Below are positions 1 to 64,000 of a stretch of DNA of 64,000 nt, in pieces. Location of the stretch: assembly GCF_001905385.1 (NCBI RefSeq), contig NZ_LIPF01000018.1, forward strand, positions 1 through 64,000. The letters are read 5' to 3'. The notes under the pieces are model-generated. The model did no database searches. It was not told where the DNA came from and saw only the letters and a program-made list of their open reading frames with translations. The stretch comes from Streptomyces sp. CB02414. GTDB taxonomy: Bacteria > Actinomycetota > Actinomycetes > Streptomycetales > Streptomycetaceae. The stretch's first letter is position 1, and each line of letters starts with the position of its first letter. The position numbers and the translations under genes are program-made.

Positions 1-40
1 TGGTGGTGTGCGCGATGGTCTGTGCGGTCGTCGTCGCCAT
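1..40 (-). CDS. N-terminus of a protein running off the left edge
   Basis: An ATG at 38-40 on the minus strand is preceded by a purine-rich GGGAGGG ribosome site at the right spacing. The first residues read MATTTAQTIAHTT and the frame is open to the window edge. Only 13 codons are visible, so the product cannot be named. It lies downstream of, and on the same strand as, the SpoIIE phosphatase gene, about 160 bases away, so it could be co-transcribed with it. Confidence 0.45.
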   Translation of the reverse strand, partial: MATTTAQTIAHTT

Positions 41-198
41 GATGTGCCCTCCCTGTTCCGGCGGCCCGCTCGCAGACCGGCAACTCGGCGGCTTCCCCCC
101 GCACGGGAACGTATGCACAGAAGCGGAGATCTTTTCTGAGGGAGGGCTCACACGGAGTCGGCGGACGGTGTCGTGGCCGGGACGGGGGCTGCCCGTGT

Positions 199-1929
199 TC
201 ACCGTGCGCGATCGGGCGTTCGCAGCGCCAGCATGGCGACATCGTCGTCGTTGTCCTCGGGGCGGACCTGCTCCAGCAGCGAGTCGCAGAACGAGCCCAG
301 GGGCCGGTGGGCCAGAGAGGCCGCGTGCCGACGCAACCGGTCCAGGCCGAGGTCGATGGAGCGGTGCGGGGACTCGACCAGGCCGTCGGTGTAGAAGAGG
401 AGCGTGGCGCGGGGCGGCAGCACGGTGACCGCGCTGGGCCGGGGTCTACTGAATCCCGTCCCCAGGAGGATGCCGTGGGCGTCTTCCAGGTAGTCGGCCC
501 GGCCGTTGTGGCTGACGAGCAGCGGCGGCGGGTGCCCCGCATTGGTCCAGCGCAGTCGCCACAGCGCGTCCTCGCCGACGGTGAGCGTGGCGAGGATTAT
601 GGTCGCCGTCGGCACTTCGGCGATGTGTTTCACCGCTTCGTCGAGTTGGGTGACGACGGCGCTGGGCTCGGCCCGGGGCTGGGCCCAGGCGAAGGCGCGG
701 AGCATGTTGCGGACCTGGGCCATACCCGCCGCGGCGTCCAGGTCGTGCCCGACGACGTCGCCGATGACCAGGGCGTGCGAGCTGTCGGTCAGGGCGAAGG
801 CGTCGTACCAGTCGCCGCCGACGGACGAGGCGTGCGGAGCCGGCACGTAGCGCACGGCCATGTCGACGCCGGGCACGGCGGGAAGTTGGGGCAGCAGGTG
901 CCGTTGCATGGTCTCGGCGACCTTGCGCTGGCGCTGGTACAGGCGTGCGTTGTCGAGCGCCAGGCCCGCACGCCGGGTGATGTCCTCCAGCAGCGGGAGG
1001 TCGGCGGCGCTGAAGGCCCCCGGCCGCTGGGAGCGGCCCAGCGTCAGCGCCCCGATGGTGTCGCGCAGCCCTCGGATGGGCGCGATGACCGCGGAGTGTA
1101 TGCCTGTCTCGGCGAACAGGCGCCGCTGTTCCACCGCGATGCCCGAATCGGGAGGGCCCTGGTAGATGGCGGGGCCGGCGAGAGAGGACGCGGCACCGCG
1201 CAGCGCCCGCGACAAGGGCATGGGCGACTCCTCGGGAACAGGCGGCATGGGCCCCTGCAGGTCCTCGTGTCCGATCAGGCTGCCGTCCTTGTACTCCATC
1301 ACCAGCGCGCGCCGCACCTCGTCCCGCTCGGCGATCAGATCGATCACCGCCCAGTCCGCGAGTCGGGGCACCGTCAGGGCCGCCAGCCGGTGCAGGGCCT
1401 CGTCCGTGTCCAGGGTGGACGTCAGCTGCGTCGTCGTCTCGGCGAGCAGGGCGAGGCGGTCCAGTTCCGTCAGGCCCTCCGGGGCCCCGTCGAGGTCTTC
1501 CTCGGGCGCGCTCCGTCCCCGCCCGTACAGCAGGACCAGGGCGCCCGTGCTCCGGTGTCCGGACGAGTACGGTGCGACGCACCAGGCCAGTCGGACGAGT
1601 ACGCCGTCCCCGCGGGCGAACCAGTCCGGGTCACCGTGCTCGGTCCGCCGGTCGCGCAGGGCCTCGCCGGACCGGCAGTGCGTACGGGGCGGGACCCGCC
1701 CGTGGCTGTCCCGGTGCAGCAGGTCATGGATGTCCTGCCCGACGAAATCCTCACGGCTCCGGTGCAGCAGGCTCTCGGCCGCCCCGTTGACGGAGACGAT
1801 GACGCCGTCCTCATCGACGGTGAGGGCAGCCGCCCGCACGTCCTCCAGGGACGGGGCGGGCACGAGGTCGGGCCACGCCTGGTGCCTGGGCGTGGAAGCA
1901 CCCCCGGGACCCGTACTGGTGACGTCCAT
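199..1929 (-). CDS. PAS-GAF-SpoIIE serine phosphatase
   Basis: A cytoplasmic PP2C-type serine/threonine phosphatase of about 576 residues, of the kind that dephosphorylates STAS anti-sigma antagonists in Streptomyces stress and development switches. A PAS domain occupies roughly residues 25-145, a GAF domain 170-330, and the SpoIIE/PP2C domain the last 220. The metal-binding motifs are intact: GGDWYDAF, GDVVGHD, YTDGLVE and the terminal DNDDDVAML. The open frame runs upstream to 2073, but the ATG at 1929 has GAGGAGGG just before it and begins at the usual distance from the PAS domain, so I use it. No transmembrane segment is visible, so the input is probably a soluble ligand or redox signal. 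No STAS or RsbW gene is adjacent. The nearest RsbW-like gene starts at 6806. Confidence 0.9.
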   Translation of the reverse strand: MDVTSTGPGGASTPRHQAWPDLVPAPSLEDVRAAALTVDEDGVIVSVNGAAESLLHRSREDFVGQDIHDLLHRDSHGRVPPRTHCRSGEALRDRRTEHGDPDWFARGDGVLVRLAWCVAPYSSGHRSTGALVLLYGRGRSAPEEDLDGAPEGLTELDRLALLAETTTQLTSTLDTDEALHRLAALTVPRLADWAVIDLIAERDEVRRALVMEYKDGSLIGHEDLQGPMPPVPEESPMPLSRALRGAASSLAGPAIYQGPPDSGIAVEQRRLFAETGIHSAVIAPIRGLRDTIGALTLGRSQRPGAFSAADLPLLEDITRRAGLALDNARLYQRQRKVAETMQRHLLPQLPAVPGVDMAVRYVPAPHASSVGGDWYDAFALTDSSHALVIGDVVGHDLDAAAGMAQVRNMLRAFAWAQPRAEPSAVVTQLDEAVKHIAEVPTATIILATLTVGEDALWRLRWTNAGHPPPLLVSHNGRADYLEDAHGILLGTGFSRPRPSAVTVLPPRATLLFYTDGLVESPHRSIDLGLDRLRRHAASLAHRPLGSFCDSLLEQVRPEDNDDDVAMLALRTPDRAR

Positions 1930-2424
1930 GGCCCTCCTCGTGGGGACAGACACGCTCGACCTTCCGAGAAGGTACCTGATAGGGCCGTCCGGTACGGCGA
2001 TCGTGATCCGCTGCTGCGCGAGGGCTGACGTCTGCGCCCCCGCACAGCCGGCACGTGCCGTCCCCGGTGGCACAGCAGCGAGGGTCTTTCCGTTCGATCT
2101 CCGTCACGAGTCCTGAGGCGATCGGCCGGCTCGGGGAGGGCCGCGTCCGCGGCCCCCTCGCACACGTAACCCGGGAACGTCCGTCGGAACCCCGGTCGAT
2201 CGCCGTCGGCGATACCGGACCCGACGCGCACGCCGTGCTCCGCCACCGGAAACAGGCCGCCCGTGCTTCGCCCGCGCGATTCCTGGGACTGCCGGAACCA
2301 GTGGCGGCCCGGACACCTGAGATCGAGGCGCGTCAGTCCCGGTTGAGGAGTTGGAGACCGCCTCCCGAGTCTGGGGACTCTCGGGACGGACAGAGGTCGA
2401 CAACGCCCGAGCGAGCATGGTCCT

Positions 2425-2832
2425 TCACGGGTTCGGAGAAGAGGCCGAGTCCCCTGCCGACGTGCTGTCTGTCCTGTTGCGTCGCTGCTTGATGCGTTCG
2501 AGCCGTGCGCGGCGTGCGAGACGCTCGCGGCTTTCCCGGCGCCCGCCGATCATCGCGATGACGGCCGACGCGGGCAGGAGGATGCTGCCCGTCCCGCCGA
2601 TGAGGATGAGGAGCCAGGCGTCAGTGGCGGCTTCGGCGGTCTGTTCCGCCGCCACGTCCTCCGGGGTCCCGCTACCGCTCATGACGACACACTTCTCAAG
2701 GGCGGGATCGCAGCCATGAGGGCCGGCGTCGTCGAGCTGCGTGATTCCGAAGACGAGCAGCGCGACGGCTGCGACTTGCCACGCGAGCACGGCCAGGGTC
2801 GCGGGTATCACCTTCGTCGCCATGATGCTCAC
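2425..2832 (-). CDS. Small two-helix membrane protein
   Basis: A 135-residue protein with two clear membrane segments: about residues 8-33 and 70-95, the second containing AWLLILIGGTGSILLPAS. The loop between them carries two cysteines (CDPALEKC), which could form an extracytoplasmic disulfide. The C-terminal 40 residues are rich in Arg and Lys and probably cytoplasmic. The start is either GTG at 2832 or ATG at 2823 and neither ribosome site is decisive. I do not recognise a family. It stands alone, so its role cannot be inferred from neighbours. Confidence 0.65.
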   Translation of the reverse strand: MSIMATKVIPATLAVLAWQVAAVALLVFGITQLDDAGPHGCDPALEKCVVMSGSGTPEDVAAEQTAEAATDAWLLILIGGTGSILLPASAVIAMIGGRRESRERLARRARLERIKQRRNRTDSTSAGDSASSPNP

Positions 2833-3157
2833 CCCGCTTCTCTCCCGTACCGACCGGCGGACACCTGGTGTCGACCCCGCGCATCGCCCACCGAACGTAC
2901 CCGCTCCAGCCCTGGCCGCGGTAGACGAATCAAACGCCCGGAATCATGCTGTGGCCGGCAGGGGAGCCGAGGCCGCACTGCGAGGACGTGCACCTGTACG
3001 GGGGCACCGGACTCCGTCAGTCACCGACCGAGAGCCGCGGCGCCCGCTGTCCCGGTCAGGCCCGACCAGGCTCGTCAGGAAGTTCTCGAACCATGCGGCC
3101 GAGCCCACACCGTCGGGCGAGTCGCCCACGGCAACGGGGGGGGGGACAAGTCGCCAG

Positions 3158-3649
3158 TTACGGGATCAGGAACTCCAGCTCGGGCCGGTCCCATGCCACC
3201 GCGGGCGGGTTCGCGGAGGCCGTTCCGGTGGGCAGGGCGCCCACACTGCGGTAGAAGCCCTCGGCCGGAGGATGCGACACCACCCGGACACGGTCCAGCC
3301 CTGCGGCGCGGGCCTGGGTCTTCATGTGATCAACAAGCAGCCGCCCGATGCCGCGGCCCTGCGTACCGTCCTGTACGAAAAGCAGGTCCAGCTCTGGCGG
3401 CACGAGGACCAGCGCATAGAATCCGAGTACCCGTCCGGTGACATCATTGGCTTCGACGGCTACGAAGACCCGGTGGTTCTCGATGTAGTCGGGTCCGACA
3501 CGATAGCCGGAGACCATCGCCGCGTACTGTCCCTCGTAGGCGCGCGAGCCGCGGACGAGCCGCGTGAGCCGCTTGGCGTCCCGGGCGACCGCCCGGCGTA
3601 CGAAGGTCTCGCCGCGTACGGACGGGATACTCGATTGCACACGGAGCAT
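3158..3649 (-). CDS. GNAT family N-acetyltransferase
   Basis: A single-domain GNAT protein of about 163 residues. The acetyl-CoA pyrophosphate-binding motif is visible as QDGTQGRGIGRLL (consensus Q/RxxGxG/A), preceded by the beta-4 strand LDLLFV and followed by the AAGLDRVRV segment. The substrate cannot be read from sequence. The frame is open to a GTG at 3709, but that start has no ribosome site and would add an unconserved leader, so I use the ATG at 3649. It lies head to head with the second GNAT gene at 3805. The two share the fold but not close sequence, so they are not a recent duplication. Confidence 0.8.
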   Translation of the reverse strand: MLRVQSSIPSVRGETFVRRAVARDAKRLTRLVRGSRAYEGQYAAMVSGYRVGPDYIENHRVFVAVEANDVTGRVLGFYALVLVPPELDLLFVQDGTQGRGIGRLLVDHMKTQARAAGLDRVRVVSHPPAEGFYRSVGALPTGTASANPPAVAWDRPELEFLIP

Positions 3650-3804
3650 GCTACGCGTCCGCAAGGGGCCGGGGCTCCACGCTCCCTCACCGGAGGCCTC
3701 CCGGCGCACCAGGAGGCCAGTTGTCAGTCAGCCGGATCGCCACGCTGACCTGGCTACGATGCCGCTGGTTCGCGCTCCGGTCGCCGCATCGGCAGGATGG
3801 GGGA

Positions 3805-4338
3805 ATGACCGAGATCCGCACGCCCCGTCTCCTTCTGCGCCGCTGGCTGGAGGACGACCTCGTCCCCCTGTCCGAGATCCATGCCGATCCGGCGGTCATG
3901 CGGAACATCGGTGACGGCAGGCCGCGCTCGACGGGGCAGACCGCCGGGGACATCGAGGCGTGGGAGGAGGAGTGGGACGACGAAGGATTCGGGGTGTTCG
4001 CGGTCGAGCTTCTGGGTTCCGGTGAACTGGCGGGTGCGGTGGGCCTGACCGTGGCCGCTGAGCCGGACGAGGTAGCCGGTCAGGTCGCGGTCGGCTGGCG
4101 GCTCGGGCGGGTGTTCTGGGGGCAGGGGTATGCCTCCGAAGCGGCGCACGCCGCTTTGGAGTTCGCCTTGCAGGACCGCGGTCTCGAGCGGGTGGTCGCC
4201 GTATTGCGCACGGGTGACAGTGCCTCCGCGGCAGTGGTCGACAAGCTGGGCATGCAGGCGGAAGCTGCGGTACAGCACCCCGTCCACGGTTACGACCTGA
4301 AGGTGTTCGGGATTGACCTGACGCAGTATCAGGAATAG
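3805..4338 (+). CDS. RimJ/RimL-type GNAT acetyltransferase
   Basis: A 177-residue GNAT of the RimJ/RimL type, which acetylates protein N-termini or small amines. The opening TEIRTPRLLLRRW is the hallmark first strand of this subgroup. The acetyl-CoA loop reads RVFWGQGYASEA and the C-terminal part GDSASAAVVDKLGMQ is the usual 'N/SxxSxxVxEKLGF' segment. The ATG at 3805 follows a GGATGGGGG ribosome site. The open frame upstream to 3721 is not used for that reason. The substrate is unknown. It converges with the channel gene ending at 4443 across a short hairpin. Confidence 0.85.
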   Translation: MTEIRTPRLLLRRWLEDDLVPLSEIHADPAVMRNIGDGRPRSTGQTAGDIEAWEEEWDDEGFGVFAVELLGSGELAGAVGLTVAAEPDEVAGQVAVGWRLGRVFWGQGYASEAAHAALEFALQDRGLERVVAVLRTGDSASAAVVDKLGMQAEAAVQHPVHGYDLKVFGIDLTQYQE

Positions 4339-4384
4339 GCGCGGGGGTCGGCCTCGTAACGGGTGATCCGGGCTGAGGCTGACT

Positions 4385-4401
4385 CTTCGCGAGTGGCGAA
4401 G
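4385..4401. terminator. Short hairpin between convergent genes
   Basis: CTTCGC and GCGAAG form a 6-bp stem with a 5-base loop (GAGTG), midway between the GNAT gene ending at 4338 and the channel gene ending at 4443. There is no T-run, which is usual for high-GC actinomycetes. It may serve both directions. Confidence 0.4.
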
Positions 4402-4442
4402 CGGCGTTGGGGGCGACAGTGCCCCCTGCTCCATTCTCTCCG

Positions 4443-6341
4443 TCAGTCCTTGCCGATGACGACCACCTCGTCCTCGGCCGTCCACCGGCGCCGCTCGCGT
4501 TTGGGCGGATTGATCCGCACGCCGTAGCGGGGGCTCGTCGACGAATCGTCGTGGCTGCGGTATCCGATGGCGCACTCGCCGCGACGGCGTGCCGCGGCCA
4601 CGACCGTGGCGAAGAACGTCTCACTCCCCGGCAGCACGTAGTCACTCGCCGACCGCAGGCGGACCCCGGCGCCTTCGGCGGAGAACAGTTCCTCGAACAC
4701 CGCCGCCAGGTGCCGGTTCTGGGAGATCTGGGACATGAGCAGGCCGATGAGTTTGCCGCTGATGATCACGTCGGCTGCGGGGCTGATGGGGGCCAGCGCC
4801 CGGTTACGATCGTCGATCAGTTCAGTAACGACCGGCAGGTCGCGCCCGGTCGCCTCTTCCAGTTGGCGCAGCAGCAGAAGGGTGACGAGCGTGCGATTGT
4901 CGGGATCGTCCGGCGGGTGTCCCGGGACGGGGTCCCGGCCCAGCACGATCACGCTGTCGTAGGAGTGGACGTCCAGGCGCCGCAGGGTCTCGGGACGGGT
5001 GATGTCCCCGTGGTGCAGTGCCAGGCTCAGGCCGTTCCCGCTGTCCGCGTCGGCCTCGCTCACCTGGCGGATCGTCGCTTCGCCCCGTTCCGCCACCACG
5101 TCGACGACTGAACCGGGCCGGGTGCTCCGGTGCAACTGGTCGACCATGAGTGGCGCTCGGCGGTTCCAGCCCAGTAGGAGAATCCGCTCCGCCGGCGCGG
5201 GCATCGAGGGGCGGGAGGCCATCGCGACCTCCTCCGCCAACCCCGCACAGTCCTCCAGCCAGGCCGTGTCGTCGTCGCGGGTGATGACGACGAGCAGGTC
5301 GTCCCGGGCGATCGGCGTCTCCGGCGGCGGGTTGAGCAGAGGGGTGCCGCGTCGCATCAGCCCGACGACGCTCGACGTCGAGTAGGACAGGAGGACATCG
5401 CCGAACGGGCGGCCGGTCAGGGCCGGCTCGCTGATGAGGTAGAACTCGTCTCCGGCGAAGTCGAGGAGTTCCTGATGCACGAGGGAGATCCCGGGGCGGC
5501 GGGCGGCCTGGACGATCAGCCGCGCGGTGACGGTGTCGCTCTCCAGGACGACGCCGCCAGGCCCGGCGGCGAGACAGGCTGCCAGGCGGTACTGGTCGTC
5601 GCGGACGGCGGCGACGACGGGCGGACACGGCTCCGCCCCGGCCAGCGCGGCCCGCAGCGCCAGCAGCGTCTTCACCACCTCCGCGTCGGCGTCCGGCTCG
5701 TCAGGGGGCAGGACCAGCACGACACCGGCCGTAACCGGGCTGGTCAACGGCAACACGGCCGGGTCGGTGGTGGGGCCGCTGCGGCAGATCAGCCGCGTAC
5801 GGCCGAAGGAGCCCACTTTCGTACCCAGTGCCTCTTCCATGACGGTCTTGTCCCGGTCGGCCAGTACCACAACCGCCGCGCCGCGCTGGTTGGCGTTGGC
5901 GGCCACCAGTTCGCTCACCACCGTGAAGACCTGCTCCGACCATCCCAGGACCACGGCGTGCCCCTGTTCGAGCACGGTGGAACGGCCCCGCCGCAACGAG
6001 GTGAGCCGCTCCGTGAGCGCCGTCGTGATCAGGCCGACGAGCGTGGAGACGTACAGCAGAGTGACCAGAGCGAGCAGCACCGACATCATCGCCCGCAGCG
6101 GCGTACCCGTCGCACCGCCCAGCCGCAGTGTCTCCCCGGTGAGACGCCACACCTCCGCCAGCCGCTCCGCCAGGGACGGCGGGGCATCAGGGTCGGTCCA
6201 CACCAGCACCGCACTGGTCGGCACGACGACGGCCAGACACAGCATCGCCATCCAGCCGACGAGAGCGGCGGCGCCGCGGGCCAGAGTGCTGTCGAACCAG
6301 TAACGGGCTCTGTCACCGAACGGAGTCCGCCGCTGCGCCAC
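4443..6341 (-). CDS. CASTOR/POLLUX-like ion channel with RCK/TrkA-N domains
   Basis: A membrane protein of about 632 residues resembling the CASTOR/POLLUX/SYM8 group. These proteins have an N-terminal pore region and long C-terminal nucleotide-binding RCK (TrkA-N) regions that gate ion flow. Membrane segments lie at about residues 20-45 (ALVGWMAMLCLAVVVPTSAV) and 75-100 (AMMSVLLALVTLLYVSTLVG). Two Rossmann-like regions follow, the first beginning GHAVVLGWSEQ and the second ILLLGWNRRAPL. The open frame runs upstream to 6890, but the GTG at 6341 has a very strong GGAAGGGGGGGAAGG site and starts the conserved part. The ion is not readable from sequence. Potassium or calcium are the family choices. 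It is transcribed alone. Confidence 0.85.
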   Translation of the reverse strand: MAQRRTPFGDRARYWFDSTLARGAAALVGWMAMLCLAVVVPTSAVLVWTDPDAPPSLAERLAEVWRLTGETLRLGGATGTPLRAMMSVLLALVTLLYVSTLVGLITTALTERLTSLRRGRSTVLEQGHAVVLGWSEQVFTVVSELVAANANQRGAAVVVLADRDKTVMEEALGTKVGSFGRTRLICRSGPTTDPAVLPLTSPVTAGVVLVLPPDEPDADAEVVKTLLALRAALAGAEPCPPVVAAVRDDQYRLAACLAAGPGGVVLESDTVTARLIVQAARRPGISLVHQELLDFAGDEFYLISEPALTGRPFGDVLLSYSTSSVVGLMRRGTPLLNPPPETPIARDDLLVVITRDDDTAWLEDCAGLAEEVAMASRPSMPAPAERILLLGWNRRAPLMVDQLHRSTRPGSVVDVVAERGEATIRQVSEADADSGNGLSLALHHGDITRPETLRRLDVHSYDSVIVLGRDPVPGHPPDDPDNRTLVTLLLLRQLEEATGRDLPVVTELIDDRNRALAPISPAADVIISGKLIGLLMSQISQNRHLAAVFEELFSAEGAGVRLRSASDYVLPGSETFFATVVAAARRRGECAIGYRSHDDSSTSPRYGVRINPPKRERRRWTAEDEVVVIGKD

Positions 6342-6805
6342 CCTTCCCCCCCTTCCGTCTCCCCGTGCTCCCATGAGGCCACGTCGGCACCGCATGAACG
6401 ATGCGCCGCGCGGGCCTGCCGGAGAGCGCGGACGTGGACACGCATGTCGCAGTGTGGGATACCGGCCCGGGCGGCAGCCGGAGTTCGAGCAGTGTTCATC
6501 CCTTCGGGTGCCCCAGTCACTCATGGCGGCGGACCTGCGGAGACGCCGGACTCGCCACCGTCTTGGCTCCTTCGAGTCAACGTCGGAGCGAAGAGCGGAC
6601 GCGTCGTGTGAGCGGCGTGACCGACCCCGCCTGACGCACAGGGCGCTCAAGGCGGCGTCCATTGCCGCGACCGAGGAGAAGGAGGTGCGCGTGGGCCTTG
6701 GGCCGGCCATGCCGTCGCCGAACGGGGGAAGGCGTGGCAGTAGGACCCGGTACGAAGGTGTGGCAGCCGTCTGTGCTTGGCGAGCGCGGGCAGGGAGGAT
6801 CGACA

Positions 6806-7228
6806 GTGGACGAGTCGTCAGTGCGGGCGGTGGGCTGGGCGCGCTCGCTGCCCGTGGATACCGAGCCGAAGGCGGCACGCGACTGGGCACGCGAGCATCT
6901 GAAGGCCCTCGGCTGGTCGGACAGCCTCTCGCGGACGGTGGACGACGTCCTGCTCACCGTCTCCGAGCTGGTCACCAACGCGCACATCCACGCCCACTCC
7001 ACCGCCCGTCTCGTGCTGGCCTGGGACGGCCAGTGCCTGCACATCACCGTGCACGACGACAGCGTCGCCCTGCCCAGTCCACGCGAGCCCAGCCGTGACC
7101 GCCTCGGCGGACGCGGCATGTTCCTGGTCGACGCTCTGGCCGATGCCTGGGAAGTGCGTCCGTGCCCTCGCGGCAAGTCGGTGACTGCCTGTTTCTGTCC
7201 GTCGGCCGCCTCGGCCGACTCCGACTGA
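6806..7228 (+). CDS. RsbW-like ATP-binding regulatory protein
   Basis: A 140-residue GHKL-type ATPase of the RsbW/SpoIIAB-like group common in Streptomyces, acting as an anti-sigma or partner-switch kinase. The N-box reads VSELVTNAHIHAHS, and the G1/G2 glycine region reads DRLGGRGMFLVDALADAW. The start is a GTG at 6806 with GGAGG eight bases upstream. The same frame is open to 6662 without a site. It contains only the ATPase domain. No sigma factor is adjacent, so its partner is unknown. The four SpoIIE phosphatases and the STAS protein of this window are the kinds of protein it would work with. Confidence 0.85.
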   Translation: MDESSVRAVGWARSLPVDTEPKAARDWAREHLKALGWSDSLSRTVDDVLLTVSELVTNAHIHAHSTARLVLAWDGQCLHITVHDDSVALPSPREPSRDRLGGRGMFLVDALADAWEVRPCPRGKSVTACFCPSAASADSD

Positions 7229-7446
7229 CATGTGCACCGGAGGAAAGTGAGCACACGGCGAGAAGGGTCGGTCGCCAGCGGGTGAACCATTCCCGGCGGC
7301 GGCCGCCGGAAGTACCGTGTGTCGTCGGCCGCGGCCCACGCCATCGGGTTCCTCCGGCTGAAGGCGCCGTGCACGACGGGGTCCGAGCCGGTGTTGGCCT
7401 GTCCCGGCAGGTGCTTCCGCCTCTCGTCGGGCCCGGAAGGAGAAGA

Positions 7447-8661
7447 ATGACCGGCATCCAGTACATACCGGATACCGCGGACGGCACGCGGGGTGGCAGG
7501 GCCGTCGGTGAGCGGGCGGTACGCATACGGCGTCGTCTGGAGCGTCTGATCGGCATCGCGGCCACCGAAGGAAACGAGCTGGTCGCCCTCCGTAACGGCG
7601 ACGAGATTTTCCCTGCCATGCTCGACACCATTCGCTCCGCCGAGCACACGGTGGACATGATGACCTTCGTCTACTGGAAGGGCGCCATAGCCCGCGACTT
7701 CGCGCACGCCCTGGCACAACGGGCCCGGGACGGGGTCAGGGTGCGGCTGCTGCTGGACGGTTTCGGCAGCCGGCTGATCGACAAGGACCTGCTGGAGGAG
7801 ATGGACCGGGCAGGCGTACAGGTGGCCTGGTTCCGCAAGCCGCTGTACCTGTCGCCCCTCAAGCAGAACCACCGCTGCCACCGCAAGGTGCTGGTCGTGG
7901 ACGAGCAGGTGGCGTTCACCGGCGGCGTCGGCATCGCCGAGGAGTGGTGTGGGGACGCCCGCAATCCGCGCGAGTGGCGGGACACTCATGTGCAGGTGCG
8001 CGGTCCGGCCGTGGACGGCATCGCGGCGGCGTTCGCGCAGAACTGGGCCGAGTGCCACGACGAGCTCTTCGACGACCGTGACCGGTTCACCGGCCATCGC
8101 CCGCAGGGCGACGCCGTGGTGCAGGTGGTGCGCGGCTCGGCCAGTTTCGGCTGGCAGGACATGCAGACCCTGATCCGGGTCATGATCGAGTCGGCCGAGG
8201 AACGCTTTCGACTGGCCACCGCATACTTCTCCCCGGACACCTACTTCGTCGAGCTGCTGTGTGCCGCCGCACGACGGGGCGTAGAGGTGGAGATCCTGCT
8301 GCCCGGCCCGCACACCGACAAGCGGGTCTGCCAGCTGGCCGGGCAGCATCATTACGAGGACCTGCTCGCGTGCGGAGTGAAACTCCACCAATACCAGCCG
8401 ACGATGATGCACGCCAAGGTCATCACCGTGGACCGCACGGCGGCTCTCGTCGGCTCGACCAACTTCAATCGGCGCTCGCTCGCCCATGACGAGGAAGTCA
8501 TGCTCGCCGTCCTGGACGAAGGGTTCACCGCGACCCTCGACGCCCACTTCGATGCCGACATGGCGGAAAGCCGATCCATGCAGCGGGGCCGCTGGAGAAG
8601 ACGCTCCCTGCTCCAACGCGCCCGCGAGTGCGCTGTCCAGCCCATTCGCCGATACCTGTGA
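7447..8661 (+). CDS. Phospholipase D-type (cardiolipin synthase-like) protein
   Basis: A 404-residue protein with two PLD catalytic repeats. The HKD motifs are visible as HRCHRKVLVVDE in the first half and MMHAKVITVDRT in the second, each followed by the usual GS/GG-N segments (GGVGIAEE; GSTNFNRRS). Two motifs in about 400 residues with no signal peptide fits cardiolipin synthase or a bacterial PLD-like transphosphatidylase acting on membrane lipids. The ATG at 7447 has a GGAAGGAGAAGA site. The open frame upstream to 7162 overlaps the RsbW-like gene and is not used. The C-terminus is basic and could lie on the membrane. Confidence 0.88.
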   Translation: MTGIQYIPDTADGTRGGRAVGERAVRIRRRLERLIGIAATEGNELVALRNGDEIFPAMLDTIRSAEHTVDMMTFVYWKGAIARDFAHALAQRARDGVRVRLLLDGFGSRLIDKDLLEEMDRAGVQVAWFRKPLYLSPLKQNHRCHRKVLVVDEQVAFTGGVGIAEEWCGDARNPREWRDTHVQVRGPAVDGIAAAFAQNWAECHDELFDDRDRFTGHRPQGDAVVQVVRGSASFGWQDMQTLIRVMIESAEERFRLATAYFSPDTYFVELLCAAARRGVEVEILLPGPHTDKRVCQLAGQHHYEDLLACGVKLHQYQPTMMHAKVITVDRTAALVGSTNFNRRSLAHDEEVMLAVLDEGFTATLDAHFDADMAESRSMQRGRWRRRSLLQRARECAVQPIRRYL

Positions 8662-8675
8662 CGACCCACCGGCGC

Positions 8676-9108
8676 TGATCGGGTTCGCTCAGCGGAGCTC
8701 GGTGTCGTGAATCGGGCGCAGGGTCGGCTCCCAGCTCTTGGCTGGGCCCAGCCGCGGCCGCGTGTCCGCCCTTGTGGCAGGACAACGAACAGCCCCCGAG
8801 TTGGGCGCTCTCTCCCGAGCACGCGGTCCGCGAACTCGACGCGATCGACGTGTGCAGACGCTGCCTGACCGGCTGGCGCAGGCGGTCGAGGCTCGGCAAG
8901 TGCACTTGCCCAGCATGGGCGTGATTCCCGGCTCTTTGGGTTGGGACATCGCGGCGGCGAGTATTTCCGCACCGCGCGCAGTGCGGGCCGTAACGAATCG
9001 ACGACCCGTATCCGCGCGGCCCGCGCGGAGCTGCTGGAGCCCGACCTGACCCCGCCGGAGCTGGTGGAGTTCTTGCTGCACGGGGCGCTCTCGGGGCACA
9101 CCGAGTGA
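8676..9108 (+). pseudogene. Decayed gene fragment of unknown family
   Basis: Two short overlapping frames have coding-like composition but no credible start. The first, ending at 8924, reads LWQDNEQPPSWALSPEHAV, then VCRRCLTGW and GKCTCPAW, with four cysteines arranged like a small zinc site. The second, ending at 9108 one frame over, reads GEYFRTARSAGRNESTTRI and then ELLEPDLTPPELVEFLLHGAL. A single base change in length near 8900 would join them into one protein of about 130 residues. I do not recognise the family. The alternative is two unrelated small proteins. Confidence 0.35.
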
Positions 9109-9245
9109 GCGCCGGAGACGGCGCCTAGGGAATACGGCCCGGCCGTCCCGCAACCCTCGAGCGGCCCGGTGGGACCGTCCGCGGGGACGGACCCGTAGGC
9201 TGCTCGAGTCCGGCGAACCGCCCGCTGAAGGGAAGCAGCCCCCCC

Positions 9246-9431
9246 GTGTTCCAGCAGACTCCCGTCTACGATCGCCTCGTCGCCGAACGCGGCGACATTC
9301 CCGTCCAGGTCCGCGGCGAAGCCGACCGGATACACCGCGATCTGGCACAGATACTGCACCAGGCAGCCGCCAACCCGCCGAGTGCGCCGCAGAGCGTGTT
9401 CGAGCCGAAGACGCCGCCCAGCGCCCAGTAG
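9246..9431 (+). CDS. Small hypothetical protein (61 aa)
   Basis: A GTG at 9246 follows a GAAGGGAAGCAG ribosome site. The product is a 61-residue soluble protein beginning with FQQTPVYDRLVAERG. It has an amphipathic middle (EADRIHRDLAQIL) and a Pro/Ser-rich tail. Third-position GC is high, as in real genes here. There is no membrane segment and no motif of known function. It stands alone between a decayed region and the convergent phosphatase gene. Confidence 0.55.
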   Translation: MFQQTPVYDRLVAERGDIPVQVRGEADRIHRDLAQILHQAAANPPSAPQSVFEPKTPPSAQ

Positions 9432-9754
9432 GCCTGGGCTGTCGGCTTGCCCTGTCCCGGCAGACGGCAGACGGCAGACATCGGCGCCGGGCTCTGAAAG
9501 CCCCCATGCTCATCGACCGGGTCGCTCACGCACTGGCCCGGTGGCGGTCGGTACCGGCGCTGCACCTCCAAGGGGTGTTGTGCACGGGGACAGCGACCGT
9601 CGTCGATCGCGCGGGCACCGAGCGGGGTGTGCCGTGGCTGGACCGCCCGGCGCCTACCGGGTGACGGTGCGCTGGTCCCGTGTGCTGGGCCTGCCGAGAG
9701 GGCTGCCGGACGGCACGTCGGTCATCGCGTCACGTGGCTGCCCGAGGACTCGTC

Positions 9755-11881
9755 TCACCGGTTGCGCAGCAGGAGCAGGGCGATGTCGTCGGTGTAGGTG
9801 TGCCGCGGAACGGCGAAATGCAGCAGGTCGTCGGCGAGATCGCTGATGTGCTGACTGCTCGCGGTGGTGAGGTGCTGGGCCAGGGAGTCGATGGATTCGG
9901 TGATGTCGGTGTTCGGTGTCTCCACGAGGCCGTCGGTGTAGAGGGCCAGAAGCGATCCGGTCGGCAGGGGACTGGTGGTGACCGGGTAGTCGGTTCCCGG
10001 CGTCGAGCCGATGCCCAGGAGGGGGCCGGGCTCCACGTCGATGACACGGGTGTGCGGTGTGGGCGCCACGGTGCGCAGGAGCGGAGGAGGGTGCCCCGCG
10101 CTGGCGAGGCGAAGGCGTTGGGCGGCGAGGTCTATGTGGATGTAGAGACAGGAGACGAAGAGGTCTGTTTCCAGGTCCGACAGAACGCGGTCGGTGCGGA
10201 CCAGGACTTCCTCGGGGTGCGCGCCGGCGGTGGCGTGGACGGCGGTGCGGACCTGTCCCATGAGGGCGGCGGCGTTGATGTTGTGTCCCTGCACGTCTCC
10301 GATGACGGCGGCGGCAGTGGTGTCGCTGAGACGGATCAGGTCGTAGAAGTCACCGCCGATGTCCATGCCGTGCGCGGACGGCAGGTAGCGGGCGGTGACG
10401 TCGAGGCCGGGGACGCGCGGCAGGGTCGTCGGCAGCAGTGCCTGCTGCAGGCCGTGGGCCAGGTCGTGCTTGGCGTCGTAGAGCAGGGCGCGGTCCATCG
10501 CCTGGGCGATGAGCCCGCCCAGCGAGACGAGCACGGCGCGTTCGCCGGCACCGAAGGAGTGCGGCTCGTCGTAGGACAGGACGCAACAGCCGACGCGCCG
10601 GTCGGACACCACCAGTGGGAGGAACGCCCATGCCTGCTTGCCGCTCAGCGCGGGGGCCCTCGGATAGGCCCGGGCCATCTCGTCGGGGTCGGCGAAGAAG
10701 GCCGGAGTGGCGTTGCGCAGCACGTGACCCGCGGGTGTCACGTCCGTCTCCAGGGGCAGTCCGTCGAGGCGGGCGATGGTGCGCGGGTCGTACCCGCGCT
10801 GGCCAGTGATCTTGAGGCGTCCGGAGTCGGCGGCCGAGACGACCATGGCCTGGGCTTCGAACGCGGGCAGGATCTGGTCGGCCACCACGTTGATCACGTC
10901 AGCCGTGGTGACGGTCTGGCTGAGCGCGGCCGACAGATGGATCAGCTGGTGGACCCGCCCCGTGGCGGGTCCTGCCGGAGAGGTGAGCGGGGCGCTGATA
11001 GGAGGTGGTGGCCCGTCGGGCGGGTGCTGGTGGTCCTTGTTGCGAGAGACGAGGACGCTGATGCCGCTCTCGTCCGGGTAGAGCCGGAAGTCGAGCCAGG
11101 TGCCGGGCGGGCGCAGCGCGGTGAAGGCGACGGGCTCACGGCTGAAAACCGCCGCGCGGTAGTGCTCCTCGTGGACCGGGTCGTCGAGCCACGGCACAGC
11201 CTGCCACGGCATGGTGCCCAGGAGACGGTCGGCCGGGCGGCCCAGCAGTTGTGCCGCGGCGTCGTTGAGATACGCGACGCGTCCCTCCAGGTCGAGGCTG
11301 AGCGCGCCGACGGGCAGTCGCTGGACCAGGTCGACGGCGGCGACCTGGGCCTGTGCCGAAGCCATGTCGGGCCGTCGCAGGGGCACGGTGCGCGGCTGGT
11401 CCGGGAGGGCCCACGAGGCGGGTGCCTGGTCCAGTACCTGGGTGAGGCGCCGTGCGCTGGACTGGATCTGTCCGCGTTCCCGCGGGGTCAGAGACGGCGG
11501 GTGACTCCGGGACCACACGAGCACCATCGCCCCGTAGCGGCGGACACCGTGCAGGGGCGCGAAGGCCGCCGCGAACTGGTAGGGCATGCCGGCCGCGGCG
11601 TTCGGGTACACGCGGGCGAGGTCCTCCTGGCGGCCGACCCAGACCAGGTGGTCTTCCCGCACAGCTTCCGACAGGGGCCCTGCGGCCGATATCGCCACCC
11701 GCCGCCACGGGGCCACGGTCGCCGTCGGCATGCCGCACACCGCGGCCAGACCGAGCATGGGTTCCCGTGCCGCCAACAGGTACAGGCCACCTGCCAAAGC
11801 CCCCGTGCGACGGACCGTGGCGCTGAGCGTCTCGTCCAGGGAAGCCGTGTCGCCGTCGCGGACAGGCAGGTCATCACTCAC
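9755..11881 (-). CDS. GAF-PAS-GAF-SpoIIE serine phosphatase
   Basis: A large cytoplasmic PP2C-type phosphatase of about 708 residues. A GAF-like domain comes first (about residues 15-140), then a PAS domain (170-270, with LPVGALSLDLEGRVAYLND), a second GAF (290-440, closing with SLGGLIAQAMDRALLYD), and the SpoIIE catalytic domain. Its motifs are intact: GGDFYDL, GDVQGHNINAAAL, YTDGLVE and TDDIALLLL. It probably dephosphorylates a STAS antagonist in response to a ligand sensed by the GAF or PAS domains. The start is uncertain. The frame is open to 12091, with an ATG at 11998 and a GTG at 11881, none with a good ribosome site. I use 11881 because the first domain starts soon after it. Confidence 0.85.
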   Translation of the reverse strand: MSDDLPVRDGDTASLDETLSATVRRTGALAGGLYLLAAREPMLGLAAVCGMPTATVAPWRRVAISAAGPLSEAVREDHLVWVGRQEDLARVYPNAAAGMPYQFAAAFAPLHGVRRYGAMVLVWSRSHPPSLTPRERGQIQSSARRLTQVLDQAPASWALPDQPRTVPLRRPDMASAQAQVAAVDLVQRLPVGALSLDLEGRVAYLNDAAAQLLGRPADRLLGTMPWQAVPWLDDPVHEEHYRAAVFSREPVAFTALRPPGTWLDFRLYPDESGISVLVSRNKDHQHPPDGPPPPISAPLTSPAGPATGRVHQLIHLSAALSQTVTTADVINVVADQILPAFEAQAMVVSAADSGRLKITGQRGYDPRTIARLDGLPLETDVTPAGHVLRNATPAFFADPDEMARAYPRAPALSGKQAWAFLPLVVSDRRVGCCVLSYDEPHSFGAGERAVLVSLGGLIAQAMDRALLYDAKHDLAHGLQQALLPTTLPRVPGLDVTARYLPSAHGMDIGGDFYDLIRLSDTTAAAVIGDVQGHNINAAALMGQVRTAVHATAGAHPEEVLVRTDRVLSDLETDLFVSCLYIHIDLAAQRLRLASAGHPPPLLRTVAPTPHTRVIDVEPGPLLGIGSTPGTDYPVTTSPLPTGSLLALYTDGLVETPNTDITESIDSLAQHLTTASSQHISDLADDLLHFAVPRHTYTDDIALLLLRNR

Positions 11882-12114
11882 ATATACGACGGTATGCCAA
11901 CTCGGGCGTTCTTGGTGGTGCGGCCGACTGCCGACGTGACCGCGCGGAAGGCGCGCCTGCGTCCTCTTGAGGAGCCCTGACGCGGCGTTTCCAGTCATTC
12001 GATGCCGCCGCGTTCTTGCGCGCGCCGGCTTCCGGCGCTCCGCCGCTCGCCGTGCCTGGCCGGCAGGCTGGAGCGGTCGCGCGGGCGACACTGTCCTGTG
12101 GCCTCACCATCCAG

Positions 12115-12434
12115 GCGCTGGACATGGACCGCCCTCGCCGGCCGGGACACTCCGTACTACGACGACCTGATCCGCACCTGCGCCGACCGCATCGAGGAGG
12201 CCTCGCCCGGCGTGCGGGCCGAGGGCCGCGACTACGGCAAGGTGCCGGTGGGGGAAGGCGCTCGCGTCCGCGGCCCGCACACCGACGTGGGGCGCCACCG
12301 ACATCGCCCTGCTGTCGGTGGTGCGGGACGGCAGGACCGTCACCGGGGAGTGGGGGCAGAAGGGCGGCTTCGAGGGCGCGCCCGTGGCGGCGTCCGAGAA
12401 GACCACGAGCATGACAGTCGCCAAGCTGTACTGA
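12115..12434 (+). pseudogene. Frameshifted remnant of an unidentified gene
   Basis: Protein-like sequence runs across two frames. The first part reads LAGRDTPYYDDLIRTC, then SPGVRAEGRDYGKVPVGEG. Just after a HTDV segment near 12290 the sense frame shifts by one base and continues as TDIALLSVVRDGRTVTGEW, then GGFEGAPVAASEK, ending MTVAKLY at the TGA at 12432-12434. Codon use is normal on both sides, so this looks like a recent frameshift (or a sequencing error) in a small protein or the end of a larger one. There is no clear start upstream. The family was not recognised. Confidence 0.45.
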
Positions 12435-12649
12435 CCGGGCGGCCACCGGAGGGCCCGGGTCGTCCTCCGCCACGGGGTAGGCAGGACGACCCGGTGCCGT
12501 TCATGTTCCGGGGCACGCGTTCAGGTGCCAGCGGCCAGGTGGCAACTACGGCCCCAGTTTCCTTACAGGGGCGGTACTGTATGGACAACGTCGCGTGCCG
12601 GTGGCAGACCGTGTCAGGTATGGAGGCGCCGAATCGAAGGAGGCCGACG

Positions 12650-12685
12650 ATGTACTCGTCGTACCCTTCGCTCTCGCGTGACTGA
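12650..12685 (+). CDS. Possible 11-codon leader peptide before the hemerythrin-like gene
   Basis: An ATG at 12650 has an almost ideal AAGGAGG site six bases upstream and encodes MYSSYPSLSRD before a TGA at 12683. The GTG start of the next gene (12678) lies inside it in another frame, and that GTG has no ribosome site of its own. The arrangement suggests translational coupling: ribosomes finish the leader and reinitiate a few bases back. The peptide is Ser/Tyr-rich with no obvious attenuator-type codon run. Confidence 0.4.
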   Translation: MYSSYPSLSRD

Positions 12686-13148
12686 GCGCGAGACGACCAG
12701 GCTCGTCGCCTGGAGCCATGAACTCCGTCGGGTGCACCACCGACTACGAGAAGCGTTGTCCGTCACCCGGGCCTCCCTGGCCGAGGGCACTCCCGGTCAG
12801 GCGGCCACGCGGGAACTGCTGCTGTACTGCCACGGCTTCTGCGCGGCTCTCGACGGCCACCATCAGGGTGAAGACCGCACCCTGTTCCCGGCCATAGCGG
12901 CCGCGCACCCCGAGCTGCGCCCGGTACTGCGCAGCCTGGAGCAGGACCACTCGATGATCGCCCACCTGCTCGGTGGTCTCCGGGCCGCGGTCGACCGGGC
13001 CGCGCCGCCCGAGGAGCTCGACCAGCACCTCGAAGGCATCGCAGCGATCATGGAGAGTCACTTCCGCTACGAGGAACGGCAGCTGCTCACGGTGCTCGAA
13101 ACCCTTGAGCTGGCAGCAGTCCCCGGGGAGGTACTGGGCCCGATATGA
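12678..13148 (+). CDS. Hemerythrin-like (HHE) domain protein
   Basis: A 156-residue four-helix protein with hemerythrin-type metal ligands: HELRRVHHRLRE, FCAALDGHHQGEDRTLFP, EQDHSMIAHLL and MESHFRYEERQLL supply the spaced His and Glu/Asp residues of a di-iron site. Such proteins bind oxygen, sense redox or store iron in actinomycetes. The GTG at 12678 is the first start that gives a clean N-terminus (TERETTRLVAWSHEL), but it lacks a ribosome site. It overlaps the short leader frame that has one. No membrane or DNA-binding part is fused to it, and there is no operon partner. Confidence 0.85.
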   Translation: MTERETTRLVAWSHELRRVHHRLREALSVTRASLAEGTPGQAATRELLLYCHGFCAALDGHHQGEDRTLFPAIAAAHPELRPVLRSLEQDHSMIAHLLGGLRAAVDRAAPPEELDQHLEGIAAIMESHFRYEERQLLTVLETLELAAVPGEVLGPI

Positions 13149-13206
13149 CCCTGGACCAGGCCCTCCGACGCCCGCCGCGGCCCGCGTAATCGAAGCCTGA
13201 CCGACC

Positions 13207-14316
13207 TCACCGTGCACGTGACCGACTCCGTATCGTCCCCCCGCCGCCCACGTGTCCGACCGGTCGGCGACCGGCCTGCACGGGCCTTCGGCACGCACGA
13301 CTACCGGTACGGCGGCGGAGACCCACTGCCGGACCGGAGGCCCGATCGCCGCCTGGGCCGGACAACCGCGGAAAGGAGCGGGCGGCGGCCAGGAAGCCCA
13401 GCGTCGTCAGCACGAACGGCCAAGTGAAGGCGTGCCCGCCGGACGGCGAGAGCAGCGCGGCGACGGTGGGGGTCAGAGCCGTCGCGGTCGCAGCGCCGAG
13501 CAGGGCGTAGAACAGCGTGGCCGGCGCCGCCGGAAGGAACACCCCGCACAGGGCGAGCGCGACCAGCACCGCGTTGTAGCCCATGGTGCCGTCGGCGATT
13601 TGCTCGGCCGGCGCACCGAGCGCCCAGGCGGTCATGATGCCCGTCACGCTGCCCGCGCAGGCGATCAGCCCGGCCGTCCGGCTTGCGAGGAAGACGCCCG
13701 AGAGCACCAGCGCCCCCACGTGCCACAGTTCCAGGAAGAAGAGCTGGGACACGTTGTGGAAGAAGGCCGGCGCCAGCTCGTCCAGATGCAGGGCGGTCCG
13801 CCCGGAGGCCGAGCCGGGCAGCGCAGCGAGGCTGTCACCGAACGGCCAGATCTGCCGGAAGGCGGGTGCGGCCACGATCACCGCGATCGCCAAGAGGCAG
13901 TACGGGAGGGTCAGCGGCGGCAGATTCCAGACGCTCAGCAGACGGACCGTCGCCGCCGTGGCGATGGTGACCACGATGCAGCTCGCGGCGGCGAGGAGCG
14001 CCGTGGCAGGCCGGTCCCGGCTGAGGAAGACGGCGAAGCAGAGGGCGAGCAACGCGGAGTTGAAGCCCTCGAGACCCGCCTCTCGGCGGTCGTGTGACCC
14101 GCCGAGCACGCGGGCGGTCCAGGTACCCAGGGCTGCGCCCCCCACCGCGTACGCGGCGAACCGCCAGTCGGCCACGCACAGGGCCGCGGCGAAGACGGCC
14201 CCCGTCCAGGCGTTGGCCTGGAACACCACCTGACCCAAGCCGCGCAGCACCTGCGCGCAGAAGCCCGGTGCGTGTGTGGAACGCCCCCACCACCGGGATC
14301 GTACCGACCGTCGCAC
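13207..14316 (-). CDS. Urea transporter (UT family)
   Basis: An integral membrane protein of about 369 residues with the urea transporter layout. The first signature QVVFQANAWTGAVFAAAL and the internal repeat equivalent LSQLFFLELWHVGALVLSG (seen as HNVSQLFFLELWHVGA) mark the two pseudo-symmetric halves. The EGFNSALLALC and MGYNAVLVALALC segments correspond to the conserved channel-lining Asn-containing helices. It would carry urea down its gradient for nitrogen supply. No urease genes are adjacent. The frame is open to 14712. The GTG at 14316, after a GGGGGGCGGGG run, gives the expected N-terminus. A dyad at 14348-14363 lies just upstream and may be its operator. The last 40 residues are basic and of low complexity. 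Confidence 0.85.
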   Translation of the reverse strand: MRRSVRSRWWGRSTHAPGFCAQVLRGLGQVVFQANAWTGAVFAAALCVADWRFAAYAVGGAALGTWTARVLGGSHDRREAGLEGFNSALLALCFAVFLSRDRPATALLAAASCIVVTIATAATVRLLSVWNLPPLTLPYCLLAIAVIVAAPAFRQIWPFGDSLAALPGSASGRTALHLDELAPAFFHNVSQLFFLELWHVGALVLSGVFLASRTAGLIACAGSVTGIMTAWALGAPAEQIADGTMGYNAVLVALALCGVFLPAAPATLFYALLGAATATALTPTVAALLSPSGGHAFTWPFVLTTLGFLAAARSFPRLSGPGGDRASGPAVGLRRRTGSRACRRPVQAGRRPVGHVGGGGTIRSRSRAR

Positions 14317-14347
14317 GCCCCGCCCCCCGATCCTTCTGCAAAGCGAT

Positions 14348-14363
14348 ATTGAGTTTCCGCAAT
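14348..14363. promoter_or_regulatory. Dyad upstream of the urea transporter gene
   Basis: ATTGAGTTTCCGCAAT contains inverted ATTGnG and CnCAAT arms about a 4-base centre. It sits in an AT-rich patch (CGATATTG...CAATACGATATCG, 14344-14372) that stands out from the surrounding GC-rich DNA. It lies about 30 bases before the transporter GTG. A repressor site or promoter is likely, but the protein cannot be named. Confidence 0.4.
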
Positions 14364-14477
14364 ACGATATCGGGTGGGTGCGGCGAAGCGCAGCTCGAGA
14401 TTCCGGGTGGGCGGGGCAGACTTGCGCGTTGATCGTTGATCCGGCTTCTCGCGTCAGGGGGACGTGTGGTCCCCTCG

Positions 14478-15281
14478 TCACCGGCGGGCTGCGGCACGCA
14501 GGGCGAGTTCGGCCTGTTCGAGGGCGGTCACCGGGCTGTTGTCGTCGAGGCCGGGCACGCAGACGACGTCTCCGGCGTCGAGGGAGGCCAGTGAAGCGTC
14601 GATCACCTCGCCGACCGGCGCCCCGCCCTCCTCGTGCACCGCCGACTCCCGCCCCGGGACGGGTTCCCGGCCACGCGAGCGGTGGAATTCGGTGGCCGTC
14701 AGACCCGGGCACAGGACCTGGACGCGCAGGGGAGTGCCGGCCAGTTCGGCGGCGAGGGTACGGGTGAAGGTCACGACGAACCCCTTGCTGCCGCCGTACA
14801 CCGCGCGCTCGGACAGCGGACCCGGCGCCAGGGAGCCGGCGAACGCCAGCTGTGAGGCCACGTTGACGAGAGTCCCGTGGCCGCGGGAAAGCATGGCCGG
14901 CACCGCCGCGTGTGTCAGCACGGTGACGGCTAGCACGTTGACGTCGAGCACCTTGCGCAGCAGGGGCGGCTCAAGTTCGGCGAACGGGCCGTAGCCGTTG
15001 ATCCCCGCGTTGTTCAGCAGGAAACCGATGTCCTCTCCCGCGGCGCGTTCGGCGATCCGGGCGAGATCTCCGGGGGCCGAAAGGTCTGCCACGAGCGTCT
15101 CCACCGTCGTGGCTCCCTCCGCGCGCAAGCGGTGGGCGAGGTCGTCGAGACGGTTCGCTCGCCTGGCCACGAGGACGGTGTTCCACCCCCGCTTCGCCAG
15201 CCGCCGCGCGTAGGCAGCGCCGATGCCCGAGGAAGCACCTGTCACCAGGGCCGTACTCGCCGTCTTCCCTGCTGTGTTCAC
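14478..15281 (-). CDS. Short-chain dehydrogenase/reductase
   Basis: A 267-residue classical SDR using NAD(P)H. The cofactor motif TGASSGIG lies near residue 15, followed by LLNNAGINGYG, the catalytic serine in NVASQLAF and the catalytic pair in AVYGGSKGF (Tyr-x3-Lys). CPGLTATEF is the usual post-catalytic strand. The sequence resembles the DltE/YqjQ-like group acting on unknown ketones or alcohols. The GTG at 15281 has a strong AAGGAGGCG site. It faces away from the furan-type cassette across a 448-base gap, so it could share regulation with it. Confidence 0.88.
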   Translation of the reverse strand: MNTAGKTASTALVTGASSGIGAAYARRLAKRGWNTVLVARRANRLDDLAHRLRAEGATTVETLVADLSAPGDLARIAERAAGEDIGFLLNNAGINGYGPFAELEPPLLRKVLDVNVLAVTVLTHAAVPAMLSRGHGTLVNVASQLAFAGSLAPGPLSERAVYGGSKGFVVTFTRTLAAELAGTPLRVQVLCPGLTATEFHRSRGREPVPGRESAVHEEGGAPVGEVIDASLASLDAGDVVCVPGLDDNSPVTALEQAELALRAAARR

Positions 15282-15564
15282 GGCCTGTTCGCCTCCTTCC
15301 GCGCCGGGGCCACGGCGTGACGCCCGCGGGCGGGTACCCGCGCCGCCGTACGGCGCACCCCCCTTTGCCGGGTGCCGGGTGCCGGGGCATCGGCCGGGCC
15401 TGGCCTGCGCGTTTCCTGCGCGAGGCGATGGGCTGCCTCGCGTTCACTCATGAGACTGACGCGTGTGAGTCATGCCGGGCGATCCGGCCTCCCCAGGCTC
15501 AGCGAAGCTGCCGCGCCGGACGTCCATCAACCTGGCGGGCGAAATAACACCAGTGCGGAACTTT

Positions 15565-15583
15565 GCGCCGTTATGCACGGCGC
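15565..15583. promoter_or_regulatory. Inverted repeat upstream of the MfnB-like gene
   Basis: GCGCCGT and ACGGCGC form perfect 7-bp arms about a 5-base spacer (TATGC), in the gap between the divergent SDR and MfnB-like genes. Position and symmetry suit an operator for a dimeric repressor. No regulator gene is next to it. The rest of the 15282-15729 gap shows no gene. Confidence 0.4.
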
Positions 15584-15729
15584 ATAAGCGTGGGTGAGAG
15601 CACCCGATGAACACTAAGTGCGCCCTCCCGGTTCCGCTGGGTGACGGAAATGATGAGCGCACCGCGACGGGCCAGGTGGTCCGCGGTCCCCTGCCGCCCG
15701 GCCAGGGGCGGTGACGGAAGGAGCTCACG

Positions 15730-16485
15730 GTGTTGCTTCTCATCTCTCCGGACGGTGTCGAGGAAGCCCTCGACTGCGCGAAGGCGGCTGAGCACCTCGA
15801 CATCGTCGACGTCAAGAAGCCCGACGAGGGCTCCCTGGGCGCGAACTTCCCGTGGGTCATCAGGGAGATCCGCGACGCGGTACCGGCGGACAAGCCGGTC
15901 TCCGCCACCGTGGGAGACGTTCCGTACAAGCCCGGCACCGTGGCGCAGGCCGCGCTCGGCGCGGTCGTCTCGGGGGCCACGTACATCAAGGTCGGTCTCT
16001 ACGGATGCACGACGCCCGAACAGGGCATCGCGGTCATGCGCGCGGTGGTCCGGGCGGTGAAGGACCACCGTCCCGAAGCGCTCGTCGTCGCCTCCGGATA
16101 TGCCGACGCGCACCGCATCGGCTGTGTCAACCCGCTCGCCCTGCCCGACATCGCCGCCCGCTCCGGCGCCGACGCCGCGATGCTCGACACCGCGGTCAAG
16201 GACGGCACGCGGCTGTTCGACCACGTCCCGCCGGACACCTGCGCCGAGTTCGTCCGCCGCACCCACGCCGCCGGCCTGCTCGCCGCCCTCGCGGGCAGTG
16301 TCAGGCAGGCCGACCTCGGCCCGCTGACCCGCATCGGCACGGACTTCGTCGGGGTGCGCGGAGCGGTCTGCGAGGGCGGCGACCGCAACGCCGGGCGCAT
16401 CCGGCCGCACCTGGTGGCCGCCTTCCGGGCCGAGATGGACCGGCACGCCCGCGAGCACCGGGCCGGCGTCACCGCCGCGAGCTGA
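15730..16485 (+). CDS. MfnB-like (5-formylfuran-3-yl)methyl phosphate synthase
   Basis: A 251-residue TIM-barrel protein of the DUF556/MfnB family. In methanogens MfnB condenses two triose phosphates to 4-(hydroxymethyl)-2-furancarboxaldehyde phosphate for methanofuran. The signature [20 protein letters not shown] is present near the N-terminus, with the candidate Schiff-base lysine at K29, and YIKVGLYG gives a second lysine at K87. These sit at the same spacing as K27 and K85 that I recall from the Methanocaldococcus enzyme. GTG at 15730 follows a GGAAGGAG site. It is the first gene of a close-packed set with aldehyde and alcohol dehydrogenases and a methyltransferase, which suggests a furan-containing small molecule rather than methanofuran itself. 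The family is sure. The product's fate is inference. Confidence 0.85.
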
Positions 16486-16493
16486 CCGCCGGT

Positions 16494-17897
16494 ATGCCGA
16501 GCCCCGAACACGGCCACGCTCCCGAACAGCAGCCCGCCCGTCTCGCGGTCGTCGATCCGGCCACCGGAACGGCCTTCGACGAGGCCCCCGAACAACAACC
16601 GGACGTGCTGGACGCCGCCGTCGACCGGGCCCGCCGGGCCTGGTACGGCTGGCGTGCCGATCCCGATGCCCGCACCACCGCGCTGCGCTCGGCCGCCGAC
16701 GCGGTCGAGGCGGCCGGGGACGACCTCGCCCGGTTGCTCACCCGGGAACAGGGAAAGCCCCTGGCCGAGTCGCACGCGGAGGTCGCCCGCACGGCGGCCC
16801 GCCTGCGCTATTTCGCCGGCCTGGCTCCCCGGACCCGGCGCATCACCGACGGCCGGCCGGTGCGCAGCGAGGTCCGCTGGCGACCCCTCGGACCCGTCGC
16901 CGCGATCGTGCCGTGGAACTTCCCCCTCCAACTCGCGGCGGCGAAGTTCGCGCCCGCGCTCGCCGCGGGCAACACCATGGTCCTCAAACCGTCCCCCTAC
17001 ACCCCGCTCGCCACCCGGCTGCTCGGGTCCGTCCTCGCCACCGCCCTGCCCGAGGACGTGTTGACCGTCGTCACCGGCCGCGAGCCGCTCGGCGCCCACC
17101 TCGCCTCCCACCCCGGCATCCGCCACGTCACCTTCACCGGATCGGCGCCCACGGGCCGGGCCGTCGCCAAAGCGGCGGCGGCCTCGCTCGCCCGGGTCAC
17201 CCTGGAACTGGGCGGCAACGACGCCGCCGTCCTGCTGGACGACGTCGAAGTGGACCGGATCGCCGACCGGCTGTTCTGGGCCGCCTTCCGCAACTGCGGG
17301 CAGGTCTGCATGGCGGTCAAGCGCGTCTACGCACCGGTCCGCCTCCACGCACAGGTCGTCGAAGCCCTCACCGAGCGCGCCAAGGCCGTCGTCGTCGGGC
17401 CCGGTCTCGACCCCGGCACCCGGCTGGGACCGGTCTCCAACGCCCCCCAGCTGGCCCGGGTCGAGCGGATCACACGGCGCGCTCTGGCGGACGGCGCCCG
17501 GGCGGCGGCCGGAGGTCACCGGCTGGACGGGCCGGGCTACTTCTTCGCCCCCACGATCCTCACCGACGTCCCGCCCGACAGCCCGGTGGTGACCGAGGAG
17601 CAGTTCGGGCCGGTGCTGCCGGTGCTGCCGTACCGGAGCCTGGACGAAGCCGTCGACGCGGCCAACGGCACGGGCTTCGGCCTGGGTGGCTCGGTGTGGG
17701 GCACCGACCCCGACCGGGCCGAGGCGGTGGCCGACCGGCTCGAATGCGGCACGGTCTGGGTCAACCACCACGCCGAACTGTCCCTCGCTCAGCCCTTCGC
17801 CGGCGTCAAGGACAGCGGCGTCGGTGTCGCGGGCGGGCCGTGGGGACTGTACGGCAACCTCCGCCCGTTCGTCGTCCACCGGCCGCAGGGGGAGTGA
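16494..17897 (+). CDS. Aldehyde dehydrogenase (ALDH superfamily)
   Basis: A 467-residue NAD(P)-dependent aldehyde dehydrogenase, close to the succinate-semialdehyde/aromatic aldehyde type. Key parts are visible: VPWNFPLQL, KPSPYTPL, the cofactor loop FTGSAPTGRAVAKAA, the general base in TLELGGND and the catalytic cysteine in NCGQVCMAV, followed by EEQFGPVLPV. It starts 8 bases after the MfnB-like gene ends and nearly touches the next gene, so it belongs to the same transcript. In this setting a furan carboxaldehyde is a natural substrate guess, giving the furoic acid. The ATG at 16494 has only a weak ribosome site, consistent with coupled translation. Confidence 0.9.
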   Translation: MPSPEHGHAPEQQPARLAVVDPATGTAFDEAPEQQPDVLDAAVDRARRAWYGWRADPDARTTALRSAADAVEAAGDDLARLLTREQGKPLAESHAEVARTAARLRYFAGLAPRTRRITDGRPVRSEVRWRPLGPVAAIVPWNFPLQLAAAKFAPALAAGNTMVLKPSPYTPLATRLLGSVLATALPEDVLTVVTGREPLGAHLASHPGIRHVTFTGSAPTGRAVAKAAAASLARVTLELGGNDAAVLLDDVEVDRIADRLFWAAFRNCGQVCMAVKRVYAPVRLHAQVVEALTERAKAVVVGPGLDPGTRLGPVSNAPQLARVERITRRALADGARAAAGGHRLDGPGYFFAPTILTDVPPDSPVVTEEQFGPVLPVLPYRSLDEAVDAANGTGFGLGGSVWGTDPDRAEAVADRLECGTVWVNHHAELSLAQPFAGVKDSGVGVAGGPWGLYGNLRPFVVHRPQGE

Positions 17898-17899
17898 CG

Positions 17900-19006
17900 G
17901 TGAGCTTTCAGGCGGCCGTACTGCGCTCGTACGAGGATCCGTTCACGGTCGAGGAGGTGACTCTGGGGACGGAGCCCGCCGCCGGCGAGATCCTGGTCGA
18001 GATCGCCGGCTGCGGGATGTGCCGGACCGATCTGACCGTCCGGCGCTCGGCCGGCCGGAGCCCGCTGCCGGCGGTGCTCGGCCACGAGGGCTCCGGGGTG
18101 GTGGTGCGGACGGGCGGCGGCCCGGACACCGCGATCGGCGTGGGTGACCATGTGGTGCTGAGTTTCGACTCCTGCGGGAACTGCCGCAACTGCCGCGCGG
18201 CGGCCCCCGCCTACTGCGACTCCTTCGCCTCCCTCAACCTCTTCGGCGGCCGTGCGGAGGACGCGCCGCGGCTCACCGACGCGTCCGGGATGGCACTGGC
18301 CCCCCGGTGGTTCGGCCAGTCCGCCTTCGCCGAGTACGCGCTCGTCTCCGCCCGCAACGCCGTCCGGGTCGACCCCGCCCTGCCCGTCGAACTGCTCGGG
18401 CCGCTCGGTTGTGGCTTCCTCACCGGAGCCGGAGCTGTGCTCAACACCTTCGCCGCCGGCCCGGGCGACACCCTTGTCGTGCTCGGCGCGGGCGCCGTGG
18501 GCCTGGCCGCGGTGATGGCGGCCACCGCCGCCGGGGCACCGTCCGTGGCCGTGGACCGGCACCCCCGTCGCCTGGCGCTGGCCGAGCAGTTCGGCGCGGT
18601 CCCGCTGCCCGCCGGAAAGTCCGGACTGGCCGAGCGGATCCGGCGGCTCACGGACGGCGGCGCGCGGTACGCCCTGGACACGACCGCCTGCGCCCCACTG
18701 ATCAACGAGGCGCTGCGCGCACTGCGCCCCACCGGCAGCCTCGGCCTGGTGGCACGGCTCCACACCGCGCTGCCGCTCGAACCGGGCACGCTCGACCGGG
18801 GCCGCAGCATCCGCCACATCTGCGAGGGGGACGCCGTGCCCGGGCTGCTGATACCACTGCTGACCCGGCTCTGGCAGGCCGGACGCTTCCCCTTCGACCA
18901 GCTCATCCGTACCTACCCGCTGGCCGACGTCAACGAGGCCGAGCGCGACTGCGACGCGGGCCTCGTGGTCAAACCCGTCCTGCTCCCGCCCGCAAAGAGC
19001 CGGTGA
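17900..19006 (+). CDS. Zinc-dependent alcohol dehydrogenase (aryl/benzyl-alcohol type)
   Basis: A 368-residue medium-chain alcohol dehydrogenase. Catalytic zinc ligands are in GCGMCRTD (C41) and GHEGSG (H62). The structural zinc site is complete at C92, C95, C98 and C106 (SCGNCRNC...YC). The Rossmann motif is VVLGAGAVGLAAV. The closest type by motif is aryl-alcohol (benzyl-alcohol) dehydrogenase, which fits oxidation of a hydroxymethyl group on an aromatic or furan ring. GTG at 17900 lies 2 bases after the upstream stop, and its own TGA overlaps a possible GTG of the methyltransferase gene, so the set is one operon. Confidence 0.9.
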   Translation: MSFQAAVLRSYEDPFTVEEVTLGTEPAAGEILVEIAGCGMCRTDLTVRRSAGRSPLPAVLGHEGSGVVVRTGGGPDTAIGVGDHVVLSFDSCGNCRNCRAAAPAYCDSFASLNLFGGRAEDAPRLTDASGMALAPRWFGQSAFAEYALVSARNAVRVDPALPVELLGPLGCGFLTGAGAVLNTFAAGPGDTLVVLGAGAVGLAAVMAATAAGAPSVAVDRHPRRLALAEQFGAVPLPAGKSGLAERIRRLTDGGARYALDTTACAPLINEALRALRPTGSLGLVARLHTALPLEPGTLDRGRSIRHICEGDAVPGLLIPLLTRLWQAGRFPFDQLIRTYPLADVNEAERDCDAGLVVKPVLLPPAKSR

Positions 19007-19086
19007 GCACGGCCCGCAGCACCGCGGTCCTCACCGCACCCGACGAGCAGGAAGCTCGCGGCTCCCACTTCGCCAACGGAGGAGAC

Positions 19087-19992
19087 ATGACCGGCACGGC
19101 GCCGCAGCACATGGACGTGGAGAGCGTGGACGGAGGTGTAGGTCTGACGGCCTTCCTGGTCGCCGCCGCGCGGGCGATCGAGACCCACCGCGACGACAGC
19201 CTGGCCGAGGACGTCCACGCGGAACACTTCGTGCGCGCCGCCCCGGCGTGCGCGGACTGGCCGGTGCGCATCGAGCAGGTCCCCGACGGGGACGGCGACC
19301 CGCTGTGGGGACGGTTCGCCCGCTACTTCGGCCTGCGGACCAGGGTCCTCGACGACTTCCTGCTCCGGTCGGTCCGGACGGGCCCCCGGCAAGTGGTCCT
19401 GCTGGGCGCGGGGTTGGACACCCGTGCCTTCCGGCTCGACTGGCCGTCGGGGTGCGCGGTCTTCGAGATCGACCGGACGGGCGTACTGGCCTTCAAACAG
19501 CAAGTGCTCACGGATCTGTCGGCCATCCCGAAGGCGGAGCGCGTTCCCGTCCCGGTAGATCTGCGCGCGGACTGGGCCGGCGCGCTGACCGCGGCGGGCT
19601 TCGACCCCACCGCGCCCAGCGTCTGGCTGGCCGAGGGACTGCTCTTCTACCTGCCGGGTCCCGCCGAGTCGTTCCTCGTCGACACGGTCGACAGGCTGAC
19701 CACCGGCGGCAGCGCGCTGGCCTTCGAGGCCAAGCTCGAGAAGGACCTGCTGGCGTACCGCGACAGTGCGATCTACACGGCGACGCGCGAGCAGATCGGC
19801 ATCGACCTGCTCCTCCTCTTCGACCAGGGGCCACGGCCCGACTCCGCGGGTGACTTGACGGCCAGGGGCTGGGACACCTCGATGCACACGCCCTTCGACT
19901 TCACCCGCCGGTACGGGCGTGGTCCCCTCCCCGAGCCGAACGACGCGCTGGAGGGGAACCGGTGGGTCTTCGCGCGCAAGCCCGCGCCCTGA
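19087..19992 (+). CDS. SAM-dependent methyltransferase of the LCMT/TIGR00027 type
   Basis: A 301-residue class I methyltransferase of the leucine carboxyl methyltransferase-like family common in actinomycetes. The SAM-binding strand reads VVLLGAGLDTRAFRL, the acidic ribose contact is in FEIDR, and WLAEGLLFYLP is the family's late hallmark. Members tend to methylate carboxyl or hydroxyl groups of small molecules. The ATG at 19087 has a clear GGAGGA site. An in-frame GTG at 19003 overlaps the dehydrogenase stop and could be the coupled start instead, adding 28 residues. It is the last gene of the furan-type cassette, where a furan carboxylate would be a plausible acceptor. Confidence 0.85.
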   Translation: MTGTAPQHMDVESVDGGVGLTAFLVAAARAIETHRDDSLAEDVHAEHFVRAAPACADWPVRIEQVPDGDGDPLWGRFARYFGLRTRVLDDFLLRSVRTGPRQVVLLGAGLDTRAFRLDWPSGCAVFEIDRTGVLAFKQQVLTDLSAIPKAERVPVPVDLRADWAGALTAAGFDPTAPSVWLAEGLLFYLPGPAESFLVDTVDRLTTGGSALAFEAKLEKDLLAYRDSAIYTATREQIGIDLLLLFDQGPRPDSAGDLTARGWDTSMHTPFDFTRRYGRGPLPEPNDALEGNRWVFARKPAP

Positions 19993-20030
19993 CGTTCGCG
20001 GCGCTCACGACGGCGTCCGCACGCGCTGGA

Positions 20031-20056
20031 GAGCGGGGCCTGCGCGGGCCCCGCTC
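20031..20056. terminator. Strong hairpin between convergent genes
   Basis: GAGCGGGGCC and GGCCCCGCTC make perfect 10-bp arms with a 6-base loop. It lies between the methyltransferase gene ending at 19992 and the EF-hand gene ending at 20080, and probably stops transcription from both sides. Confidence 0.7.
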
Positions 20057-20079
20057 GGGATCGCTGCTGACGCGCGACG

Positions 20080-20613
20080 TCAGACGGCCTGGGCGCCCAC
20101 CAGGTGGTCGCCCGGAATCCCGGCCATGTCCGGCGCGTAGTAGTCCTCGATGCCGGCGGCCCACGTGGCCACGGGAATGCGGTCCGCAGCGTCCGGACCG
20201 AAGGCGTCGAACAGTGAGTGGATGTTCGCCTCCTCGAATCCGATCGCCTTCATCAGCGAGACGAAGAGGGGGCGCTCGATCAGCCCGTCCCCGTCGGGAT
20301 CGCCGAGCGCGGAGAGCGCCCGGGCGAACTCTGCGATGGTGGGACCGAAGCGTTCGGGGTCGAGCACGAACGGACGGAACTCGTCCACGGTGATCACGCC
20401 GTCGCCGTTGGCGTCCAGTTCAGCGGCGAGTGTCGTCCAGTAGCGGCGGAACGCAGCCCGGATGGCGGACTTGGCGCTGTCGTCCGACGCGGCTGCCACC
20501 TCCACGACGCGGTCGGTCATCAGGTCGAAGTCGTCGGAGTCGATGACTCCGTTGCCGTTGGCGTCGAAGAGGGAGAAGACCAGCTCGACCCGCTTGGCGG
20601 CCTCGTCTCGCAT
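20080..20613 (-). CDS. EF-hand calcium-binding protein (calerythrin/CalD-like)
   Basis: A 177-residue sarcoplasmic-type EF-hand protein. Three loops look functional: DANGNGVIDSDD, DANGDGVITVDE and DPDGDGLIERPL. A fourth, DAFGPDAADRIP, is degenerate and probably does not bind calcium. The layout and length match actinomycete calerythrin/CalD proteins, cytosolic Ca2+ buffers or sensors. The ATG at 20613 has a modest AGGTGATG site. It is a single-gene unit. The 490 bases upstream contain a perfect 12-bp palindrome and no other gene that I can see. Confidence 0.9.
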   Translation of the reverse strand: MRDEAAKRVELVFSLFDANGNGVIDSDDFDLMTDRVVEVAAASDDSAKSAIRAAFRRYWTTLAAELDANGDGVITVDEFRPFVLDPERFGPTIAEFARALSALGDPDGDGLIERPLFVSLMKAIGFEEANIHSLFDAFGPDAADRIPVATWAAGIEDYYAPDMAGIPGDHLVGAQAV

Positions 20614-20730
20614 TCACATCACCTGTCTTCTGCGGCCCGACGATCGCGGGCCTGGCCCAATGAGCGCCTCTACGCGACCGGGCGGGGCAGGACGAGAACG
20701 TCCTGCCGCCCCGATGTGCGTATCAGCTAT

Positions 20731-20742
20731 GTCCTATAGGAC
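20731..20742. promoter_or_regulatory. Perfect 12-bp palindrome upstream of the EF-hand gene
   Basis: GTCCTATAGGAC is exactly self-complementary and sits in an AT-rich patch about 120 bases before the EF-hand start. It may be an operator or part of a promoter. The rest of 20614-21103 shows nothing coding. Confidence 0.25.
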
Positions 20743-21103
20743 TCTTACAAATCGGTGTACGGTCCCGATCTCCTCTTTTGGTGGTGCAAGGACTGCACGA
20801 TGACCGTCTGCGACAAGTCGGAGGCCGGTGCTGTCACAACTGGACCGCTCCGTCGATCCCGTTCGCCGGCTCGGCCGGCCTCGCACGAACCCCGACAGCA
20901 TCGAGGCCGACGAAGCCTGCGCAGTCGTCCCTGTCGCGGGAAGATCCGTGGCGCCGCTCGGTGCCTTGCTCGTCGTCGCTCGGTCGCCCCATCGCGTGGG
21001 ACGGCGAGCGAGCGACAGCTGTCGTGCAGGACGAGACGCCAGTTCGACGGCTGGTGCGAACGGCCGCCCGCCGTGAAGGGAGAGGGGGCGCGCAGACGGA
21101 CGC

Positions 21104-21676
21104 TCAGCCGTTCCGGTCCGCAGACTTGAGGCGCAGCGCCGAGACGAGGAAGAAGACCCCGCCGAGGAAGGCGTACCCGGCGAGATTCGTGAGTGTGGCG
21201 CCGTCCTTGCCGGCCTGGAGGAAGAAGCTCGCTCCGGCCAGGGTGGAGATGGCCCCGCTCGCGATCATCGGCCATTGCCCGCCCATCCGGCGCCGGACCA
21301 CTCCCACGGCGAGCTGCGTGATGCCCGCCGTGACAGCCCACACCCCCCACACCCGCAGGACGGCGGGGATGCCGGCGGCGAGTGCGACCGCCAGGGCGAC
21401 GCCGGTGAGGACGCTGAGCCCGATGTTCACCCACAGCCTCGTGACGGCGCCGTCCGCCGCCCGCGTCGACCGCAGGTCGACCACTGCGCAGGCCGCGTCG
21501 AAGAAGGGATAGAGCACCAGCAGCGTTCCGCTGAGCGGGCCCAGCGTGTCCGCCGTCGCGAACAGCAGGGCCGCCCAGACTGCTGCGAACGCGAAGCGCG
21601 AGAGGTACAGCCTGCGCAGGGCCACCGACATCTCGGTCGGTGCGGTGGGAGGGGAGTGGTCGACGACGGTGCCCAT
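21104..21676 (-). CDS. DUF308/HdeD-like integral membrane protein
   Basis: A 190-residue protein made almost entirely of membrane segments, about six of them, paired in the DUF308 (HdeD-like) manner. Examples are FAAVWAALLFATADTL, GTLLVLYPFFDAACAVVDL, LSVLTGVALAVALAAG and WAVTAGITQLAVGVVRR followed by MGGQWPMIASGAISTLAG. The QLAVGVVRRRxxGGQWPMI stretch is characteristic of the actinomycete branch. The function of the group is unknown, with an acid-stress link in enterobacteria. The ATG at 21676 has an AAGGCGG site. It diverges from a TetR gene across a 19-bp inverted operator, so it is very likely the regulator's target. Confidence 0.8.
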   Translation of the reverse strand: MGTVVDHSPPTAPTEMSVALRRLYLSRFAFAAVWAALLFATADTLGPLSGTLLVLYPFFDAACAVVDLRSTRAADGAVTRLWVNIGLSVLTGVALAVALAAGIPAVLRVWGVWAVTAGITQLAVGVVRRRMGGQWPMIASGAISTLAGASFFLQAGKDGATLTNLAGYAFLGGVFFLVSALRLKSADRNG

Positions 21677-21699
21677 GGCGTGTATCCGCCTTCCATGGC

Positions 21700-21770
21700 G
21701 AGGGAGAACGTTCGGTCTCTTTCATCTTTGGGTGTCCTGCGCCACGTGTCAAGACCGAACGTTCTCCCTC
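21700..21770. promoter_or_regulatory. Paired TetR-type operator: perfect 19-bp inverted repeat
   Basis: The block 21700-21718 (GAGGGAGAACGTTCGGTCT) recurs as an exact reverse complement at 21752-21770, separated by 33 bases. Each copy contains the palindromic core GAACGTTC. The pair spans the gap between the divergent DUF308 and TetR genes and so can overlap both promoters. Two identical sites in mirror orientation suit binding of two TetR dimers and repression of both genes. Confidence 0.75.
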
Positions 21771-21788
21771 GGCGGTAAGGTGGCGCTC

Positions 21789-22388
21789 ATGAGCCGGAAG
21801 TCAAGAGAAGGCAGCACCTCCGAGGCCCGAGCGCGGCTGCTCGGTACGGCGGTGAGGATTTTCTACGCCGAGGGGATCCATTCCGTCGGCGTTGACCGGA
21901 TCATCGAGGAAGCTCAGGTGACCCGGGCGACGCTGTACCGTCACTTCTCCGGGAAGGAGGATCTCGTCCTTGCCTATCTCGAGGAGGCGGACCAAGGCAT
22001 CAGGGCGCAGCTGTCGGCCGCACAGGCCGGTGCTCGGACCCCTGGTGACAAGGTGCGGGCGGTCGCACGTGCCATCGCCGAGGGGATTCGTTCGGAGGGC
22101 TTCCGCGGCTGTGCCTTCCTCAATGCCGTGGCCGAGTATCCCGATCCGGCGCACCCGATCCACCAGGCCGTTCTCGCGCACCGGCAGTGGTTCCTCGACA
22201 CCGTCACGGAGATGCTGGCACACGTCGGTGACGCGCCCGCCGAGGCAGCGGGGCGGCACTTCGTCATGCTCCGGGACGGAGCCATGGCCGCAGGGTGCCT
22301 CTCCGATCCCGGACTGATCACCGAGACGTTCGTGGAGAGTGTCGAGGGGATCCTGCAGGCGCGTTCCGCGGTGCACGCGGCGGATTGA
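21789..22388 (+). CDS. TetR family transcriptional regulator
   Basis: A 199-residue TetR-type repressor. The N-terminal helix-turn-helix reads GVDRIIEEAQVTRATLYRHF, with SGKEDLVLAYL following as usual. The C-terminal ligand domain contains GCAFLNAVAEYPD, typical of the AcrR-like branch that often senses small hydrophobic or electrophilic compounds (the Cys in GCAF is a candidate sensor residue, by inference). ATG at 21789 is used. The frame upstream runs through the operator. It faces the DUF308 gene and very likely represses it and itself through the mirrored sites at 21700-21770. Confidence 0.9.
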   Translation: MSRKSREGSTSEARARLLGTAVRIFYAEGIHSVGVDRIIEEAQVTRATLYRHFSGKEDLVLAYLEEADQGIRAQLSAAQAGARTPGDKVRAVARAIAEGIRSEGFRGCAFLNAVAEYPDPAHPIHQAVLAHRQWFLDTVTEMLAHVGDAPAEAAGRHFVMLRDGAMAAGCLSDPGLITETFVESVEGILQARSAVHAAD

Positions 22389-22858
22389 GTCGGGCTGGGT
22401 GTCTGGGCGTACTGCAGGTACTCATCGCTGCGACCACCCGTGGCCCTACTCGGTGAACTGCGTCGTGGCCGCCCGGCTGGTGCTGGTTCATGCACCCGGC
22501 GCACTTTTCGGCCTGAGGCTTGAAGTGACAGCGCGCTCATGCGGGGGGGGGGCGACCGTCGACGAGCCCGTTACCGGGTCCGAAACCCTGCACCATGTTG
22601 AAGCTACGGCGACACCGGTGTCGGCAGGGCCCACCGCCGCGATGTTGCAGGCGTACAGCGCGGTGCCGACGGCACCGGCGACGACCAGACCGGAGGAGTA
22701 CGACCGCGTGCGCCGGTTGCTGTGATCAGGACAGCACCAGCTCGACCGGGCGGATCGACGTCCGCTGGGCAGGGTGAAGAAGGGCTGAGTCCGACCGATC
22801 GCGTATGTCTTCCTCTCGGCGCACCCGTCCCGCTGGCCGCGTTGTCGGCCTGCCGCCG

Positions 22859-23383
22859 TCACCGGCCACCTGGGTCGGCGGCGGGTGTGAGGGAGAAGAC
22901 GCGGACGTGGCGGCCGCTGTGCCTGACGTACTCGTCGAAAACGGGCATGACTTCGAGGATTCGGTACCGGGCCTCCTCCTGCTGGCGAGCGGTGAGCAGG
23001 TGAGCGTGGACGGGAATGGATGCGCCCTGCCAATCGATCACGGCATGGGGGTCCCGCAGAAGGTGACAGGACCAGGCCGGGTGGTGGCGCCGTCCGAAGT
23101 TCGTAGCCATGACCAGGAATCTTCCGGAGGTGTCCTGGCCGGCGATCAGGGGGGTGAGGTGAGGTGTGCCGTCGCGGCGGGTCGTCCGCAGAACGGCGGT
23201 GGAGGACAGCATGCGGCTGGGCATCCAGCGGCTCCTGGTGAAGCGGTGGGCCAGCAGGTCAAGAGGTGGGAGCAGGCGCGGCCCCCAGTGCCGCAGCAGC
23301 CAACTGTTGCCCACGGCGGTCAGGAGGCTTCGGTGGAGGCGTGTTGCGGCCCGCGCAGCCGGGCGACGGCGCTCGGGTGTCAC
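22859..23383 (-). CDS. F420-dependent nitroreductase-like (DDN family) protein
   Basis: A 174-residue split-barrel protein resembling the deazaflavin (F420)-dependent nitroreductase family. The strand VLRTTRRDGTPHLTPLIAG is the usual 'TTGRKSGxxRxTPL' region, followed by FLVMATNFGRRHHPAWSCHLLRDP, which matches the family's 'GGxxxxPxWxxNLxAxP' element with Asn changed to His. It would use F420H2 or flavin on a small hydrophobic substrate. The GTG start overlaps the stop of the upstream SDR gene by 4 bases (GTGA), so both are translated from one message and may act on the same compound. Confidence 0.8.
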   Translation of the reverse strand: MTPERRRPAARAATRLHRSLLTAVGNSWLLRHWGPRLLPPLDLLAHRFTRSRWMPSRMLSSTAVLRTTRRDGTPHLTPLIAGQDTSGRFLVMATNFGRRHHPAWSCHLLRDPHAVIDWQGASIPVHAHLLTARQQEEARYRILEVMPVFDEYVRHSGRHVRVFSLTPAADPGGR

Positions 23384-24411
23384 TCGTTCTCTCCACGGTC
23401 ACGGGTCGGCCGCGGACCGTCGGTGGGGAAGGGGTGGCCTGTCAGGTGTTGCGACAGTTGCCACAGGCGTTCGGTGGCGCCTGGATCGGTGGCGCGTCGC
23501 GCTGCTCGGGTGAGGACGGGTGGTCCAGAGCACTCCCATCGGCCGCCGGGGCCGAGAAGGTCGCCGCTGCCGATGCACGGGTCGGTGGCGGCTCGCAGCA
23601 GTGACAGTGCTGCCTGTTGCGGGGAGTGCCAGCGTGCTTGCAGCCGTTCCAGCACACGGGCCTCCAGGTGGCGCGCGTCTGCGCGCAGGGCGCGGGAGCC
23701 CAGGGTGGTACTGACCAGGCCGGGGTGGGCGGCAATGGATCGCAGCGGCAGGTCGCGGGCCTCGGCGAAGGCGTGGAGGCCGCGGGTGAACAGCAGGTTC
23801 GCCAGTTTCGAGTCGAAGTACGCCGTCCATCGGTGATAGCGGCGTGGCGTCGCCGCCTGGTCGGCGCGGAAGCGGCCGAGCCAGTGGAGTACCGAGGTCA
23901 CGTTCACCACCCGTGGCTGGGGCGCGTTGAGCAGCGCCGGCAGCAGATGACCGGTGAGGGCGAAGTGGCCGAGGTGGTTGATGGCGAAGTGGGCTTCGTG
24001 GCCGTCCGCGCTGCGGGTGGGGGGCAGGGCGGCGACCCCGGCGTTGTTGACCAGGATGTCCAGCCGCCCGCCGGTCAGGTTGAAGATGTCCCTGGCAGCT
24101 CGGCGTACCTGCGCCAACTCGGCCAAGTCGCACGGGACGTTGTCCACGCCCTGCCCTCGCTGCCGCAAGGCGCTCGCTGCCGTGCGTCCATCGTCTTCTG
24201 CTGCGGTGCAGAGCGTGAGGACGTGAGCCCCGTGGCGGGCCAGGTACTCGGCGGCCACCAACCCGATTCCCCGGCCGGCGCCGGTGACCACCGCCGTCTG
24301 CCCGGACAGGTCGGGAACCAGGGACAGCGACCACCCGCCCCTTGGGCGGGCCCAGCGCCGCCACGGCGGAGGAAGCACGGCAGGATCGCGTCCGGACGAG
24401 GCATCAACCAT
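23380..24411 (-). CDS. Short-chain dehydrogenase (retinol dehydrogenase/WWOX-like)
   Basis: An SDR of about 343 residues. The cofactor motif is VVTGAGRGIG, then DILVNNAGVAALPP, FAINHLGHFALTGHLLP (the 'NxLGHF' segment of the retinol dehydrogenase branch), NVTSVLHWLG and a catalytic Tyr-x3-Lys in AYFDSKLANLLF. The 45 residues before the Rossmann fold are unusual and may be mis-started. GTG at 24438 is an alternative and the frame stays open to 25467. It is coupled to the DDN-family gene through a 4-base overlap. Two reductases in one operon suggest stepwise reduction of one hydrophobic substrate. Confidence 0.85.
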   Translation of the reverse strand: MVDASSGRDPAVLPPPWRRWARPRGGWSLSLVPDLSGQTAVVTGAGRGIGLVAAEYLARHGAHVLTLCTAAEDDGRTAASALRQRGQGVDNVPCDLAELAQVRRAARDIFNLTGGRLDILVNNAGVAALPPTRSADGHEAHFAINHLGHFALTGHLLPALLNAPQPRVVNVTSVLHWLGRFRADQAATPRRYHRWTAYFDSKLANLLFTRGLHAFAEARDLPLRSIAAHPGLVSTTLGSRALRADARHLEARVLERLQARWHSPQQAALSLLRAATDPCIGSGDLLGPGGRWECSGPPVLTRAARRATDPGATERLWQLSQHLTGHPFPTDGPRPTRDRGENE

Positions 24412-24551
24412 TTTCCGGGCCTGCTGATCGTCAGTCACGTCAGGCTCAACGACGGCCGCCACCGGGAGTGGCGCCTCAGGTCCGGTCGGGGGGAAGACGC
24501 CGGCGATGGCTGAGTTGGCGGCTAGCCGGCCGTGCGTGTGAACGGACCGGG

Positions 24552-25148
24552 TCACAGCGGTAGGTACACGGTGGCCGTGCATACCGCGGTGCCCAGACCG
24601 GCCCCCAGGAGAACCTGTGCCGGTGTATGGACACGCAGGTGCAGGCGGGACCAGGCGATCGCTGCGACGAGCAGATACAGTACGGCCCCCCACACATGCA
24701 CCTGGAGCGTTACGAGGGTGATGCTGGCTGCGGCCGAACTGGTGTGCAGGGAGATGTTGCTGGCCGAGGTGCAAGCCAGTACCAAGGTGGTCAGGAGCAG
24801 GGCGGTACGGCCGAGTGCCAGCAGAGCCGGAGGTGCGCCCAGGTGGCCGCAGACCAGCCACACGGCAGCCGCAGCGATGAGACTCATGCCCAGCAGCAGC
24901 AACCGTGGCCCGCGCTGGGAGGGCACGGGACTCGGCCACCACCCCATGCGGGTGCCCGTGGTGGCAAGAGCGGCACACAGCAGCGCCCAGCTTCCGCTTC
25001 CCCCCAGCCCCCACAACAGCCCGTAGGGGTGCGGCCGGGTGAGGTGCCAGCCGACTGCGGCGCCGGCCACCACGGGCAGCAGCGGCGGGGTGAAGCACGT
25101 GCTGAGCAGCCGTGCCCACCATGTCCGGTCGTATTCCACAGTGATCAT
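24552..25148 (-). CDS. PAP2-family membrane phosphatase-like protein
   Basis: A 198-residue integral membrane protein with about six hydrophobic segments. Parts of the PAP2 (type 2 phosphatidic acid phosphatase) pattern are visible: NISLHTSSAAASI corresponds to the 'PSGH' motif region and WSRLHLRVHTPAQVLLGAGLG to the final 'SR-x5-H-x3-D' motif, with Gln in place of Asp. Because both motifs deviate, catalytic activity is doubtful. ATG at 25148 is used. It diverges from the ABC transporter genes that begin at 25262. Confidence 0.7.
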   Translation of the reverse strand: MITVEYDRTWWARLLSTCFTPPLLPVVAGAAVGWHLTRPHPYGLLWGLGGSGSWALLCAALATTGTRMGWWPSPVPSQRGPRLLLLGMSLIAAAAVWLVCGHLGAPPALLALGRTALLLTTLVLACTSASNISLHTSSAAASITLVTLQVHVWGAVLYLLVAAIAWSRLHLRVHTPAQVLLGAGLGTAVCTATVYLPL

Positions 25149-25261
25149 CAGCACGACCGGTGAACGAGCGGTTCGCAGCGAAGTTGCACGGCCGGGCATA
25201 TCCCCGCCTGGTGTCCCGCCGTTGTGCTGTGCACAAGTCCGCCTTCTCAGAGGAGAACAGC

Positions 25262-25885
25262 ATGCGACCAGCCGCCACCCGGCTGCATATCGACGCCGTG
25301 CACAAGGCGTACGGTCGGCGCTCCGTGCTTCGGGGCATCGACTTCACCGTGGCGGCAGGCACGCTCGCCGGAGTGGTGGGGGAGAACGGATCGGGGAAGA
25401 GCACACTGCTCCGTATCGCCGTCGGAATGCTGGCACCCGACCGCGGAACGGTCCGGCGCCTCGGCACGATCGGCTACTGCCCGCAAAGGTCGGTGATCAA
25501 CGACATGCTGACCGTCGCGCAACACCTGCGGCTGTTCCAGGTCGCCCACCGGCTACCGGACCTTCAGTACGCCTGGGAACTGGTGGACCTGCTCGGCTTT
25601 GACGCCGAACGACGCACTCGAGCGGGGGAACTCAGCGGCGGGACCCGCCAGAAACTCAACCTGGCCCTGGCGCTCATGCATGACCCACCGCTGCTGGTAC
25701 TCGACGAGCCCTACCAGGGCTTCGACTGGGACACCCACCAGCGCTTCTGGCACCTGGCCGGACGGCTGCGCAGCCGCGGCCAGGCCGTGGTCGTGGTCTC
25801 GCACCTCCTGCACGACCTCCACCATTTCGATACCATCCACCACCTGCGCGAGGGCCGACTGCACGCGGAGGCCGCGACGCGATGA
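25262..25885 (+). CDS. ABC transporter ATP-binding protein
   Basis: A 207-residue ABC ATPase. Walker A is GENGSGKSTLL, the Q-loop reads YCPQRSVIND, the signature motif is LSGGTRQKL, Walker B is LLVLDEPYQGFD and the switch histidine lies in VVVVSHLLHD. The shape and the companion permease mark it as an ABC-2 type exporter ATPase. The ATG at 25262 follows GAGGAGA. Its stop overlaps the permease start (ATGA at 25882). It probably exports a lipid, peptide or drug. The substrate is not readable. Confidence 0.92.
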   Translation: MRPAATRLHIDAVHKAYGRRSVLRGIDFTVAAGTLAGVVGENGSGKSTLLRIAVGMLAPDRGTVRRLGTIGYCPQRSVINDMLTVAQHLRLFQVAHRLPDLQYAWELVDLLGFDAERRTRAGELSGGTRQKLNLALALMHDPPLLVLDEPYQGFDWDTHQRFWHLAGRLRSRGQAVVVVSHLLHDLHHFDTIHHLREGRLHAEAATR

Positions 25886-26748
25886 AGCATCACTGGACCG
25901 CATTCACCGTCGCTCTCGGCTTCACCCTGACGGGCCACCTGCGAAACCGCCTGGCGATGGGCATGACCGTCTTCTTCATCCCCACCTGGATCTACGTGGT
26001 CCGCGCGACCGCCCTGGACAAGAGCATCACCTTCCACACCAGTGCACTCGGCACCGAAGTGACCGCTTCGATGAACCGCACGATCCAGATCTCCAGCGCT
26101 CTGCACGCCGTCACCGTCATCGCCGGCTTCATGATGTTCATGGCCACCTTCAGCGCCCGGGACATGGACCAGCGCCTGGTTCTCGCCGGCTACCCCCGCT
26201 CCCACCTGCTTGCCGCCAAGCTCGTCGCCCTGCTCCTGATCACCGCAGCCCTGACCTGCTACGCAACTGGCCTGCTGCTCCTGTCCTGGCCGCTGACCCA
26301 GCCATGGGCGGTCGCCGCCGCCATGTCAGCGGCGATCCTCGCGTACGGCGGGCTGGGCCTCATGGCCGGCTTCCTGCTGAGAGGCGAACTGGAAGGCTTC
26401 TTCGTCGTGGTCATGGCCACGCTGATCGACGTCGGCATGCAAAGCCCCGTCTCCAACCCCGCGGGAAACCAGACCGGCTTGACGGCCCTGCCGCTGTACG
26501 GCCCCGCCCAGGCAGCTCTTGCCTCCGCGTTCACCTCCACGCCTTCTCTCCCCTGCTCAGCCCGCGCCCTCACCTGGTTCATCGCCACCAGCGCCCTGGC
26601 CGCGGTCGTCTTCCTCCTGCGTACCCGGCACCATCACCGCCCCATGCCCTGCATCGAACCGGCCAGTACCCGCTCGAATGACGAGTGCCGGGCGGGAGCC
26701 GTCCCGCTGTCTCAGGAGACACCGCGAAGTCTGGCGAAGGACGGCTAG
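25882..26748 (+). CDS. ABC-2 type transporter permease
   Basis: A 288-residue membrane protein with about six transmembrane helices, for example MGMTVFFIPTWIYVV, AVTVIAGFMMFMATFS, LVALLLITAALTCYATGLLLL and AAAMSAAILAYGGLGLMAGFLL. It starts in a 4-base overlap with the ATPase gene, so the two make one transporter. The last 45 residues after the final helix (FLLRTRHHHRP onward) are hydrophilic and probably cytoplasmic. No lipoprotein or membrane-fusion partner is next to it. Confidence 0.88.
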   Translation: MKHHWTAFTVALGFTLTGHLRNRLAMGMTVFFIPTWIYVVRATALDKSITFHTSALGTEVTASMNRTIQISSALHAVTVIAGFMMFMATFSARDMDQRLVLAGYPRSHLLAAKLVALLLITAALTCYATGLLLLSWPLTQPWAVAAAMSAAILAYGGLGLMAGFLLRGELEGFFVVVMATLIDVGMQSPVSNPAGNQTGLTALPLYGPAQAALASAFTSTPSLPCSARALTWFIATSALAAVVFLLRTRHHHRPMPCIEPASTRSNDECRAGAVPLSQETPRSLAKDG

Positions 26749-26887
26749 CGAGCCCGACTCGCCTCGCAGCGAGCGGGACTGCGCGGGCGTAGTTGATCAG
26801 CCCGACGGAGCGCATGGCGCTGCGCAGGCGGTGATGGTGTGTGAGGCAAGCAATCGGGTGCTGAGGCTGCCCGGTGGGCGGCCCGGG

Positions 26888-27778
26888 TCAGGCGGGGCGG
26901 GCGGCCCAGACCGTGCGCTCGGTGCGTACGGCGAGGTCCTCGCGGTGCAGCAGGCTGGTCGGGCTGCTGGTGTCCAGGAGCTCGTCGAGTGCGGCGAGGT
27001 CCTCCGGGCTGAGAGCAGGGGCGGCGACGCTGCGGATGCGTTGCAGGACGCCGTAGGCGTAGCGGCCGATCGCTTCGCTGCGCGCCCCTTCGATATGGAC
27101 GGTGAGGGTGCGTTCGTCCTCGACGGTGAAGCCGGCGGCTGTCAGCATCGGGCCCCAGTCCGCGCCGCGGTGCGGTACGTGCCCGGCATGGAAGCTGCCG
27201 GTCGCGGCGTGGGCTCGCTCTTCGAGGCCGGGCCGGTTCTCCGGGGCGTGGGCGGGCAGGAAGCGGGGGACGCCTGCGAGCTCGACGACGGCGAAGAGGG
27301 CGCCAGGGGCGAGTAGTCCGCGGACGTTGCGCAGTGCGCTGTGGGGATGGGCCATGTGGTGCATGGAGGCCGAGGCCCACACCAGGTCCGGCCTGCCGAG
27401 GTCGGGCCAGTCGTCGTTGTCGAGGTCGGCTTGCACGGTCCGTACCCGTCCCTGGACACCGCGGGCGCACGCCTTCTCGCGCAGGAGCTGGAGGTGCTCG
27501 GCCGAGGTGTCGACGGCGGTGATGTGCGCGTCCGGGAATCGCTCGAGGAGCGCGAAGGTTCCCGCGCCGGTCCCGCAGCCCAGGTCCACTATCTGCCGCG
27601 GCTGCTCCTTCAGCGGCAGCCAGGCGGTAATGGACGCTGTGTGCTCGGCGAGCACCTCGGCGTCCAGGTCGAGGATCTCCGCCTGACCGCTGTCGCTGTG
27701 CTCGTGGCGGCCGTCATGACCATGGTCGGGCTGGTGACCGCTGTTGCCGTGGCGGGTGTGCTGATGCGTGTGGTGCAT
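26888..27778 (-). CDS. Methyltransferase with histidine-rich N-terminus
   Basis: A 296-residue class I SAM-dependent methyltransferase. Motif I is IVDLGCGTGAGTFAL, the acidic ribose contact is in ITAVDTSAEHL, and VWASASMHHMAHP and LLAPGALFAVVEL follow in the usual order, placing it near the UbiE/ubiquinone group. The first 30 residues are unusual: they start MHHTHQHTRHGNSGHQ and contain eleven histidines in all with Asp and Gly between them, like a metal-binding tail. ATG at 27778 has GGTGGA before it. A perfect 17-bp palindrome lies 41 bases upstream and could make expression metal- or ligand-dependent. The substrate is unknown. Confidence 0.85.
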   Translation of the reverse strand: MHHTHQHTRHGNSGHQPDHGHDGRHEHSDSGQAEILDLDAEVLAEHTASITAWLPLKEQPRQIVDLGCGTGAGTFALLERFPDAHITAVDTSAEHLQLLREKACARGVQGRVRTVQADLDNDDWPDLGRPDLVWASASMHHMAHPHSALRNVRGLLAPGALFAVVELAGVPRFLPAHAPENRPGLEERAHAATGSFHAGHVPHRGADWGPMLTAAGFTVEDERTLTVHIEGARSEAIGRYAYGVLQRIRSVAAPALSPEDLAALDELLDTSSPTSLLHREDLAVRTERTVWAARPA

Positions 27779-27818
27779 GGCTCCACCGTAGACCCGCCAT
27801 GCGCGGTCAGCACGCTCG

Positions 27819-27835
27819 CTTGCGTAATACGCAAG
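27819..27835. promoter_or_regulatory. 17-bp palindromic operator before the His-rich methyltransferase gene
   Basis: CTTGCGTAATACGCAAG has perfect 8-bp arms around a single central base. It lies 41 bases upstream of the methyltransferase ATG and near the 3' end of the XRE-cupin gene. The symmetry suits a dimeric repressor. I cannot name the protein. Confidence 0.6.
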
Positions 27836-27909
27836 AAGGTGGCTTGGTGTACTGCCCGCGACGCAACATCGCCCACCGTGCGAGAGGTCTTCAGCTCGAC
27901 TGCGACCCA

Positions 27910-28533
27910 CTATGCGCAGAAGCCCTGGGTGCCTCCGCTGTCGGTTGCGGAGGCGTCGGAGCCGGCGTCCTTCTGGTGGCCGCGGCGGGCGTCGCGGTCG
28001 AAGATGCCCATGATCTCGCAGGGGCCGCCCTCGGCGCCGATGGCGTGCGGCATCATGGTGGGGAACTCGGCGGCCTGGTTGGTCTCGACGCGGAAGCGCC
28101 GGCCGCCCAGCATGAGGATGGCGGTACCGGACAGCACCACCACCCATTCGTGGCCGGGGTGAGCGCGCATGCGGGCAGGGTTGTCGGGCGGCGGGTCGGT
28201 CATCCGCTGACGCATCACGCTCATGCCGGGGTCGCCCTTCATGGGCCAGCGCATCACCCCGTGGGCGCCGTCGATCATCGGGCTGATGACGACGTCGTCG
28301 GCGGCGTTCTCCACGAGCTGGTCCAAGGTGGTGTCCAGGGCGCGGGCGAGGGTGACCAACTGGTCCAGGGCGAGGCGGCGCTGACCGTTCTCGATGCGGC
28401 TCAGCGAGGACTGGCTGAGGTTGGCCCGGCCCGCCAGTTCCTCCAGCGACCAGCCCTGTGCGACGCGCAGCGCGCGGATCCGTTTGCGTACGAGGCTGTC
28501 CAGCTGCCCATCTTCTTGCGTCATAGGCAACAT
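27910..28533 (-). CDS. XRE-family regulator with C-terminal cupin
   Basis: A 207-residue transcription factor. The N-terminal XRE helix-turn-helix reads WSLEELAGRANLSQSSLSRIE, followed by NGQRRLALDQLVTLARAL. The C-terminal half is a cupin (HPGHEWVVVLSGTAILML, EFPTMMPHAIGAEG) that binds a small ligand or metal. Such proteins usually control an adjacent metabolic or efflux gene. Starts at 28533 (MLP) and 28524 (MTQ) are both possible. A CATGCT...AGCATG dyad (28531-28555) overlaps this region. It diverges from the flavoprotein gene at 28617, the likely target along with the MFS pump that follows. Confidence 0.88.
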   Translation of the reverse strand: MLPMTQEDGQLDSLVRKRIRALRVAQGWSLEELAGRANLSQSSLSRIENGQRRLALDQLVTLARALDTTLDQLVENAADDVVISPMIDGAHGVMRWPMKGDPGMSVMRQRMTDPPPDNPARMRAHPGHEWVVVLSGTAILMLGGRRFRVETNQAAEFPTMMPHAIGAEGGPCEIMGIFDRDARRGHQKDAGSDASATDSGGTQGFCA

Positions 28534-28616
28534 GCTATGCCATACATGCAGCATGCCCTTAGCGTCGAATGCAGATGGCCCAGTACAGGGGGTCAGGTAC
28601 GACGAAAGGGCGCGAC

Positions 28617-29624
28617 ATGTCTGCGCAGACCTCCCAATACGAAAGCGACCCACTGCCCACCGAAATCGTCGACGTCGTGGTGGTCGGCGGCGGCGCAGCG
28701 GGCCTGAACGGCGCCCTGATGCTGGCCCGCTCGCGCCGCTCGGTCGTCGTCATCGACAGCGGCGACCCGCGGAACGCACCCGCAACAGCCATGCACGGCT
28801 CCATCGTCCTGGACGGTGCCCCTCCGACCGAGATCCTCAGGCGCGGACGCGAACAGGTACGCGAGTACGGCGGTCAGGTCGTCTTCGGGGAGGTGGCCGC
28901 AGCCGAACCCGCCGCACCCACGGCCGACGGTGACCTGCGCTTCAGCGTCACTCTGGCCGACGGCCGCACGCTGACGGCGCGCCGGGTGCTGGTAGCCACC
29001 GGCCTGCGCGACGTGCTGCCCGAGGTGCCCGGCCTGGCCGAGCACTGGGGCCACAGCGTGGTGCACTGCCCCTACTGCCACGGCTGGGAGGTACGCGACG
29101 AGCCCATCGGCATCATCGCCACCGGTCCTGCCTCCATCCACCACGCCTGGCTGTTTCGTCAGTTGACGGATGACCTCGTCTACTTCACCCGCGGCACCGA
29201 TCTGAACCCGGAGACTCGTGCCCGCTTCGCCGCCCGGAACATCCGCATCATCGAAACCGACGTCAGGGAGATCGTCAATGACGACGGCGGAGCCCTCGCG
29301 GGCGTCCGCCTGACCGACGACACCTTCGTCGAACGGCGGGTCCTGGCCGTCGCCACCCGGATGCAGGCCCGTACCGAGGGCCTGGACGGGCTGAAGCTGC
29401 CCATGGAGGACCTGCCCGACAACATGGGCCGCCGCCTCGCCTCCGACATCGCCGGCACCACCGGGATCCCGGGCGTGTGGGTGGCCGGCAACGCCACCGA
29501 CCTCGCCGCGCAGGTCGGCGCCTCCGCTGCGGCCGGTGCCCTGGCCGGCTCCCACATGAACGCGATGCTGGCCACCGCGGACACCGACGCCGCGCTCGCC
29601 GTCGCGCAGAGGACCACCGGCTGA
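28617..29624 (+). CDS. Thioredoxin reductase-like FAD/NAD(P) oxidoreductase
   Basis: A 335-residue two-dinucleotide-fold flavoprotein. The FAD motif is VVVVGGGAAGLNGALMLAR, the redox-active pair is in VVHCPYCHGWEV (CxxC) and the C-terminal FAD contact is GVWVAGNATDL. The usual NADPH motif GxGxxA is weak here (IGIIATGPASIHHAW), so the electron donor is uncertain. Proteins of this shape next to XRE-cupin regulators often act on small dithiols or quinones rather than thioredoxin. The ATG at 28617 follows GAAAGGG. It is followed by an MFS exporter, so oxidation and export of one compound is plausible. Confidence 0.87.
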   Translation: MSAQTSQYESDPLPTEIVDVVVVGGGAAGLNGALMLARSRRSVVVIDSGDPRNAPATAMHGSIVLDGAPPTEILRRGREQVREYGGQVVFGEVAAAEPAAPTADGDLRFSVTLADGRTLTARRVLVATGLRDVLPEVPGLAEHWGHSVVHCPYCHGWEVRDEPIGIIATGPASIHHAWLFRQLTDDLVYFTRGTDLNPETRARFAARNIRIIETDVREIVNDDGGALAGVRLTDDTFVERRVLAVATRMQARTEGLDGLKLPMEDLPDNMGRRLASDIAGTTGIPGVWVAGNATDLAAQVGASAAAGALAGSHMNAMLATADTDAALAVAQRTTG

Positions 29625-29753
29625 CGCAAGTCGCTGCCGGACTTCCGCGCGGCCGCCACTCAGCGGTCCGCGCGCTGAGCATCTCCCGTCTCACCGACCT
29701 GGCGCCCGGCCCTGTACCGGCGCTGGTTCCGCCTGCCCTTACGGAAGGAAACC

Positions 29754-31367
29754 ATGAACACCAATCAGCCCCCTCAAGCGGCGACCGCGCCGGAAGACGG
29801 CGGGGGCGCGCTGGGCGCGCGTCAGCTGCGCGCGATCCTGGTCACCGTCTCCATCGCTCTGATGGCCGTCATCGCCTCCGTGACCGGGCTGAATGTCGCC
29901 CAGACCCACATGGCCGTCGAGTTCGGCGCCTCACAGAACACCGTCCTGTGGATCATCAACGTCTACACTCTCGCCCTGGCCGCGCTCCTGCTGCCGCTCG
30001 GCGCCATCGGCGACCGCCTTGGCCGCAAGCCCATGCTGATCACCGGCCTGGTCGTCTTCGGCGCCGCCAGCGTCGTCGCGGGACTCGCTCCGTCGGCCGG
30101 GGTGATGATCGTCGCGCGGGTGGCCGCGGGTATCAGCGCCGCGATCATCATGCCGATCACCCTCGCCGTCATCACCTCTACCTTCCCCGAGAAGGAGCGC
30201 GGCAAGGCGATCGGTGTCTGGACCGGCGTCGCCGGAGGCGGCGGCATCCTCGGCATGTTCCTCTCCGCACTGCTGGTCGACGTCGCCGACTGGCGCTGGC
30301 TGTTCGTGCTGCCCGTCGTCCTGGCCGTCGTCGCGCTGGCGATGACACTGAAGTCGGTGCCCAACTCCCGCGAACACTCCGCCCACTCCTTCGACACCAT
30401 CGGTGCCCTGGTCTCCACCATCGCAGTGACCGGTCTCATCTTCATCCTCCAGGAAGGCCCCGAGCGCGGCTGGACCGCCCCGGTCACCCTGGTCGGCCTG
30501 ACCGTCGGCGTCGTCGCCGCCATAGCCTTCGTCGCCTGGGAACTGCACCGCCGCGACGCCTCGTTGCTCGACGTGCGCCTGTTCCGCGAGCGCGGTTTGG
30601 CCGGCGGCTCGATCACCCTGCTGGTCGTCTTCGGCGTCCAGGCCGGCATCAACGTCGTCCTCTTCCCGTTCTTCCAGGCCGTACTCGGCTGGTCCGGGCT
30701 GCTGTCCACCGTGGCGATGATGCCGATGGCCGTCATGATGATGATGGCCTCGGGCCTGGCTCCCAAGATGGCCGCCCGGATCGGCGCCCGCGCCACCATG
30801 ACGGTGGGCGTCGCCCTGGCCACCCTCGGCCTGGCACTGATGGCGTTGTTCGTCTCCGTCGACGGTGGCTACCTGTCGATCCTGGCCGGCTTGCTCGCCA
30901 TGGGCATCGGCATGGGTCTGTCGATGACACCTTCCACCGAGGCGATCACCAGCTCCCTGCCCCGCGCCAAACAGGGGGTCGCCTCCGCGCTCAACGACGT
31001 CACCCGCGAGTTCGGCACCGCCCTCGGTATCGCGATGCTCGGCGCGCTCCTGGCCAACGGCTACCGCAGCGCCATCGACGGCAAGCTCGACGGCATCCCC
31101 GACGAGGCCGCGGACACCGCACGCGAAGGCATCGCCAACGCCGTCGAGGTCGCGCCCGCGGCCGGAAGCCACACGCAGGACCTCATCCATGCCGCGCAGC
31201 AGTCGTTCGTCGACGGCTGGCAGCAGTCCATGTGGGTCGGCGCCGCCGTCATGGCCGTGCCGCTCGGCTACGTCGCCCTGCGCGGCCCGAACAGCACCGC
31301 ACCACTCCCGCCGGACCCCGAGCCGGTACCCGGGCCGGGGGCCGGGGACAGGATTGCCGCTCGCTGA
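29754..31367 (+). CDS. MFS drug transporter, 14-helix (EmrB/QacA) type
   Basis: A 537-residue drug/H+ antiporter of the DHA2 family with about 14 membrane helices. The motif between helices 2 and 3 is LGAIGDRLGRKPML. Helix 5 carries the antiporter motif in the form GVAGGGGILGMFLS. The long C-terminal tail is Pro/Glu-rich. ATG at 29754 has a GGAAGGA site. It follows the flavoprotein gene by 129 bases on the same strand and ends at a strong hairpin. Efflux of a hydrophobic compound under XRE-cupin control is the simplest reading. Confidence 0.92.
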   Translation: MNTNQPPQAATAPEDGGGALGARQLRAILVTVSIALMAVIASVTGLNVAQTHMAVEFGASQNTVLWIINVYTLALAALLLPLGAIGDRLGRKPMLITGLVVFGAASVVAGLAPSAGVMIVARVAAGISAAIIMPITLAVITSTFPEKERGKAIGVWTGVAGGGGILGMFLSALLVDVADWRWLFVLPVVLAVVALAMTLKSVPNSREHSAHSFDTIGALVSTIAVTGLIFILQEGPERGWTAPVTLVGLTVGVVAAIAFVAWELHRRDASLLDVRLFRERGLAGGSITLLVVFGVQAGINVVLFPFFQAVLGWSGLLSTVAMMPMAVMMMMASGLAPKMAARIGARATMTVGVALATLGLALMALFVSVDGGYLSILAGLLAMGIGMGLSMTPSTEAITSSLPRAKQGVASALNDVTREFGTALGIAMLGALLANGYRSAIDGKLDGIPDEAADTAREGIANAVEVAPAAGSHTQDLIHAAQQSFVDGWQQSMWVGAAVMAVPLGYVALRGPNSTAPLPPDPEPVPGPGAGDRIAAR

Positions 31368-31382
31368 CCTCGCAGGAGCCCC

Positions 31383-31411
31383 GTGCGGACGGACCACGAC
31401 GCCGTCCGCAC
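31383..31411 (+). terminator. Hairpin terminator after the MFS gene
   Basis: GTGCGGACGG and CCGTCCGCAC form perfect 10-bp arms around a 9-base loop, starting 15 bases after the transporter stop codon. The stem is GC-rich with no T-run, as expected for Streptomyces. Confidence 0.7.
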
Positions 31412-31536
31412 GTCAGCCGGCGGTCGGGCGCACCGCGACCTTGCTGTGTGCCCGACCGGTGCTGAGCGGGGACGGCCGCCATGGTGCCCGCCGTGGCCTT
31501 GAGGGAGCCGGCCTGTTCCACGCAGTGCTCGTGCCC

Positions 31537-31645
31537 TCAACCGTCGAGTTGGCCGGGGCGGACCAACCCGTATTCATAGGCCGTCACCACGACCTGTGAC
31601 CTGTCGCGCGCGCCGTGAGACACGCCAAGAAAGCAGCGACAAACA
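31537..31645 (-). pseudogene. C-terminal remnant of a LuxR/NarL-type regulator
   Basis: The minus-strand frame ends with GARDRSQVVVTAYEYGLVRPG, the typical last 20 residues of a NarL-family DNA-binding domain (normally 'GARDRAQAVVFAYESGLVRP'). The preceding VCRCFLGVSH resembles a damaged 'HVSRILAKL' helix. Nothing upstream looks like a receiver domain or the rest of the helix-turn-helix. Only a tail remains, next to another truncated gene, pointing to a deletion junction here. Confidence 0.5.
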
Positions 31646-31803
31646 TCGTGCGACTCGCAGGCGATGCGCAGCCGTTCCTGCGTGGCCCGCAGCCCGCCAG
31701 GCAGACGCCGAAGCAGCCACCAGTACACCGTCCCGCGGCAGTTCCTGACGTGCATCGACCCAGGTCGACAGTCGAGCGCTCGGTCGAGGAGCGGAATGAC
31801 CTC

Positions 31804-32178
31804 GGCGACCTCGATTCCGCGGACTCCGCCTGCCGGTTCATGGCTGCCAACGCCGAGTTGTCGGTCCTCTCGGTCGACTACCGCCTCGCTCCGGAGAATC
31901 CCTTCCCCGCAGGCGTCGAGGACGCCGTGGCGGCCTTCCGCTACGCCGTCGACAACGCGGCCCTCCTGGACGTGGACCCGAGCGCGATCGGCGTCGGCGG
32001 CGAGAGCGCCGGCGGCAACCTCGCCGCGGTGGTCTCGCAGATCACGCACACCGAGGAGGGCCCCGCGCCGGCGTTCCAGCTCATGTTCTTCCCGGTGACG
32101 GGCACCTTCCTGCCGGAGTCGAGGATCGCGCGTCGCCTGCTCACGGAGCGGGTCGCCGCGGCGAACCCTCCCGAGTGA
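31804..32178 (+). pseudogene. Truncated HSL-type alpha/beta-hydrolase (esterase)
   Basis: About 120 residues of a hormone-sensitive-lipase-like esterase remain. LSVDYRLAPENPFPAGVEDA and the nucleophile elbow VGGESAGGNLAA are intact and characteristic. The oxyanion HGGG segment that should precede DLDSADSACRFMA is missing, and so are the acid and histidine that should follow FQLMFFPVTGTF. The reading frame stops at 32178. With both ends lost it cannot be an active esterase. The upstream junction adjoins the LuxR remnant. Confidence 0.75.
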
Positions 32179-32228
32179 CCGGCCCGGTGAACAGGACGCG
32201 GCGGAGCCCGGCGACGGAGACGAGGCCC

Positions 32229-32250
32229 GCCCGGCGGTGTCGCGCCGGGC
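32229..32250. terminator. Hairpin downstream of the esterase remnant
   Basis: GCCCGGCG and CGCCGGGC make perfect 8-bp arms with a 6-base loop. It lies 50 bases after the esterase stop and before the glycoside hydrolase promoter, which it would insulate. Confidence 0.5.
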
Positions 32251-32365
32251 AGGCGGTTGAGGTGCGGTGGCTGCCGACCGGGTGCTCAGCCCGTCCCCGT
32301 ACCGGACGACGATGGTGACGGCAGCGCCGCGTATTGACGCCCGTCCGGCGCGCGGCGACCATTCT

Positions 32366-32377
32366 GAGAGCGCTCTC
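32366..32377. promoter_or_regulatory. LacI-family operator before the GH43-like gene
   Basis: GAGAGCGCTCTC is a perfect palindrome with the central AGCGCT typical of LacI-family repressors of sugar-use genes in Streptomyces (CebR and relatives bind GGGAGCGCTCCC-like sites). It lies about 30 bases before the hydrolase start, where it would block transcription until a sugar signal is present. Confidence 0.7.
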
Positions 32378-32405
32378 TGACGTGAACATGATCAGGAGGC
32401 ATGCG

Positions 32406-33515
32406 ATGTTTCTTTCTCGACGACGGCTTGTCGGCCTCGTACCGCTCGGTCTCGCCGGAGCGCTCGTCGTAGGGCAGGCGATGGCCCCTGCCGGTCCCGC
32501 GCACGCGGCGACCGCGGCCGCGGACGGCCTGTCCTCCGCCGGCGGCAACACCGGTCTGGGAGGCGCCGACCCGAGCGTCATCAAGGTCGGGGGCCTGTAC
32601 GTCAGCGCCAAGTCCGTGGACGGCGGCATCGCCGTACGGTCGGCCACGACCCTGGAGGGCGTCGCCAAGGCCCCCAAGCGGCAGGTGTGGCGTGACACGG
32701 GTGGGCTCGGCGAGGTCTGGGCGCCGGAGATCGTGCACCACGACGGCCAGTACCGCATCTACTTCGCCGCGGGCCGCGGCGCCGCCCACCGGATGTACCA
32801 CATCGGCTCGCCCCATCCGGACACCGGCTACTCCGCCGCCGTCAAGGTGGCGCTGCCCGGGGACAAGTGGGCGATCGACGGGGTGCCTTTCACCTTCGGC
32901 GGCCAGCGCTGGTTCGTGTGGTCCGGCTGGTCCGGGGACACCAACGTCGAACAGAACCTGTACATAGCGCGGATGAGCGGTCCGACCGCGACCACGGGCG
33001 GCCGCCACATCATCTCGCAGCCCCGTGAACCGTGGGAGCGGGTGGTCGGCAACCCCTACATCAACGAGGCGCCGCAGCCGGTCGTGGACCCGAGCGGCCG
33101 TCTGCACGTCGTCTACTCCGCCAACGGCAGCTGGAGCAGCAAGTACTGCATCGCCGACCTGCGTCTGCGGGCGGGCGGCGACCCGACGTACGTGTGGGAC
33201 TGGTACAAGAGCAACGGTTGCCTGTTCGGGTCGCACGCGCCGTCGATGATGGCGGGGTGGCACACCACGGTGAACGTCGATGGTCCGGGGCACCACACGT
33301 TCGTCCTGCCGCGAGGTGACGTCGGTGCCGCCCCTCCCTCGGGCAACCGGTTCCCGACCATGTTCCACGCGGTCGAGAAGGGGACCCCGTACTCGTGGTC
33401 CAACCGCCACTGGTACACGGGTACCGCCGTCTGGTGGGGCAACACGACCTACCGCCGGGCCAACGTGCCCGGCGCCAACACCGACGTGGGTTTCGGTCTG
33501 AAGTTCTTCGAGTGA
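32406..33515 (+). CDS. Secreted GH43-like glycoside hydrolase
   Basis: A 369-residue exported enzyme. The N-terminus (FLSRRRLVGLVPLG, then a hydrophobic stretch ending GPAHAA) is a signal peptide, and the SRRRLVG start resembles a Tat signal. The mature part has the five-bladed propeller signs of GH43/GH32: GGADPSVIKVGGLYVSAKS near the first acid, GEVWAPEIVHHDGQYRIYF for the 'WAPEI' blade, and NEAPQPVVDPSGRLHVVYS, whose Glu would be the acid. These enzymes cut arabinose or xylose side chains from plant polymers. ATG at 32406 follows AGGAGG. The LacI-type palindrome just upstream fits sugar control. It converges with a cellulase gene. Confidence 0.8.
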   Translation: MFLSRRRLVGLVPLGLAGALVVGQAMAPAGPAHAATAAADGLSSAGGNTGLGGADPSVIKVGGLYVSAKSVDGGIAVRSATTLEGVAKAPKRQVWRDTGGLGEVWAPEIVHHDGQYRIYFAAGRGAAHRMYHIGSPHPDTGYSAAVKVALPGDKWAIDGVPFTFGGQRWFVWSGWSGDTNVEQNLYIARMSGPTATTGGRHIISQPREPWERVVGNPYINEAPQPVVDPSGRLHVVYSANGSWSSKYCIADLRLRAGGDPTYVWDWYKSNGCLFGSHAPSMMAGWHTTVNVDGPGHHTFVLPRGDVGAAPPSGNRFPTMFHAVEKGTPYSWSNRHWYTGTAVWWGNTTYRRANVPGANTDVGFGLKFFE

Positions 33516-33542
33516 CCGCGGCGCAGGCCCGGCCGGGCGAGC

Positions 33543-33590
33543 GGCGTGGGGACGTGACGCGTCCGAGGGGCGGGTCCGCGCGCCCACGCC
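33543..33590. terminator. Inverted repeat between convergent hydrolase genes
   Basis: GGCGTGGG and CCCACGCC are 8-bp arms 32 bases apart, followed by GTCTTTGTC, between the GH43-like and GH5 genes that end at 33515 and 33625. A long-loop bidirectional terminator is possible. Confidence 0.35.
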
Positions 33591-33624
33591 GTCTTTGTCA
33601 CCCGGCCGTGCGACGTGACGCGGC

Positions 33625-34686
33625 TCAGCCGAAGTCGTCGGGGGACCTGACGCGGTCGCGGATCCAGACGCCGGCCGGCTTCAGGGACGAGGTGCCCGCC
33701 CAGGGGCCGTTGCTGTCGCAGGTCCCCGTCCTGAAGACGGCCCCGGAACGGTGGTCGTCGGAGAAGTTCCAGTTGACCCAGCTGATCTTCTCGCTCGCCA
33801 TGAGGTCGAGGTAGCGCTGGGACATCGCGAAGTCGTTGCTCCCTTCTCCGGCGTAGTTCTGGGTGCCGAACTCGGTGACGAAGACCGGGAGGGCGTCGGC
33901 GGCCCGGGCGAGCGTCGCCAGGTACTCCTCGCGGTGCGAGTCCGCGTAGAAGTGGAAGGTGTACATGATGTTGCCGGCCCTGACGGGGTTGCGCACCACT
34001 TCGGACTCGTCGGCGCCCTCGGAGACGCCGAACGACGACCAGGCGCGGGTGCCGACCAGCACGGGCGCGTTCGAGTCGATCGCGCGGATGGTCGGGATGA
34101 GCTGTTCCGCGTAGCTCTTGATGCGCGACCAGCTCACTCCGCTGGGCTCGTTCGCGATCTCGTAGATGATGTTGTTCTTGTCCTTGTTCCGCCTGGCGAT
34201 CTCGGAGAAGAACTGCCGGGCCTTGCCCAGGTTGGCGTGAGGATCGCCCGGCGTGAGCATGTGCCAGTCGACGATCACGTACATGCCCCTGGCGGTCGCC
34301 TGCTGGATCAGCGAGTCCGCGAGGTCGGTGAAGTGCCGCGGGTTCGTCTCGTAGCCGCCCTCCTGCGCGTAGGTCGAGACGCGCAGGACGTCGGCCTTCC
34401 AGTCGTGGGCCAGGGCGTCGAGGGACCCGCTGGTCAGACAGTGCGGATACCACTGGGTTCCGTGGGTGCTCATGCCCCGCAGCTGGACCTGTTCGCCGTG
34501 GCTGTTGCAGAGCTTCTTGCCGCAGACCGCCAGCTGGCCGTTGAGGCCCACCGGTGTACCGGCGGCCCGGTCGGTTCCCGACGGCGCCGCAGCCGAGGCC
34601 GGGACCGCGCCCGCGCACAGGAGGAGGGCACTGCCGAACGTGGCGAGTGCGCTGGTGAGCCGCAGCCGCTTGCGTCGCTTACTCAT
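33625..34686 (-). CDS. Secreted GH5 endoglucanase (cellulase)
   Basis: A 353-residue secreted glycoside hydrolase family 5 enzyme that cuts beta-1,4-glucan. A signal peptide (KRRKRLRL, hydrophobic core, then AVPASAAA) precedes the barrel. Conserved elements appear in order: LRGMSTHGTQWYP, VIVDWHMLTPGDP, the acid/base in YEIANEPSG, and the nucleophile in VFVTEFGTQNY. WVNWNFSDD closes the active site. There is no cellulose-binding domain, so it acts on soluble or exposed chains. ATG at 34686. A 15-bp palindrome lies 34-48 bases upstream and is probably its operator. It pairs with the GH43-like gene as a small plant-polymer unit. Confidence 0.92.
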   Translation of the reverse strand: MSKRRKRLRLTSALATFGSALLLCAGAVPASAAAPSGTDRAAGTPVGLNGQLAVCGKKLCNSHGEQVQLRGMSTHGTQWYPHCLTSGSLDALAHDWKADVLRVSTYAQEGGYETNPRHFTDLADSLIQQATARGMYVIVDWHMLTPGDPHANLGKARQFFSEIARRNKDKNNIIYEIANEPSGVSWSRIKSYAEQLIPTIRAIDSNAPVLVGTRAWSSFGVSEGADESEVVRNPVRAGNIMYTFHFYADSHREEYLATLARAADALPVFVTEFGTQNYAGEGSNDFAMSQRYLDLMASEKISWVNWNFSDDHRSGAVFRTGTCDSNGPWAGTSSLKPAGVWIRDRVRSPDDFG

Positions 34687-34719
34687 GTGGACCCCGATCA
34701 GTAGTGTGCCGAGATCTGA

Positions 34720-34734
34720 TAGGAAACTTTCCTA
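34720..34734. promoter_or_regulatory. 15-bp palindrome upstream of the cellulase gene
   Basis: TAGGAAACTTTCCTA has perfect 7-bp arms around one central base, 34 bases before the cellulase ATG. It is AT-rich against a GC-rich background. I believe similar AGGAAA-n-TTTCCT sites occur upstream of other Streptomyces polysaccharide-degrading genes, but I cannot confirm it here. Confidence 0.6.
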
Positions 34735-34899
34735 ACAAGAAGGGAAGCCTAGAGGCGGTCCACTTGGCAAGGGTGCTGACGGCATCCACCGCGCGACGTG
34801 TGCACAGGCACGGTGCGCCCGGCGAGCCCGGCGCTGTCGCTGGCGTCCCGTCGGTCGGCCCGGCCCGGGGCGACCGAGCACCCCCGATAGCATGCGCCC

Positions 34900-35400
34900 A
34901 TGGCTGAGCGACCGACCATCCGCACCCGCATTCGCCTCGGTGCCGAGCAGGGCCTGCGGGCCCGCAGGCGGCGCGAGCTGATGCAGCACGTTCAGGACGT
35001 CGCGCTCGAGTTGTTCGACGCGCACGGATACGACTCGGTGACCATCGAGCGCATCGCCGAGGCCGCCGACGTGTCGGCCAGCACGGTCTACCGCCACTTC
35101 GGGACCAAGGAGCACCTGGTCCTCCACGACGAGTACCACCCGGCCATCGCTCTGCTGGTCGAGCAGTCCCCGGACGACGAGCCGCCTCTGCATACGTGGA
35201 ACCGGGCGGTCACCACTGGCCTGGGCAGCCTGACAGAGGGGCAACTGACGAACCTGCGGCGCCGTCTGGGGTACGCCTTCACCGTGCCCGCGGTGCACAG
35301 CGCGATGCTGGCGAGCATCGACGGAGCTCCGCTCCACCCCACCTCGGCCGGGTCCCGCGCTTTCGGTGAGGCCGTGGCCGCCGCGGCGACCGCCGGCTGA
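34900..35400 (+). CDS. TetR family regulator, short C-terminal domain
   Basis: A 166-residue TetR-type protein. The DNA-binding part is complete: MQHVQDVALELFDAHGYDSV, then the helix-turn-helix ERIAEAADVSASTVYRHF. The ligand domain is short. It ends at about 166 residues where relatives usually reach 190-210, so the last helices that form the dimer interface may be missing. Whether this is truncation or a natural short form cannot be told. ATG at 34900 has no strong ribosome site. Its neighbours are the cellulase gene (divergent) and a small membrane protein. Confidence 0.8.
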   Translation: MAERPTIRTRIRLGAEQGLRARRRRELMQHVQDVALELFDAHGYDSVTIERIAEAADVSASTVYRHFGTKEHLVLHDEYHPAIALLVEQSPDDEPPLHTWNRAVTTGLGSLTEGQLTNLRRRLGYAFTVPAVHSAMLASIDGAPLHPTSAGSRAFGEAVAAAATAG

Positions 35401-35847
35401 CGCAGGGGAGACGGCGCCCTGGCCACTACCGTCCCGACGGCGCGGGCACAGTCGCCGCGGCCTGACGACCAGCCGGCACGTATCAGCCGGACGGCACTGT
35501 CGACGGAAAACGCGGCCGCCCGGGATGCCGAACCGGCCGTGGGTGACGGGCCGGACGGATGCACGTGGGGGAGCCGACCCGTGGTCTGCGGCACGACTCG
35601 ACGCCAACGACGAGAAGTTCCCGGGCGACTCCGCTCGCTCGTACCGCACGAGCGAGCCCGTGCCGCGTCGTGACCGAGCCGAATGGCTGGGCCGGGCACT
35701 GTCCCGGGCAGGAGAGGGCCGTCGGCCACCCGTGCGCCAGAACCGCGGGTCCGTGTCGGGCCGTTCACCGCGCGTGCTCCGCTGCCTTCGGGGCACGAGG
35801 AGGTTCACGGACAACAGCCCCGACGCCCCAGAACCTGGAGCAACGAC

Positions 35848-36090
35848 ATGGTCATCGCAGGCATCATCGTCTTCTGCGTCGTACTGGCGGTACTCGCGTT
35901 CCTGCTGCCCAGGCTGTCGCGGGGAGCCCAGAGCGGCGCGCAGCGCACCATGGGCGTCGGTTCCCGGGCCGGTTCGAAGGCGCCCGGACCTCTGGGCAGG
36001 CTGTTCAGCAAGCCCTTCCGTTCCAGTTCGCGCGCCCTCGGGCGCAGCGGATCCGCAGGGCGTCGGGCCAGGGGACGCATGCCCTTCTGA
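35848..36090 (+). CDS. Small single-helix membrane protein, Arg/Ser-rich tail
   Basis: An 80-residue protein. Residues 3-20 (IAGIIVFCVVLAVLAFLL) are a membrane helix. The remainder is basic and repetitive, with Gly-Arg-Ser motifs (GSRAGSKAPGPLGRLFSKPF, then RSSSRALGRSGSAGRRARG), so the tail is cytoplasmic by the positive-inside rule. Small conserved proteins of this form are found across Streptomyces as a domain of unknown function (I recall DUF6411, not verified). ATG at 35848 follows CTGGAGC. It converges with the RCC1 gene across a strong hairpin. Confidence 0.7.
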   Translation: MVIAGIIVFCVVLAVLAFLLPRLSRGAQSGAQRTMGVGSRAGSKAPGPLGRLFSKPFRSSSRALGRSGSAGRRARGRMPF

Positions 36091-36092
36091 GA

Positions 36093-36124
36093 CCCGGCGC
36101 CGGAGCCGGCGGTGCGGCGCCGGG
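36093..36124. terminator. Hairpin between small membrane protein and RCC1 genes
   Basis: CCCGGCGCC and GGCGCCGGG form perfect 9-bp arms with a 14-base loop, starting 3 bases after the small gene's stop. It can serve both convergent genes. Confidence 0.65.
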
Positions 36125-36204
36125 CGTACGGGCCGTGAAGGTCACGCGCACGCGAACCCGCCGCCTGCCGTGGTCGCCGGTTCGTGTCAGGTGAGTCGGA
36201 GTAC

Positions 36205-37398
36205 TCAGGCCGGGTCGGGTGTGTCCTCGAGGATCACGTGCCGCCCTGCCAGGTCCACGGCGGGCGCGGGCAGTGGAATGCGCACCGGCCGGGCGGCGCC
36301 GCCCTCGGCGTGCCGACCCGCACCCAGCCCCGATCCCCAGCCCCACAGCCCGCCTTCGGCGTCTATGGCCAGTCCGGCGAGTCCGACGGCCGAGATCCGG
36401 CGAACGGTGGGAAGACCGGTCACGGGAGCCGGCCGCACCGACGAGTGGTCCGACGTGTCACCGTCGCCCAGCGCACCGCTCACCCCTCGCCCCCAGGCCC
36501 AGACCTTCCCGCCGCGGTCCAGGGCATAGGCGACGTCGTTCCCGCCCGCGACCTGCACCACGTTCTTCACTCCGGGGATCAGGAGGGGGCGGCCCGTCTG
36601 GCCACCGCGTGGTTCGACTCCGAGCAGACCGTGCGCGTTGTTGCCCCACGCGCAGACGTCCCCGTCGGCCGTCACGGCGATCACCGCCGCGCCGGCCGAG
36701 GCCACGTCGACCACGCCTCTCAGTTTGCTCACCGTCGTCAGACGGGTGCCGTCGGTGTCGCCGAGCACCTCGGTGACGTTGATTCCCCACCCCTGGACCC
36801 GTCCGTCGGAACGCAGGACGAACGCGTTCAGCGGCCCGGGCCCCATCGAGACGACGTCCTTCACCCCGGGTACTGGCTGCGGCACCGGGACACCGTCGTA
36901 GCCCTCCCGCTTCCCGGCGTTCACCAGGAACCGGTCGCTTCCCCAGGCCACGAGGGTGCCGTCCCGCCGCACCACGTAGAACGTCTGCCCGCTGTTGTAC
37001 ACCGCGCGGGCGTCGTCGATGCCCCTCACCTGCCGAGGTATGGGCTCGTGGTAGCGCCCGCCCGTGCCGTGCCCGAGTGAGCCGCTGACGTTGGTGCCGT
37101 AGGACCACACGGTGCCGTCGGCGCGTACCGCCACCGTGGTGTGACCACCGTCCGCCAGCGAGACGACGTCCGTCCAGCCGGGCACCGGCCCCTGCTGCGG
37201 GGCACCGGCCGGGGCACCGAACTGGGGTGCCCAGGCCCAGACGGCACCCGCCGGCACGCGGCGCGGTGACGGGGCGGGTCCGGCCTCGTCCGGACAGCCG
37301 GGCGCACCGAGGACGGCGCGGTCCGCCTTGCTGCACGCGGCCGTGCCGACGACCATGGCACCCACGATCAGCAGCCGCAACCAGGAACCGACGGCCAT
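36205..37398 (-). CDS. Secreted lipoprotein with RCC1 beta-propeller repeats
   Basis: A 397-residue exported lipoprotein. The signal sequence ends in a lipobox (VVGTAAC), so the mature protein is anchored on the outer face of the membrane. The rest consists of about seven RCC1-type repeats with the repeated core 'V-x-A-D-G-x-V-W-x-W-G', for example VRADGTVWSYGTN, RRDGTLVAWGSD, RSDGRVQGWGIN, TADGDVCAWGNN and DRGGKVWAWGRG, enough for one seven-bladed propeller. Bacterial RCC1 lipoproteins have no settled function, and binding to a cell-surface partner is likely. ATG at 37398 has a GGAGGGAG site. Confidence 0.9.
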   Translation of the reverse strand: MAVGSWLRLLIVGAMVVGTAACSKADRAVLGAPGCPDEAGPAPSPRRVPAGAVWAWAPQFGAPAGAPQQGPVPGWTDVVSLADGGHTTVAVRADGTVWSYGTNVSGSLGHGTGGRYHEPIPRQVRGIDDARAVYNSGQTFYVVRRDGTLVAWGSDRFLVNAGKREGYDGVPVPQPVPGVKDVVSMGPGPLNAFVLRSDGRVQGWGINVTEVLGDTDGTRLTTVSKLRGVVDVASAGAAVIAVTADGDVCAWGNNAHGLLGVEPRGGQTGRPLLIPGVKNVVQVAGGNDVAYALDRGGKVWAWGRGVSGALGDGDTSDHSSVRPAPVTGLPTVRRISAVGLAGLAIDAEGGLWGWGSGLGAGRHAEGGAARPVRIPLPAPAVDLAGRHVILEDTPDPA

Positions 37399-38103
37399 AC
37401 GACTCTCCCTCCACGCGAAAGGACACCCGGCGCGCTCACCGACGGCCGGAGGCGGGGACTTGCTCCGGCCACCACCGTGCGGCACACCGCCCCTTCGCAG
37501 GCAGGGCGCAGCTACTCACCCGGTACTCATTCCGGGCCGGGGAGCGGTGCCCTCGGGCATGAGTACGGACAGGGGCGCCCCGCGGTCACGGAGAGACGGC
37601 ACTCGGCGTGGCCCCGCGGCCTCCCGGAACGGTGTCCGGCGGAAAAGCGAAACCGCGCCTGTCACTTCCACGCGCTCAGGACTGCCGACTGGAACACCGC
37701 ACGCCCGAAGTGCGCCGGCACTGCGACCGGATGGCACAGCGACGGAAAGGGCGAGCAGGGCATCGAAGAGAACATCGACGGGATGTATGGGCACACCGTC
37801 CGCACCTCGCCCGACGTGCCACCCGCCGTGTGGTCCGCCTGGTCGGCCTGGAGGCGTGGTTGGACGTCCTGGCCCCCGACTTCGACACCGAGACCGGAGT
37901 GGACCTTCCGACTGCCACGGACCACCCGGACCGACCGGGCGGGCGGGCCTCGGGCCCGACAGGCGGTGCAGTACGCGTGAGCAGCCACGCACGGTGGTCG
38001 GCACGGTCCGGGGCGGCGAGTCCGGCTTGGACCACCGTCCGGACAGCTCCGCGCGGGTCCTTCACTCGATCCGGCGGAACTTCGCGACCGGACGCCCACC
38101 GCC

Positions 38104-38571
38104 TCAGGTGCGGAGGCCTTCGTCCGGGCGGGAGAACAGGGTGCGGGCGTTGTCGTTGAGGTTGGCGAAGCCGTCGACGAGTTGCGCCGCCACGCGCCAT
38201 GAGGGGCGCCGCGCCTCCAGTACCCAGGTGTGCCAGGCGAGTCCGCTGAACTCCTCACTCACAGCGGCGCCGGGTGCGAGTCGGCGCAGGAAGAAGGACA
38301 GCCGCGTCCGGCAGGTCCAGCGACCGTCGGCTCCGCGCACCGGCTCTGACATCTGCTGGAGAGTGTGGCGCTCGTCGAAGAACACGGAGCGTGTCGTCAG
38401 GAACTCGCGAAGTCCCTCCGGTCCCTCCCACACGTGTCCGTCCGGGAAACCGGTACGGAAGTCCGTGGTAAGGACTTCGGCCAGCATGACGTCCGCGTCC
38501 GCATGCGCCTGGAGGAGGTCGAAGTAGCGTTCGACGGTGTCCCAGACGACGGCTTCGGTAGCGACAGTCAT
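38104..38571 (-). CDS. SnoaL/NTF2-like protein
   Basis: A 155-residue protein with the cone-shaped NTF2/SnoaL fold pattern: helix VWDTVERYFDLLQAHADADVMLAEVL, then TDFRTGFPDGHVWEGPEGL and closing strands with FSGLAWHTWVLEA. Members include polyketide cyclases, isomerases and ligand-binding proteins. No catalytic residue set can be assigned. The ATG at 38571 has AGGAG upstream, and a GTG 6 bases earlier is an alternative. It lies 103 bases downstream of the ole-type operon on the same strand and could belong to it. The 37399-38103 stretch upstream of the RCC1 gene holds no gene I can support. Confidence 0.65.
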   Translation of the reverse strand: MTVATEAVVWDTVERYFDLLQAHADADVMLAEVLTTDFRTGFPDGHVWEGPEGLREFLTTRSVFFDERHTLQQMSEPVRGADGRWTCRTRLSFFLRRLAPGAAVSEEFSGLAWHTWVLEARRPSWRVAAQLVDGFANLNDNARTLFSRPDEGLRT

Positions 38572-38674
38572 CGCCACTCCTGCCCGGGCTGTGGTTCCTT
38601 CTCTCCAGAGTGCGCCCGATTCGCTGGGGCCGCATCGCAGGCGACGACGCGAAGCGCGGCCGAAGCTGAGCGGG

Positions 38675-39904
38675 TCAGAAGGCCCTGGCCAGAGCCAGGA
38701 CGACGTTGTGTCCGCCGAAGCCGAACGAGTGGCTGACGGCGATACGGACGTCTTGTCGGCGGGGCTCCTTGGTGACGCAGTCGATGTCGAACCCCGGAGC
38801 CGGGGCGTCCAGGTTCGCGACCGGGGGCACCGTGCCGTGCTGAAGGGTGAGCACGGTCAGCGCCGCCTCCACGGCGCCCGCCGCGCCCAGGGTGTGGCCG
38901 AGCACGCCCTTGGGTGCGGTGACACTGGGACGGTGCGGCAGCACCCGGGCGATCAGGGCCGACTCGGCGTCGTCGTTGGCCGGTGTGGAGGTGCCGTGGG
39001 CGTTGACGTGGTCGACGTCGTGCGGGGCCAGACCCGCGTCCGCCAGGGCGGTGCGCAGGGCTGCCTCCGCGCCCCGGCCGTCCGGGACGGGCGCTGTGGG
39101 GTGGTGGGCGTCCGAGGTGCTGCCACAGCCCACCAGCAGGGCACGGACGTGGGCCCCGCGGGTGGCCGCGTCCGCGGTCCTCTCCAGTACGAGGACGCCG
39201 GCGCCTTCCGCCATGACGAAGCCGTCACGGTCGGCGGCGAAAGGCCGGGACGCGCCGGTGACCGCGTCGGTGCGCCGGGACAGCGCGCCGGCGCGCCAGA
39301 AGCCCGTGGTGGTCAGCGGGGTGACGGCCGCCTCGGCGGCGCCGGCCACCGCGACGTCGCACCGGCCGGCGGCGAGGAGGTCGCGGGCGACGGCGACGGC
39401 GGTGGCGCCGGAGGCACAGGCGGTGGCCGGGGCGAGGCCGGGGCCGCGGGCCCCGAGGTCGATGGATACCTCCCCGGCCGCCATGTTCGGGATGATCTGG
39501 GGGATGGTGAGCGCGGAGACCATGTCGGGGCCCCGTTCCGCCAGCCGCCTGGCCTGTTCTTCGCGCACCGCGTCCGCTCCCAGCCCGCAGCCGATGACGA
39601 CGGCGACCCGGTCGCCGTCCCACGTCCGGGCATCGAGGCCGGCGTCGCGCACCGCCTCGCGGGCGGCGAGCACCGCCAGCACGGCGTTGTGCGACATGCG
39701 CCAGGCGGCGCGGCCGACGCGCCGGTCCAGGTCGTCGCGGCAGAGCGGGACGCGGCAGGAGAAGTCCACGGGAAGGCCGGCCAGCGCCGGATCGTGCCTG
39801 GCCGCGGTGCCCGCACCACGGCGGACCGTGTCCCAGGTGGTGCCGGTGTCCTCCCCGGCCGGGGTGATCAGGCCGAGACCGGTGACGGCGACGGGCTCGG
39901 TCAC
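38675..39904 (-). CDS. FabF-like beta-ketoacyl-ACP synthase
   Basis: A 409-residue ketosynthase of the FabF (KAS II) type, which condenses an acyl thioester with malonyl-ACP. The active-site cysteine is C163 in ATACASGA, and the two histidines are in NAHGTSTP and LGHTLGAAG. GFGGHN closes the domain. The full Cys-His-His triad argues for an active enzyme rather than a chain-length factor. Its GTG start overlaps the ACP stop by 4 bases, so it is the last gene of the six-gene ole-type operon. It may elongate or load one of the two chains joined by OleA, with the neighbouring ACP as carrier. Confidence 0.92.
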   Translation of the reverse strand: MTEPVAVTGLGLITPAGEDTGTTWDTVRRGAGTAARHDPALAGLPVDFSCRVPLCRDDLDRRVGRAAWRMSHNAVLAVLAAREAVRDAGLDARTWDGDRVAVVIGCGLGADAVREEQARRLAERGPDMVSALTIPQIIPNMAAGEVSIDLGARGPGLAPATACASGATAVAVARDLLAAGRCDVAVAGAAEAAVTPLTTTGFWRAGALSRRTDAVTGASRPFAADRDGFVMAEGAGVLVLERTADAATRGAHVRALLVGCGSTSDAHHPTAPVPDGRGAEAALRTALADAGLAPHDVDHVNAHGTSTPANDDAESALIARVLPHRPSVTAPKGVLGHTLGAAGAVEAALTVLTLQHGTVPPVANLDAPAPGFDIDCVTKEPRRQDVRIAVSHSFGFGGHNVVLALARAF

Positions 39905-40161
39905 GTGGAGGCCACCGCCCCGGTGCCGGCCGCGCGCAAGGTGTCGAGGTGGTCGACGACCTGCGCGACGGTCGTGCTCCGGGCGGCGTACGCACTGGCG
40001 ACCTTCACCCCGAAGCGCTCGTGCGCGATGAGCACCAGCTCCGCCAGGGCCAGGGAGTCCAGGCCCAGTTGCTCCAGCGTGAGGTCGGGCTGGATCTCGT
40101 CCTCGGGGATGCGGAAGGCGCTGCTCAGGATGGACCGGAAGGTGTCGTAGGTGTCCGGCAC
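39901..40161 (-). CDS. Acyl carrier protein
   Basis: An 86-residue carrier protein. The phosphopantetheine serine is S36 in LGLDSLALAEL, in a typical four-helix ACP with acidic helix 2. GTG at 40161 has a GAGGAGACACC site. The gene starts inside the end of the oleD-like gene (37-base overlap) and ends in a GTGA overlap with the ketosynthase gene. A dedicated ACP is not part of the classical oleABCD set, which uses acyl-CoA. Its presence suggests that one substrate is delivered on a protein carrier. Confidence 0.9.
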   Translation of the reverse strand: MPDTYDTFRSILSSAFRIPEDEIQPDLTLEQLGLDSLALAELVLIAHERFGVKVASAYAARSTTVAQVVDHLDTLRAAGTGAVAST

Positions 40162-41165
40162 GGTGTCTCCTCGGTGTCGTTCGGGGTGGAGAGGGTGAGT
40201 TCCGCGATACCGGCGTCGAATCCGACCGGCGGTGCGAAGCCCAGGTCGCGGCGGGCCGCGGTGAGGTCGAAGTAGTGCGGATTCAGCAGCTCCGCGACCA
40301 GGAAGCGGCTCAGGGCGTGGGTGCGGGTACTGCGTGCCGCGCGCAGGAGCGTGTCGCCGACCGTGGCCCCGGCGGTGGCGAGCCGGGGCGGGACGGCGCA
40401 CCAGCGGGCGTCGATACCGGCGGCCCGCAGGAAGTGCCGGGTGATCTCGCGCAGCGGACGCGGGTCGCCCTGGCCGATGAAGTAGGCGCGCCCGCCCGCC
40501 GTCTGCGGCGACTGCCGCAGCCTGTCCAGGGCGAGCAGATGGGCGTGGGCGGCGGTACGGACATGGGTGGTGTCGACGAGGTTGCCGCCGTCACCGGGCA
40601 TCAGCAGGCGGCCGGCCCGTACCGTGCGCGCGAGAGCGGGGGCGAAATGGGGGTCGCCGGGCCCCCAGATGATGTGCGGGCGCAGCGACACGGTGGCCAG
40701 CTCCGGGCCGTGGGCCGCCAGCACCAGGGCCTCCGCGCGGGCCTTGGTCGCGGGGTAGGCGGCCAGGTGACGGGGAGCGATGGGAAGGCTCTCCGTGACA
40801 CCCTCCAGGCCGCCGGGCCGGAAGACGACGCTGGCCGTCGAGGTGTAGAGGAGCGTGCGCACGCCGTGGGCGCGGCACTGCCCGATCACATGGCGGGTGC
40901 CGACGACATTGGTGGCCCAGTAGGGCCGCGGAGGGCCGCTGACGCCGGCCAGGGCGGCGTTGTGGATGACGGCGTCGCACCCGGCGACGGCCCGGGAGAC
41001 AGCGGCGGCATCGGCGAGGTCGCCCAGGTGCTGGTGGACACCCAGTCGTTCCAGCGCGCCGCTGGGGCGGCGGCTGAGGGAGGAGGTGAGGACGCCGCGT
41101 GCCCTCAGCTGTCGGCAGATCTCCAGCCCCAGGAAGCCGGTTCCTCCGGTGACCAGTACTTTCAT
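40125..41165 (-). CDS. oleD: OleD-like NAD(P)-dependent 2-alkyl-3-ketoacid reductase
   Basis: A 346-residue extended SDR. The cofactor motif is VLVTGGTGFLGLEICRQL, with DAVIHNAALAGVSGP, YTSTASVVF and the catalytic pair in AAYPATKARAE (Tyr-x3-Lys). In olefin synthesis OleD reduces the 2-alkyl-3-keto acid from OleA to the 3-hydroxy acid. The assignment rests on the family (3-beta-hydroxysteroid dehydrogenase-like epimerases) plus its place between OleC-like and ACP genes. Its ATG overlaps the oleC-like stop (ATGA), and its end overlaps the ACP gene start. Confidence 0.85.
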   Translation of the reverse strand: MKVLVTGGTGFLGLEICRQLRARGVLTSSLSRRPSGALERLGVHQHLGDLADAAAVSRAVAGCDAVIHNAALAGVSGPPRPYWATNVVGTRHVIGQCRAHGVRTLLYTSTASVVFRPGGLEGVTESLPIAPRHLAAYPATKARAEALVLAAHGPELATVSLRPHIIWGPGDPHFAPALARTVRAGRLLMPGDGGNLVDTTHVRTAAHAHLLALDRLRQSPQTAGGRAYFIGQGDPRPLREITRHFLRAAGIDARWCAVPPRLATAGATVGDTLLRAARSTRTHALSRFLVAELLNPHYFDLTAARRDLGFAPPVGFDAGIAELTLSTPNDTEETPCRTPTTPSGPS

Positions 41166-42739
41166 CGAACCCTCCCGCGCAGGCGCTTGGCGGCCCAGCC
41201 GGCCAGTCGCATGCGGTCGATCTTGGAGTTGTGCCGGGGGTCGGTGGGGAAGGCGGTACGGATCAGCACGGCGCCGACGCGGTGCCCGTCCGGGTGGCCC
41301 TTCAGTACGGTGCGGACGGCCTCCAGGGCGGAGGCGCGGGGGACGGAGGGGACGGGTTCCACGCAGAGCACCGGCAGTTGGCACACGGCCGTGCCGACGC
41401 CGACGAGGGCGGTGCGCCGGATGCCGGGGGCGCTGTCCGCCGCGGCTTCGATGTCCTCGGTGGTCAGGGTGAAACCGGCGCCGCTGATCAGGTGGGCCTT
41501 ACGCCCCTGGAACCACAGTCGGCCCTCGCCGTCGAGCCGGCCCAGGTCCCCGGTGCGATGCAGCACACCATCGTCGGAGTCGCTCTTGGTGAGGGCGTCG
41601 GCGTCGGGACGCGCGTGGTAGGCGGGACTGACGGTGGGGCCGGTGACCGCGATCTCGCCGAGCCCGGTGGCGTCGGCGTCCAGGATCCGCGCGCGGATCC
41701 TGGGCAGTGGCCGGCCCAGGCAGGTGCCCGACTGCCCGGCGGGCGGCGCGGCGCGCATAGCCCGCAGTTCGTGGTCGCCGATCGCGGACACGGGCAGGCA
41801 CTCCGTGGCGCCGTACACACTGAGGATCTCCGCGTCGCCCGGCACGGCCCTGCGCAGGGCGTCGGCGAGATCTGTGCGCAGCGGTGCTCCGAAGGAAAGG
41901 ATCTGCCGGACCGAGGGCAGGGTGACGCCGTACCGGGCGCAGTGACGGGCGATCAGGGTGAGCACGGCGGGGGAGGCCAGGACGATGCTCGCCCGGTGTT
42001 CCCGAAGGGGTCCGACGACCTCCTCCGGCGAGGTGCGGGCCGGAGCCAGGTGGTTCACGGCCGGGGCGACGGTGGCCAGGCCCAGCAGCGGGCCGAGGAG
42101 CGCGACCGGCAGGAATCCGGCGAGGAGCACGTCGTCGGGCCGGGGAACCATGAGTGTCGACAGGGCGTCGAGCTGCCCGGCCAGGGTGGAGAGACGGTAC
42201 TCCGCGCCCTTCGGCCGTCCCGTGGAGCCGGACGTGAAGGCGATGAGGGCCGGTGCGTCGCCGTCGGGCTCAGGCACCCGCGGGGGCGGGGTACCGCCGG
42301 CCGGCCTCCGGGTGACCAGTCGCCGTCCTACGGGGAGCGGCGCGGAACCGGTGACCAGGGCGGTCCGGACGTGGGGGCGGCCCCATCCCAGCGCCCGGCG
42401 CCCCAGGTGGGCCAGCGGCTCCCCGACGAAGACGTCCGGGGTGATGTCCTGAAGGCAGCGGCCCACCTCGGCGCGCGGTTCGATCAGCACGGGTACGGCG
42501 CCGAGAAGGACCAGAGCGTACGAGACGGCGGTGAGATCGTGGGCGTCGCGGGTCATCACGACGGCCTTGTGGCCGGGCCGGACTCCCGCGTCGCTCAGGT
42601 CCTGGGCGATGCGGCGGCAGTGGCGCACCAACTCGCCGCGACGGGTCGTCCGAGAGGCCCCCTTGCGGCATTCCACGAGAGCGATGGCGTCGGGCCGCTC
42701 GGCCAGGCGCCCGGCGATGTCCTCGGCGGTCGTGGTCAT
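41162..42739 (-). CDS. oleC: OleC-like beta-lactone synthetase (AMP-dependent ligase)
   Basis: A 525-residue ANL-superfamily enzyme. The phosphate-binding motif is AFTSGSTGRPKGAEYR, the aromatic motif SVYGATECLPVS, and the ribose-binding RTGDLGRLDGEGRLW. There is no condensation or carrier domain. OleC proteins adenylate a 2-alkyl-3-hydroxy acid and cyclise it to a cis-beta-lactone instead of making a CoA ester. The setting between OleB- and OleD-like genes, each in a 4-base overlap, makes that role far more likely than a simple fatty acyl-CoA ligase. Sequence alone cannot separate the two. Confidence 0.85.
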   Translation of the reverse strand: MTTTAEDIAGRLAERPDAIALVECRKGASRTTRRGELVRHCRRIAQDLSDAGVRPGHKAVVMTRDAHDLTAVSYALVLLGAVPVLIEPRAEVGRCLQDITPDVFVGEPLAHLGRRALGWGRPHVRTALVTGSAPLPVGRRLVTRRPAGGTPPPRVPEPDGDAPALIAFTSGSTGRPKGAEYRLSTLAGQLDALSTLMVPRPDDVLLAGFLPVALLGPLLGLATVAPAVNHLAPARTSPEEVVGPLREHRASIVLASPAVLTLIARHCARYGVTLPSVRQILSFGAPLRTDLADALRRAVPGDAEILSVYGATECLPVSAIGDHELRAMRAAPPAGQSGTCLGRPLPRIRARILDADATGLGEIAVTGPTVSPAYHARPDADALTKSDSDDGVLHRTGDLGRLDGEGRLWFQGRKAHLISGAGFTLTTEDIEAAADSAPGIRRTALVGVGTAVCQLPVLCVEPVPSVPRASALEAVRTVLKGHPDGHRVGAVLIRTAFPTDPRHNSKIDRMRLAGWAAKRLRGRVR

Positions 42740-43677
42740 GGGGCTCCCTGGAGGAAGTCACGGATGCGGTCGCCCAGTTCGGCCGCGGCGTCCTCCATGA
42801 CGAAGTGCCCGGCGCAGGGGAAGCGGTGGATGACGGCTTGCGGGTACCGGCGTGCCCACTCCTGAAGCAGGTCCGGCGTGAACACGGGATCGCGCATGCC
42901 CCACCCGACGAGCAGGGGCAGGTCCGCCAATCCGGCCCCGGTTCCCGGGGTGTCAAGCAGGTGCCACGCGGAATCCGCGGGGCCGCGGGGGATCGCGCGT
43001 ACGGCGTCGGTGACCGCCCGGCGCTCCGCACGGCGGACGTAGGGCCGCAGGTAGGCGCGCCGCACGGCCGGGGGCAGCGGGTGGTGGACTCCGGCCCGTA
43101 CGGCGACGCGGGCGAAGGCGTTGGTGGCGTGGACGAACGCGGCGGCCGGCCGGTGGTCACGGATCCAGCGCAGGTAGAACGGCAGTCGGAAACCGTCGGG
43201 GAAGGGGAAGGCCACGGTGTTGCAGACGACCAGCCGGGCCACGACGCCCGGCCTGCGCAGCGCCCAGGCGCATCCGAGCGGGCCGCCCCAGTCGTGCAGG
43301 ACGAACGTCCAGCCCCGCTCGGGCAGGCCCTCGTTCCGCACCAGATGACGGTGGAGGCTGTCCAGGCCTTCCAGCTGAGCCTCGTAGGGGTCCGGCACCC
43401 CGTCCAGCGGCCGCAGGTGCCGGGACAGCCCGAAGCCCGGCAGGTCGGGGGCCAGACAGCGGGCGTGCGGGGCGAGCCGGTGCAGCAGCTTGCGCCAGAC
43501 GTAGCTCCACGACGGGTTGCCGTGCAGGAACAGCACCGGCCGGCCGGAGCCGAGGTCGAGGTAGTGCTGGCCGGTGACCGGTACCCGCCGCCAGTGCCGG
43601 GGCGCGGGGTAGCCCGGCATCAGTCGTTCCAGCGCGGCCGGATCCGGTACCGGGGTGTGCCCGGCTCGTGCGGTCAC
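42736..43677 (-). CDS. oleB: OleB-like beta-lactone decarboxylase (alpha/beta-hydrolase)
   Basis: A 313-residue alpha/beta-hydrolase of the haloalkane dehalogenase branch. VLFLHGNPSWSYVWRKLL holds the oxyanion region, the nucleophile is the Asp in FVLHDWGGPLG, and the closing histidine is in AGHFVMED. OleB opens the beta-lactone made by OleC and releases CO2, giving the cis-olefin. GTG at 43677 overlaps the oleA-like stop by 4 bases. The frame is open to 43836. This gene sets the cluster apart from lipstatin-type beta-lactone clusters, which lack OleB, so the expected end product is a hydrocarbon. Confidence 0.87.
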   Translation of the reverse strand: MTARAGHTPVPDPAALERLMPGYPAPRHWRRVPVTGQHYLDLGSGRPVLFLHGNPSWSYVWRKLLHRLAPHARCLAPDLPGFGLSRHLRPLDGVPDPYEAQLEGLDSLHRHLVRNEGLPERGWTFVLHDWGGPLGCAWALRRPGVVARLVVCNTVAFPFPDGFRLPFYLRWIRDHRPAAAFVHATNAFARVAVRAGVHHPLPPAVRRAYLRPYVRRAERRAVTDAVRAIPRGPADSAWHLLDTPGTGAGLADLPLLVGWGMRDPVFTPDLLQEWARRYPQAVIHRFPCAGHFVMEDAAAELGDRIRDFLQGAP

Positions 43678-44702
43678 CACCGGACGAGGGCCAGGCCGAA
43701 GCTGAAACCACTGGCCAGACCGATCATCGCCACCAGGTCCCCGCTCTCGATGCGGTCGGTCTCCCGCGCCTTGGTCAGTTGCAGGGGCAGGGAGGCCGCC
43801 GCGCAGTTGCCGTGCTCGGCCACCGCGGGCATGCACCGGTTCTCGGGCAGGGAGAAGGTGTCGATCACCTCGCGGTACTGCGGCATGGCGATCTGGTGGA
43901 AGGCGATGAAGGAGAAGGCGCCGGCCTGCGCCGCCCGGAGTTCGTCCCCGGCGGTGTCCATGATCCGGGGGAGCACGTCGAGCGCGCTCTGCCGCAGGTC
44001 CCCGTTCAGGCGCAGGGTGGTGTGGTCGTCGTGGACGGAGAGGTGGTGCATGCTTCCGCCGCCGGCCACCGTGCAGGCCTCCCAGGCGGGGGAGTTGCTG
44101 ACGAACCGGAGGGACAGGAGGCCGGGATCGCCGTCGCCCGCGGGGCCGGCGGTGAGCACCATCGCGGCACCGGCGTCGGAGGCCGTGTAACCGGGCAGTG
44201 CCCTGAGCAGGTCCTCCCGGTGGGGAAGGTGCCAGCGGGTGGCCAGTGTGGAGGGTTCCCCGCAGGCGATGAGGACCGTGCCGTAGCGGCCGGTCTCGAT
44301 GAACGAAGCGGCCACCTCCATGCCGTTGAGGAAGCTGTTGCAGGCGTTCTTGACGTCGAACACCGGGCAGGAGGCGCCCAGTTTGGTGGCCACGAGGTGG
44401 GCGGTCGCGGGTTCGATCAGGTCCTGCGAGGTCGAGGCGAACAGCAGCAGGTCCACGTTGCCGATCTTCAGGCCGGCCTCGTCGAGCGCGTCGCGGGCGG
44501 CCGCTACGGCCAGGTCGGAGGCGTTCTCGCCGTCCTCGTGGACATGGACGCCGCGGACACCGGTGAGATCCTCCAGCAGGCCGGGCGGCGGGGCGTAGCC
44601 ACCCGTCTCGGTGATCTTGACGCGAGTTTCGTCCAAGGTCCGGTAATGGGACGGAAGATGAGCGGAGACGGCGGCGATACGGGCTCGGATGGCTTCGGGC
44701 AC
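43674..44702 (-). CDS. oleA: OleA-like head-to-head acyl condensing enzyme
   Basis: A 342-residue thiolase-fold protein of the KAS III/OleA branch. The active-site cysteine is C121 in VKNACNSFLNGME, with H269 in AFHQIAMPQ and N299 in EHGNCAAASLP. A glutamate at E97 (in LIEPAT) is a candidate for the residue OleA supplies across the dimer to start the Claisen condensation (inference). OleA joins two fatty acyl thioesters head to head to a 2-alkyl-3-keto acid. The initiating GTG at 44702 lacks a strong ribosome site. It is the first gene of the operon and diverges from the polyketide synthase across a perfect inverted repeat. Confidence 0.88.
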   Translation of the reverse strand: MPEAIRARIAAVSAHLPSHYRTLDETRVKITETGGYAPPPGLLEDLTGVRGVHVHEDGENASDLAVAAARDALDEAGLKIGNVDLLLFASTSQDLIEPATAHLVATKLGASCPVFDVKNACNSFLNGMEVAASFIETGRYGTVLIACGEPSTLATRWHLPHREDLLRALPGYTASDAGAAMVLTAGPAGDGDPGLLSLRFVSNSPAWEACTVAGGGSMHHLSVHDDHTTLRLNGDLRQSALDVLPRIMDTAGDELRAAQAGAFSFIAFHQIAMPQYREVIDTFSLPENRCMPAVAEHGNCAAASLPLQLTKARETDRIESGDLVAMIGLASGFSFGLALVRW

Positions 44703-44741
44703 CGGGTCACCGTAGCCGGTGCGAAACCGTCATGGTGCATG

Positions 44742-44760
44742 TGTAGTGACATTCACTACA
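44742..44760. promoter_or_regulatory. Inverted repeat between the ole operon and the polyketide synthase
   Basis: TGTAGTGA and TCACTACA are perfect 8-bp arms around CAT. The site sits 40 bases from the oleA-like start and about 100 from the synthase start, in the only AT-rich part of the gap, so one regulator could control both transcripts. TetR-, MarR- and GntR-type proteins bind sites of this size. No regulator gene lies next to it. Confidence 0.7.
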
Positions 44761-44858
44761 ACGAGTACCGTGTCCTGGATTTTCCCTCTCGCCGCCCACT
44801 TCGTCCTCTTCAATCCGCACGAAGGCCAGTGACCGGGTGAAGGGGCGGAGACTTGGCG

Positions 44859-47800
44859 ATGCAGCAGCTTGAACGGGCCGTGGCGGTGGTGGGCGTGGGA
44901 TGCCGGCTTCCCGGAGGCATCACCGACCTGGACGGCCTGTGGGCCGTGCTGCGCGACGGGCGCGACATGGTCGGCGAGATGCCCGCCGACCGGCTGCCCC
45001 GCGACCGGACCGTCGACCCGGGAGGCGTGCGGCCGGGCCGCAGCTACACCGCCGCCGGCGGTTTCCTCGAGGACGTCGCCTCGTTCGACGCCGCCTACTT
45101 CGGCATGTCACCCGCGGAGGCCCGGCACATCGACCCGCAACAGCGGCTGCTGCTGGAGATGGCCGCCGAGGCGCTGGACGACGCCGCCATCCCCGCCGAG
45201 TCGCTGGCCGGGTCGGACACCTGCGTGTACGTGGGCGTCTCCGACCCCGGATACGGCGTGAACCTGTCCATGATGCAGGACCACACGAGCCCGCACACCA
45301 TGCCCGGCGCCACCCTGTCCATCACGGCGAACCGGATGTCGTACGCGTTCGACCTGCGCGGGCCGAGCATGGCCGTGGACACGGCCTGCTCCTCCGCCCT
45401 GGTCGCCCTGGACCGGGCCTGCCGCACGCTGCGCGAGGGCCCGGGACGCGTCGCCCTGGTCGGCGGCGTCAACGTACTGTCCAACCCCTATTCCTTCGCC
45501 GGATTCTCCTACGCGGGCATGCTGTCGCGCCGCGGACGCTGCGCGGCGTTCTCGGCCGACGCCGACGGGTTCGTCCGCGCGGAGGGCGGCGCGGTGCTCG
45601 TCCTCAAGCGCCTCACGGACGCGGTGACGGACGGCGACCGCGTCCACGCCGTACTGGCCGCCACCGGCAACAACACCGACGGCCGCAGCACCGGAATGAT
45701 CGTCCCCAGCGCCGAGACCCAGGAGGCGCTGCTCCACACGGTCTACGCGGAGGCCGGGATCGAACCGGACGACCTGGTGTACGTCGAGGCCCACGGCACC
45801 GGCACCCAGGCCGGTGATCCGGCGGAGGCCGAGGCCATCGGCCGGGCCCTGGGCCGGCGCCGCAGCCGCGGACCGCTGCCGATCGGCTCGGTGAAGACGA
45901 ACATCGGCCACCTGGAACCCGCCGCCGGAATGGCCGGCCTGCTCAAGGCGATGCTGGTCCTGCGCCACCGGCTGGTACCGGCGTCCCTGCACGCCCTTCC
46001 CCTCAACCCCCGCATCGACTTCGACGGTCTGGGACTGGCCCCCGCCGTCGACCCCGTCCCGCTGGACCCGGGGCGGAGGGCAGCCGTCGGAGTGAGTGCC
46101 TTCGGCTTCGGCGGAGCCAACGCCCACGCCGTCGTGGTCCAGCCGCCCGCCGGTCGGCGGCCCGAGCCCAAGCCGGTGCCGGACGGGCGCCCGCTGCCAC
46201 TCGTCGTCTCCGCCCGGACCGCCAAGGCGCTGAAGCAGATGACCGCCCGTATGGCGGAGCGACTGCGGAACGCCGAACCGGCGGACTTCTACGACGTGGC
46301 CCACACCAGTACCGTACGGCGCACCGCGCACCCGCACCGCGCCGCCGTACTGGCCGCCCACCCGCAGGAGGCCGCCCGGCAGCTGGACCGGCTGACGGCC
46401 GCGGAGCCCGCGAGTGGGGCCATGGTCCGCACCGGCGAACGGGACGGGACCGCGTTCGTGTTCTCCGGCAACGCCTCCCAGTGGCCGGGCATGGCCGCCG
46501 ACCTGCTGCGGGGCGAACCGGTCTTCCGGGGAGCCGTCCAGGAGGCCGACGCGGCCCTGGCCCCCCACCTCGGCTGGTCGGTGGCCAAGGAACTGGCCCA
46601 CCCGTCCCCCCGGAAATGGCAGCGCACCGAAGTGGCCCAGCCCGCCCTCTTCGCCGTGCAGGTGGGCCTCACCGCGCTGCTGGCCTCGCACGGCGTGCGG
46701 CCGCGGGCGGTGACCGGACACAGCGTCGGCGAGGTCGCCGCCGCCCTCGCCGCCGGGGCCCTCACCCTGGAACAGGCCGCGCTGGTGATCGCCGAACGCA
46801 GCCGCACCCAAGGCGCCACCGCGGGCCGGGGCCGGATGGCCGCCGTCGGCCTGCCCGAGGCACAGGCACGTGAGGAACTGCTCCGCCACGACGGCGCACT
46901 GGAGATCGCGGGAATCAACAGCGACCGGGACGTGACCGTCGCCGGGAACGCCGACGCCCTCGCGGCCTGGGGAGCCGAACTGACCGGCCGCGGCGTCTTC
47001 TTCCGTGAGCTGGACCTCGACTACGCCTTCCACAGCCGGGTCATGGACCCCATCAGGGAGCCACTCCTCGACGCCCTCGACGGACTCGAACCCGCCCCGG
47101 CCCGCATCCCGTTCGTCTCCACCGTCACCGGCACCCCGGTGGACGGGCCCGGTCTCGACGCCGTGTACTGGTGGCGCAACGTCCGTGAACCCGTACGGTT
47201 CGCCGAGGCCGCCGCTCACCTCGCCACCGAGCACGCGGGCGTCCTGGTCGAGATCGGACCGCACCCGGTGCTGCGCCCTTATCTGCGCCACACCCGCGCC
47301 ATCTGCGTCCCCACCCTGCACCGCGACGGGGACGGCCTCCGCAAGACCGCGGCGGCCGCCGCCGCCGTACTCGCCGCCGACACCGCGACCGACTGGCGGC
47401 AGCACTTCCCGCGCCCCGGCCGGGTGGTCGACCTGCCCGCCTACGCGTGGCAGCACGAACGGCACTGGCACGGCACCGCGCAGGACCTGGTCGCCCACAC
47501 CAGCGGCAGCGGCCTGCTGGATCATCCGCTGGTGGGCGAGCGGATGCCCGCCCCGCACCCCGTGTGGCACGGCACCGTCGAGCCGCAACTGGTGCCCTGG
47601 CTGGGCGATCACAGGATCGGCGGCGACGTCCTCATGCCGGCCGCCGCCTACGTGGAGATGGCCCTGAGCGCCGGCCGCCGGGCCATGGACCGTCCGGTCG
47701 AGGTACGGCACCTGGAGATCGGCCGCCCACTGTCCCTGCGGTGGCCGGACCCGACGCCGGCCGCCCTGCAGACCGCGGTCACCCCCGGCGACGGCGCCGT

Positions 47801-50800
47801 GACCATCAGCGTCCGTGAGGAACATGGCGGTGAGTGCCTGCCCGTGGTCCGCGCACAGGTCCGCAGCCTGCTCGGCACGGCACCGGCCCCGCTCGACGTC
47901 GACGCGCTCCGGGCACGCTGCGACCGGAGCGTCGACGGCCCGGGCTTCTACCGCATGTGCCACGACATCGGTCTGCACTGCGGGCCGGACTTCCAGCTCA
48001 TCGACCGCGTCGACACCGGCGACGGAGAGGCACTGGTCGGCTACCGGCTGGCGCACCCCGCCGACGCCTACACCGCCCACCCGGTCCTGATCGACGCGCC
48101 GTTGCAGGCCACCGTGGCCCTCGCCGACGCGCAGGGGGAGTCCGCCGCGTTCCTGCCGACCGTGTTCGGAGCCGTACGCGTGTGGCGCACTCCCGCGCCC
48201 ACCGGCGTCGTGCATCTGCGCCGTCGCAGCCGCAGCGCCAACGAGATGTGCTGGGACATCACCTACGCCGATCCCGACGGCACGGTCACCGTCGAGATCG
48301 ACGGCTGCCGCACCCGTCGGGCACACCTGGCCGAACGCACCCCGCTGACCGTCCAGCGCACCGTCCTCAGGGCCGCCCCCCACCCGGACGCCGCCGCCCC
48401 GCCCTCCCCGCTTCCCACGCCCACCGAGGTGGCGTCCGCGGCCGAGCCGCGCATCGCCGCCGCCCGCACCGCCCTGGACGACGGGGGCCACCGCCGGTTC
48501 ACCGCGGCCGCCGAGCAGGCCGGTGCCCATTGCTGGGCCGGGACGCTGCGCGGTCTACTCGCCGAGCCGGCGGCCCCGTTCTCGATGGACGACCTGGTGG
48601 CCGGGGGCCTCCAGCCCCGGCACCGGCGGCTCGCCCGGCTGATGCTGCCCCTGCTGGCCGAACACGGTCTCGCCCGGCCGGCCGGGCAGACCTGGCGGCT
48701 CAGCGGCGCGGAGACCCACGCCGAGGCCCTGCTGCGCCGCCTGGTCGAGGACCATCCCGCGTACGGCGCCGAGACACTGCTGCTCAACCGGCACCTGCGC
48801 CGGCTGCCCGACGCGGTGCGGGGACACGCCGACGCACGCGAACTCCTGCCGGCCGGGGACAGCGCCTACGAGCAACTCCACGAGTCCGGCCCCGCACTCC
48901 GCTTCGCCCACCGTGCCGTGCAGGCCCTGCTCGGCGACATCGTCGCCCGCTGGCCCGCCGACCGTCCGCTGCGCGTCCTGGAGTTCGGCGCGACCACCAC
49001 CGCCCTGACGGCAGCGGTCCTGCCCGTGCTGCCGGCCGACCGGACCCGCTACACCTGCACCGCGCCCAACGGCAGTACCCTCACCCGCGCCGAACACCGC
49101 TTCTCGGCCCACGGCTTCGTCGACTACCGGACTGTGAACCCGAACGCCGATCCGGCCGACCAGGGCCTGACCCGAGGCGGATTCGACCTCGTCCTCGCGG
49201 GCGACGCCCTGCACACCACCACCGACCTGGCCGCGACCCTGCGCCGGCTGCACGGCGTGCTGGCCCCCGGCGGACACCTGCTGGTCACCGAACCGCACCA
49301 CGCCCCGCTCCAGGCCCTGCTGTACGGCACGCTGAACGACTTCTGGGAGCGTGGGGACCACACCCTGCGTCCCGTCTCCCGCGTCCTCGCCCGGGACCGG
49401 TGGGTGCCACTGCTGCACCGGTGCGGCTACTCCGGTGTGGTGCAGACCGGGCCCGAGGACCGCACCGTCCTCCTCGCCGCAGCGGATCACGGCCAGGCGG
49501 CGGCCACCACCGACACAGCGCGGCCGGTTCCGGGCACCACCTGGGTGATCGCCGTCGAGGACGACACCGAGACGGCGACCGCGCGAGCTCTGGCCGCCCG
49601 CCTCGGAAAGGCCGTCGTGATCACCGCGCCCGCCGAGGCCGCCGCCTGGAAGGCGGCCCTGCCCACGGCCTCCGATCCGCGCGTCGTCCTGCTGCTCGCC
49701 GCACCCGGCCCGCACGAGACCGTCACGCGGACCACCCGCCGCGCGGCCCTCCTTCGCTCCCTGGCCACCGCCTACGACGGCCCGACAGGCGGAACCAACC
49801 CTCAGGTATGGCTCGTCACCCGCCCGACCGGCCTCTTCCCGGCCCCGGAGCAGCCGGCCCACCCGGTGGACGCGGCCGTCTGGGCGGCCTGCCGCACCCT
49901 CGCCAACGAACGCCCGGACCTGAGCCTGCGCCGCCTGTCCTGCCACCGCACCGGTGACGCCGACACCGACGCCCACCGCCTGGCCGACGAGCTTCTCGCA
50001 CCCGGCGACGACGACCGGAGCGCTCGGGAGGACGAGATCGTTCTGACCGCACGGGGCCGGTTCGTGCCCCGGCAGGTACAGCACCCGGTGAACGAACCCC
50101 CGGGCGTCCCCGCCGGTACGCCGTTCATCCTGCAAGCCCGTGATCCGGGCCTGCACCGGCGGCTCGTCTGGCGGCAGACGGACGCCCCCGAGCCGGGGCC
50201 GGGCGAGGTGGCACTGGAGATGCGGGCCGTGGCACTGAACTACCGCGACCCCATGCGGGCCAACGGCCTGCTGCCGCCCGAGGCGGTGGAGAACAGTCCG
50301 CTCGGCCGCGGACTGGGCACCGACGGTGCCGGCATCGTGCGCGCCGTGGGAGCGGGGGTGGAGGACCTGAAGCCCGGCGACCGGGTCTGCGGCCTCGTGC
50401 CCGCCGCACTCGCCTCGCACGCCACGACCCCCGCCTTCGCCGTCGTGCGTGTTCCCGACGAGATGAGCTTCACGGAGGCGGCGACCTTCCCCGTCGCCTT
50501 CCTGACCGTTCATCAGACACTGGTCCACCAGGCCCGTCTCGATGCCGGGGAGACCGTGCTCGTCCACGGCGGAGCCGGGGCGGTGGGCCTGGCCGTCCTG
50601 CAGTGCGCCCGCCGGCAAGGCGCCCGCGTCATCGCCACCGCCGGCACGGAGACCAAACGCGACCTGCTGCGCACGCTCGGCGTCGAGCACGTCCTCGACT
50701 CCCGCAGCCTGGACTTCGTCCCCCGGGTGCGGGAGCTGACCGGTGGTCAGGGCGTGGACGTCGTGGTGAACTCGCTCAGCGGCGAGGCCATCGCCCAGGG

Positions 50801-52235
50801 CCTGGACCTGCTGCGCCCCAACGGCCGCTTCATCGAACTCGGCAAGAGGGACATCTTCCTCAACACCCCGATCACGCTGCGCCCCTTCCACCGCAGCCTC
50901 ACCTTCATCGGCTTCAACCTCGACACCGTCGTGGACGACCCGGCCCTGCGAACCCGGCTCGTCGAGGACTTCGACGCGGCGATCGGCTCCCGCACCTACC
51001 GGCCCCTGCCCCACTCGGCCTACCCCGCCGCCCGCGTCGACGAGGCCTTCCACCTCCTGCAGCACTCCCGGCACACCGGCAAGGTCGTCGTCACCTTCGA
51101 CCCCCTGGACGAACCCGTACCCGTCGAACCCGCACTCGGCTCCCTCCGCCTCGACGGCGAGGGCACCTACCTGATCACCGGCGGACTCAGCGGGCTCGGC
51201 GCCGCCACCGCCCGCCTGCTGGCCGACCGCGGGGCCCGGCACCTGGCCCTGCTCTCCCGCAGCGGACCCGGCGCCCCCGGTGCGCACGCCCTGCTCCGGG
51301 AACTCACCGACCGCGGTGTGCGGGCCACCGCACACGCCGCCGACGTCACCGAGGAATCGGCGCTGCGCCGGGTCCTCGCCGCCGTGGACGCCACCGGGCA
51401 CGCCCTGCGGGGCATCGTGCATGCGGCGATGCACATGGACGACGCGGTGCTGTCCGACCTCACCGACGACCGATTCGCCGCCGTCCTGGCGCCCAAGGCG
51501 GCGGGCGCGGCCCTTCTGGACGACCTCACCGCCGACCGCGACCTGGACCTGTTCCTCGCGTACTCGTCCGTCTCCGCCAGTATCGGAAACCCGGGACAGT
51601 CCGCCTACGCGGCCGCCAACGCCTACCTGGAGGCCCTCGTCCGGGCCCGGCGCGGGGCCGGACGGACGGGTACGGCACTGGCCTGGGGGCCGATCGGCGA
51701 AACGGGCTACGTCGCCCGCAGCGGCATGGAGGCCGCCATGGCCGGACGCGGCCTCGAACTGCTCACCCCCACCGAGGTACTGACCACCACCGACCACCTC
51801 CTGGCCGCCGGCACCGACGTCGCAGGAGCCGGTCGTTACCGCTGGGGGACCGCACGCCATCTGCTGCCTGCCCTGGCCACCGCCCGGTTCGCCCCGCTGG
51901 CTCCGGCGTCCTCCGCGGCGTCCCCGGACGCCCGCAACGAGCTCCTGAACGCGCTGGCGGACCTCCCCGCGGACGAGGCGGTGCGCCAGATCACCGACGT
52001 GGTCACCCGTCTCCTCGCCGGTGTCCTGCAAACCGACCCGGCCGACCTCGACCCCACGGTCAACGTCACCGACTTCGGACTGGACTCGCTGCTGGGTATG
52101 CAGTTCCTGATGCAGGCCCGGGATTTGTTCGACATCCGCCTCGGACCGGCCGATCTGGCCACCGGGCGCACCCTGGCCCACTTCGCTCGTCTGGTCCACC
52201 AGCGGCTGGACCTGGGCGCCGACGAGCGGCAGTAG
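44859..52235 (+). CDS. Type I polyketide synthase, single fully reducing module
   Basis: A 2,458-residue modular enzyme. From the TTG at 44853 the order is: KS about 8-430 (C179 in DTACSSA, H314 in EAHGTGT, H353 in NIGHLEP); AT 535-830 (S624 in GHSVGE; specificity motif YAFHS at 724-728, between the malonyl HAFHS and methylmalonyl YASHS forms); DH 888-1130 (H920 in GDHRIGGDVLMP, D1081 in LIDAPLQ); methyltransferase-like region about 1190-1560 with a broken SAM motif (VLEFGATTTALTA); ER about 1760-2080 (HGGAGAVGLAVLQ); KR about 2100-2290 (TGGLSGLG, SAYAAANAY); ACP about 2370-2450 (GLDSLLGM). There is no thioesterase. The layout is like iterative lipid-making synthases. ATG at 44859 is better spaced from AGGGGCGGAG than the TTG. 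It probably supplies acyl chains to OleA. Confidence 0.93.
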   Translation: MQQLERAVAVVGVGCRLPGGITDLDGLWAVLRDGRDMVGEMPADRLPRDRTVDPGGVRPGRSYTAAGGFLEDVASFDAAYFGMSPAEARHIDPQQRLLLEMAAEALDDAAIPAESLAGSDTCVYVGVSDPGYGVNLSMMQDHTSPHTMPGATLSITANRMSYAFDLRGPSMAVDTACSSALVALDRACRTLREGPGRVALVGGVNVLSNPYSFAGFSYAGMLSRRGRCAAFSADADGFVRAEGGAVLVLKRLTDAVTDGDRVHAVLAATGNNTDGRSTGMIVPSAETQEALLHTVYAEAGIEPDDLVYVEAHGTGTQAGDPAEAEAIGRALGRRRSRGPLPIGSVKTNIGHLEPAAGMAGLLKAMLVLRHRLVPASLHALPLNPRIDFDGLGLAPAVDPVPLDPGRRAAVGVSAFGFGGANAHAVVVQPPAGRRPEPKPVPDGRPLPLVVSARTAKALKQMTARMAERLRNAEPADFYDVAHTSTVRRTAHPHRAAVLAAHPQEAARQLDRLTAAEPASGAMVRTGERDGTAFVFSGNASQWPGMAADLLRGEPVFRGAVQEADAALAPHLGWSVAKELAHPSPRKWQRTEVAQPALFAVQVGLTALLASHGVRPRAVTGHSVGEVAAALAAGALTLEQAALVIAERSRTQGATAGRGRMAAVGLPEAQAREELLRHDGALEIAGINSDRDVTVAGNADALAAWGAELTGRGVFFRELDLDYAFHSRVMDPIREPLLDALDGLEPAPARIPFVSTVTGTPVDGPGLDAVYWWRNVREPVRFAEAAAHLATEHAGVLVEIGPHPVLRPYLRHTRAICVPTLHRDGDGLRKTAAAAAAVLAADTATDWRQHFPRPGRVVDLPAYAWQHERHWHGTAQDLVAHTSGSGLLDHPLVGERMPAPHPVWHGTVEPQLVPWLGDHRIGGDVLMPAAAYVEMALSAGRRAMDRPVEVRHLEIGRPLSLRWPDPTPAALQTAVTPGDGAVTISVREEHGGECLPVVRAQVRSLLGTAPAPLDVDALRARCDRSVDGPGFYRMCHDIGLHCGPDFQLIDRVDTGDGEALVGYRLAHPADAYTAHPVLIDAPLQATVALADAQGESAAFLPTVFGAVRVWRTPAPTGVVHLRRRSRSANEMCWDITYADPDGTVTVEIDGCRTRRAHLAERTPLTVQRTVLRAAPHPDAAAPPSPLPTPTEVASAAEPRIAAARTALDDGGHRRFTAAAEQAGAHCWAGTLRGLLAEPAAPFSMDDLVAGGLQPRHRRLARLMLPLLAEHGLARPAGQTWRLSGAETHAEALLRRLVEDHPAYGAETLLLNRHLRRLPDAVRGHADARELLPAGDSAYEQLHESGPALRFAHRAVQALLGDIVARWPADRPLRVLEFGATTTALTAAVLPVLPADRTRYTCTAPNGSTLTRAEHRFSAHGFVDYRTVNPNADPADQGLTRGGFDLVLAGDALHTTTDLAATLRRLHGVLAPGGHLLVTEPHHAPLQALLYGTLNDFWERGDHTLRPVSRVLARDRWVPLLHRCGYSGVVQTGPEDRTVLLAAADHGQAAATTDTARPVPGTTWVIAVEDDTETATARALAARLGKAVVITAPAEAAAWKAALPTASDPRVVLLLAAPGPHETVTRTTRRAALLRSLATAYDGPTGGTNPQVWLVTRPTGLFPAPEQPAHPVDAAVWAACRTLANERPDLSLRRLSCHRTGDADTDAHRLADELLAPGDDDRSAREDEIVLTARGRFVPRQVQHPVNEPPGVPAGTPFILQARDPGLHRRLVWRQTDAPEPGPGEVALEMRAVALNYRDPMRANGLLPPEAVENSPLGRGLGTDGAGIVRAVGAGVEDLKPGDRVCGLVPAALASHATTPAFAVVRVPDEMSFTEAATFPVAFLTVHQTLVHQARLDAGETVLVHGGAGAVGLAVLQCARRQGARVIATAGTETKRDLLRTLGVEHVLDSRSLDFVPRVRELTGGQGVDVVVNSLSGEAIAQGLDLLRPNGRFIELGKRDIFLNTPITLRPFHRSLTFIGFNLDTVVDDPALRTRLVEDFDAAIGSRTYRPLPHSAYPAARVDEAFHLLQHSRHTGKVVVTFDPLDEPVPVEPALGSLRLDGEGTYLITGGLSGLGAATARLLADRGARHLALLSRSGPGAPGAHALLRELTDRGVRATAHAADVTEESALRRVLAAVDATGHALRGIVHAAMHMDDAVLSDLTDDRFAAVLAPKAAGAALLDDLTADRDLDLFLAYSSVSASIGNPGQSAYAAANAYLEALVRARRGAGRTGTALAWGPIGETGYVARSGMEAAMAGRGLELLTPTEVLTTTDHLLAAGTDVAGAGRYRWGTARHLLPALATARFAPLAPASSAASPDARNELLNALADLPADEAVRQITDVVTRLLAGVLQTDPADLDPTVNVTDFGLDSLLGMQFLMQARDLFDIRLGPADLATGRTLAHFARLVHQRLDLGADERQ

Positions 52236-52243
52236 ACGCAAGG

Positions 52244-52286
52244 GCGGTGTCCGACGTGCGGGGCAGCCCGGCACGGCGGACACCGC
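52244..52286 (+). terminator. Hairpin terminator after the polyketide synthase
   Basis: GCGGTGTCCG and CGGACACCGC are perfect 10-bp arms 23 bases apart, starting 9 bases after the synthase stop codon. The loop itself contains a smaller CGGGGC/CCCGGC pairing. Confidence 0.6.
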
Positions 52287-52776
52287 AGCCGGAAGCGGCT
52301 CGCCACGGTGTCTCCCCGGCGAAGCACTTGGCGGCTTCGATGCCCCCGAAGACCACCTCGTCGGCGGTGCAGCGGAGCCCTGAGGCCGACTGAGGGGGCG
52401 GTGCGAGCTTCGCCGTGCCCAGCAACTGGACGGCGACACCGGCCCCGGCAACGACGCGGACGCGGTGGTTCCGTCGGAGCCGCCCAGCAGTCGCGGGCGT
52501 CGCCCGCGACATCCTCGAGGGAGGTGCCGGGTGCGACTCGGATGCGACATGGCAGGAGGGCCGGCCCTGCACGCCTGAGCAGCTGTGCCGCGCACCCACC
52601 CGGGAGCCTGCGCTGCCTCTCGCGGATCGGGCCCTGCCCGTCGCGCGGTTGAGGCATGATCGGCCGGTGGGCCGAGGCGTGGTGGGAGCGGTCCACCCGT
52701 CCGCTGCCGGCGCGCCTCGGCCCGGACGGGCGGCGCGTCGGGCGGACGGGTGATCCCGGGGCGAGGGGGTGGACGA

Positions 52777-53560
52777 GTGCGGCGGGCCTGGAGGACCGCG
52801 GCCATGTGCCTGGCGGCGGCGCTGACCGCGGCCGTCGCCTTGCTGGCCTCGCTCGCGGCCAACGCCGCGACGGCGCACGACCGGTGGCCAGGCGTACTGG
52901 ACGCCCTCCGGGCCGACCCGTGGCCCTGGGTCGGCGGTCTCGGGGCAGCGGCGGTGGTCTCGGCGGTGACGGGGGTCCTGGCCGGCGGTGGAGCGCCGGC
53001 GACGGCCGGGGACCCGCCCCCGCCCGGCGCGCCCGCGGTGCCCTCCTGGGTGGTGGACCGCGCGGAGTGCCGCCGTGCCGCGGCGGCGGTGTGCCGGCGC
53101 CGGGCAGGGGCGGTCGGCCTCACCACCGCCCTGGAGGGGGCGGGCGGCTTCGGCAAGACCACGCTCGCCACCCGCGTCTGCGCCGACCGACGGGTGCGCC
53201 GCCGGTTCAGGGGCCGGGTCTACGTCGTCACCGTCGGGCGGGACGTCCGCGGCAGGTCGGCCGTAGCGGCCAAGGTCGGGGAGGTGACGGCCTTCGTCAC
53301 CGGAGACACCAGCGTCTTCGAGGACCCCGACCGGGCCGGCGACCACCTCGGGCGGCTGCTGGACCACAGGCCGCACCCTGATCGTGCTGGACGACGTATG
53401 GGAGCCGGAACAGCTCGCGCCGTTCCTGCGGGGCGGCCGGAACGCCGTACGGCTGGTGACCACGCCGGTGCCCGCAGTCCTGCCCGACGGGGCGGAGCGG
53501 TTCGAGGCGGCTGGCGGCGGGGGGCCGCTCCAGGCCAGGTGCCGACGCAGAGTGCGGTCG
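52777..53560 (+). pseudogene. Frameshifted STAND (NB-ARC) ATPase with membrane anchor
   Basis: The start is a GTG at 52777 after GAGGGGG. Two membrane helices come first (CLAAALTAAVALLASLAA; WVGGLGAAAVVSAVTGVLAG). Next is the NB-ARC entry VPSWVVDRAECRRAA and the P-loop LEGAGGFGKTTLA. Near 53370, after HLGRLLDHRP, the sense frame shifts by one base and continues as LIVLDDVWEPEQLAPFLRGG, the Walker B region, then VRLVTTPVPAVLP. The sequence decays after GAERFEAAG and no WD40 or TPR repeats follow, so the gene is both frameshifted and truncated. Intact relatives are signal-sensing ATPases linked to cell death or phage defence. Confidence 0.8.
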
Positions 53561-53596
53561 GTTCCTGCCCGTCCGCCTGCTTCATTAGCGGTTGAG

Positions 53597-55544
53597 ACAT
53601 GGAGATCGTCACTCTCAGTCGTGTGAGTTGTAGCTTTCTGTCCCGCCTGGCGGGCTGAGCCCCGTTTACCCGCTGCGGTCCGTGTTATGGGAGCCGCCCG
53701 CAGGGCACCGGGGTGGCAGGCGGTGAACGGCAGTCTCCCAGGGCGGTCGGCGCCCGCCAGGTGCCCGGGGTCCGGAACGCGTGCTGCGGGCGCCGGCCTG
53801 CTCCCGTTGCCGGCCTCGGCCGGTGACGGGGACGGTCACACCCGGCCCCGTTAATGAGCACACCTCTGTGCCGGGCATCGCGCAGAGCGCTGCCCGGCGT
53901 GCCCCGTCCGCCCGCGCGGGACGTTCAGAGCTTCACGTCACGAGCCCGGCACGGTGGGCCGCCCTGCCGTCCGAGATCGGTTGCACGTACGTGAGGGTCG
54001 GCCACGCGGAACGTCGCGGCCTCTTCCAGGAGGACGACGACCTCGTCGGCAGCGAGGCCGCTGCCGCACCGGACGCCGTCGTTCCCTCGTACGCGTTGGG
54101 GAGACGACACCGCAGAGCCCCGTAACAGCCGGTGAGCACCTCGTTGCCCAGGTGAACGCAGCGCCGGCCGGTGTCCGCGACGATCGGCCGACGGTCGTCC
54201 TGTATGAATCCGTCTGGGCCATCGGCGGTGCCCGAAGCTCGACCCGAACGGTGTCGGCCACATCCTGAAGGTGACTTCTCCGCGCTCGATCCCGGCCGCT
54301 GAGGTCGCGGCCGTCATAGCGGCGGGGCGCCCGCTCCGTGCTGGCTGCCACAGTAGCGAGCCCGACCACGACGGTTCCCCGTGCCGATAGGTCAATGGGC
54401 GAGGCGAAGGTCCCGATGTGCTGGGCGATGCGCTCAAGCACCCGGGTGACCTGTTCGGCGAGCTGAGGACAGCGGGGACCTTGGCCTCGGCGTGATGCCT
54501 GCCTGCCATCGACGTGAAGGTCGGCCTTGACGCGCCCCTCCGGCTGATTCTGCCTCGTTGCCGCAGCCGGAACGGGAACTGCGGAGGAGACCTCGGCCGC
54601 GCGCACCGGCATGGCGGTGACGGACAGCGATGAGGAAGCCCCCAACCTTCGTCGAACGCGGCCGGCCTGATCTCGGCCGCGATGCGGGGAGCCGCCGCTG
54701 ACGCCGAGGTCCTTCCTCGGCTGCCGCAGCGGTACTACGCCTTGCGACGCCGCCGAAGAGCGACGGTTCGCCCGTCCGGCGACGACGCTGCCCGCGACGA
54801 CGGACCTGTCGATGCCCACCGCGAGTTCGACCAGACCTGTCCGTGTATCCGACCGGAATGCGAGCCCGGAAGAGCGGGGTGACGGGATCTCCGTGCAACT
54901 CCCACCGGACAGTGACGATGGCACCGGCCGGTCGTGATCAGCGCAGCGGCGGCTCGACGCAGCACCCGGCCCCCCTCGGCGTCGACACGGAGATCAGCGC
55001 GACCTCATGGCCGGCCGCCTCACCGGCGACAGAACCATCACCGGGGGCGACCCGACACGACGGAACAAACCGCCGATTCCGGGATGGGACATCGACGGAG
55101 AAGCGGCCTCCACGGCCGCACGCGGAGCCGGATGTCGCTGCTGCGGCGCTCCTTCGGAGTGGCTCGCGCTTGACAATGCCCCCCGCACGGATGACAGGTC
55201 CTCCCACGCTACGACCCGAAGTCGGTGATCCTTCTGTCCTGTCCGGGACCCTGGCGTGCCCGGCACACCCGATACCTGCACGTTTGAGCGCTCTGGGGGA
55301 GATACGGGCCACAGGCTCGTTTGACGTGGTGGTACGGGGTATTCGGATGCACACGCGGTCAGGCAGGTGCCAACCGAGGCGCGCCGCTGTCACCGGACAG
55401 CCGGGGCGGGGAGACAGCTAGGGGCGGATGGCAGAAATGTGTGCGGGGAGGAACGGTCGTAGTCCGGTGGAAGGCCACTGGCCAGTGAGGCGCCGACCGG
55501 CGGTGTCGTGGCCGGTGGCAGGAGCCGCGGCCTCACCTGTCCCA
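53597..55544. other. 1.9-kb stretch without a recognisable gene
   Basis: Several open frames exist on both strands, but none has a start with a ribosome site, consistent codon use or a motif I know. On the minus strand around 54,000-55,000, segments such as VELAVGIDRSVVAG and QLAEQVTRVLERIAQHIG look faintly protein-like, in different frames, as expected of a gene long decayed. A small CCCGC-CTG-GCGGG hairpin lies at 53642-53654. Confidence 0.5.
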
Positions 55545-56027
55545 TCAGGCGGAGTGGGCCTCCCAGCCCGCGTCATGGTGTATCCGGCTCGCCGCGGTGT
55601 CGCAGAAGGCTTCCAGGCCGGCCAGCAGGGCGGTCCGTTTCGCGGCGGGCATCTGGTCCAGAACCGCTCGCAGTTCCCGCTCCCTTCGCTCGCGCAGGTC
55701 GTCGAGGAAGGCGCGGCCCCGCTCGCTGAGATACAGGCGCACTTCGCGCCGGCTGGTCGCGCTGACGGCGCGTTCGACGAAGCCGGAGGCCTGCAGCCGG
55801 TCGCACAGCCGGCTGGTCGACGGCGGAGTGGAGGCGAGGGAATCGGCGAGCGTGCGCAGGTTGATGCCCTCGTGGTGTTCGAGGATGAACAGCACGCGCA
55901 ACTGGGACGCCGAAGCGGGCGCCGTGGAGGCTCTGCCCCAGAGCACTTCCAGCAGCTCCGCGGCCGTGGACGTCACGCGGGCGACCTCGTCGGGCCGGGG
56001 GCGGGGACGGGAAGCAGTCACGGTCAC
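55545..56027 (-). CDS. MarR family transcriptional regulator
   Basis: A 160-residue winged-helix regulator. SQLRVLFILEHHEGINLRTL leads into the recognition helix region STPPSTSRLCDRLQASGFVER, followed by the wing SATSRREVRLYLSERG and a C-terminal dimerisation helix. MarR proteins repress efflux or detoxification genes and respond to phenolic or oxidising ligands. The GTG at 56027 has only a weak GCGAGAG site, and an in-frame GTG 6 bases on is possible. It diverges from the SpoIIE-like gene at 56176, the likely target. Confidence 0.88.
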   Translation of the reverse strand: MTVTASRPRPRPDEVARVTSTAAELLEVLWGRASTAPASASQLRVLFILEHHEGINLRTLADSLASTPPSTSRLCDRLQASGFVERAVSATSRREVRLYLSERGRAFLDDLRERRERELRAVLDQMPAAKRTALLAGLEAFCDTAASRIHHDAGWEAHSA

Positions 56028-56175
56028 ACTCTCGCAGGCGCTGGTACGTATCTCAGCGTACTAGGCGCGCGAAGCTGGACGCAGACGACTCGGGCGACCG
56101 GGACGGCCGGTCGAACGAGCCAGGTACCGAGCGAGGCCCGTACGGGCCCGGCAAGAGATTGGTGTTTCCATCCTC

Positions 56176-57336
56176 GTGAACAGATTCGTGGCCGCTGAGC
56201 GCGCTCTGCGTACGGCGGCGCCGCACAAGTTGCTCGACGCCGTTCGGAGCGTGCTGACCGAACACTACGCGGCGCAGTCGGTGGAGCTGTTCATGGCCGA
56301 CTACGGGTTGACCGTACTGCAGCCGGTGTCCGTGCTGCCGCACACCATGGAACCGATCTCGGTGCACAGCAGTGCCGCCGGTCGGGCCTTCGGTGCCCAG
56401 GAGCCTTTCGTCGAAAGGGTCGGGGACGGCCTGGCGCGCCTGCACCTGCCCGTCACGGTGCGCGGTGACCGACTCGGCGTGCTCTCGGTGACGTTGCCCG
56501 ACGGTGATCAGGCCGCAGGAGCTCTGGGCGAACTCGGGGACGTCGCCCAAGTGCTCGCGCACGAGGTCGTCGTCGCGGAACGCGACACGGACGTGTACAC
56601 GCAGGCGCGGCGCAGGGACCGATTGACGCTGGCCGCGGAGATGCAGTGGCAGTTGCTGCCCGGCCGCTCCTGCGCCCGGCCGGAGTACGAGCTGGGCGCC
56701 CAACTGGAGCCCGCCTACGCCATCTTCGGTGACAACTTCGACTGGTCCGCCACCGCGGACCACCTGATGCTCTACGTCACCAACGGAATGGGGGAGGGGA
56801 CAGCGGCCTCCGTGCTGACGAACCTGGCCATCAGTGCCCTGCGCAACGCCCGGCGGGCCGGGCTCCCCCTGGCCGACCAAGCGGTTCTCGCCGACCAGGC
56901 GCTCTACGCCCACTACCGGGGCCAGTGCTACCTGTCGGTGCTGATGCTCGACTTCGAACTGGCCACCGGGCGGGTGTCCGTGGTGGACGCCGGCTCGCCG
57001 CGGATGCTGCGGCTGCGGGACGGCGTGGTCGATCGCGTCGAGCTCGAGGCGCAGTTGCCCCTGGGCATGTTCGACGAGACCGACTACGTGTCCCAGGAGC
57101 TGCGCGCAGAGCCCGGTGATCGGCTGATCTTCGTCAGCGACGGTGTCTACGGGACTGCCTCTTCACGTGGGGAGCGGTACGGAGACGCGACGTTGGCCCG
57201 GGCCATCCAGTCCACACGCCTGCTGCCCGCGGCCGAGGTGCCTCGTGCCGTCCTGCGGGAACTGGCCGATCACCGCGGCCGGTCGGCCGTGGACGATGAT
57301 GCCCTGGTGGTCTGCCTGGACTGGCTGGGTCGTTGA
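56176..57336 (+). CDS. GAF-SpoIIE phosphatase-like protein with altered metal motif
   Basis: A 386-residue protein with a GAF-like N-terminal half (to about residue 145) and a SpoIIE/PP2C C-terminal half. The first metal motif is kept in part (FGDNFDWS). The second, normally GDVxGHG, reads VTNGMGEGTAAS, with Asn in place of the metal-binding Asp. The last two are normal (FVSDGVYG; DDDALVVCLDW). Activity may be reduced or lost, leaving a binding role. GTG at 56176 opens the gene. It stands between a divergent MarR gene and two strong hairpins, apart from the next phosphatase. Confidence 0.82.
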   Translation: MNRFVAAERALRTAAPHKLLDAVRSVLTEHYAAQSVELFMADYGLTVLQPVSVLPHTMEPISVHSSAAGRAFGAQEPFVERVGDGLARLHLPVTVRGDRLGVLSVTLPDGDQAAGALGELGDVAQVLAHEVVVAERDTDVYTQARRRDRLTLAAEMQWQLLPGRSCARPEYELGAQLEPAYAIFGDNFDWSATADHLMLYVTNGMGEGTAASVLTNLAISALRNARRAGLPLADQAVLADQALYAHYRGQCYLSVLMLDFELATGRVSVVDAGSPRMLRLRDGVVDRVELEAQLPLGMFDETDYVSQELRAEPGDRLIFVSDGVYGTASSRGERYGDATLARAIQSTRLLPAAEVPRAVLRELADHRGRSAVDDDALVVCLDWLGR

Positions 57337-57440
57337 GCAAGGGCGCGGCGGCCGATCTCACCCGGTCGACAGGGGGATGTGCGCAGAGTGTGAATGTTGG
57401 CGCTCTCGCGGCCGGGCGGAACCCGGCAACTCCCCAGAAA

Positions 57441-57460
57441 CGAAGGGCAGTCGCCCTTCG
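57441..57460 (+). terminator. First of two hairpins after the SpoIIE-like gene
   Basis: CGAAGGGC and GCCCTTCG are perfect 8-bp arms with a 4-base loop (AGTC), about 100 bases after the stop at 57336. Confidence 0.5.
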
Positions 57461-57486
57461 CCCGGATGAACCGACGTTCACGGGGA

Positions 57487-57516
57487 AGCTCGGTGGTTGC
57501 ACGAAACCACCGAGCT
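57487..57516 (+). terminator. Second hairpin, 12-bp stem, before the B12-switch operon
   Basis: AGCTCGGTGGTT and AACCACCGAGCT form perfect 12-bp arms with a 6-base loop. A run of six T follows 24 bases later (57541-57546). With the preceding hairpin it isolates the operon starting at 57591. If the operon promoter lies upstream it could instead act as an attenuator. Confidence 0.65.
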
Positions 57517-57590
57517 GGGGGACTGTTGCCTTTAGACATCTTTTTTCTTCGCTGAGTGAGGTGAGGGTCCACGCGTAGGGGCCCCGTTGC

Positions 57591-59201
57591 ATGACTTCTT
57601 CCCCGGCCCGCCACCGCACCGGTGCCGTCAGCGCGATGAGCGCTGCCACCGCCCCCTATCCGGTGGTGGTCATAGCCGCGGACGGGCACGTCGTAGAACT
57701 CAACGACGCCGCCTCGGTGCTCCTGCCGGCCGCCCGTCCCGGCCGGCGGCTGCGGTCCCCTTCCTGGCTCGCCACCGCCGCCGGGAAGACCGCCGTGAGT
57801 GGCGCGGTGGGTGATCGGTTCTTCTCCGCGCATCCGTCCGTCCCGCCGGCGGGTGGTGTCGCCTGGTGGCTCGTGGACGAGACCGAACACCAGTCGCTCC
57901 TCCTCGAACTCGAAGCGGAACGCGAGCGCACTCAGTTCCTCAACCAGGCCTCCACCGCGCTGTCGGCCTCCCTGAACCTGGACCGGTGCATGGAGGTCAC
58001 CGCGCGCCTGGCCACCGCGCACCTGGCGGACGCCGCGCTGGTCATCGCCCCCAGCGCGACCAGCAAGCTGCCGATGGTCGTCTGCGACCAGCGCGGTCGA
58101 CTTTCTCACGGCACCGTCGCGGGACCCCCGGACACCGTGCCGGGACTCACCGAGGCGCTGCGGGGCTTCCCGCCTGTCCCCTCGCAGTGGATAGACCCGG
58201 CTGCTGCTCCGCGGTGGCTCGTGCCCGAGGGATTCGGAGAAGTCGGATCACTGGCCATCACGCCGCTTCCTGGCCACGGAGTGCCGGCGGGTGCGCTGAT
58301 CCTGCTGCGCCGGGTGCGGAAGGTCGCGTTCACGGAAGGGGAAGAGGTGATGGCGAGGCTCTTCGCCGCCCGGGCCGGCGCGGCGATGTCGGCCGCGCGT
58401 CTCTACGCGGAGCAGAACACGATCTCCGACACCCTCATGCGTGAACTGCTGCCGCCCACCCTGCGACAGGTGGAAGGAGTGGAGTTCGCGGGCGCATACC
58501 GTCCGAGCAAGGACACAGAACGCGTCGGCGGTGACTTCTACGACGTTCACCCGCCCGGCGACGACTTCCCCGAGACCCTCGCCGTACTCGGAGACGTGGC
58601 AGGCAAGGGGCTGGAAGCCGCGGTACTCACGGGCAAGATCCGCAACACCCTCCACGCTCTGCTCCCCATGGCCGACGACCACACCAGGATGCTGCGCCTG
58701 CTGAACAACGCGATGCGCACCAGCCATCACACGCGTTTCGCCACCCTCGTGCTGGCCTCCGTCCGCCGGGAGGAACGTGATGTGCTGCTGCGCGTCACCG
58801 CGGCCGGCCACCCCGCCCCGTTGATCATGCGAAGTGACGGGACCGTGGAGGAGGCCGACACCAACGGAACCCTGATCGGTGTCCTGCCCGCCGTCACGGC
58901 CCGAACCGCACACGTACGACTCGCACCCGGGGAAACCTGCCTGCTGTTCACCGACGGTGTCACCGAAGCGAAGGGCGGCCCCCTGGGCGACACCATGTTC
59001 GGCGAACAGCGTCTGCGCCGTGCGGCGGCGGAGTGCGTCGGCATGCCGGCCGCGGCGATCGTGGAGCGGATCCAGATGATCACCGCGCAGTGGCTCGGCG
59101 CCGGCCGTCACGACGACATCGCCGTGATGGCCATCAGTGCCCCGCGCGGCAGCCACCTCAGTGCCGTAGACGGAACGACACGGGGCAGGTATACGGCATG
59201 A
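57591..59201 (+). CDS. PAS-GAF-SpoIIE phosphatase of the B12 switch operon
   Basis: A 536-residue PP2C-type phosphatase. A short PAS-like domain (PVVVIAADGHVVELNDAA) is followed by a GAF domain (about 120-290) and the SpoIIE domain, whose metal motifs are intact: GGDFYDVHPP, GDVAGKGLEAAVL, FTDGVTEAK and GRHDDIAVMAI. GAGKG in place of GHG is an accepted variant. Its stop overlaps the start of the cobalamin-protein gene (ATGA at 59198), and the STAS gene follows in the same manner, so its natural substrate is most likely the phosphorylated serine of that STAS protein. ATG at 57591, with an in-frame ATG at 57636 as alternative. Confidence 0.92.
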   Translation: MTSSPARHRTGAVSAMSAATAPYPVVVIAADGHVVELNDAASVLLPAARPGRRLRSPSWLATAAGKTAVSGAVGDRFFSAHPSVPPAGGVAWWLVDETEHQSLLLELEAERERTQFLNQASTALSASLNLDRCMEVTARLATAHLADAALVIAPSATSKLPMVVCDQRGRLSHGTVAGPPDTVPGLTEALRGFPPVPSQWIDPAAAPRWLVPEGFGEVGSLAITPLPGHGVPAGALILLRRVRKVAFTEGEEVMARLFAARAGAAMSAARLYAEQNTISDTLMRELLPPTLRQVEGVEFAGAYRPSKDTERVGGDFYDVHPPGDDFPETLAVLGDVAGKGLEAAVLTGKIRNTLHALLPMADDHTRMLRLLNNAMRTSHHTRFATLVLASVRREERDVLLRVTAAGHPAPLIMRSDGTVEEADTNGTLIGVLPAVTARTAHVRLAPGETCLLFTDGVTEAKGGPLGDTMFGEQRLRRAAAECVGMPAAAIVERIQMITAQWLGAGRHDDIAVMAISAPRGSHLSAVDGTTRGRYTA

Positions 59202-60334
59202 GCAACCGCGCCATCCACATCGACGACGCATCGGGCCGGCCCGAGGACGACGCCCGCTTGCTCACCCCGGCTCGTGGCGACGAGCGAGCCCTGCCGTGGG
59301 TGGACGAACTGTGGACGGCCGTCCGCGCCGGAGACGAATTCTCAGCCGTCGACGTCGTCGACGAAGCGCTCGACTCGGGACTCGGCCCGGAGACCCTGCT
59401 GCTGGACGTCATCGGCGCCGTCCAGCGCAAAGTCGGCATCGAATGGGCCGCGAACCGGATGAGCGTGGCCGACGAGCACGCGGCCACCGCCATCAACGAC
59501 CGTGTCATCGCCTCCCTGCCCACACGGCGCCCCACCACGCCGCGCGGACGTGTCACGGTCGCCTGCGTGGACCAGGAATGGCACGCACTGCCGGCGCGAC
59601 TGGTGGCCGAAACACTGCGACTGCGGGGCTGGCGGGTCGAATACCTCGGCGCCCAGGTGCCGACCGCCCACCTGATCGGCCACCTGCACCGCACCGGGCC
59701 GGACGCGGTCTGCCTCTCCAGTTCCCTGCCCACCCGCCTGCCGCATGCCCACAGCGCGATCACCGCTGTCCAGGCCGTCGGCACACCTGTCATGGTCGGC
59801 GGCCTCGCCTTCGGCGCCGACGGCCGCTACGCCCGCCTGCTGGGGGCCGACGCCTGGGCGCCCGACGCTCGCGCGGCCGCGGACAGACTCGCCGCCGGCC
59901 CTCTGCTCCAGCCGCCGCCCGCCCATCAGGCGATCGATGACCTGCCGCATCTGGCCGACCAGGAGTACACCATGGTCGCCAAGTCATCCACCCGCCTCGT
60001 ACGCGACACCTTCCACCGTCTGGAAGAGCGTCTCCCGGTAATGCGCGACCACACCGACGAACAACGCGAGCGCACTGCCGAGGACCTCGCCCACATCGTG
60101 CACTTCCTGACCGCGGCCCTGTACGTCGACGCATCCGAGATCTTCACCGATTTCCTCACCTGGACAGCAGAGGTACTCGCCGCCCGAGGTGTTCCCGCGC
60201 AGTGCCTCCTGCCCGGCTTGGAACTACTGGCGGAGCAATTGCGAGACTTCCCGCGTGCCCGCCGCCTCATCGACGCCGGGCGCAACGCCCTCGCCACCTC
60301 CCTTGACCCTCGACACGCTGGACGAACACCGTGA
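59198..60334 (+). CDS. Cobalamin-binding regulator with photoreceptor-type W-x9-EH motif
   Basis: A 378-residue cytoplasmic protein. Residues about 30-105 form the helical B12 cap. In it W83 and E93-H94 (WAANRMSVADEH) match the W-x9-EH signature of CarH-type adenosylcobalamin photoreceptors. Residues 117-245 form the Rossmann-like B12-binding domain, with the lower-ligand candidate H129 in VDQEWHALPARL and SSSLPTRLPHAHSAI and VMVGGLAFGADG downstream. Residues 255-370 are a helical output region of unknown type. It has no DNA-binding domain, unlike CarH and LitR. Four-base overlaps tie it to a phosphatase and a STAS gene, so it probably controls a partner switch in response to light or B12. 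Confidence 0.88.
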   Translation: MSNRAIHIDDASGRPEDDARLLTPARGDERALPWVDELWTAVRAGDEFSAVDVVDEALDSGLGPETLLLDVIGAVQRKVGIEWAANRMSVADEHAATAINDRVIASLPTRRPTTPRGRVTVACVDQEWHALPARLVAETLRLRGWRVEYLGAQVPTAHLIGHLHRTGPDAVCLSSSLPTRLPHAHSAITAVQAVGTPVMVGGLAFGADGRYARLLGADAWAPDARAAADRLAAGPLLQPPPAHQAIDDLPHLADQEYTMVAKSSTRLVRDTFHRLEERLPVMRDHTDEQRERTAEDLAHIVHFLTAALYVDASEIFTDFLTWTAEVLAARGVPAQCLLPGLELLAEQLRDFPRARRLIDAGRNALATSLDPRHAGRTP

Positions 60335-60696
60335 CCACCTCACCAGACGCAGACCCCACTGCCGCCTCACCCTCCGTCGCCGGCCCGCACACCGTGCGCC
60401 TGGCCGTCGACGGCGACCTGGATTACGACACCTGCGGTGAACTGCTCCTCCAGGTGCGGCTGGCCCTCCACGAACGAGCGGACGCCGAGGACCTGCGGCT
60501 GGACTGCAGGAAGCTCGGAGTGGTGGATTCCATGGGTCTGTCCACACTCCTGCAGATCCACCGTTCCGCCTGCCAGGACGGTATCGGCTTCCACTTGGAC
60601 AACATAGGTCCGGCACTGAAGCGGCTGCTCGAACTCACCGGGACCTATGAGCACCTGAGCAGCTCCCAGAGTACGGCGACCACGACCGACGAGTGA
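60331..60696 (+). CDS. STAS-domain anti-sigma factor antagonist
   Basis: A 121-residue STAS protein of the SpoIIAA/RsbV/BldG type. The first strand is VRLAVDGDLDYDTCGELL, and the phosphorylatable serine is S67 in LGVVDSMGLSTLL (D-S-x-G motif). In its unphosphorylated form such a protein binds an anti-sigma kinase and frees a sigma factor. GTG at 60331 overlaps the cobalamin-protein stop (GTGA). The first gene of the operon encodes its likely phosphatase. No kinase is in the operon. The RsbW-like protein encoded at 6806 or one elsewhere could act. Confidence 0.92.
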   Translation: MTTSPDADPTAASPSVAGPHTVRLAVDGDLDYDTCGELLLQVRLALHERADAEDLRLDCRKLGVVDSMGLSTLLQIHRSACQDGIGFHLDNIGPALKRLLELTGTYEHLSSSQSTATTTDE

Positions 60697-60711
60697 CCCT
60701 TCGAAGGCCCG

Positions 60712-60738
60712 CTCACTCGCCCCTCCCGCCGGAGTGAG
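60712..60738. terminator. Inverted repeat between the STAS and LysR genes
   Basis: CTCACTC and GAGTGAG are 7-bp arms 13 bases apart between the convergent genes ending at 60696 and 60783. Confidence 0.35.
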
Positions 60739-60782
60739 AGGCCCGGAGCCTCGTACGGACCAGGAACCACCCAATGCCAGTG

Positions 60783-61670
60783 TCAAACGCTCACTTCGGC
60801 GGAACCCCTTCCGTTGGCGGCGTGGTGCAGGAAGGCGGATGCGAGAGCGGTCAGGCCGCTGGTGCGCCAGACGGCGGCGTAGTCGAAGGTGGGGCCGTCG
60901 GCGATCGGCAAGCAGGTCAGGCCGGGGCGTGGGTAGAGCTGTTCGGTCTGGGCGCCGACGATGGCCGCGCCGTGGCCAGAGGTGACGTAGGCCAGCATCT
61001 CTTGGAAACCGGGCAGCCGGGTGATCGTGGGCGACTGCCGGGTGAGTGGCAGGTGGTGCTCGATCCAGTAGTCGGGAAGATTCTGGGCGAACAGGAAGGT
61101 CTCCTGAGCCAGGTCCTCGGGGGTCACCTGGTCGCGTCGGGCCAGATGGTGGTCGGCGGGGACGGCGAGCAGTGCGGCCTCGAACAACAGCACAGGCCCG
61201 ACCGTGTGGTCCGGTTCGGCAACAGACGGGCAGCGGCAGGATCGGTCGACTTCGGCGCGGCGCAGTGGCCCGTAGAGGTTGTCCAGTGCGGTCTCGCGGA
61301 TGGTGACCCGGCAGCCCGGCGTACCGGCGTGAAAGGCGTCGCCCAACGGCAGGACGTGGCGGGCGATGGCGGCGGACATGTAGCCGAGGTGCAGCTCACC
61401 TGTGGTGCCGTGGCCGGCGGCAATCGCTCGCGCGATCGCCGTCTGGACCTGTGCGTAGGCCGGGCCGAGCTCGTCCAGGAGCTGCCGGCCGAGCGGGGTC
61501 AGCTCCACCCGGCGCGTGCTTCTGGCGAACAACGGCGCCCCGAACCGACGCTCGAGCTTTTTGATTGTTTGGCTGACCGAGGCAGGCGCGAGCCGCAGCC
61601 GCTCCGCGGTGCGGGTGAAATGCAGTTCCCGAGCCAGTGCCAGGAACACCTCGATGTCCTGCCGTTCCAT
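60783..61670 (-). CDS. LysR family transcriptional regulator
   Basis: A 295-residue LysR-type regulator. The N-terminal helix-turn-helix reads FTRTAERLRLAPASVSQTIK, followed by KLERRFGAPLFARSTRRVEL. The C-terminal ligand domain starts at GELHLGYMSAAIARHVLP. Its substrate-binding half has two close cysteines (RSCRCPS), unusual for the family and a possible redox sensor (inference). ATG at 61670 gives the standard start (MERQDIEVFLALA). A GTG at 61685 is in frame, and the AAGGGGGG run before the ATG is very close. It diverges from the FMN-binding protein gene, its likely target. Confidence 0.9.
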   Translation of the reverse strand: MERQDIEVFLALARELHFTRTAERLRLAPASVSQTIKKLERRFGAPLFARSTRRVELTPLGRQLLDELGPAYAQVQTAIARAIAAGHGTTGELHLGYMSAAIARHVLPLGDAFHAGTPGCRVTIRETALDNLYGPLRRAEVDRSCRCPSVAEPDHTVGPVLLFEAALLAVPADHHLARRDQVTPEDLAQETFLFAQNLPDYWIEHHLPLTRQSPTITRLPGFQEMLAYVTSGHGAAIVGAQTEQLYPRPGLTCLPIADGPTFDYAAVWRTSGLTALASAFLHHAANGRGSAEVSV

Positions 61671-61752
61671 CCCCCCCTTGTTCACCCTGGCTGAGCGGTT
61701 GTTGACGAACTCGTCGTTGATGGCGGACTGCCGGCGCTCCAGTATTGCCCTG

Positions 61753-62631
61753 ATGTCACAACCAGCCGCAGGACTGACGATGTGGGAAACGGTGCCGAGG
61801 CTGCTGGCTCGGCATCGCTACCTCGTCCTCGGCACCGCAGACGGCGAGGGTCGGCCATGGGCCAGCCCGGTGTTCTTCGCAGCCGACGGGCAGCACCGTG
61901 TTGTGTGGGTTTCCTCGCCGGACAGTCGGCATTCACGGAACACCGCAGCGCGTCCGGAGGTGGCGATCGCCGCCTTCGACACGGCTGCGCCCGTCGGCGG
62001 GGCGGAAGCGATCTACCTGGAGACAACTGCGGGATCGGCGTCCGAAGACGCCCGCGCGGCGGACCTCGCCTTGCTCAACACCCGTCTGCCGACCGCTCAC
62101 CAACCAGTGCCGGAGGAGCTCGAACCGGCTGGGCCGTTGCTAGTCTATCAGGCCGCGATCTCCAGGCATCTCGTACTCATCCGCGGAGGGGACGCCCGTT
62201 TCGACAACGTCACCGATGCCCGGCTCGCGGTGTTTCCACCCGACTCCGAGCACCACCCGCGCCACCTGAAGGAGACCCATGGCAAAGCTCATCTACTCGA
62301 TGATCACCTCGCTCGACGGCTACGCCGAGGCGGCGGAGGGAAACCTCGGTCCCGGGGCGGAGGATCCGGAGGTGCACACCTTCATCAACGACCTCTTCCG
62401 CCCCGTCGGCACGTACCTCTACGGCCGGCGGATGTACGAGACGATGGTCTACTGGGAGACCGCGCACACCGAGCCCGACCAGCCGCCGCACATCCTGCAG
62501 TACGCCCGCGACTGGCAGGCCGCGGAGAAAGTCGTGTACTCCACGACGCTGCAGTCGGTGTCCAGCGCGAAGACCAGGATCGAGCGGACCTTCGACCCGG
62601 ACGCGGTACGCGAACTCAAGGCCAAGGCTGA
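61753..62631 (+). CDS. PNPOx-like FMN-binding protein with run-on C-terminus
   Basis: The first 165 residues are a split-barrel FMN/F420-binding domain of the pyridoxamine phosphate oxidase type: LLARHRYLVLGTADGEGRPWASPVFF, then VVWVSSPDSRHSRNTAARPEVAIAAFD. The natural end is expected near LAVFPPDSEHH (about 62250). Instead the frame runs on for about 120 low-complexity, Arg/Gly-rich residues in a different frame of the next gene. The likely cause is loss of the original stop codon or a small frameshift, so the protein may be extended and unstable. ATG at 61753 or 61780. Confidence 0.65.
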   Translation: MSQPAAGLTMWETVPRLLARHRYLVLGTADGEGRPWASPVFFAADGQHRVVWVSSPDSRHSRNTAARPEVAIAAFDTAAPVGGAEAIYLETTAGSASEDARAADLALLNTRLPTAHQPVPEELEPAGPLLVYQAAISRHLVLIRGGDARFDNVTDARLAVFPPDSEHHPRHLKETHGKAHLLDDHLARRLRRGGGGKPRSRGGGSGGAHLHQRPLPPRRHVPLRPADVRDDGLLGDRAHRARPAAAHPAVRPRLAGRGESRVLHDAAVGVQREDQDRADLRPGRGTRTQGQG

Positions 62632-62836
62632 TCACGACCTGACCGTGGACGGTCCGAACCTCGCGGCCCAGGCGATCGCGTCCGGCCTGGTGGACGAGTA
62701 CCACCTGTTCATCACCACGAGCGTGGTCGGCGGCGGCAAGCGGTTCTTCCCCGACGGCGTGCGCCTCGAACTTCAGCTGGTCGAGAAGCGCTCCTTCGAC
62801 AGCGGACTGATCTACGCGCGCTACCAGACCCGCTGA
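62279..62836 (+). CDS. DHFR/RibD-C family reductase
   Basis: A 185-residue protein of the dihydrofolate reductase-like RibD C-terminal family. MAKLIYSMITSLDGYAE is the usual first strand and 'SLDGY' motif, YLYGRRMYETMVYW the second element, and VDGPNLAAQAIASGLVDEYHLFI the NADPH-binding core. These reductases act on pteridine- or riboflavin-type compounds, or on unknown substrates in Streptomyces. ATG at 62279 has a strong AAGGAGA site. The run-on of the upstream FMN-binding protein gene overlaps its first 350 bases in another frame. Confidence 0.9.
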   Translation: MAKLIYSMITSLDGYAEAAEGNLGPGAEDPEVHTFINDLFRPVGTYLYGRRMYETMVYWETAHTEPDQPPHILQYARDWQAAEKVVYSTTLQSVSSAKTRIERTFDPDAVRELKAKADHDLTVDGPNLAAQAIASGLVDEYHLFITTSVVGGGKRFFPDGVRLELQLVEKRSFDSGLIYARYQTR

Positions 62837-63287
62837 GCGCGCCGTTTGCTGACTCGGCGTCGGCGCCGGCTGCTGGGCGGACAACGGCCTCGAGGCACAT
62901 GTCCGCCGCCGTGCGGCCGGCGGTGCTCCACGGGATGCCGGGCTCCGCGCCGGAGCCGAGGAGCTCAGCCCTTGCTCCGGGAACTTCGCCCCGCCTGCGC
63001 GCGGAGCAGCCCCGGACCGTCTGGCGACGCGCTGCCCACTCACTGCTGACGCAGAGGCGCCCTGCTCGAACGCGCCGCCGCCGATTGACGTCGGAACCCT
63101 GCGCGGGATGGTGTGGGCAGGGCGACTCCGCACCCGCCCGAACCGTGCTGCGCAGCCCACTCGGAGAGGGCGGCCTTCCGCCGATCGAGCGACATGTCTG
63201 CCGACCACACCGCCCGCGAGGGTGAAGTCGAAGCCCGTCAGTCTCCGCAGGTGCAGCCCAAGGTTCGAGACGGAGAGTCTGGCGCTC

Positions 63288-63748
63288 ATGCCTGGCCAGA
63301 AGGTTCAGGCCAGGGTCCTCAGCCATCACCCATGGGGAGTGGTCGTTGAGATCGTCGGTTACGAGAACGCTGGTCTGTCGGCCTCTGTCGACATGATTCA
63401 GCAGTTCTCCCGGACCACTACAGCTACGACGAACTGCTCGCGCTCTTTCCGCCCACCGGTGCACGGATCGAGGCGGTGATCGAGCAGGTCCACCGCTGGC
63501 ATCAGCCGGTATCGGTACGGCTCAGCATCCGACCTGCCGACCTGGAGTCGTTGGCCTGGAGCTGTGACTTCTGTGGTGAACCCGTCACGTTGAGCCCAGG
63601 TGGAGACGCCCTCGTCCTCGACTCGCGGAGCAACGACGGTCCAGGAGGCCACACCCTGATCTCCCACCGGCGCTGCCTGGCCGAGCGAATCCGCCCGGAG
63701 AACGGCGGGGAGCGGGCGCGGGCACTGACGATCGGGAAGAAGCACTGA
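63288..63748 (+). pseudogene. Frameshifted S1-like (OB-fold) protein
   Basis: The frame from ATG 63288 gives MPGQKVQARVLSHHPWGVVVE, an S1-type RNA-binding strand pattern, then SASVDMIQQF. Near 63405 the sense frame shifts and continues as PDHYSYDELLALFPPTGARI, then EAVIEQVHRWHQPVSVRLS, ending with a small Cys-containing part (WSCDFCGEPVTLSPGGD, HRRCLAERI) at 63748. A single frame change joins the two into one protein of about 150 residues. It could be a true pseudogene or a sequencing slip. The cysteines C-x2-C and a later C could bind zinc, but only three are seen. 62837-63287 upstream shows no gene. Confidence 0.6.
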
Positions 63749-64000
63749 GGGGACGCCAGCCCCATGCCTGACGGCGTGCGGCCAGGGCCTGTTCGAAGAC
63801 GGGCTGGTCGTCGTCGAGCAGGACGCGCAGCAGCCGCTGGTCCGCGTTCAGGGCGCCGGCCTCGTCGAGCCGTACGGCGGCCCGGGAGCGCACTTCGTAG
63901 TCGGGCTTGTCCACCGGAACGGGTCCGGAAAAGGCGCCGGGACAACGCCCGTGCACGACGGTCAGGTATGCGCACAGCGCGTCCGTCTCGGCGAGGTCGG
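63585..64000 (-). CDS. Imm49-like immunity protein, partial
   Basis: A minus-strand frame is open from the right window edge. It reads DLAETDALCAYLTVVHGR, DKPDYEVRSRAAVRLDEA and then NADQRLLRVLLDDDQPVFEQALAAR. The last segment resembles the 'LLDGDQxAFxxAL' helix of the Imm49 family (immunity proteins found with polymorphic toxins). After RRQAWGWRPL the sequence becomes Ser/Arg-rich and overlaps the S1-like gene, so the C-terminus looks lost. The N-terminus lies outside the window. Family by resemblance only. Confidence 0.45.
   Translation of the reverse strand, partial: DLAETDALCAYLTVVHGRCPGAFSGPVPVDKPDYEVRSRAAVRLDEAGALNADQRLLRVLLDDDQPVFEQALAARRQAWGWRPLSASSRSSVPAPAPRRSPGGFARPGSAGGRSGCGLLDRRCSASRGRGRLHLGST

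Follow-up and report, generated by a model that had tools for sequence, protein, structure and literature searches.

The closest described relatives of the sensor discussed here are the photocobilins. According to the accessible part of PMC10979010 (2024), SasPcob of Saccharothrix syringae (structures 8J2W and 8J2X) takes up both AdoCbl and biliverdin, photoconverts under green light and, when biliverdin is present, under red light too, and controls an enzyme in a light-dependent manner through protein contact. The same text writes the B12 signature as W-(10)x-EH, calls the function of standalone photocobilins 'less clear', and gives SpoIIE and STAS proteins as predicted network partners of SasPcob; the sensor type and its association were therefore already known. 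A likeness in AdoCbl module (W, EH and a lower His) extends to CarH and LitR; CarH binds DNA through a MerR-type domain and lacks a globin. Switching of the RsbU/RsbV/RsbW type uses a SpoIIE-type phosphatase and a STAS protein with a DSxG motif, and in YtvA and the stressosome a flavin LOV-STAS fusion provides light input to SigB. Our literature searches found no functional study of the SpoIIE-photocobilin-STAS operon described below.

The operon and its photocobilin

In the 64,000-nucleotide window that we analysed (the whole stretch from position 1 to 64,000 of contig NZ_LIPF01000018.1, Streptomyces sp. CB02414), three forward-strand genes occupy 57591-60696: P0002 (57591..59201, 536 residues), a SpoIIE-type PP2C phosphatase (Pfam SpoIIE, 4.3e-40); P0001 (59198..60334, 378 residues), the photocobilin; and P0003 (60331..60696, 121 residues), a STAS protein (Pfam STAS_2, 1.1e-12). 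Read from the sequence, successive stop and start codons overlap as ATGA (59198..59201) and GTGA (60331..60334), just as an earlier note on this DNA had described. The operon likely links a known kind of light sensor to a phosphatase and its likely target. As in RsbU/RsbV/RsbW-type switching, a SpoIIE-type phosphatase is encoded together with a STAS protein; the sensor here, however, is a separate photocobilin, and the operon contains no kinase or sigma factor. YtvA similarly feeds a STAS-based switch, but through an unrelated chromophore.

To judge by its sequence, P0001 is a photocobilin over its whole length: it matches SasPcob from end to end (phmmer E-values of 4e-88 to 8J2X and 4.6e-88 to 8J2W; Foldseek TM of 0.91, and 0.91-0.92 by target across the structures), with 48% identity in the Foldseek alignment and with the same B12 residues and biliverdin contacts. 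P0001 differs in having a longer N-terminus, modelled with low confidence, and in that the three overlapping genes of its operon are resolved here, whereas the SasPcob partners are predicted in the part of PMC10979010 at hand. A four-helix cap (B12-binding_2, residues 36-106, 59303..59515, Pfam 3.5e-14) holds W83 (59444-59446) and E93-H94 (59474-59479), which align with SasPcob Trp61 and Glu71-His72, with nine residues between W and E. It is followed by a Rossmann B12-binding domain (residues 117-227, 59546..59878, Pfam 5.9e-18), in which H129 (59582-59584) aligns with SasPcob His108. The W-x9-EH spacing, the lower-ligand position of H129 and the lack of a DNA-binding domain, all claimed in the earlier note, were borne out; for the last, Pfam gives B12-binding_2 and B12-binding and no HTH.

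What the earlier note had overlooked is a C-terminal photoglobin (residues about 252-370, 59951..60307), presumed to bind biliverdin, aligned with SasPcob through the domain and all-helical in the AF2 model. Its biliverdin contacts D296 (60083-60085) and W322 (60161-60163) align with SasPcob Asp270 and Trp296; a bile pigment is probably the second chromophore. AbDPcob (8J2Y) resembles P0001 in its B12 module, its photoglobin and its light control of an enzyme, but is fused to a diguanylate cyclase, the enzyme being separate here; its biliverdin Asp is replaced by His and its binding is weak, whereas P0001 keeps D296, and what is accessible of PMC10979010 ties weak biliverdin binding to this Asp replacement. 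One heme oxygenase in this genome could serve as a biliverdin source. Heme oxygenase occurs in 181 of 199 Streptomyces genomes and, compared by hand, in 61 of the 64 with a photocobilin; being so common, it was uninformative as a discriminating profile and was set aside.

The homologue counts given here rest on 124 loci, reduced from 132 by dropping eight whose photocobilin was identical to another's. Of 109 close homologues, 108 have W83, E93 and H94, the exception being a truncated row with a gap, and every one has H129. All four residues are found in 15/15 more distant rows and in 20/20 rows of a further alignment, which shares four genes (L181-L184) with those 15. D296 is present in 109/109 close homologues and W322 in 108/109, with one gap. 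The loss of W-EH from most homologues with the same gene order, which the earlier note had named as grounds for refutation, is thus not seen, and conservation of W, E, H and H implies that the pattern is not due to chance. Light sensing by P0001 through AdoCbl, also proposed in the earlier note, is strongly supported by this end-to-end homology to photocobilins whose structures and photochemistry have been characterised.

Pairing with the phosphatase and the place of the STAS protein

A SpoIIE gene lies directly upstream of the photocobilin in 107 of 109 close homologues. Of the two exceptions, L059 encodes an intact photocobilin, and its upstream sequence, a repetitive 0.9 kb that runs to the edge of the contig, contains no SpoIIE; in L107 the photocobilin copy is truncated at its N-terminus. 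At the junction, 102 of 107 homologue pairs show an open, in-frame overlap (74 ATGA, 28 GTGA), and ATGA or GTGA occurs at the phosphatase stop in 103 of 107 when frame is disregarded; these 107 pairs, also used for the phosphatase tail below, differ from the 107 with SpoIIE upstream in that they include the lower-scoring L050 and exclude L120, whose phosphatase match falls outside the distance rule. Across 199 Streptomyces genomes, 64 have the photocobilin (≥50% identity), 64 the phosphatase and 63 both, each being found alone in a single genome, and 70 of 74 phosphatase copies adjoin a photocobilin. Two of the four unpaired copies (L186, L187) show traces of photocobilin sequence and two (L185, L188) show none. 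Twelve distant photocobilins (35-47% identity), all with an altered bilin site, likewise have SpoIIE directly upstream (12/12), and no STAS-profile match was found in the surrounding 8.7-13 kb. Among more distant B12 proteins from a phylum sample, 14 of 15 lack this SpoIIE directly upstream within 1.5 kb. These counts for photocobilins, of SpoIIE pairing, overlap, STAS, residues and genome co-occurrence, are new here, as are the results for the distant photocobilins and those for kinases and sigma factors given below. The conserved overlapping gene pair supports the post-translational coupling to the phosphatase that the earlier note had proposed; as an alternative to CarH-type control, however, its novelty was largely anticipated by PMC10979010, as far as the accessible part of that paper goes. 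We consider it rather probable that the photocobilin serves the upstream phosphatase as a regulatory subunit controlled by light, with STAS and kinase steps to follow.

P0002 can be divided into PAS-like (about residues 20-96), GAF-like (130-241), linker helix (249-278) and PP2C (290-516) regions, the PAS and GAF labels being taken from the order of secondary-structure elements, with a weak Pfam match to PAS (E 0.067). The best Foldseek match of its AF2 model (mean pLDDT 75.3, pTM 0.54) is to the RsbU-RsbW domains of Rv1364c (3KE6). D315, D335, D455 and D509, which we take to be PP2C metal ligands, are conserved in 106-107 of 108 rows, the remainder being gaps. The protein ends in a conserved peptide, HLSAVDGTTRGRYTA (residues 522-536, 59154..59198), whose HL..[VA] core is present in 81 of 107 homologues and whose HLSAV part varies at third codon positions. 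The tail motif gave 94 matches in 2.38 Mb; 88 were flagged automatically as this phosphatase, and the other six, judged by eye, are broken, misread or variant copies of it. As a STAS-docking peptide the tail is suggestive only: STAS is present in 78 of 81 loci with it versus 16 of 26 without, a raw association (Fisher 2.6e-5) that shrinks on the tree to a median p of 0.125, with about four of nine independent pairs informative and nearly all in the expected direction. The tree excludes six loci with broken or cut frames and also L120; with the site of L050 read from the alignment, the bilin site changes twice on it.

In P0003, Ser67 (60529-60531) of a D-S-M-G motif, presumably the phospho-acceptor by analogy, is Ser in 92 of 94 homologues. 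STAS lies directly downstream of the photocobilin in 94 of 109 close homologues and is missing in 15, in one of which (L071) 0.4 kb downstream is covered. This arrangement, the conserved Ser, the GTGA overlap of photocobilin and STAS genes in the window, and the sensor-like N-terminus of the phosphatase itself would all suit a scheme in which STAS, alone or complexed with a kinase, is the main target of the photocobilin, while the phosphatase, sensing through a PAS/GAF-like region of its own, feeds in independently and has nothing but the operon in common with it. We regard this as unlikely, as STAS presence changes at least 12 times on the tree, against two of 109 close homologues without SpoIIE, and the 12 distant photocobilins retain SpoIIE with no STAS nearby; the phosphatase is thus the more constant partner and STAS optional. 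Gene-order conservation in the 80 named loci partly reflects shared descent, since these were picked by similarity to P0001 (their photocobilins were read stop-to-stop).

Kinases, sigma factors and upstream neighbours

In these relatives, genes for HATPase anti-sigma-type kinases are over-represented close to the operon, with 25 within 5 kb versus seven in a roughly equal amount of more remote sequence (p 0.0013), a count that includes close species such as L094, L098 and L110. Of 80 relatives, 24 have a kinase within 5 kb and 56 do not; 17 of the kinases form one single-linkage group (≥45% identity), most adjoining a further STAS gene in differing orientations. Of 30 seeds for the kinase model, 28 were used; contig ends truncate the other two. 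Next to the operon of this genome we found no anti-sigma-type kinase, the nearest on the contig being about 52 kb away, and a search with a relative's linked kinase (L086) gave best matches of 43-47% over part of the length and no clear orthologue.

With a sigma-factor model made from 30 of 52 matches, we found 10 sigma factors in the 80 flanks against 10.2 expected, i.e., no enrichment; a sigma-70 region-2 match that lies outside the window, downstream of the STAS gene by about 5.7 kb, was taken as incidental. Of the chain drawn in the earlier note, from light or B12 status through phosphatase or STAS protein to a sigma factor, the light input and the coupling to the phosphatase are supported; the sigma-factor output is unsupported, given this lack of enrichment and of an adjacent kinase.

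The earlier note had also missed two upstream genes, a second SpoIIE-like protein, P0004 (56176..57336, forward strand; Pfam SpoIIE, 1e-36), and a divergent MarR-family regulator (55545..56027, reverse strand; Pfam MarR, 3.9e-12). At a motif position occupied by Asp in P0002, P0004 has Asn (VTNGMGEG), as do 17 of 20 of its relatives; the other three have Asp. Relatives of P0004 recur as neighbours in 18 of 80 flanks, and those of the MarR-family protein in 24 of 80. Upstream of the phosphatase gene lies a perfect 12-bp inverted repeat (57487..57516); it was rejected as a family-wide operator, its 20-base core being exact in two of 234 loci (L054, L061).

A proposed light input to the phosphatase

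If the photocobilin is a regulatory subunit of the phosphatase, AdoCbl would in the dark be held base-off/His-on by H129 at the interface of a dimer, with W83 and E93-H94 above it. The Co-C bond would be broken by green light, or by red light that biliverdin takes up in the photoglobin (D296, W322), and the changed photocobilin, which we infer to contact the phosphatase, may then alter PP2C activity. This would change the phosphorylation of the downstream STAS protein (at Ser67 in DSMG), of related STAS proteins, or both, which would then bind, or not bind, a candidate anti-sigma-type HATPase kinase and so set the output. Chromophore binding, photochemistry and light-dependent enzyme control by contact would carry over by analogy from homologues studied by others, as given in the accessible part of PMC10979010. 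In that part, too, the influence of SasPcob on a test enzyme changes sign when biliverdin is absent, so that no direction can be predicted for P0001.

The same chromophore pockets could instead report AdoCbl (B12) or heme/biliverdin supply in the cell. The available text of PMC10979010 is compatible with this, describing AdoCbl-dependent biliverdin affinity and enzyme activity that differs between apo and AdoCbl forms; but it also reports light effects for both photocobilins studied, and W-EH is a light-associated signature that is invariant in the homologues, which makes supply sensing in place of light sensing quite improbable. That P0001 is a CarH-like light-regulated transcription regulator is scarcely credible: its B12 module resembles that of CarH, with a match to NF052513 (E 3.3e-14) that scores 52.8 bits against a cut-off of 400, but a repressor of this kind is contradicted by the domain content, P0001 having no HTH and a photoglobin as its remainder.

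We thus return to the photocobilin as regulatory subunit of the phosphatase. In a wider form, to which we give about even weight, a dual-chromophore (B12 and biliverdin) photoreceptor would be the dedicated regulatory subunit of a SpoIIE-type phosphatase across many actinobacteria. Together with STAS, and in some genomes also with a kinase linked to the operon, it would form a partner switch gated by green and red light, while in distant Streptomyces copies an altered sensor, which may use B12 alone, would serve a related phosphatase with no STAS gene next to it. That the photocobilin gene is paired, almost exclusively and with an overlap, with a single type of phosphatase offers a concrete partner for the protein and, if this reading is right, phosphatase/STAS signalling in actinobacteria would have a light input spanning green to red, which would be useful for optogenetics.

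Identity of the middle protein

The three genes joined by ATGA and GTGA overlaps, and the residues W83, E93, H94 and H129 of the middle product, match the sequence as the earlier note had described them: the SpoIIE-type phosphatase P0002 (57591-59201), the middle protein P0001 (59198-60334) and the STAS protein P0003 (60331-60696) are all encoded on the forward strand, with ATGA at 59198-59201 and GTGA at 60331-60334. The reported absence of a DNA-binding domain also holds; Pfam identified only B12-binding_2 and B12-binding, leaving the C-terminal 120 residues unlabelled. In phmmer searches residues 36-370 aligned to SasPcob, the photocobilin of Saccharothrix syringae (8J2X, E-value 4e-88; 8J2W, 4.6e-88), and residues 45-363 to the photocobilin domain 8J2Y (8e-48); as the alignment extends through residue 370, the family relationship covers the C-terminal 120 residues as well as the remainder. 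An AlphaFold2 model (mean pLDDT 88.6, with residues 1-23 below 50) matched 8J2X and 8J2W with TM scores of 0.91-0.92 by target length. Based on these alignments and the model match, the middle protein is identified as a photocobilin, i.e., a B12 module plus a photoglobin.

SasPcob binds both AdoCbl and biliverdin, and its AdoCbl is photoconverted by green light and, when biliverdin is bound, by red light too (PMC10979010); photoglobins are also treated in PMC11796333 and PMC10151467. Its lower ligand is His108, the adenosyl pocket is held by Trp61 and Glu71-His72, and biliverdin is contacted by Asp270 and Trp296 (PMC10979010). The phmmer alignment indicates that all of these functional residues are retained, W83, E93, H94, H129, D296 and W322 being the counterparts of Trp61, Glu71-His72, His108, Asp270 and Trp296, respectively; the offset between chain and published numbering was derived by hand and fits Trp61, His72, His108, Asp270 and Trp296.

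Conservation and partnership with the phosphatase

Conservation was assessed from 132 loci including the window's own (the unrelated L002 was excluded beforehand), from which eight with identical photocobilins were removed; 109 of the remaining 124 reached 400 bits or more with the family profile and are here termed close homologues. The 80 named loci, the best of 371, were picked by similarity to the window photocobilin, and the counts therefore describe the close family rather than all photocobilins. W83, E93 and H94, whose alignment the earlier note had proposed as a check, were kept in 108/109 close homologues (one gap, in a truncated row), as was W322 (one gap), while H129 and D296 were kept in all 109. 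A SpoIIE gene lies immediately upstream of the photocobilin in 107/109 and a STAS gene downstream in 94/109. Of the two SpoIIE-less exceptions, L107 has a photocobilin without the N-terminal part, and L059 has a complete photocobilin but a repetitive contig end with no phosphatase in the 0.9 kb upstream (L059:1-921). An ATGA or GTGA overlap, in the photocobilin frame and open, joins 102 of the 107 SpoIIE-photocobilin pairs (74 ATG, 28 GTG); of the five remaining pairs, two carry an in-frame, open TTGA. The phosphatase motif aspartates D315, D335, D455, D508 and D509 were retained in 106-107/108 rows (gaps in the others), D318 was substituted in two, and the DSxG Ser was kept in 92/94 STAS proteins. 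Four Mycobacterium records (L106, L128, L131 and L133) also show the SpoIIE-photocobilin-STAS order, the SpoIIE of L106 being in two pieces.

The photocobilin was matched at 1e-20 in 75 of 199 Streptomyces genomes and the phosphatase at 1e-90 in 64. When the matches were sorted by identity, 64 genomes carried a photocobilin at 50% or above, and the phosphatase was present in 63 of these; a single genome has the phosphatase without a photocobilin, and one other has a partial photocobilin beside phosphatase gene pieces. Seventy of 74 phosphatase copies adjoin a photocobilin. A STAS match follows all four unpaired copies (in two pieces in L187): in L186 and L187 only remnants of a photocobilin gene are left, and L185 and L188 run on to the STAS gene without a photocobilin. 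Twelve further Streptomyces photocobilins, of below 50% identity (L165-L176), all have SpoIIE immediately upstream (L165 has only a piece of it, and in L168 it is in two pieces), and the surrounding stretches searched gave no STAS-profile match. Based on this co-occurrence and on the twelve SpoIIE genes without a STAS match, the photocobilin is accompanied more constantly by the phosphatase than by STAS, which is an optional partner.

The four B12 residues are all present in these 12 distant proteins, but the bilin site is altered: the W322 position is Phe in 11 (one gap), and the D296 position is Asp in five, Phe in five and Val in one (one gap). A FastTree tree of 117 sequences shows two changes of bilin-site state and 12 or more changes in STAS presence. 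The 15 rows below 400 bits all came from an evenly drawn phylum sample, with photocobilin matches at 1e-20 in 18/296 genomes. All 15 keep the four B12 residues; six match the B12 part only (about 200 residues), and in the nine longer rows D296 is Asp in seven and W322 is Trp in nine. SpoIIE of the window type was absent within 1.5 kb upstream in 14/15.

The AlphaFold2 phosphatase model (mean pLDDT 75.3, 12-row alignment) shows a PP2C domain, domains resembling PAS and GAF, and a tail that is disordered, the nearest solved fold being the Rv1364c RsbU-RsbW structure. The HL..[VA] core of the tail, HLSAVxGxTxGR[YF]TA, occurs in 81/107 homologues, and as its codons vary at third positions the tail is conserved as protein; its final residues also share their DNA with the ribosome-binding region of the photocobilin gene, a possible further source of constraint. 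An association of the tail with STAS presence was lost after correcting for descent.

Kinases, sigma factors and upstream neighbours

In the window's genome, with 88 HATPase_c_2 matches listed genome-wide (67 over cut-off), no kinase was found next to the operon. When flanks of up to 10 kb were examined in the 80 named relatives, 24 had a kinase within 5 kb of the operon; placed by their midpoints, 25 kinases fall inside that distance versus seven in about equal sequence farther out (p 0.0013, relatedness uncorrected). Seventeen operon-linked kinases form one single-linkage group (45% identity or more), and of six linked kinases scored with Pfam HATPase_c_2 (cut-off 27.4) four were clearly over, one narrowly (30.7) and one just under (27.3). 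In most of the 14 layouts listed a further STAS gene adjoins the kinase, on either side of the operon and in both orientations; in L086, for example, both the kinase and this STAS gene are divergent from the SpoIIE-photocobilin-STAS operon. The sigma-factor output proposed earlier is unsupported: sigma-70 region 2 is not enriched (10 in 80 flanks versus 10.2 expected from the density in the window's genome), and it lies within 5 kb of the operon in two of 80 loci.

Upstream, a SpoIIE-like protein (56176-57336, forward strand) has Asn at the position of a P0002 motif Asp, as do 17/20 relatives in the loci examined, and is possibly a pseudophosphatase. It is matched in 99/199 Streptomyces genomes and is over-represented among those with a photocobilin (51 with both, 13 photocobilin only, 48 SpoIIE-like only, 87 neither; Fisher 4e-9, descent uncorrected). 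A MarR-family gene transcribed divergently from this SpoIIE-like one (55545-56027, reverse strand) has a relative in 24/80 flanks. A perfect 12-bp inverted repeat (57487-57516) precedes the phosphatase gene, its exact 20-base core recurring in L054 and L061, and a 2460-residue reading frame about 5 kb upstream of the operon (44853-52235, forward strand) looks by eye like a modular polyketide synthase.

A proposed light-responsive phosphatase pathway

The sensor family, its photochemistry and the SpoIIE/STAS association are already published: a photocobilin controls a diguanylate cyclase even when supplied as a separate protein, the effect of SasPcob on that enzyme flips sign without biliverdin, and network analysis gave STAS, SpoIIE and PP2C-like proteins as potential SasPcob interactors (PMC10979010). 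We found no study of the phosphatase tail, the kinases linked to the operon, the difference at the bilin site or the nearly constant pairing with the phosphatase, although the photoglobin paper Schneider 2022 and the PMC10979010 supplements may cover part of this. In the best reading, whose steps are inferred for the window protein and which predicts no sign for the light effect, light would alter the photocobilin, which would in turn alter the phosphatase and thereby STAS phosphorylation. Based on the retained B12 residues, the altered bilin site of the distant set and the changes on the tree, B12 sensing looks general among the phosphatase-coupled photocobilins compared, and what marks the window protein's group is an intact bilin site.
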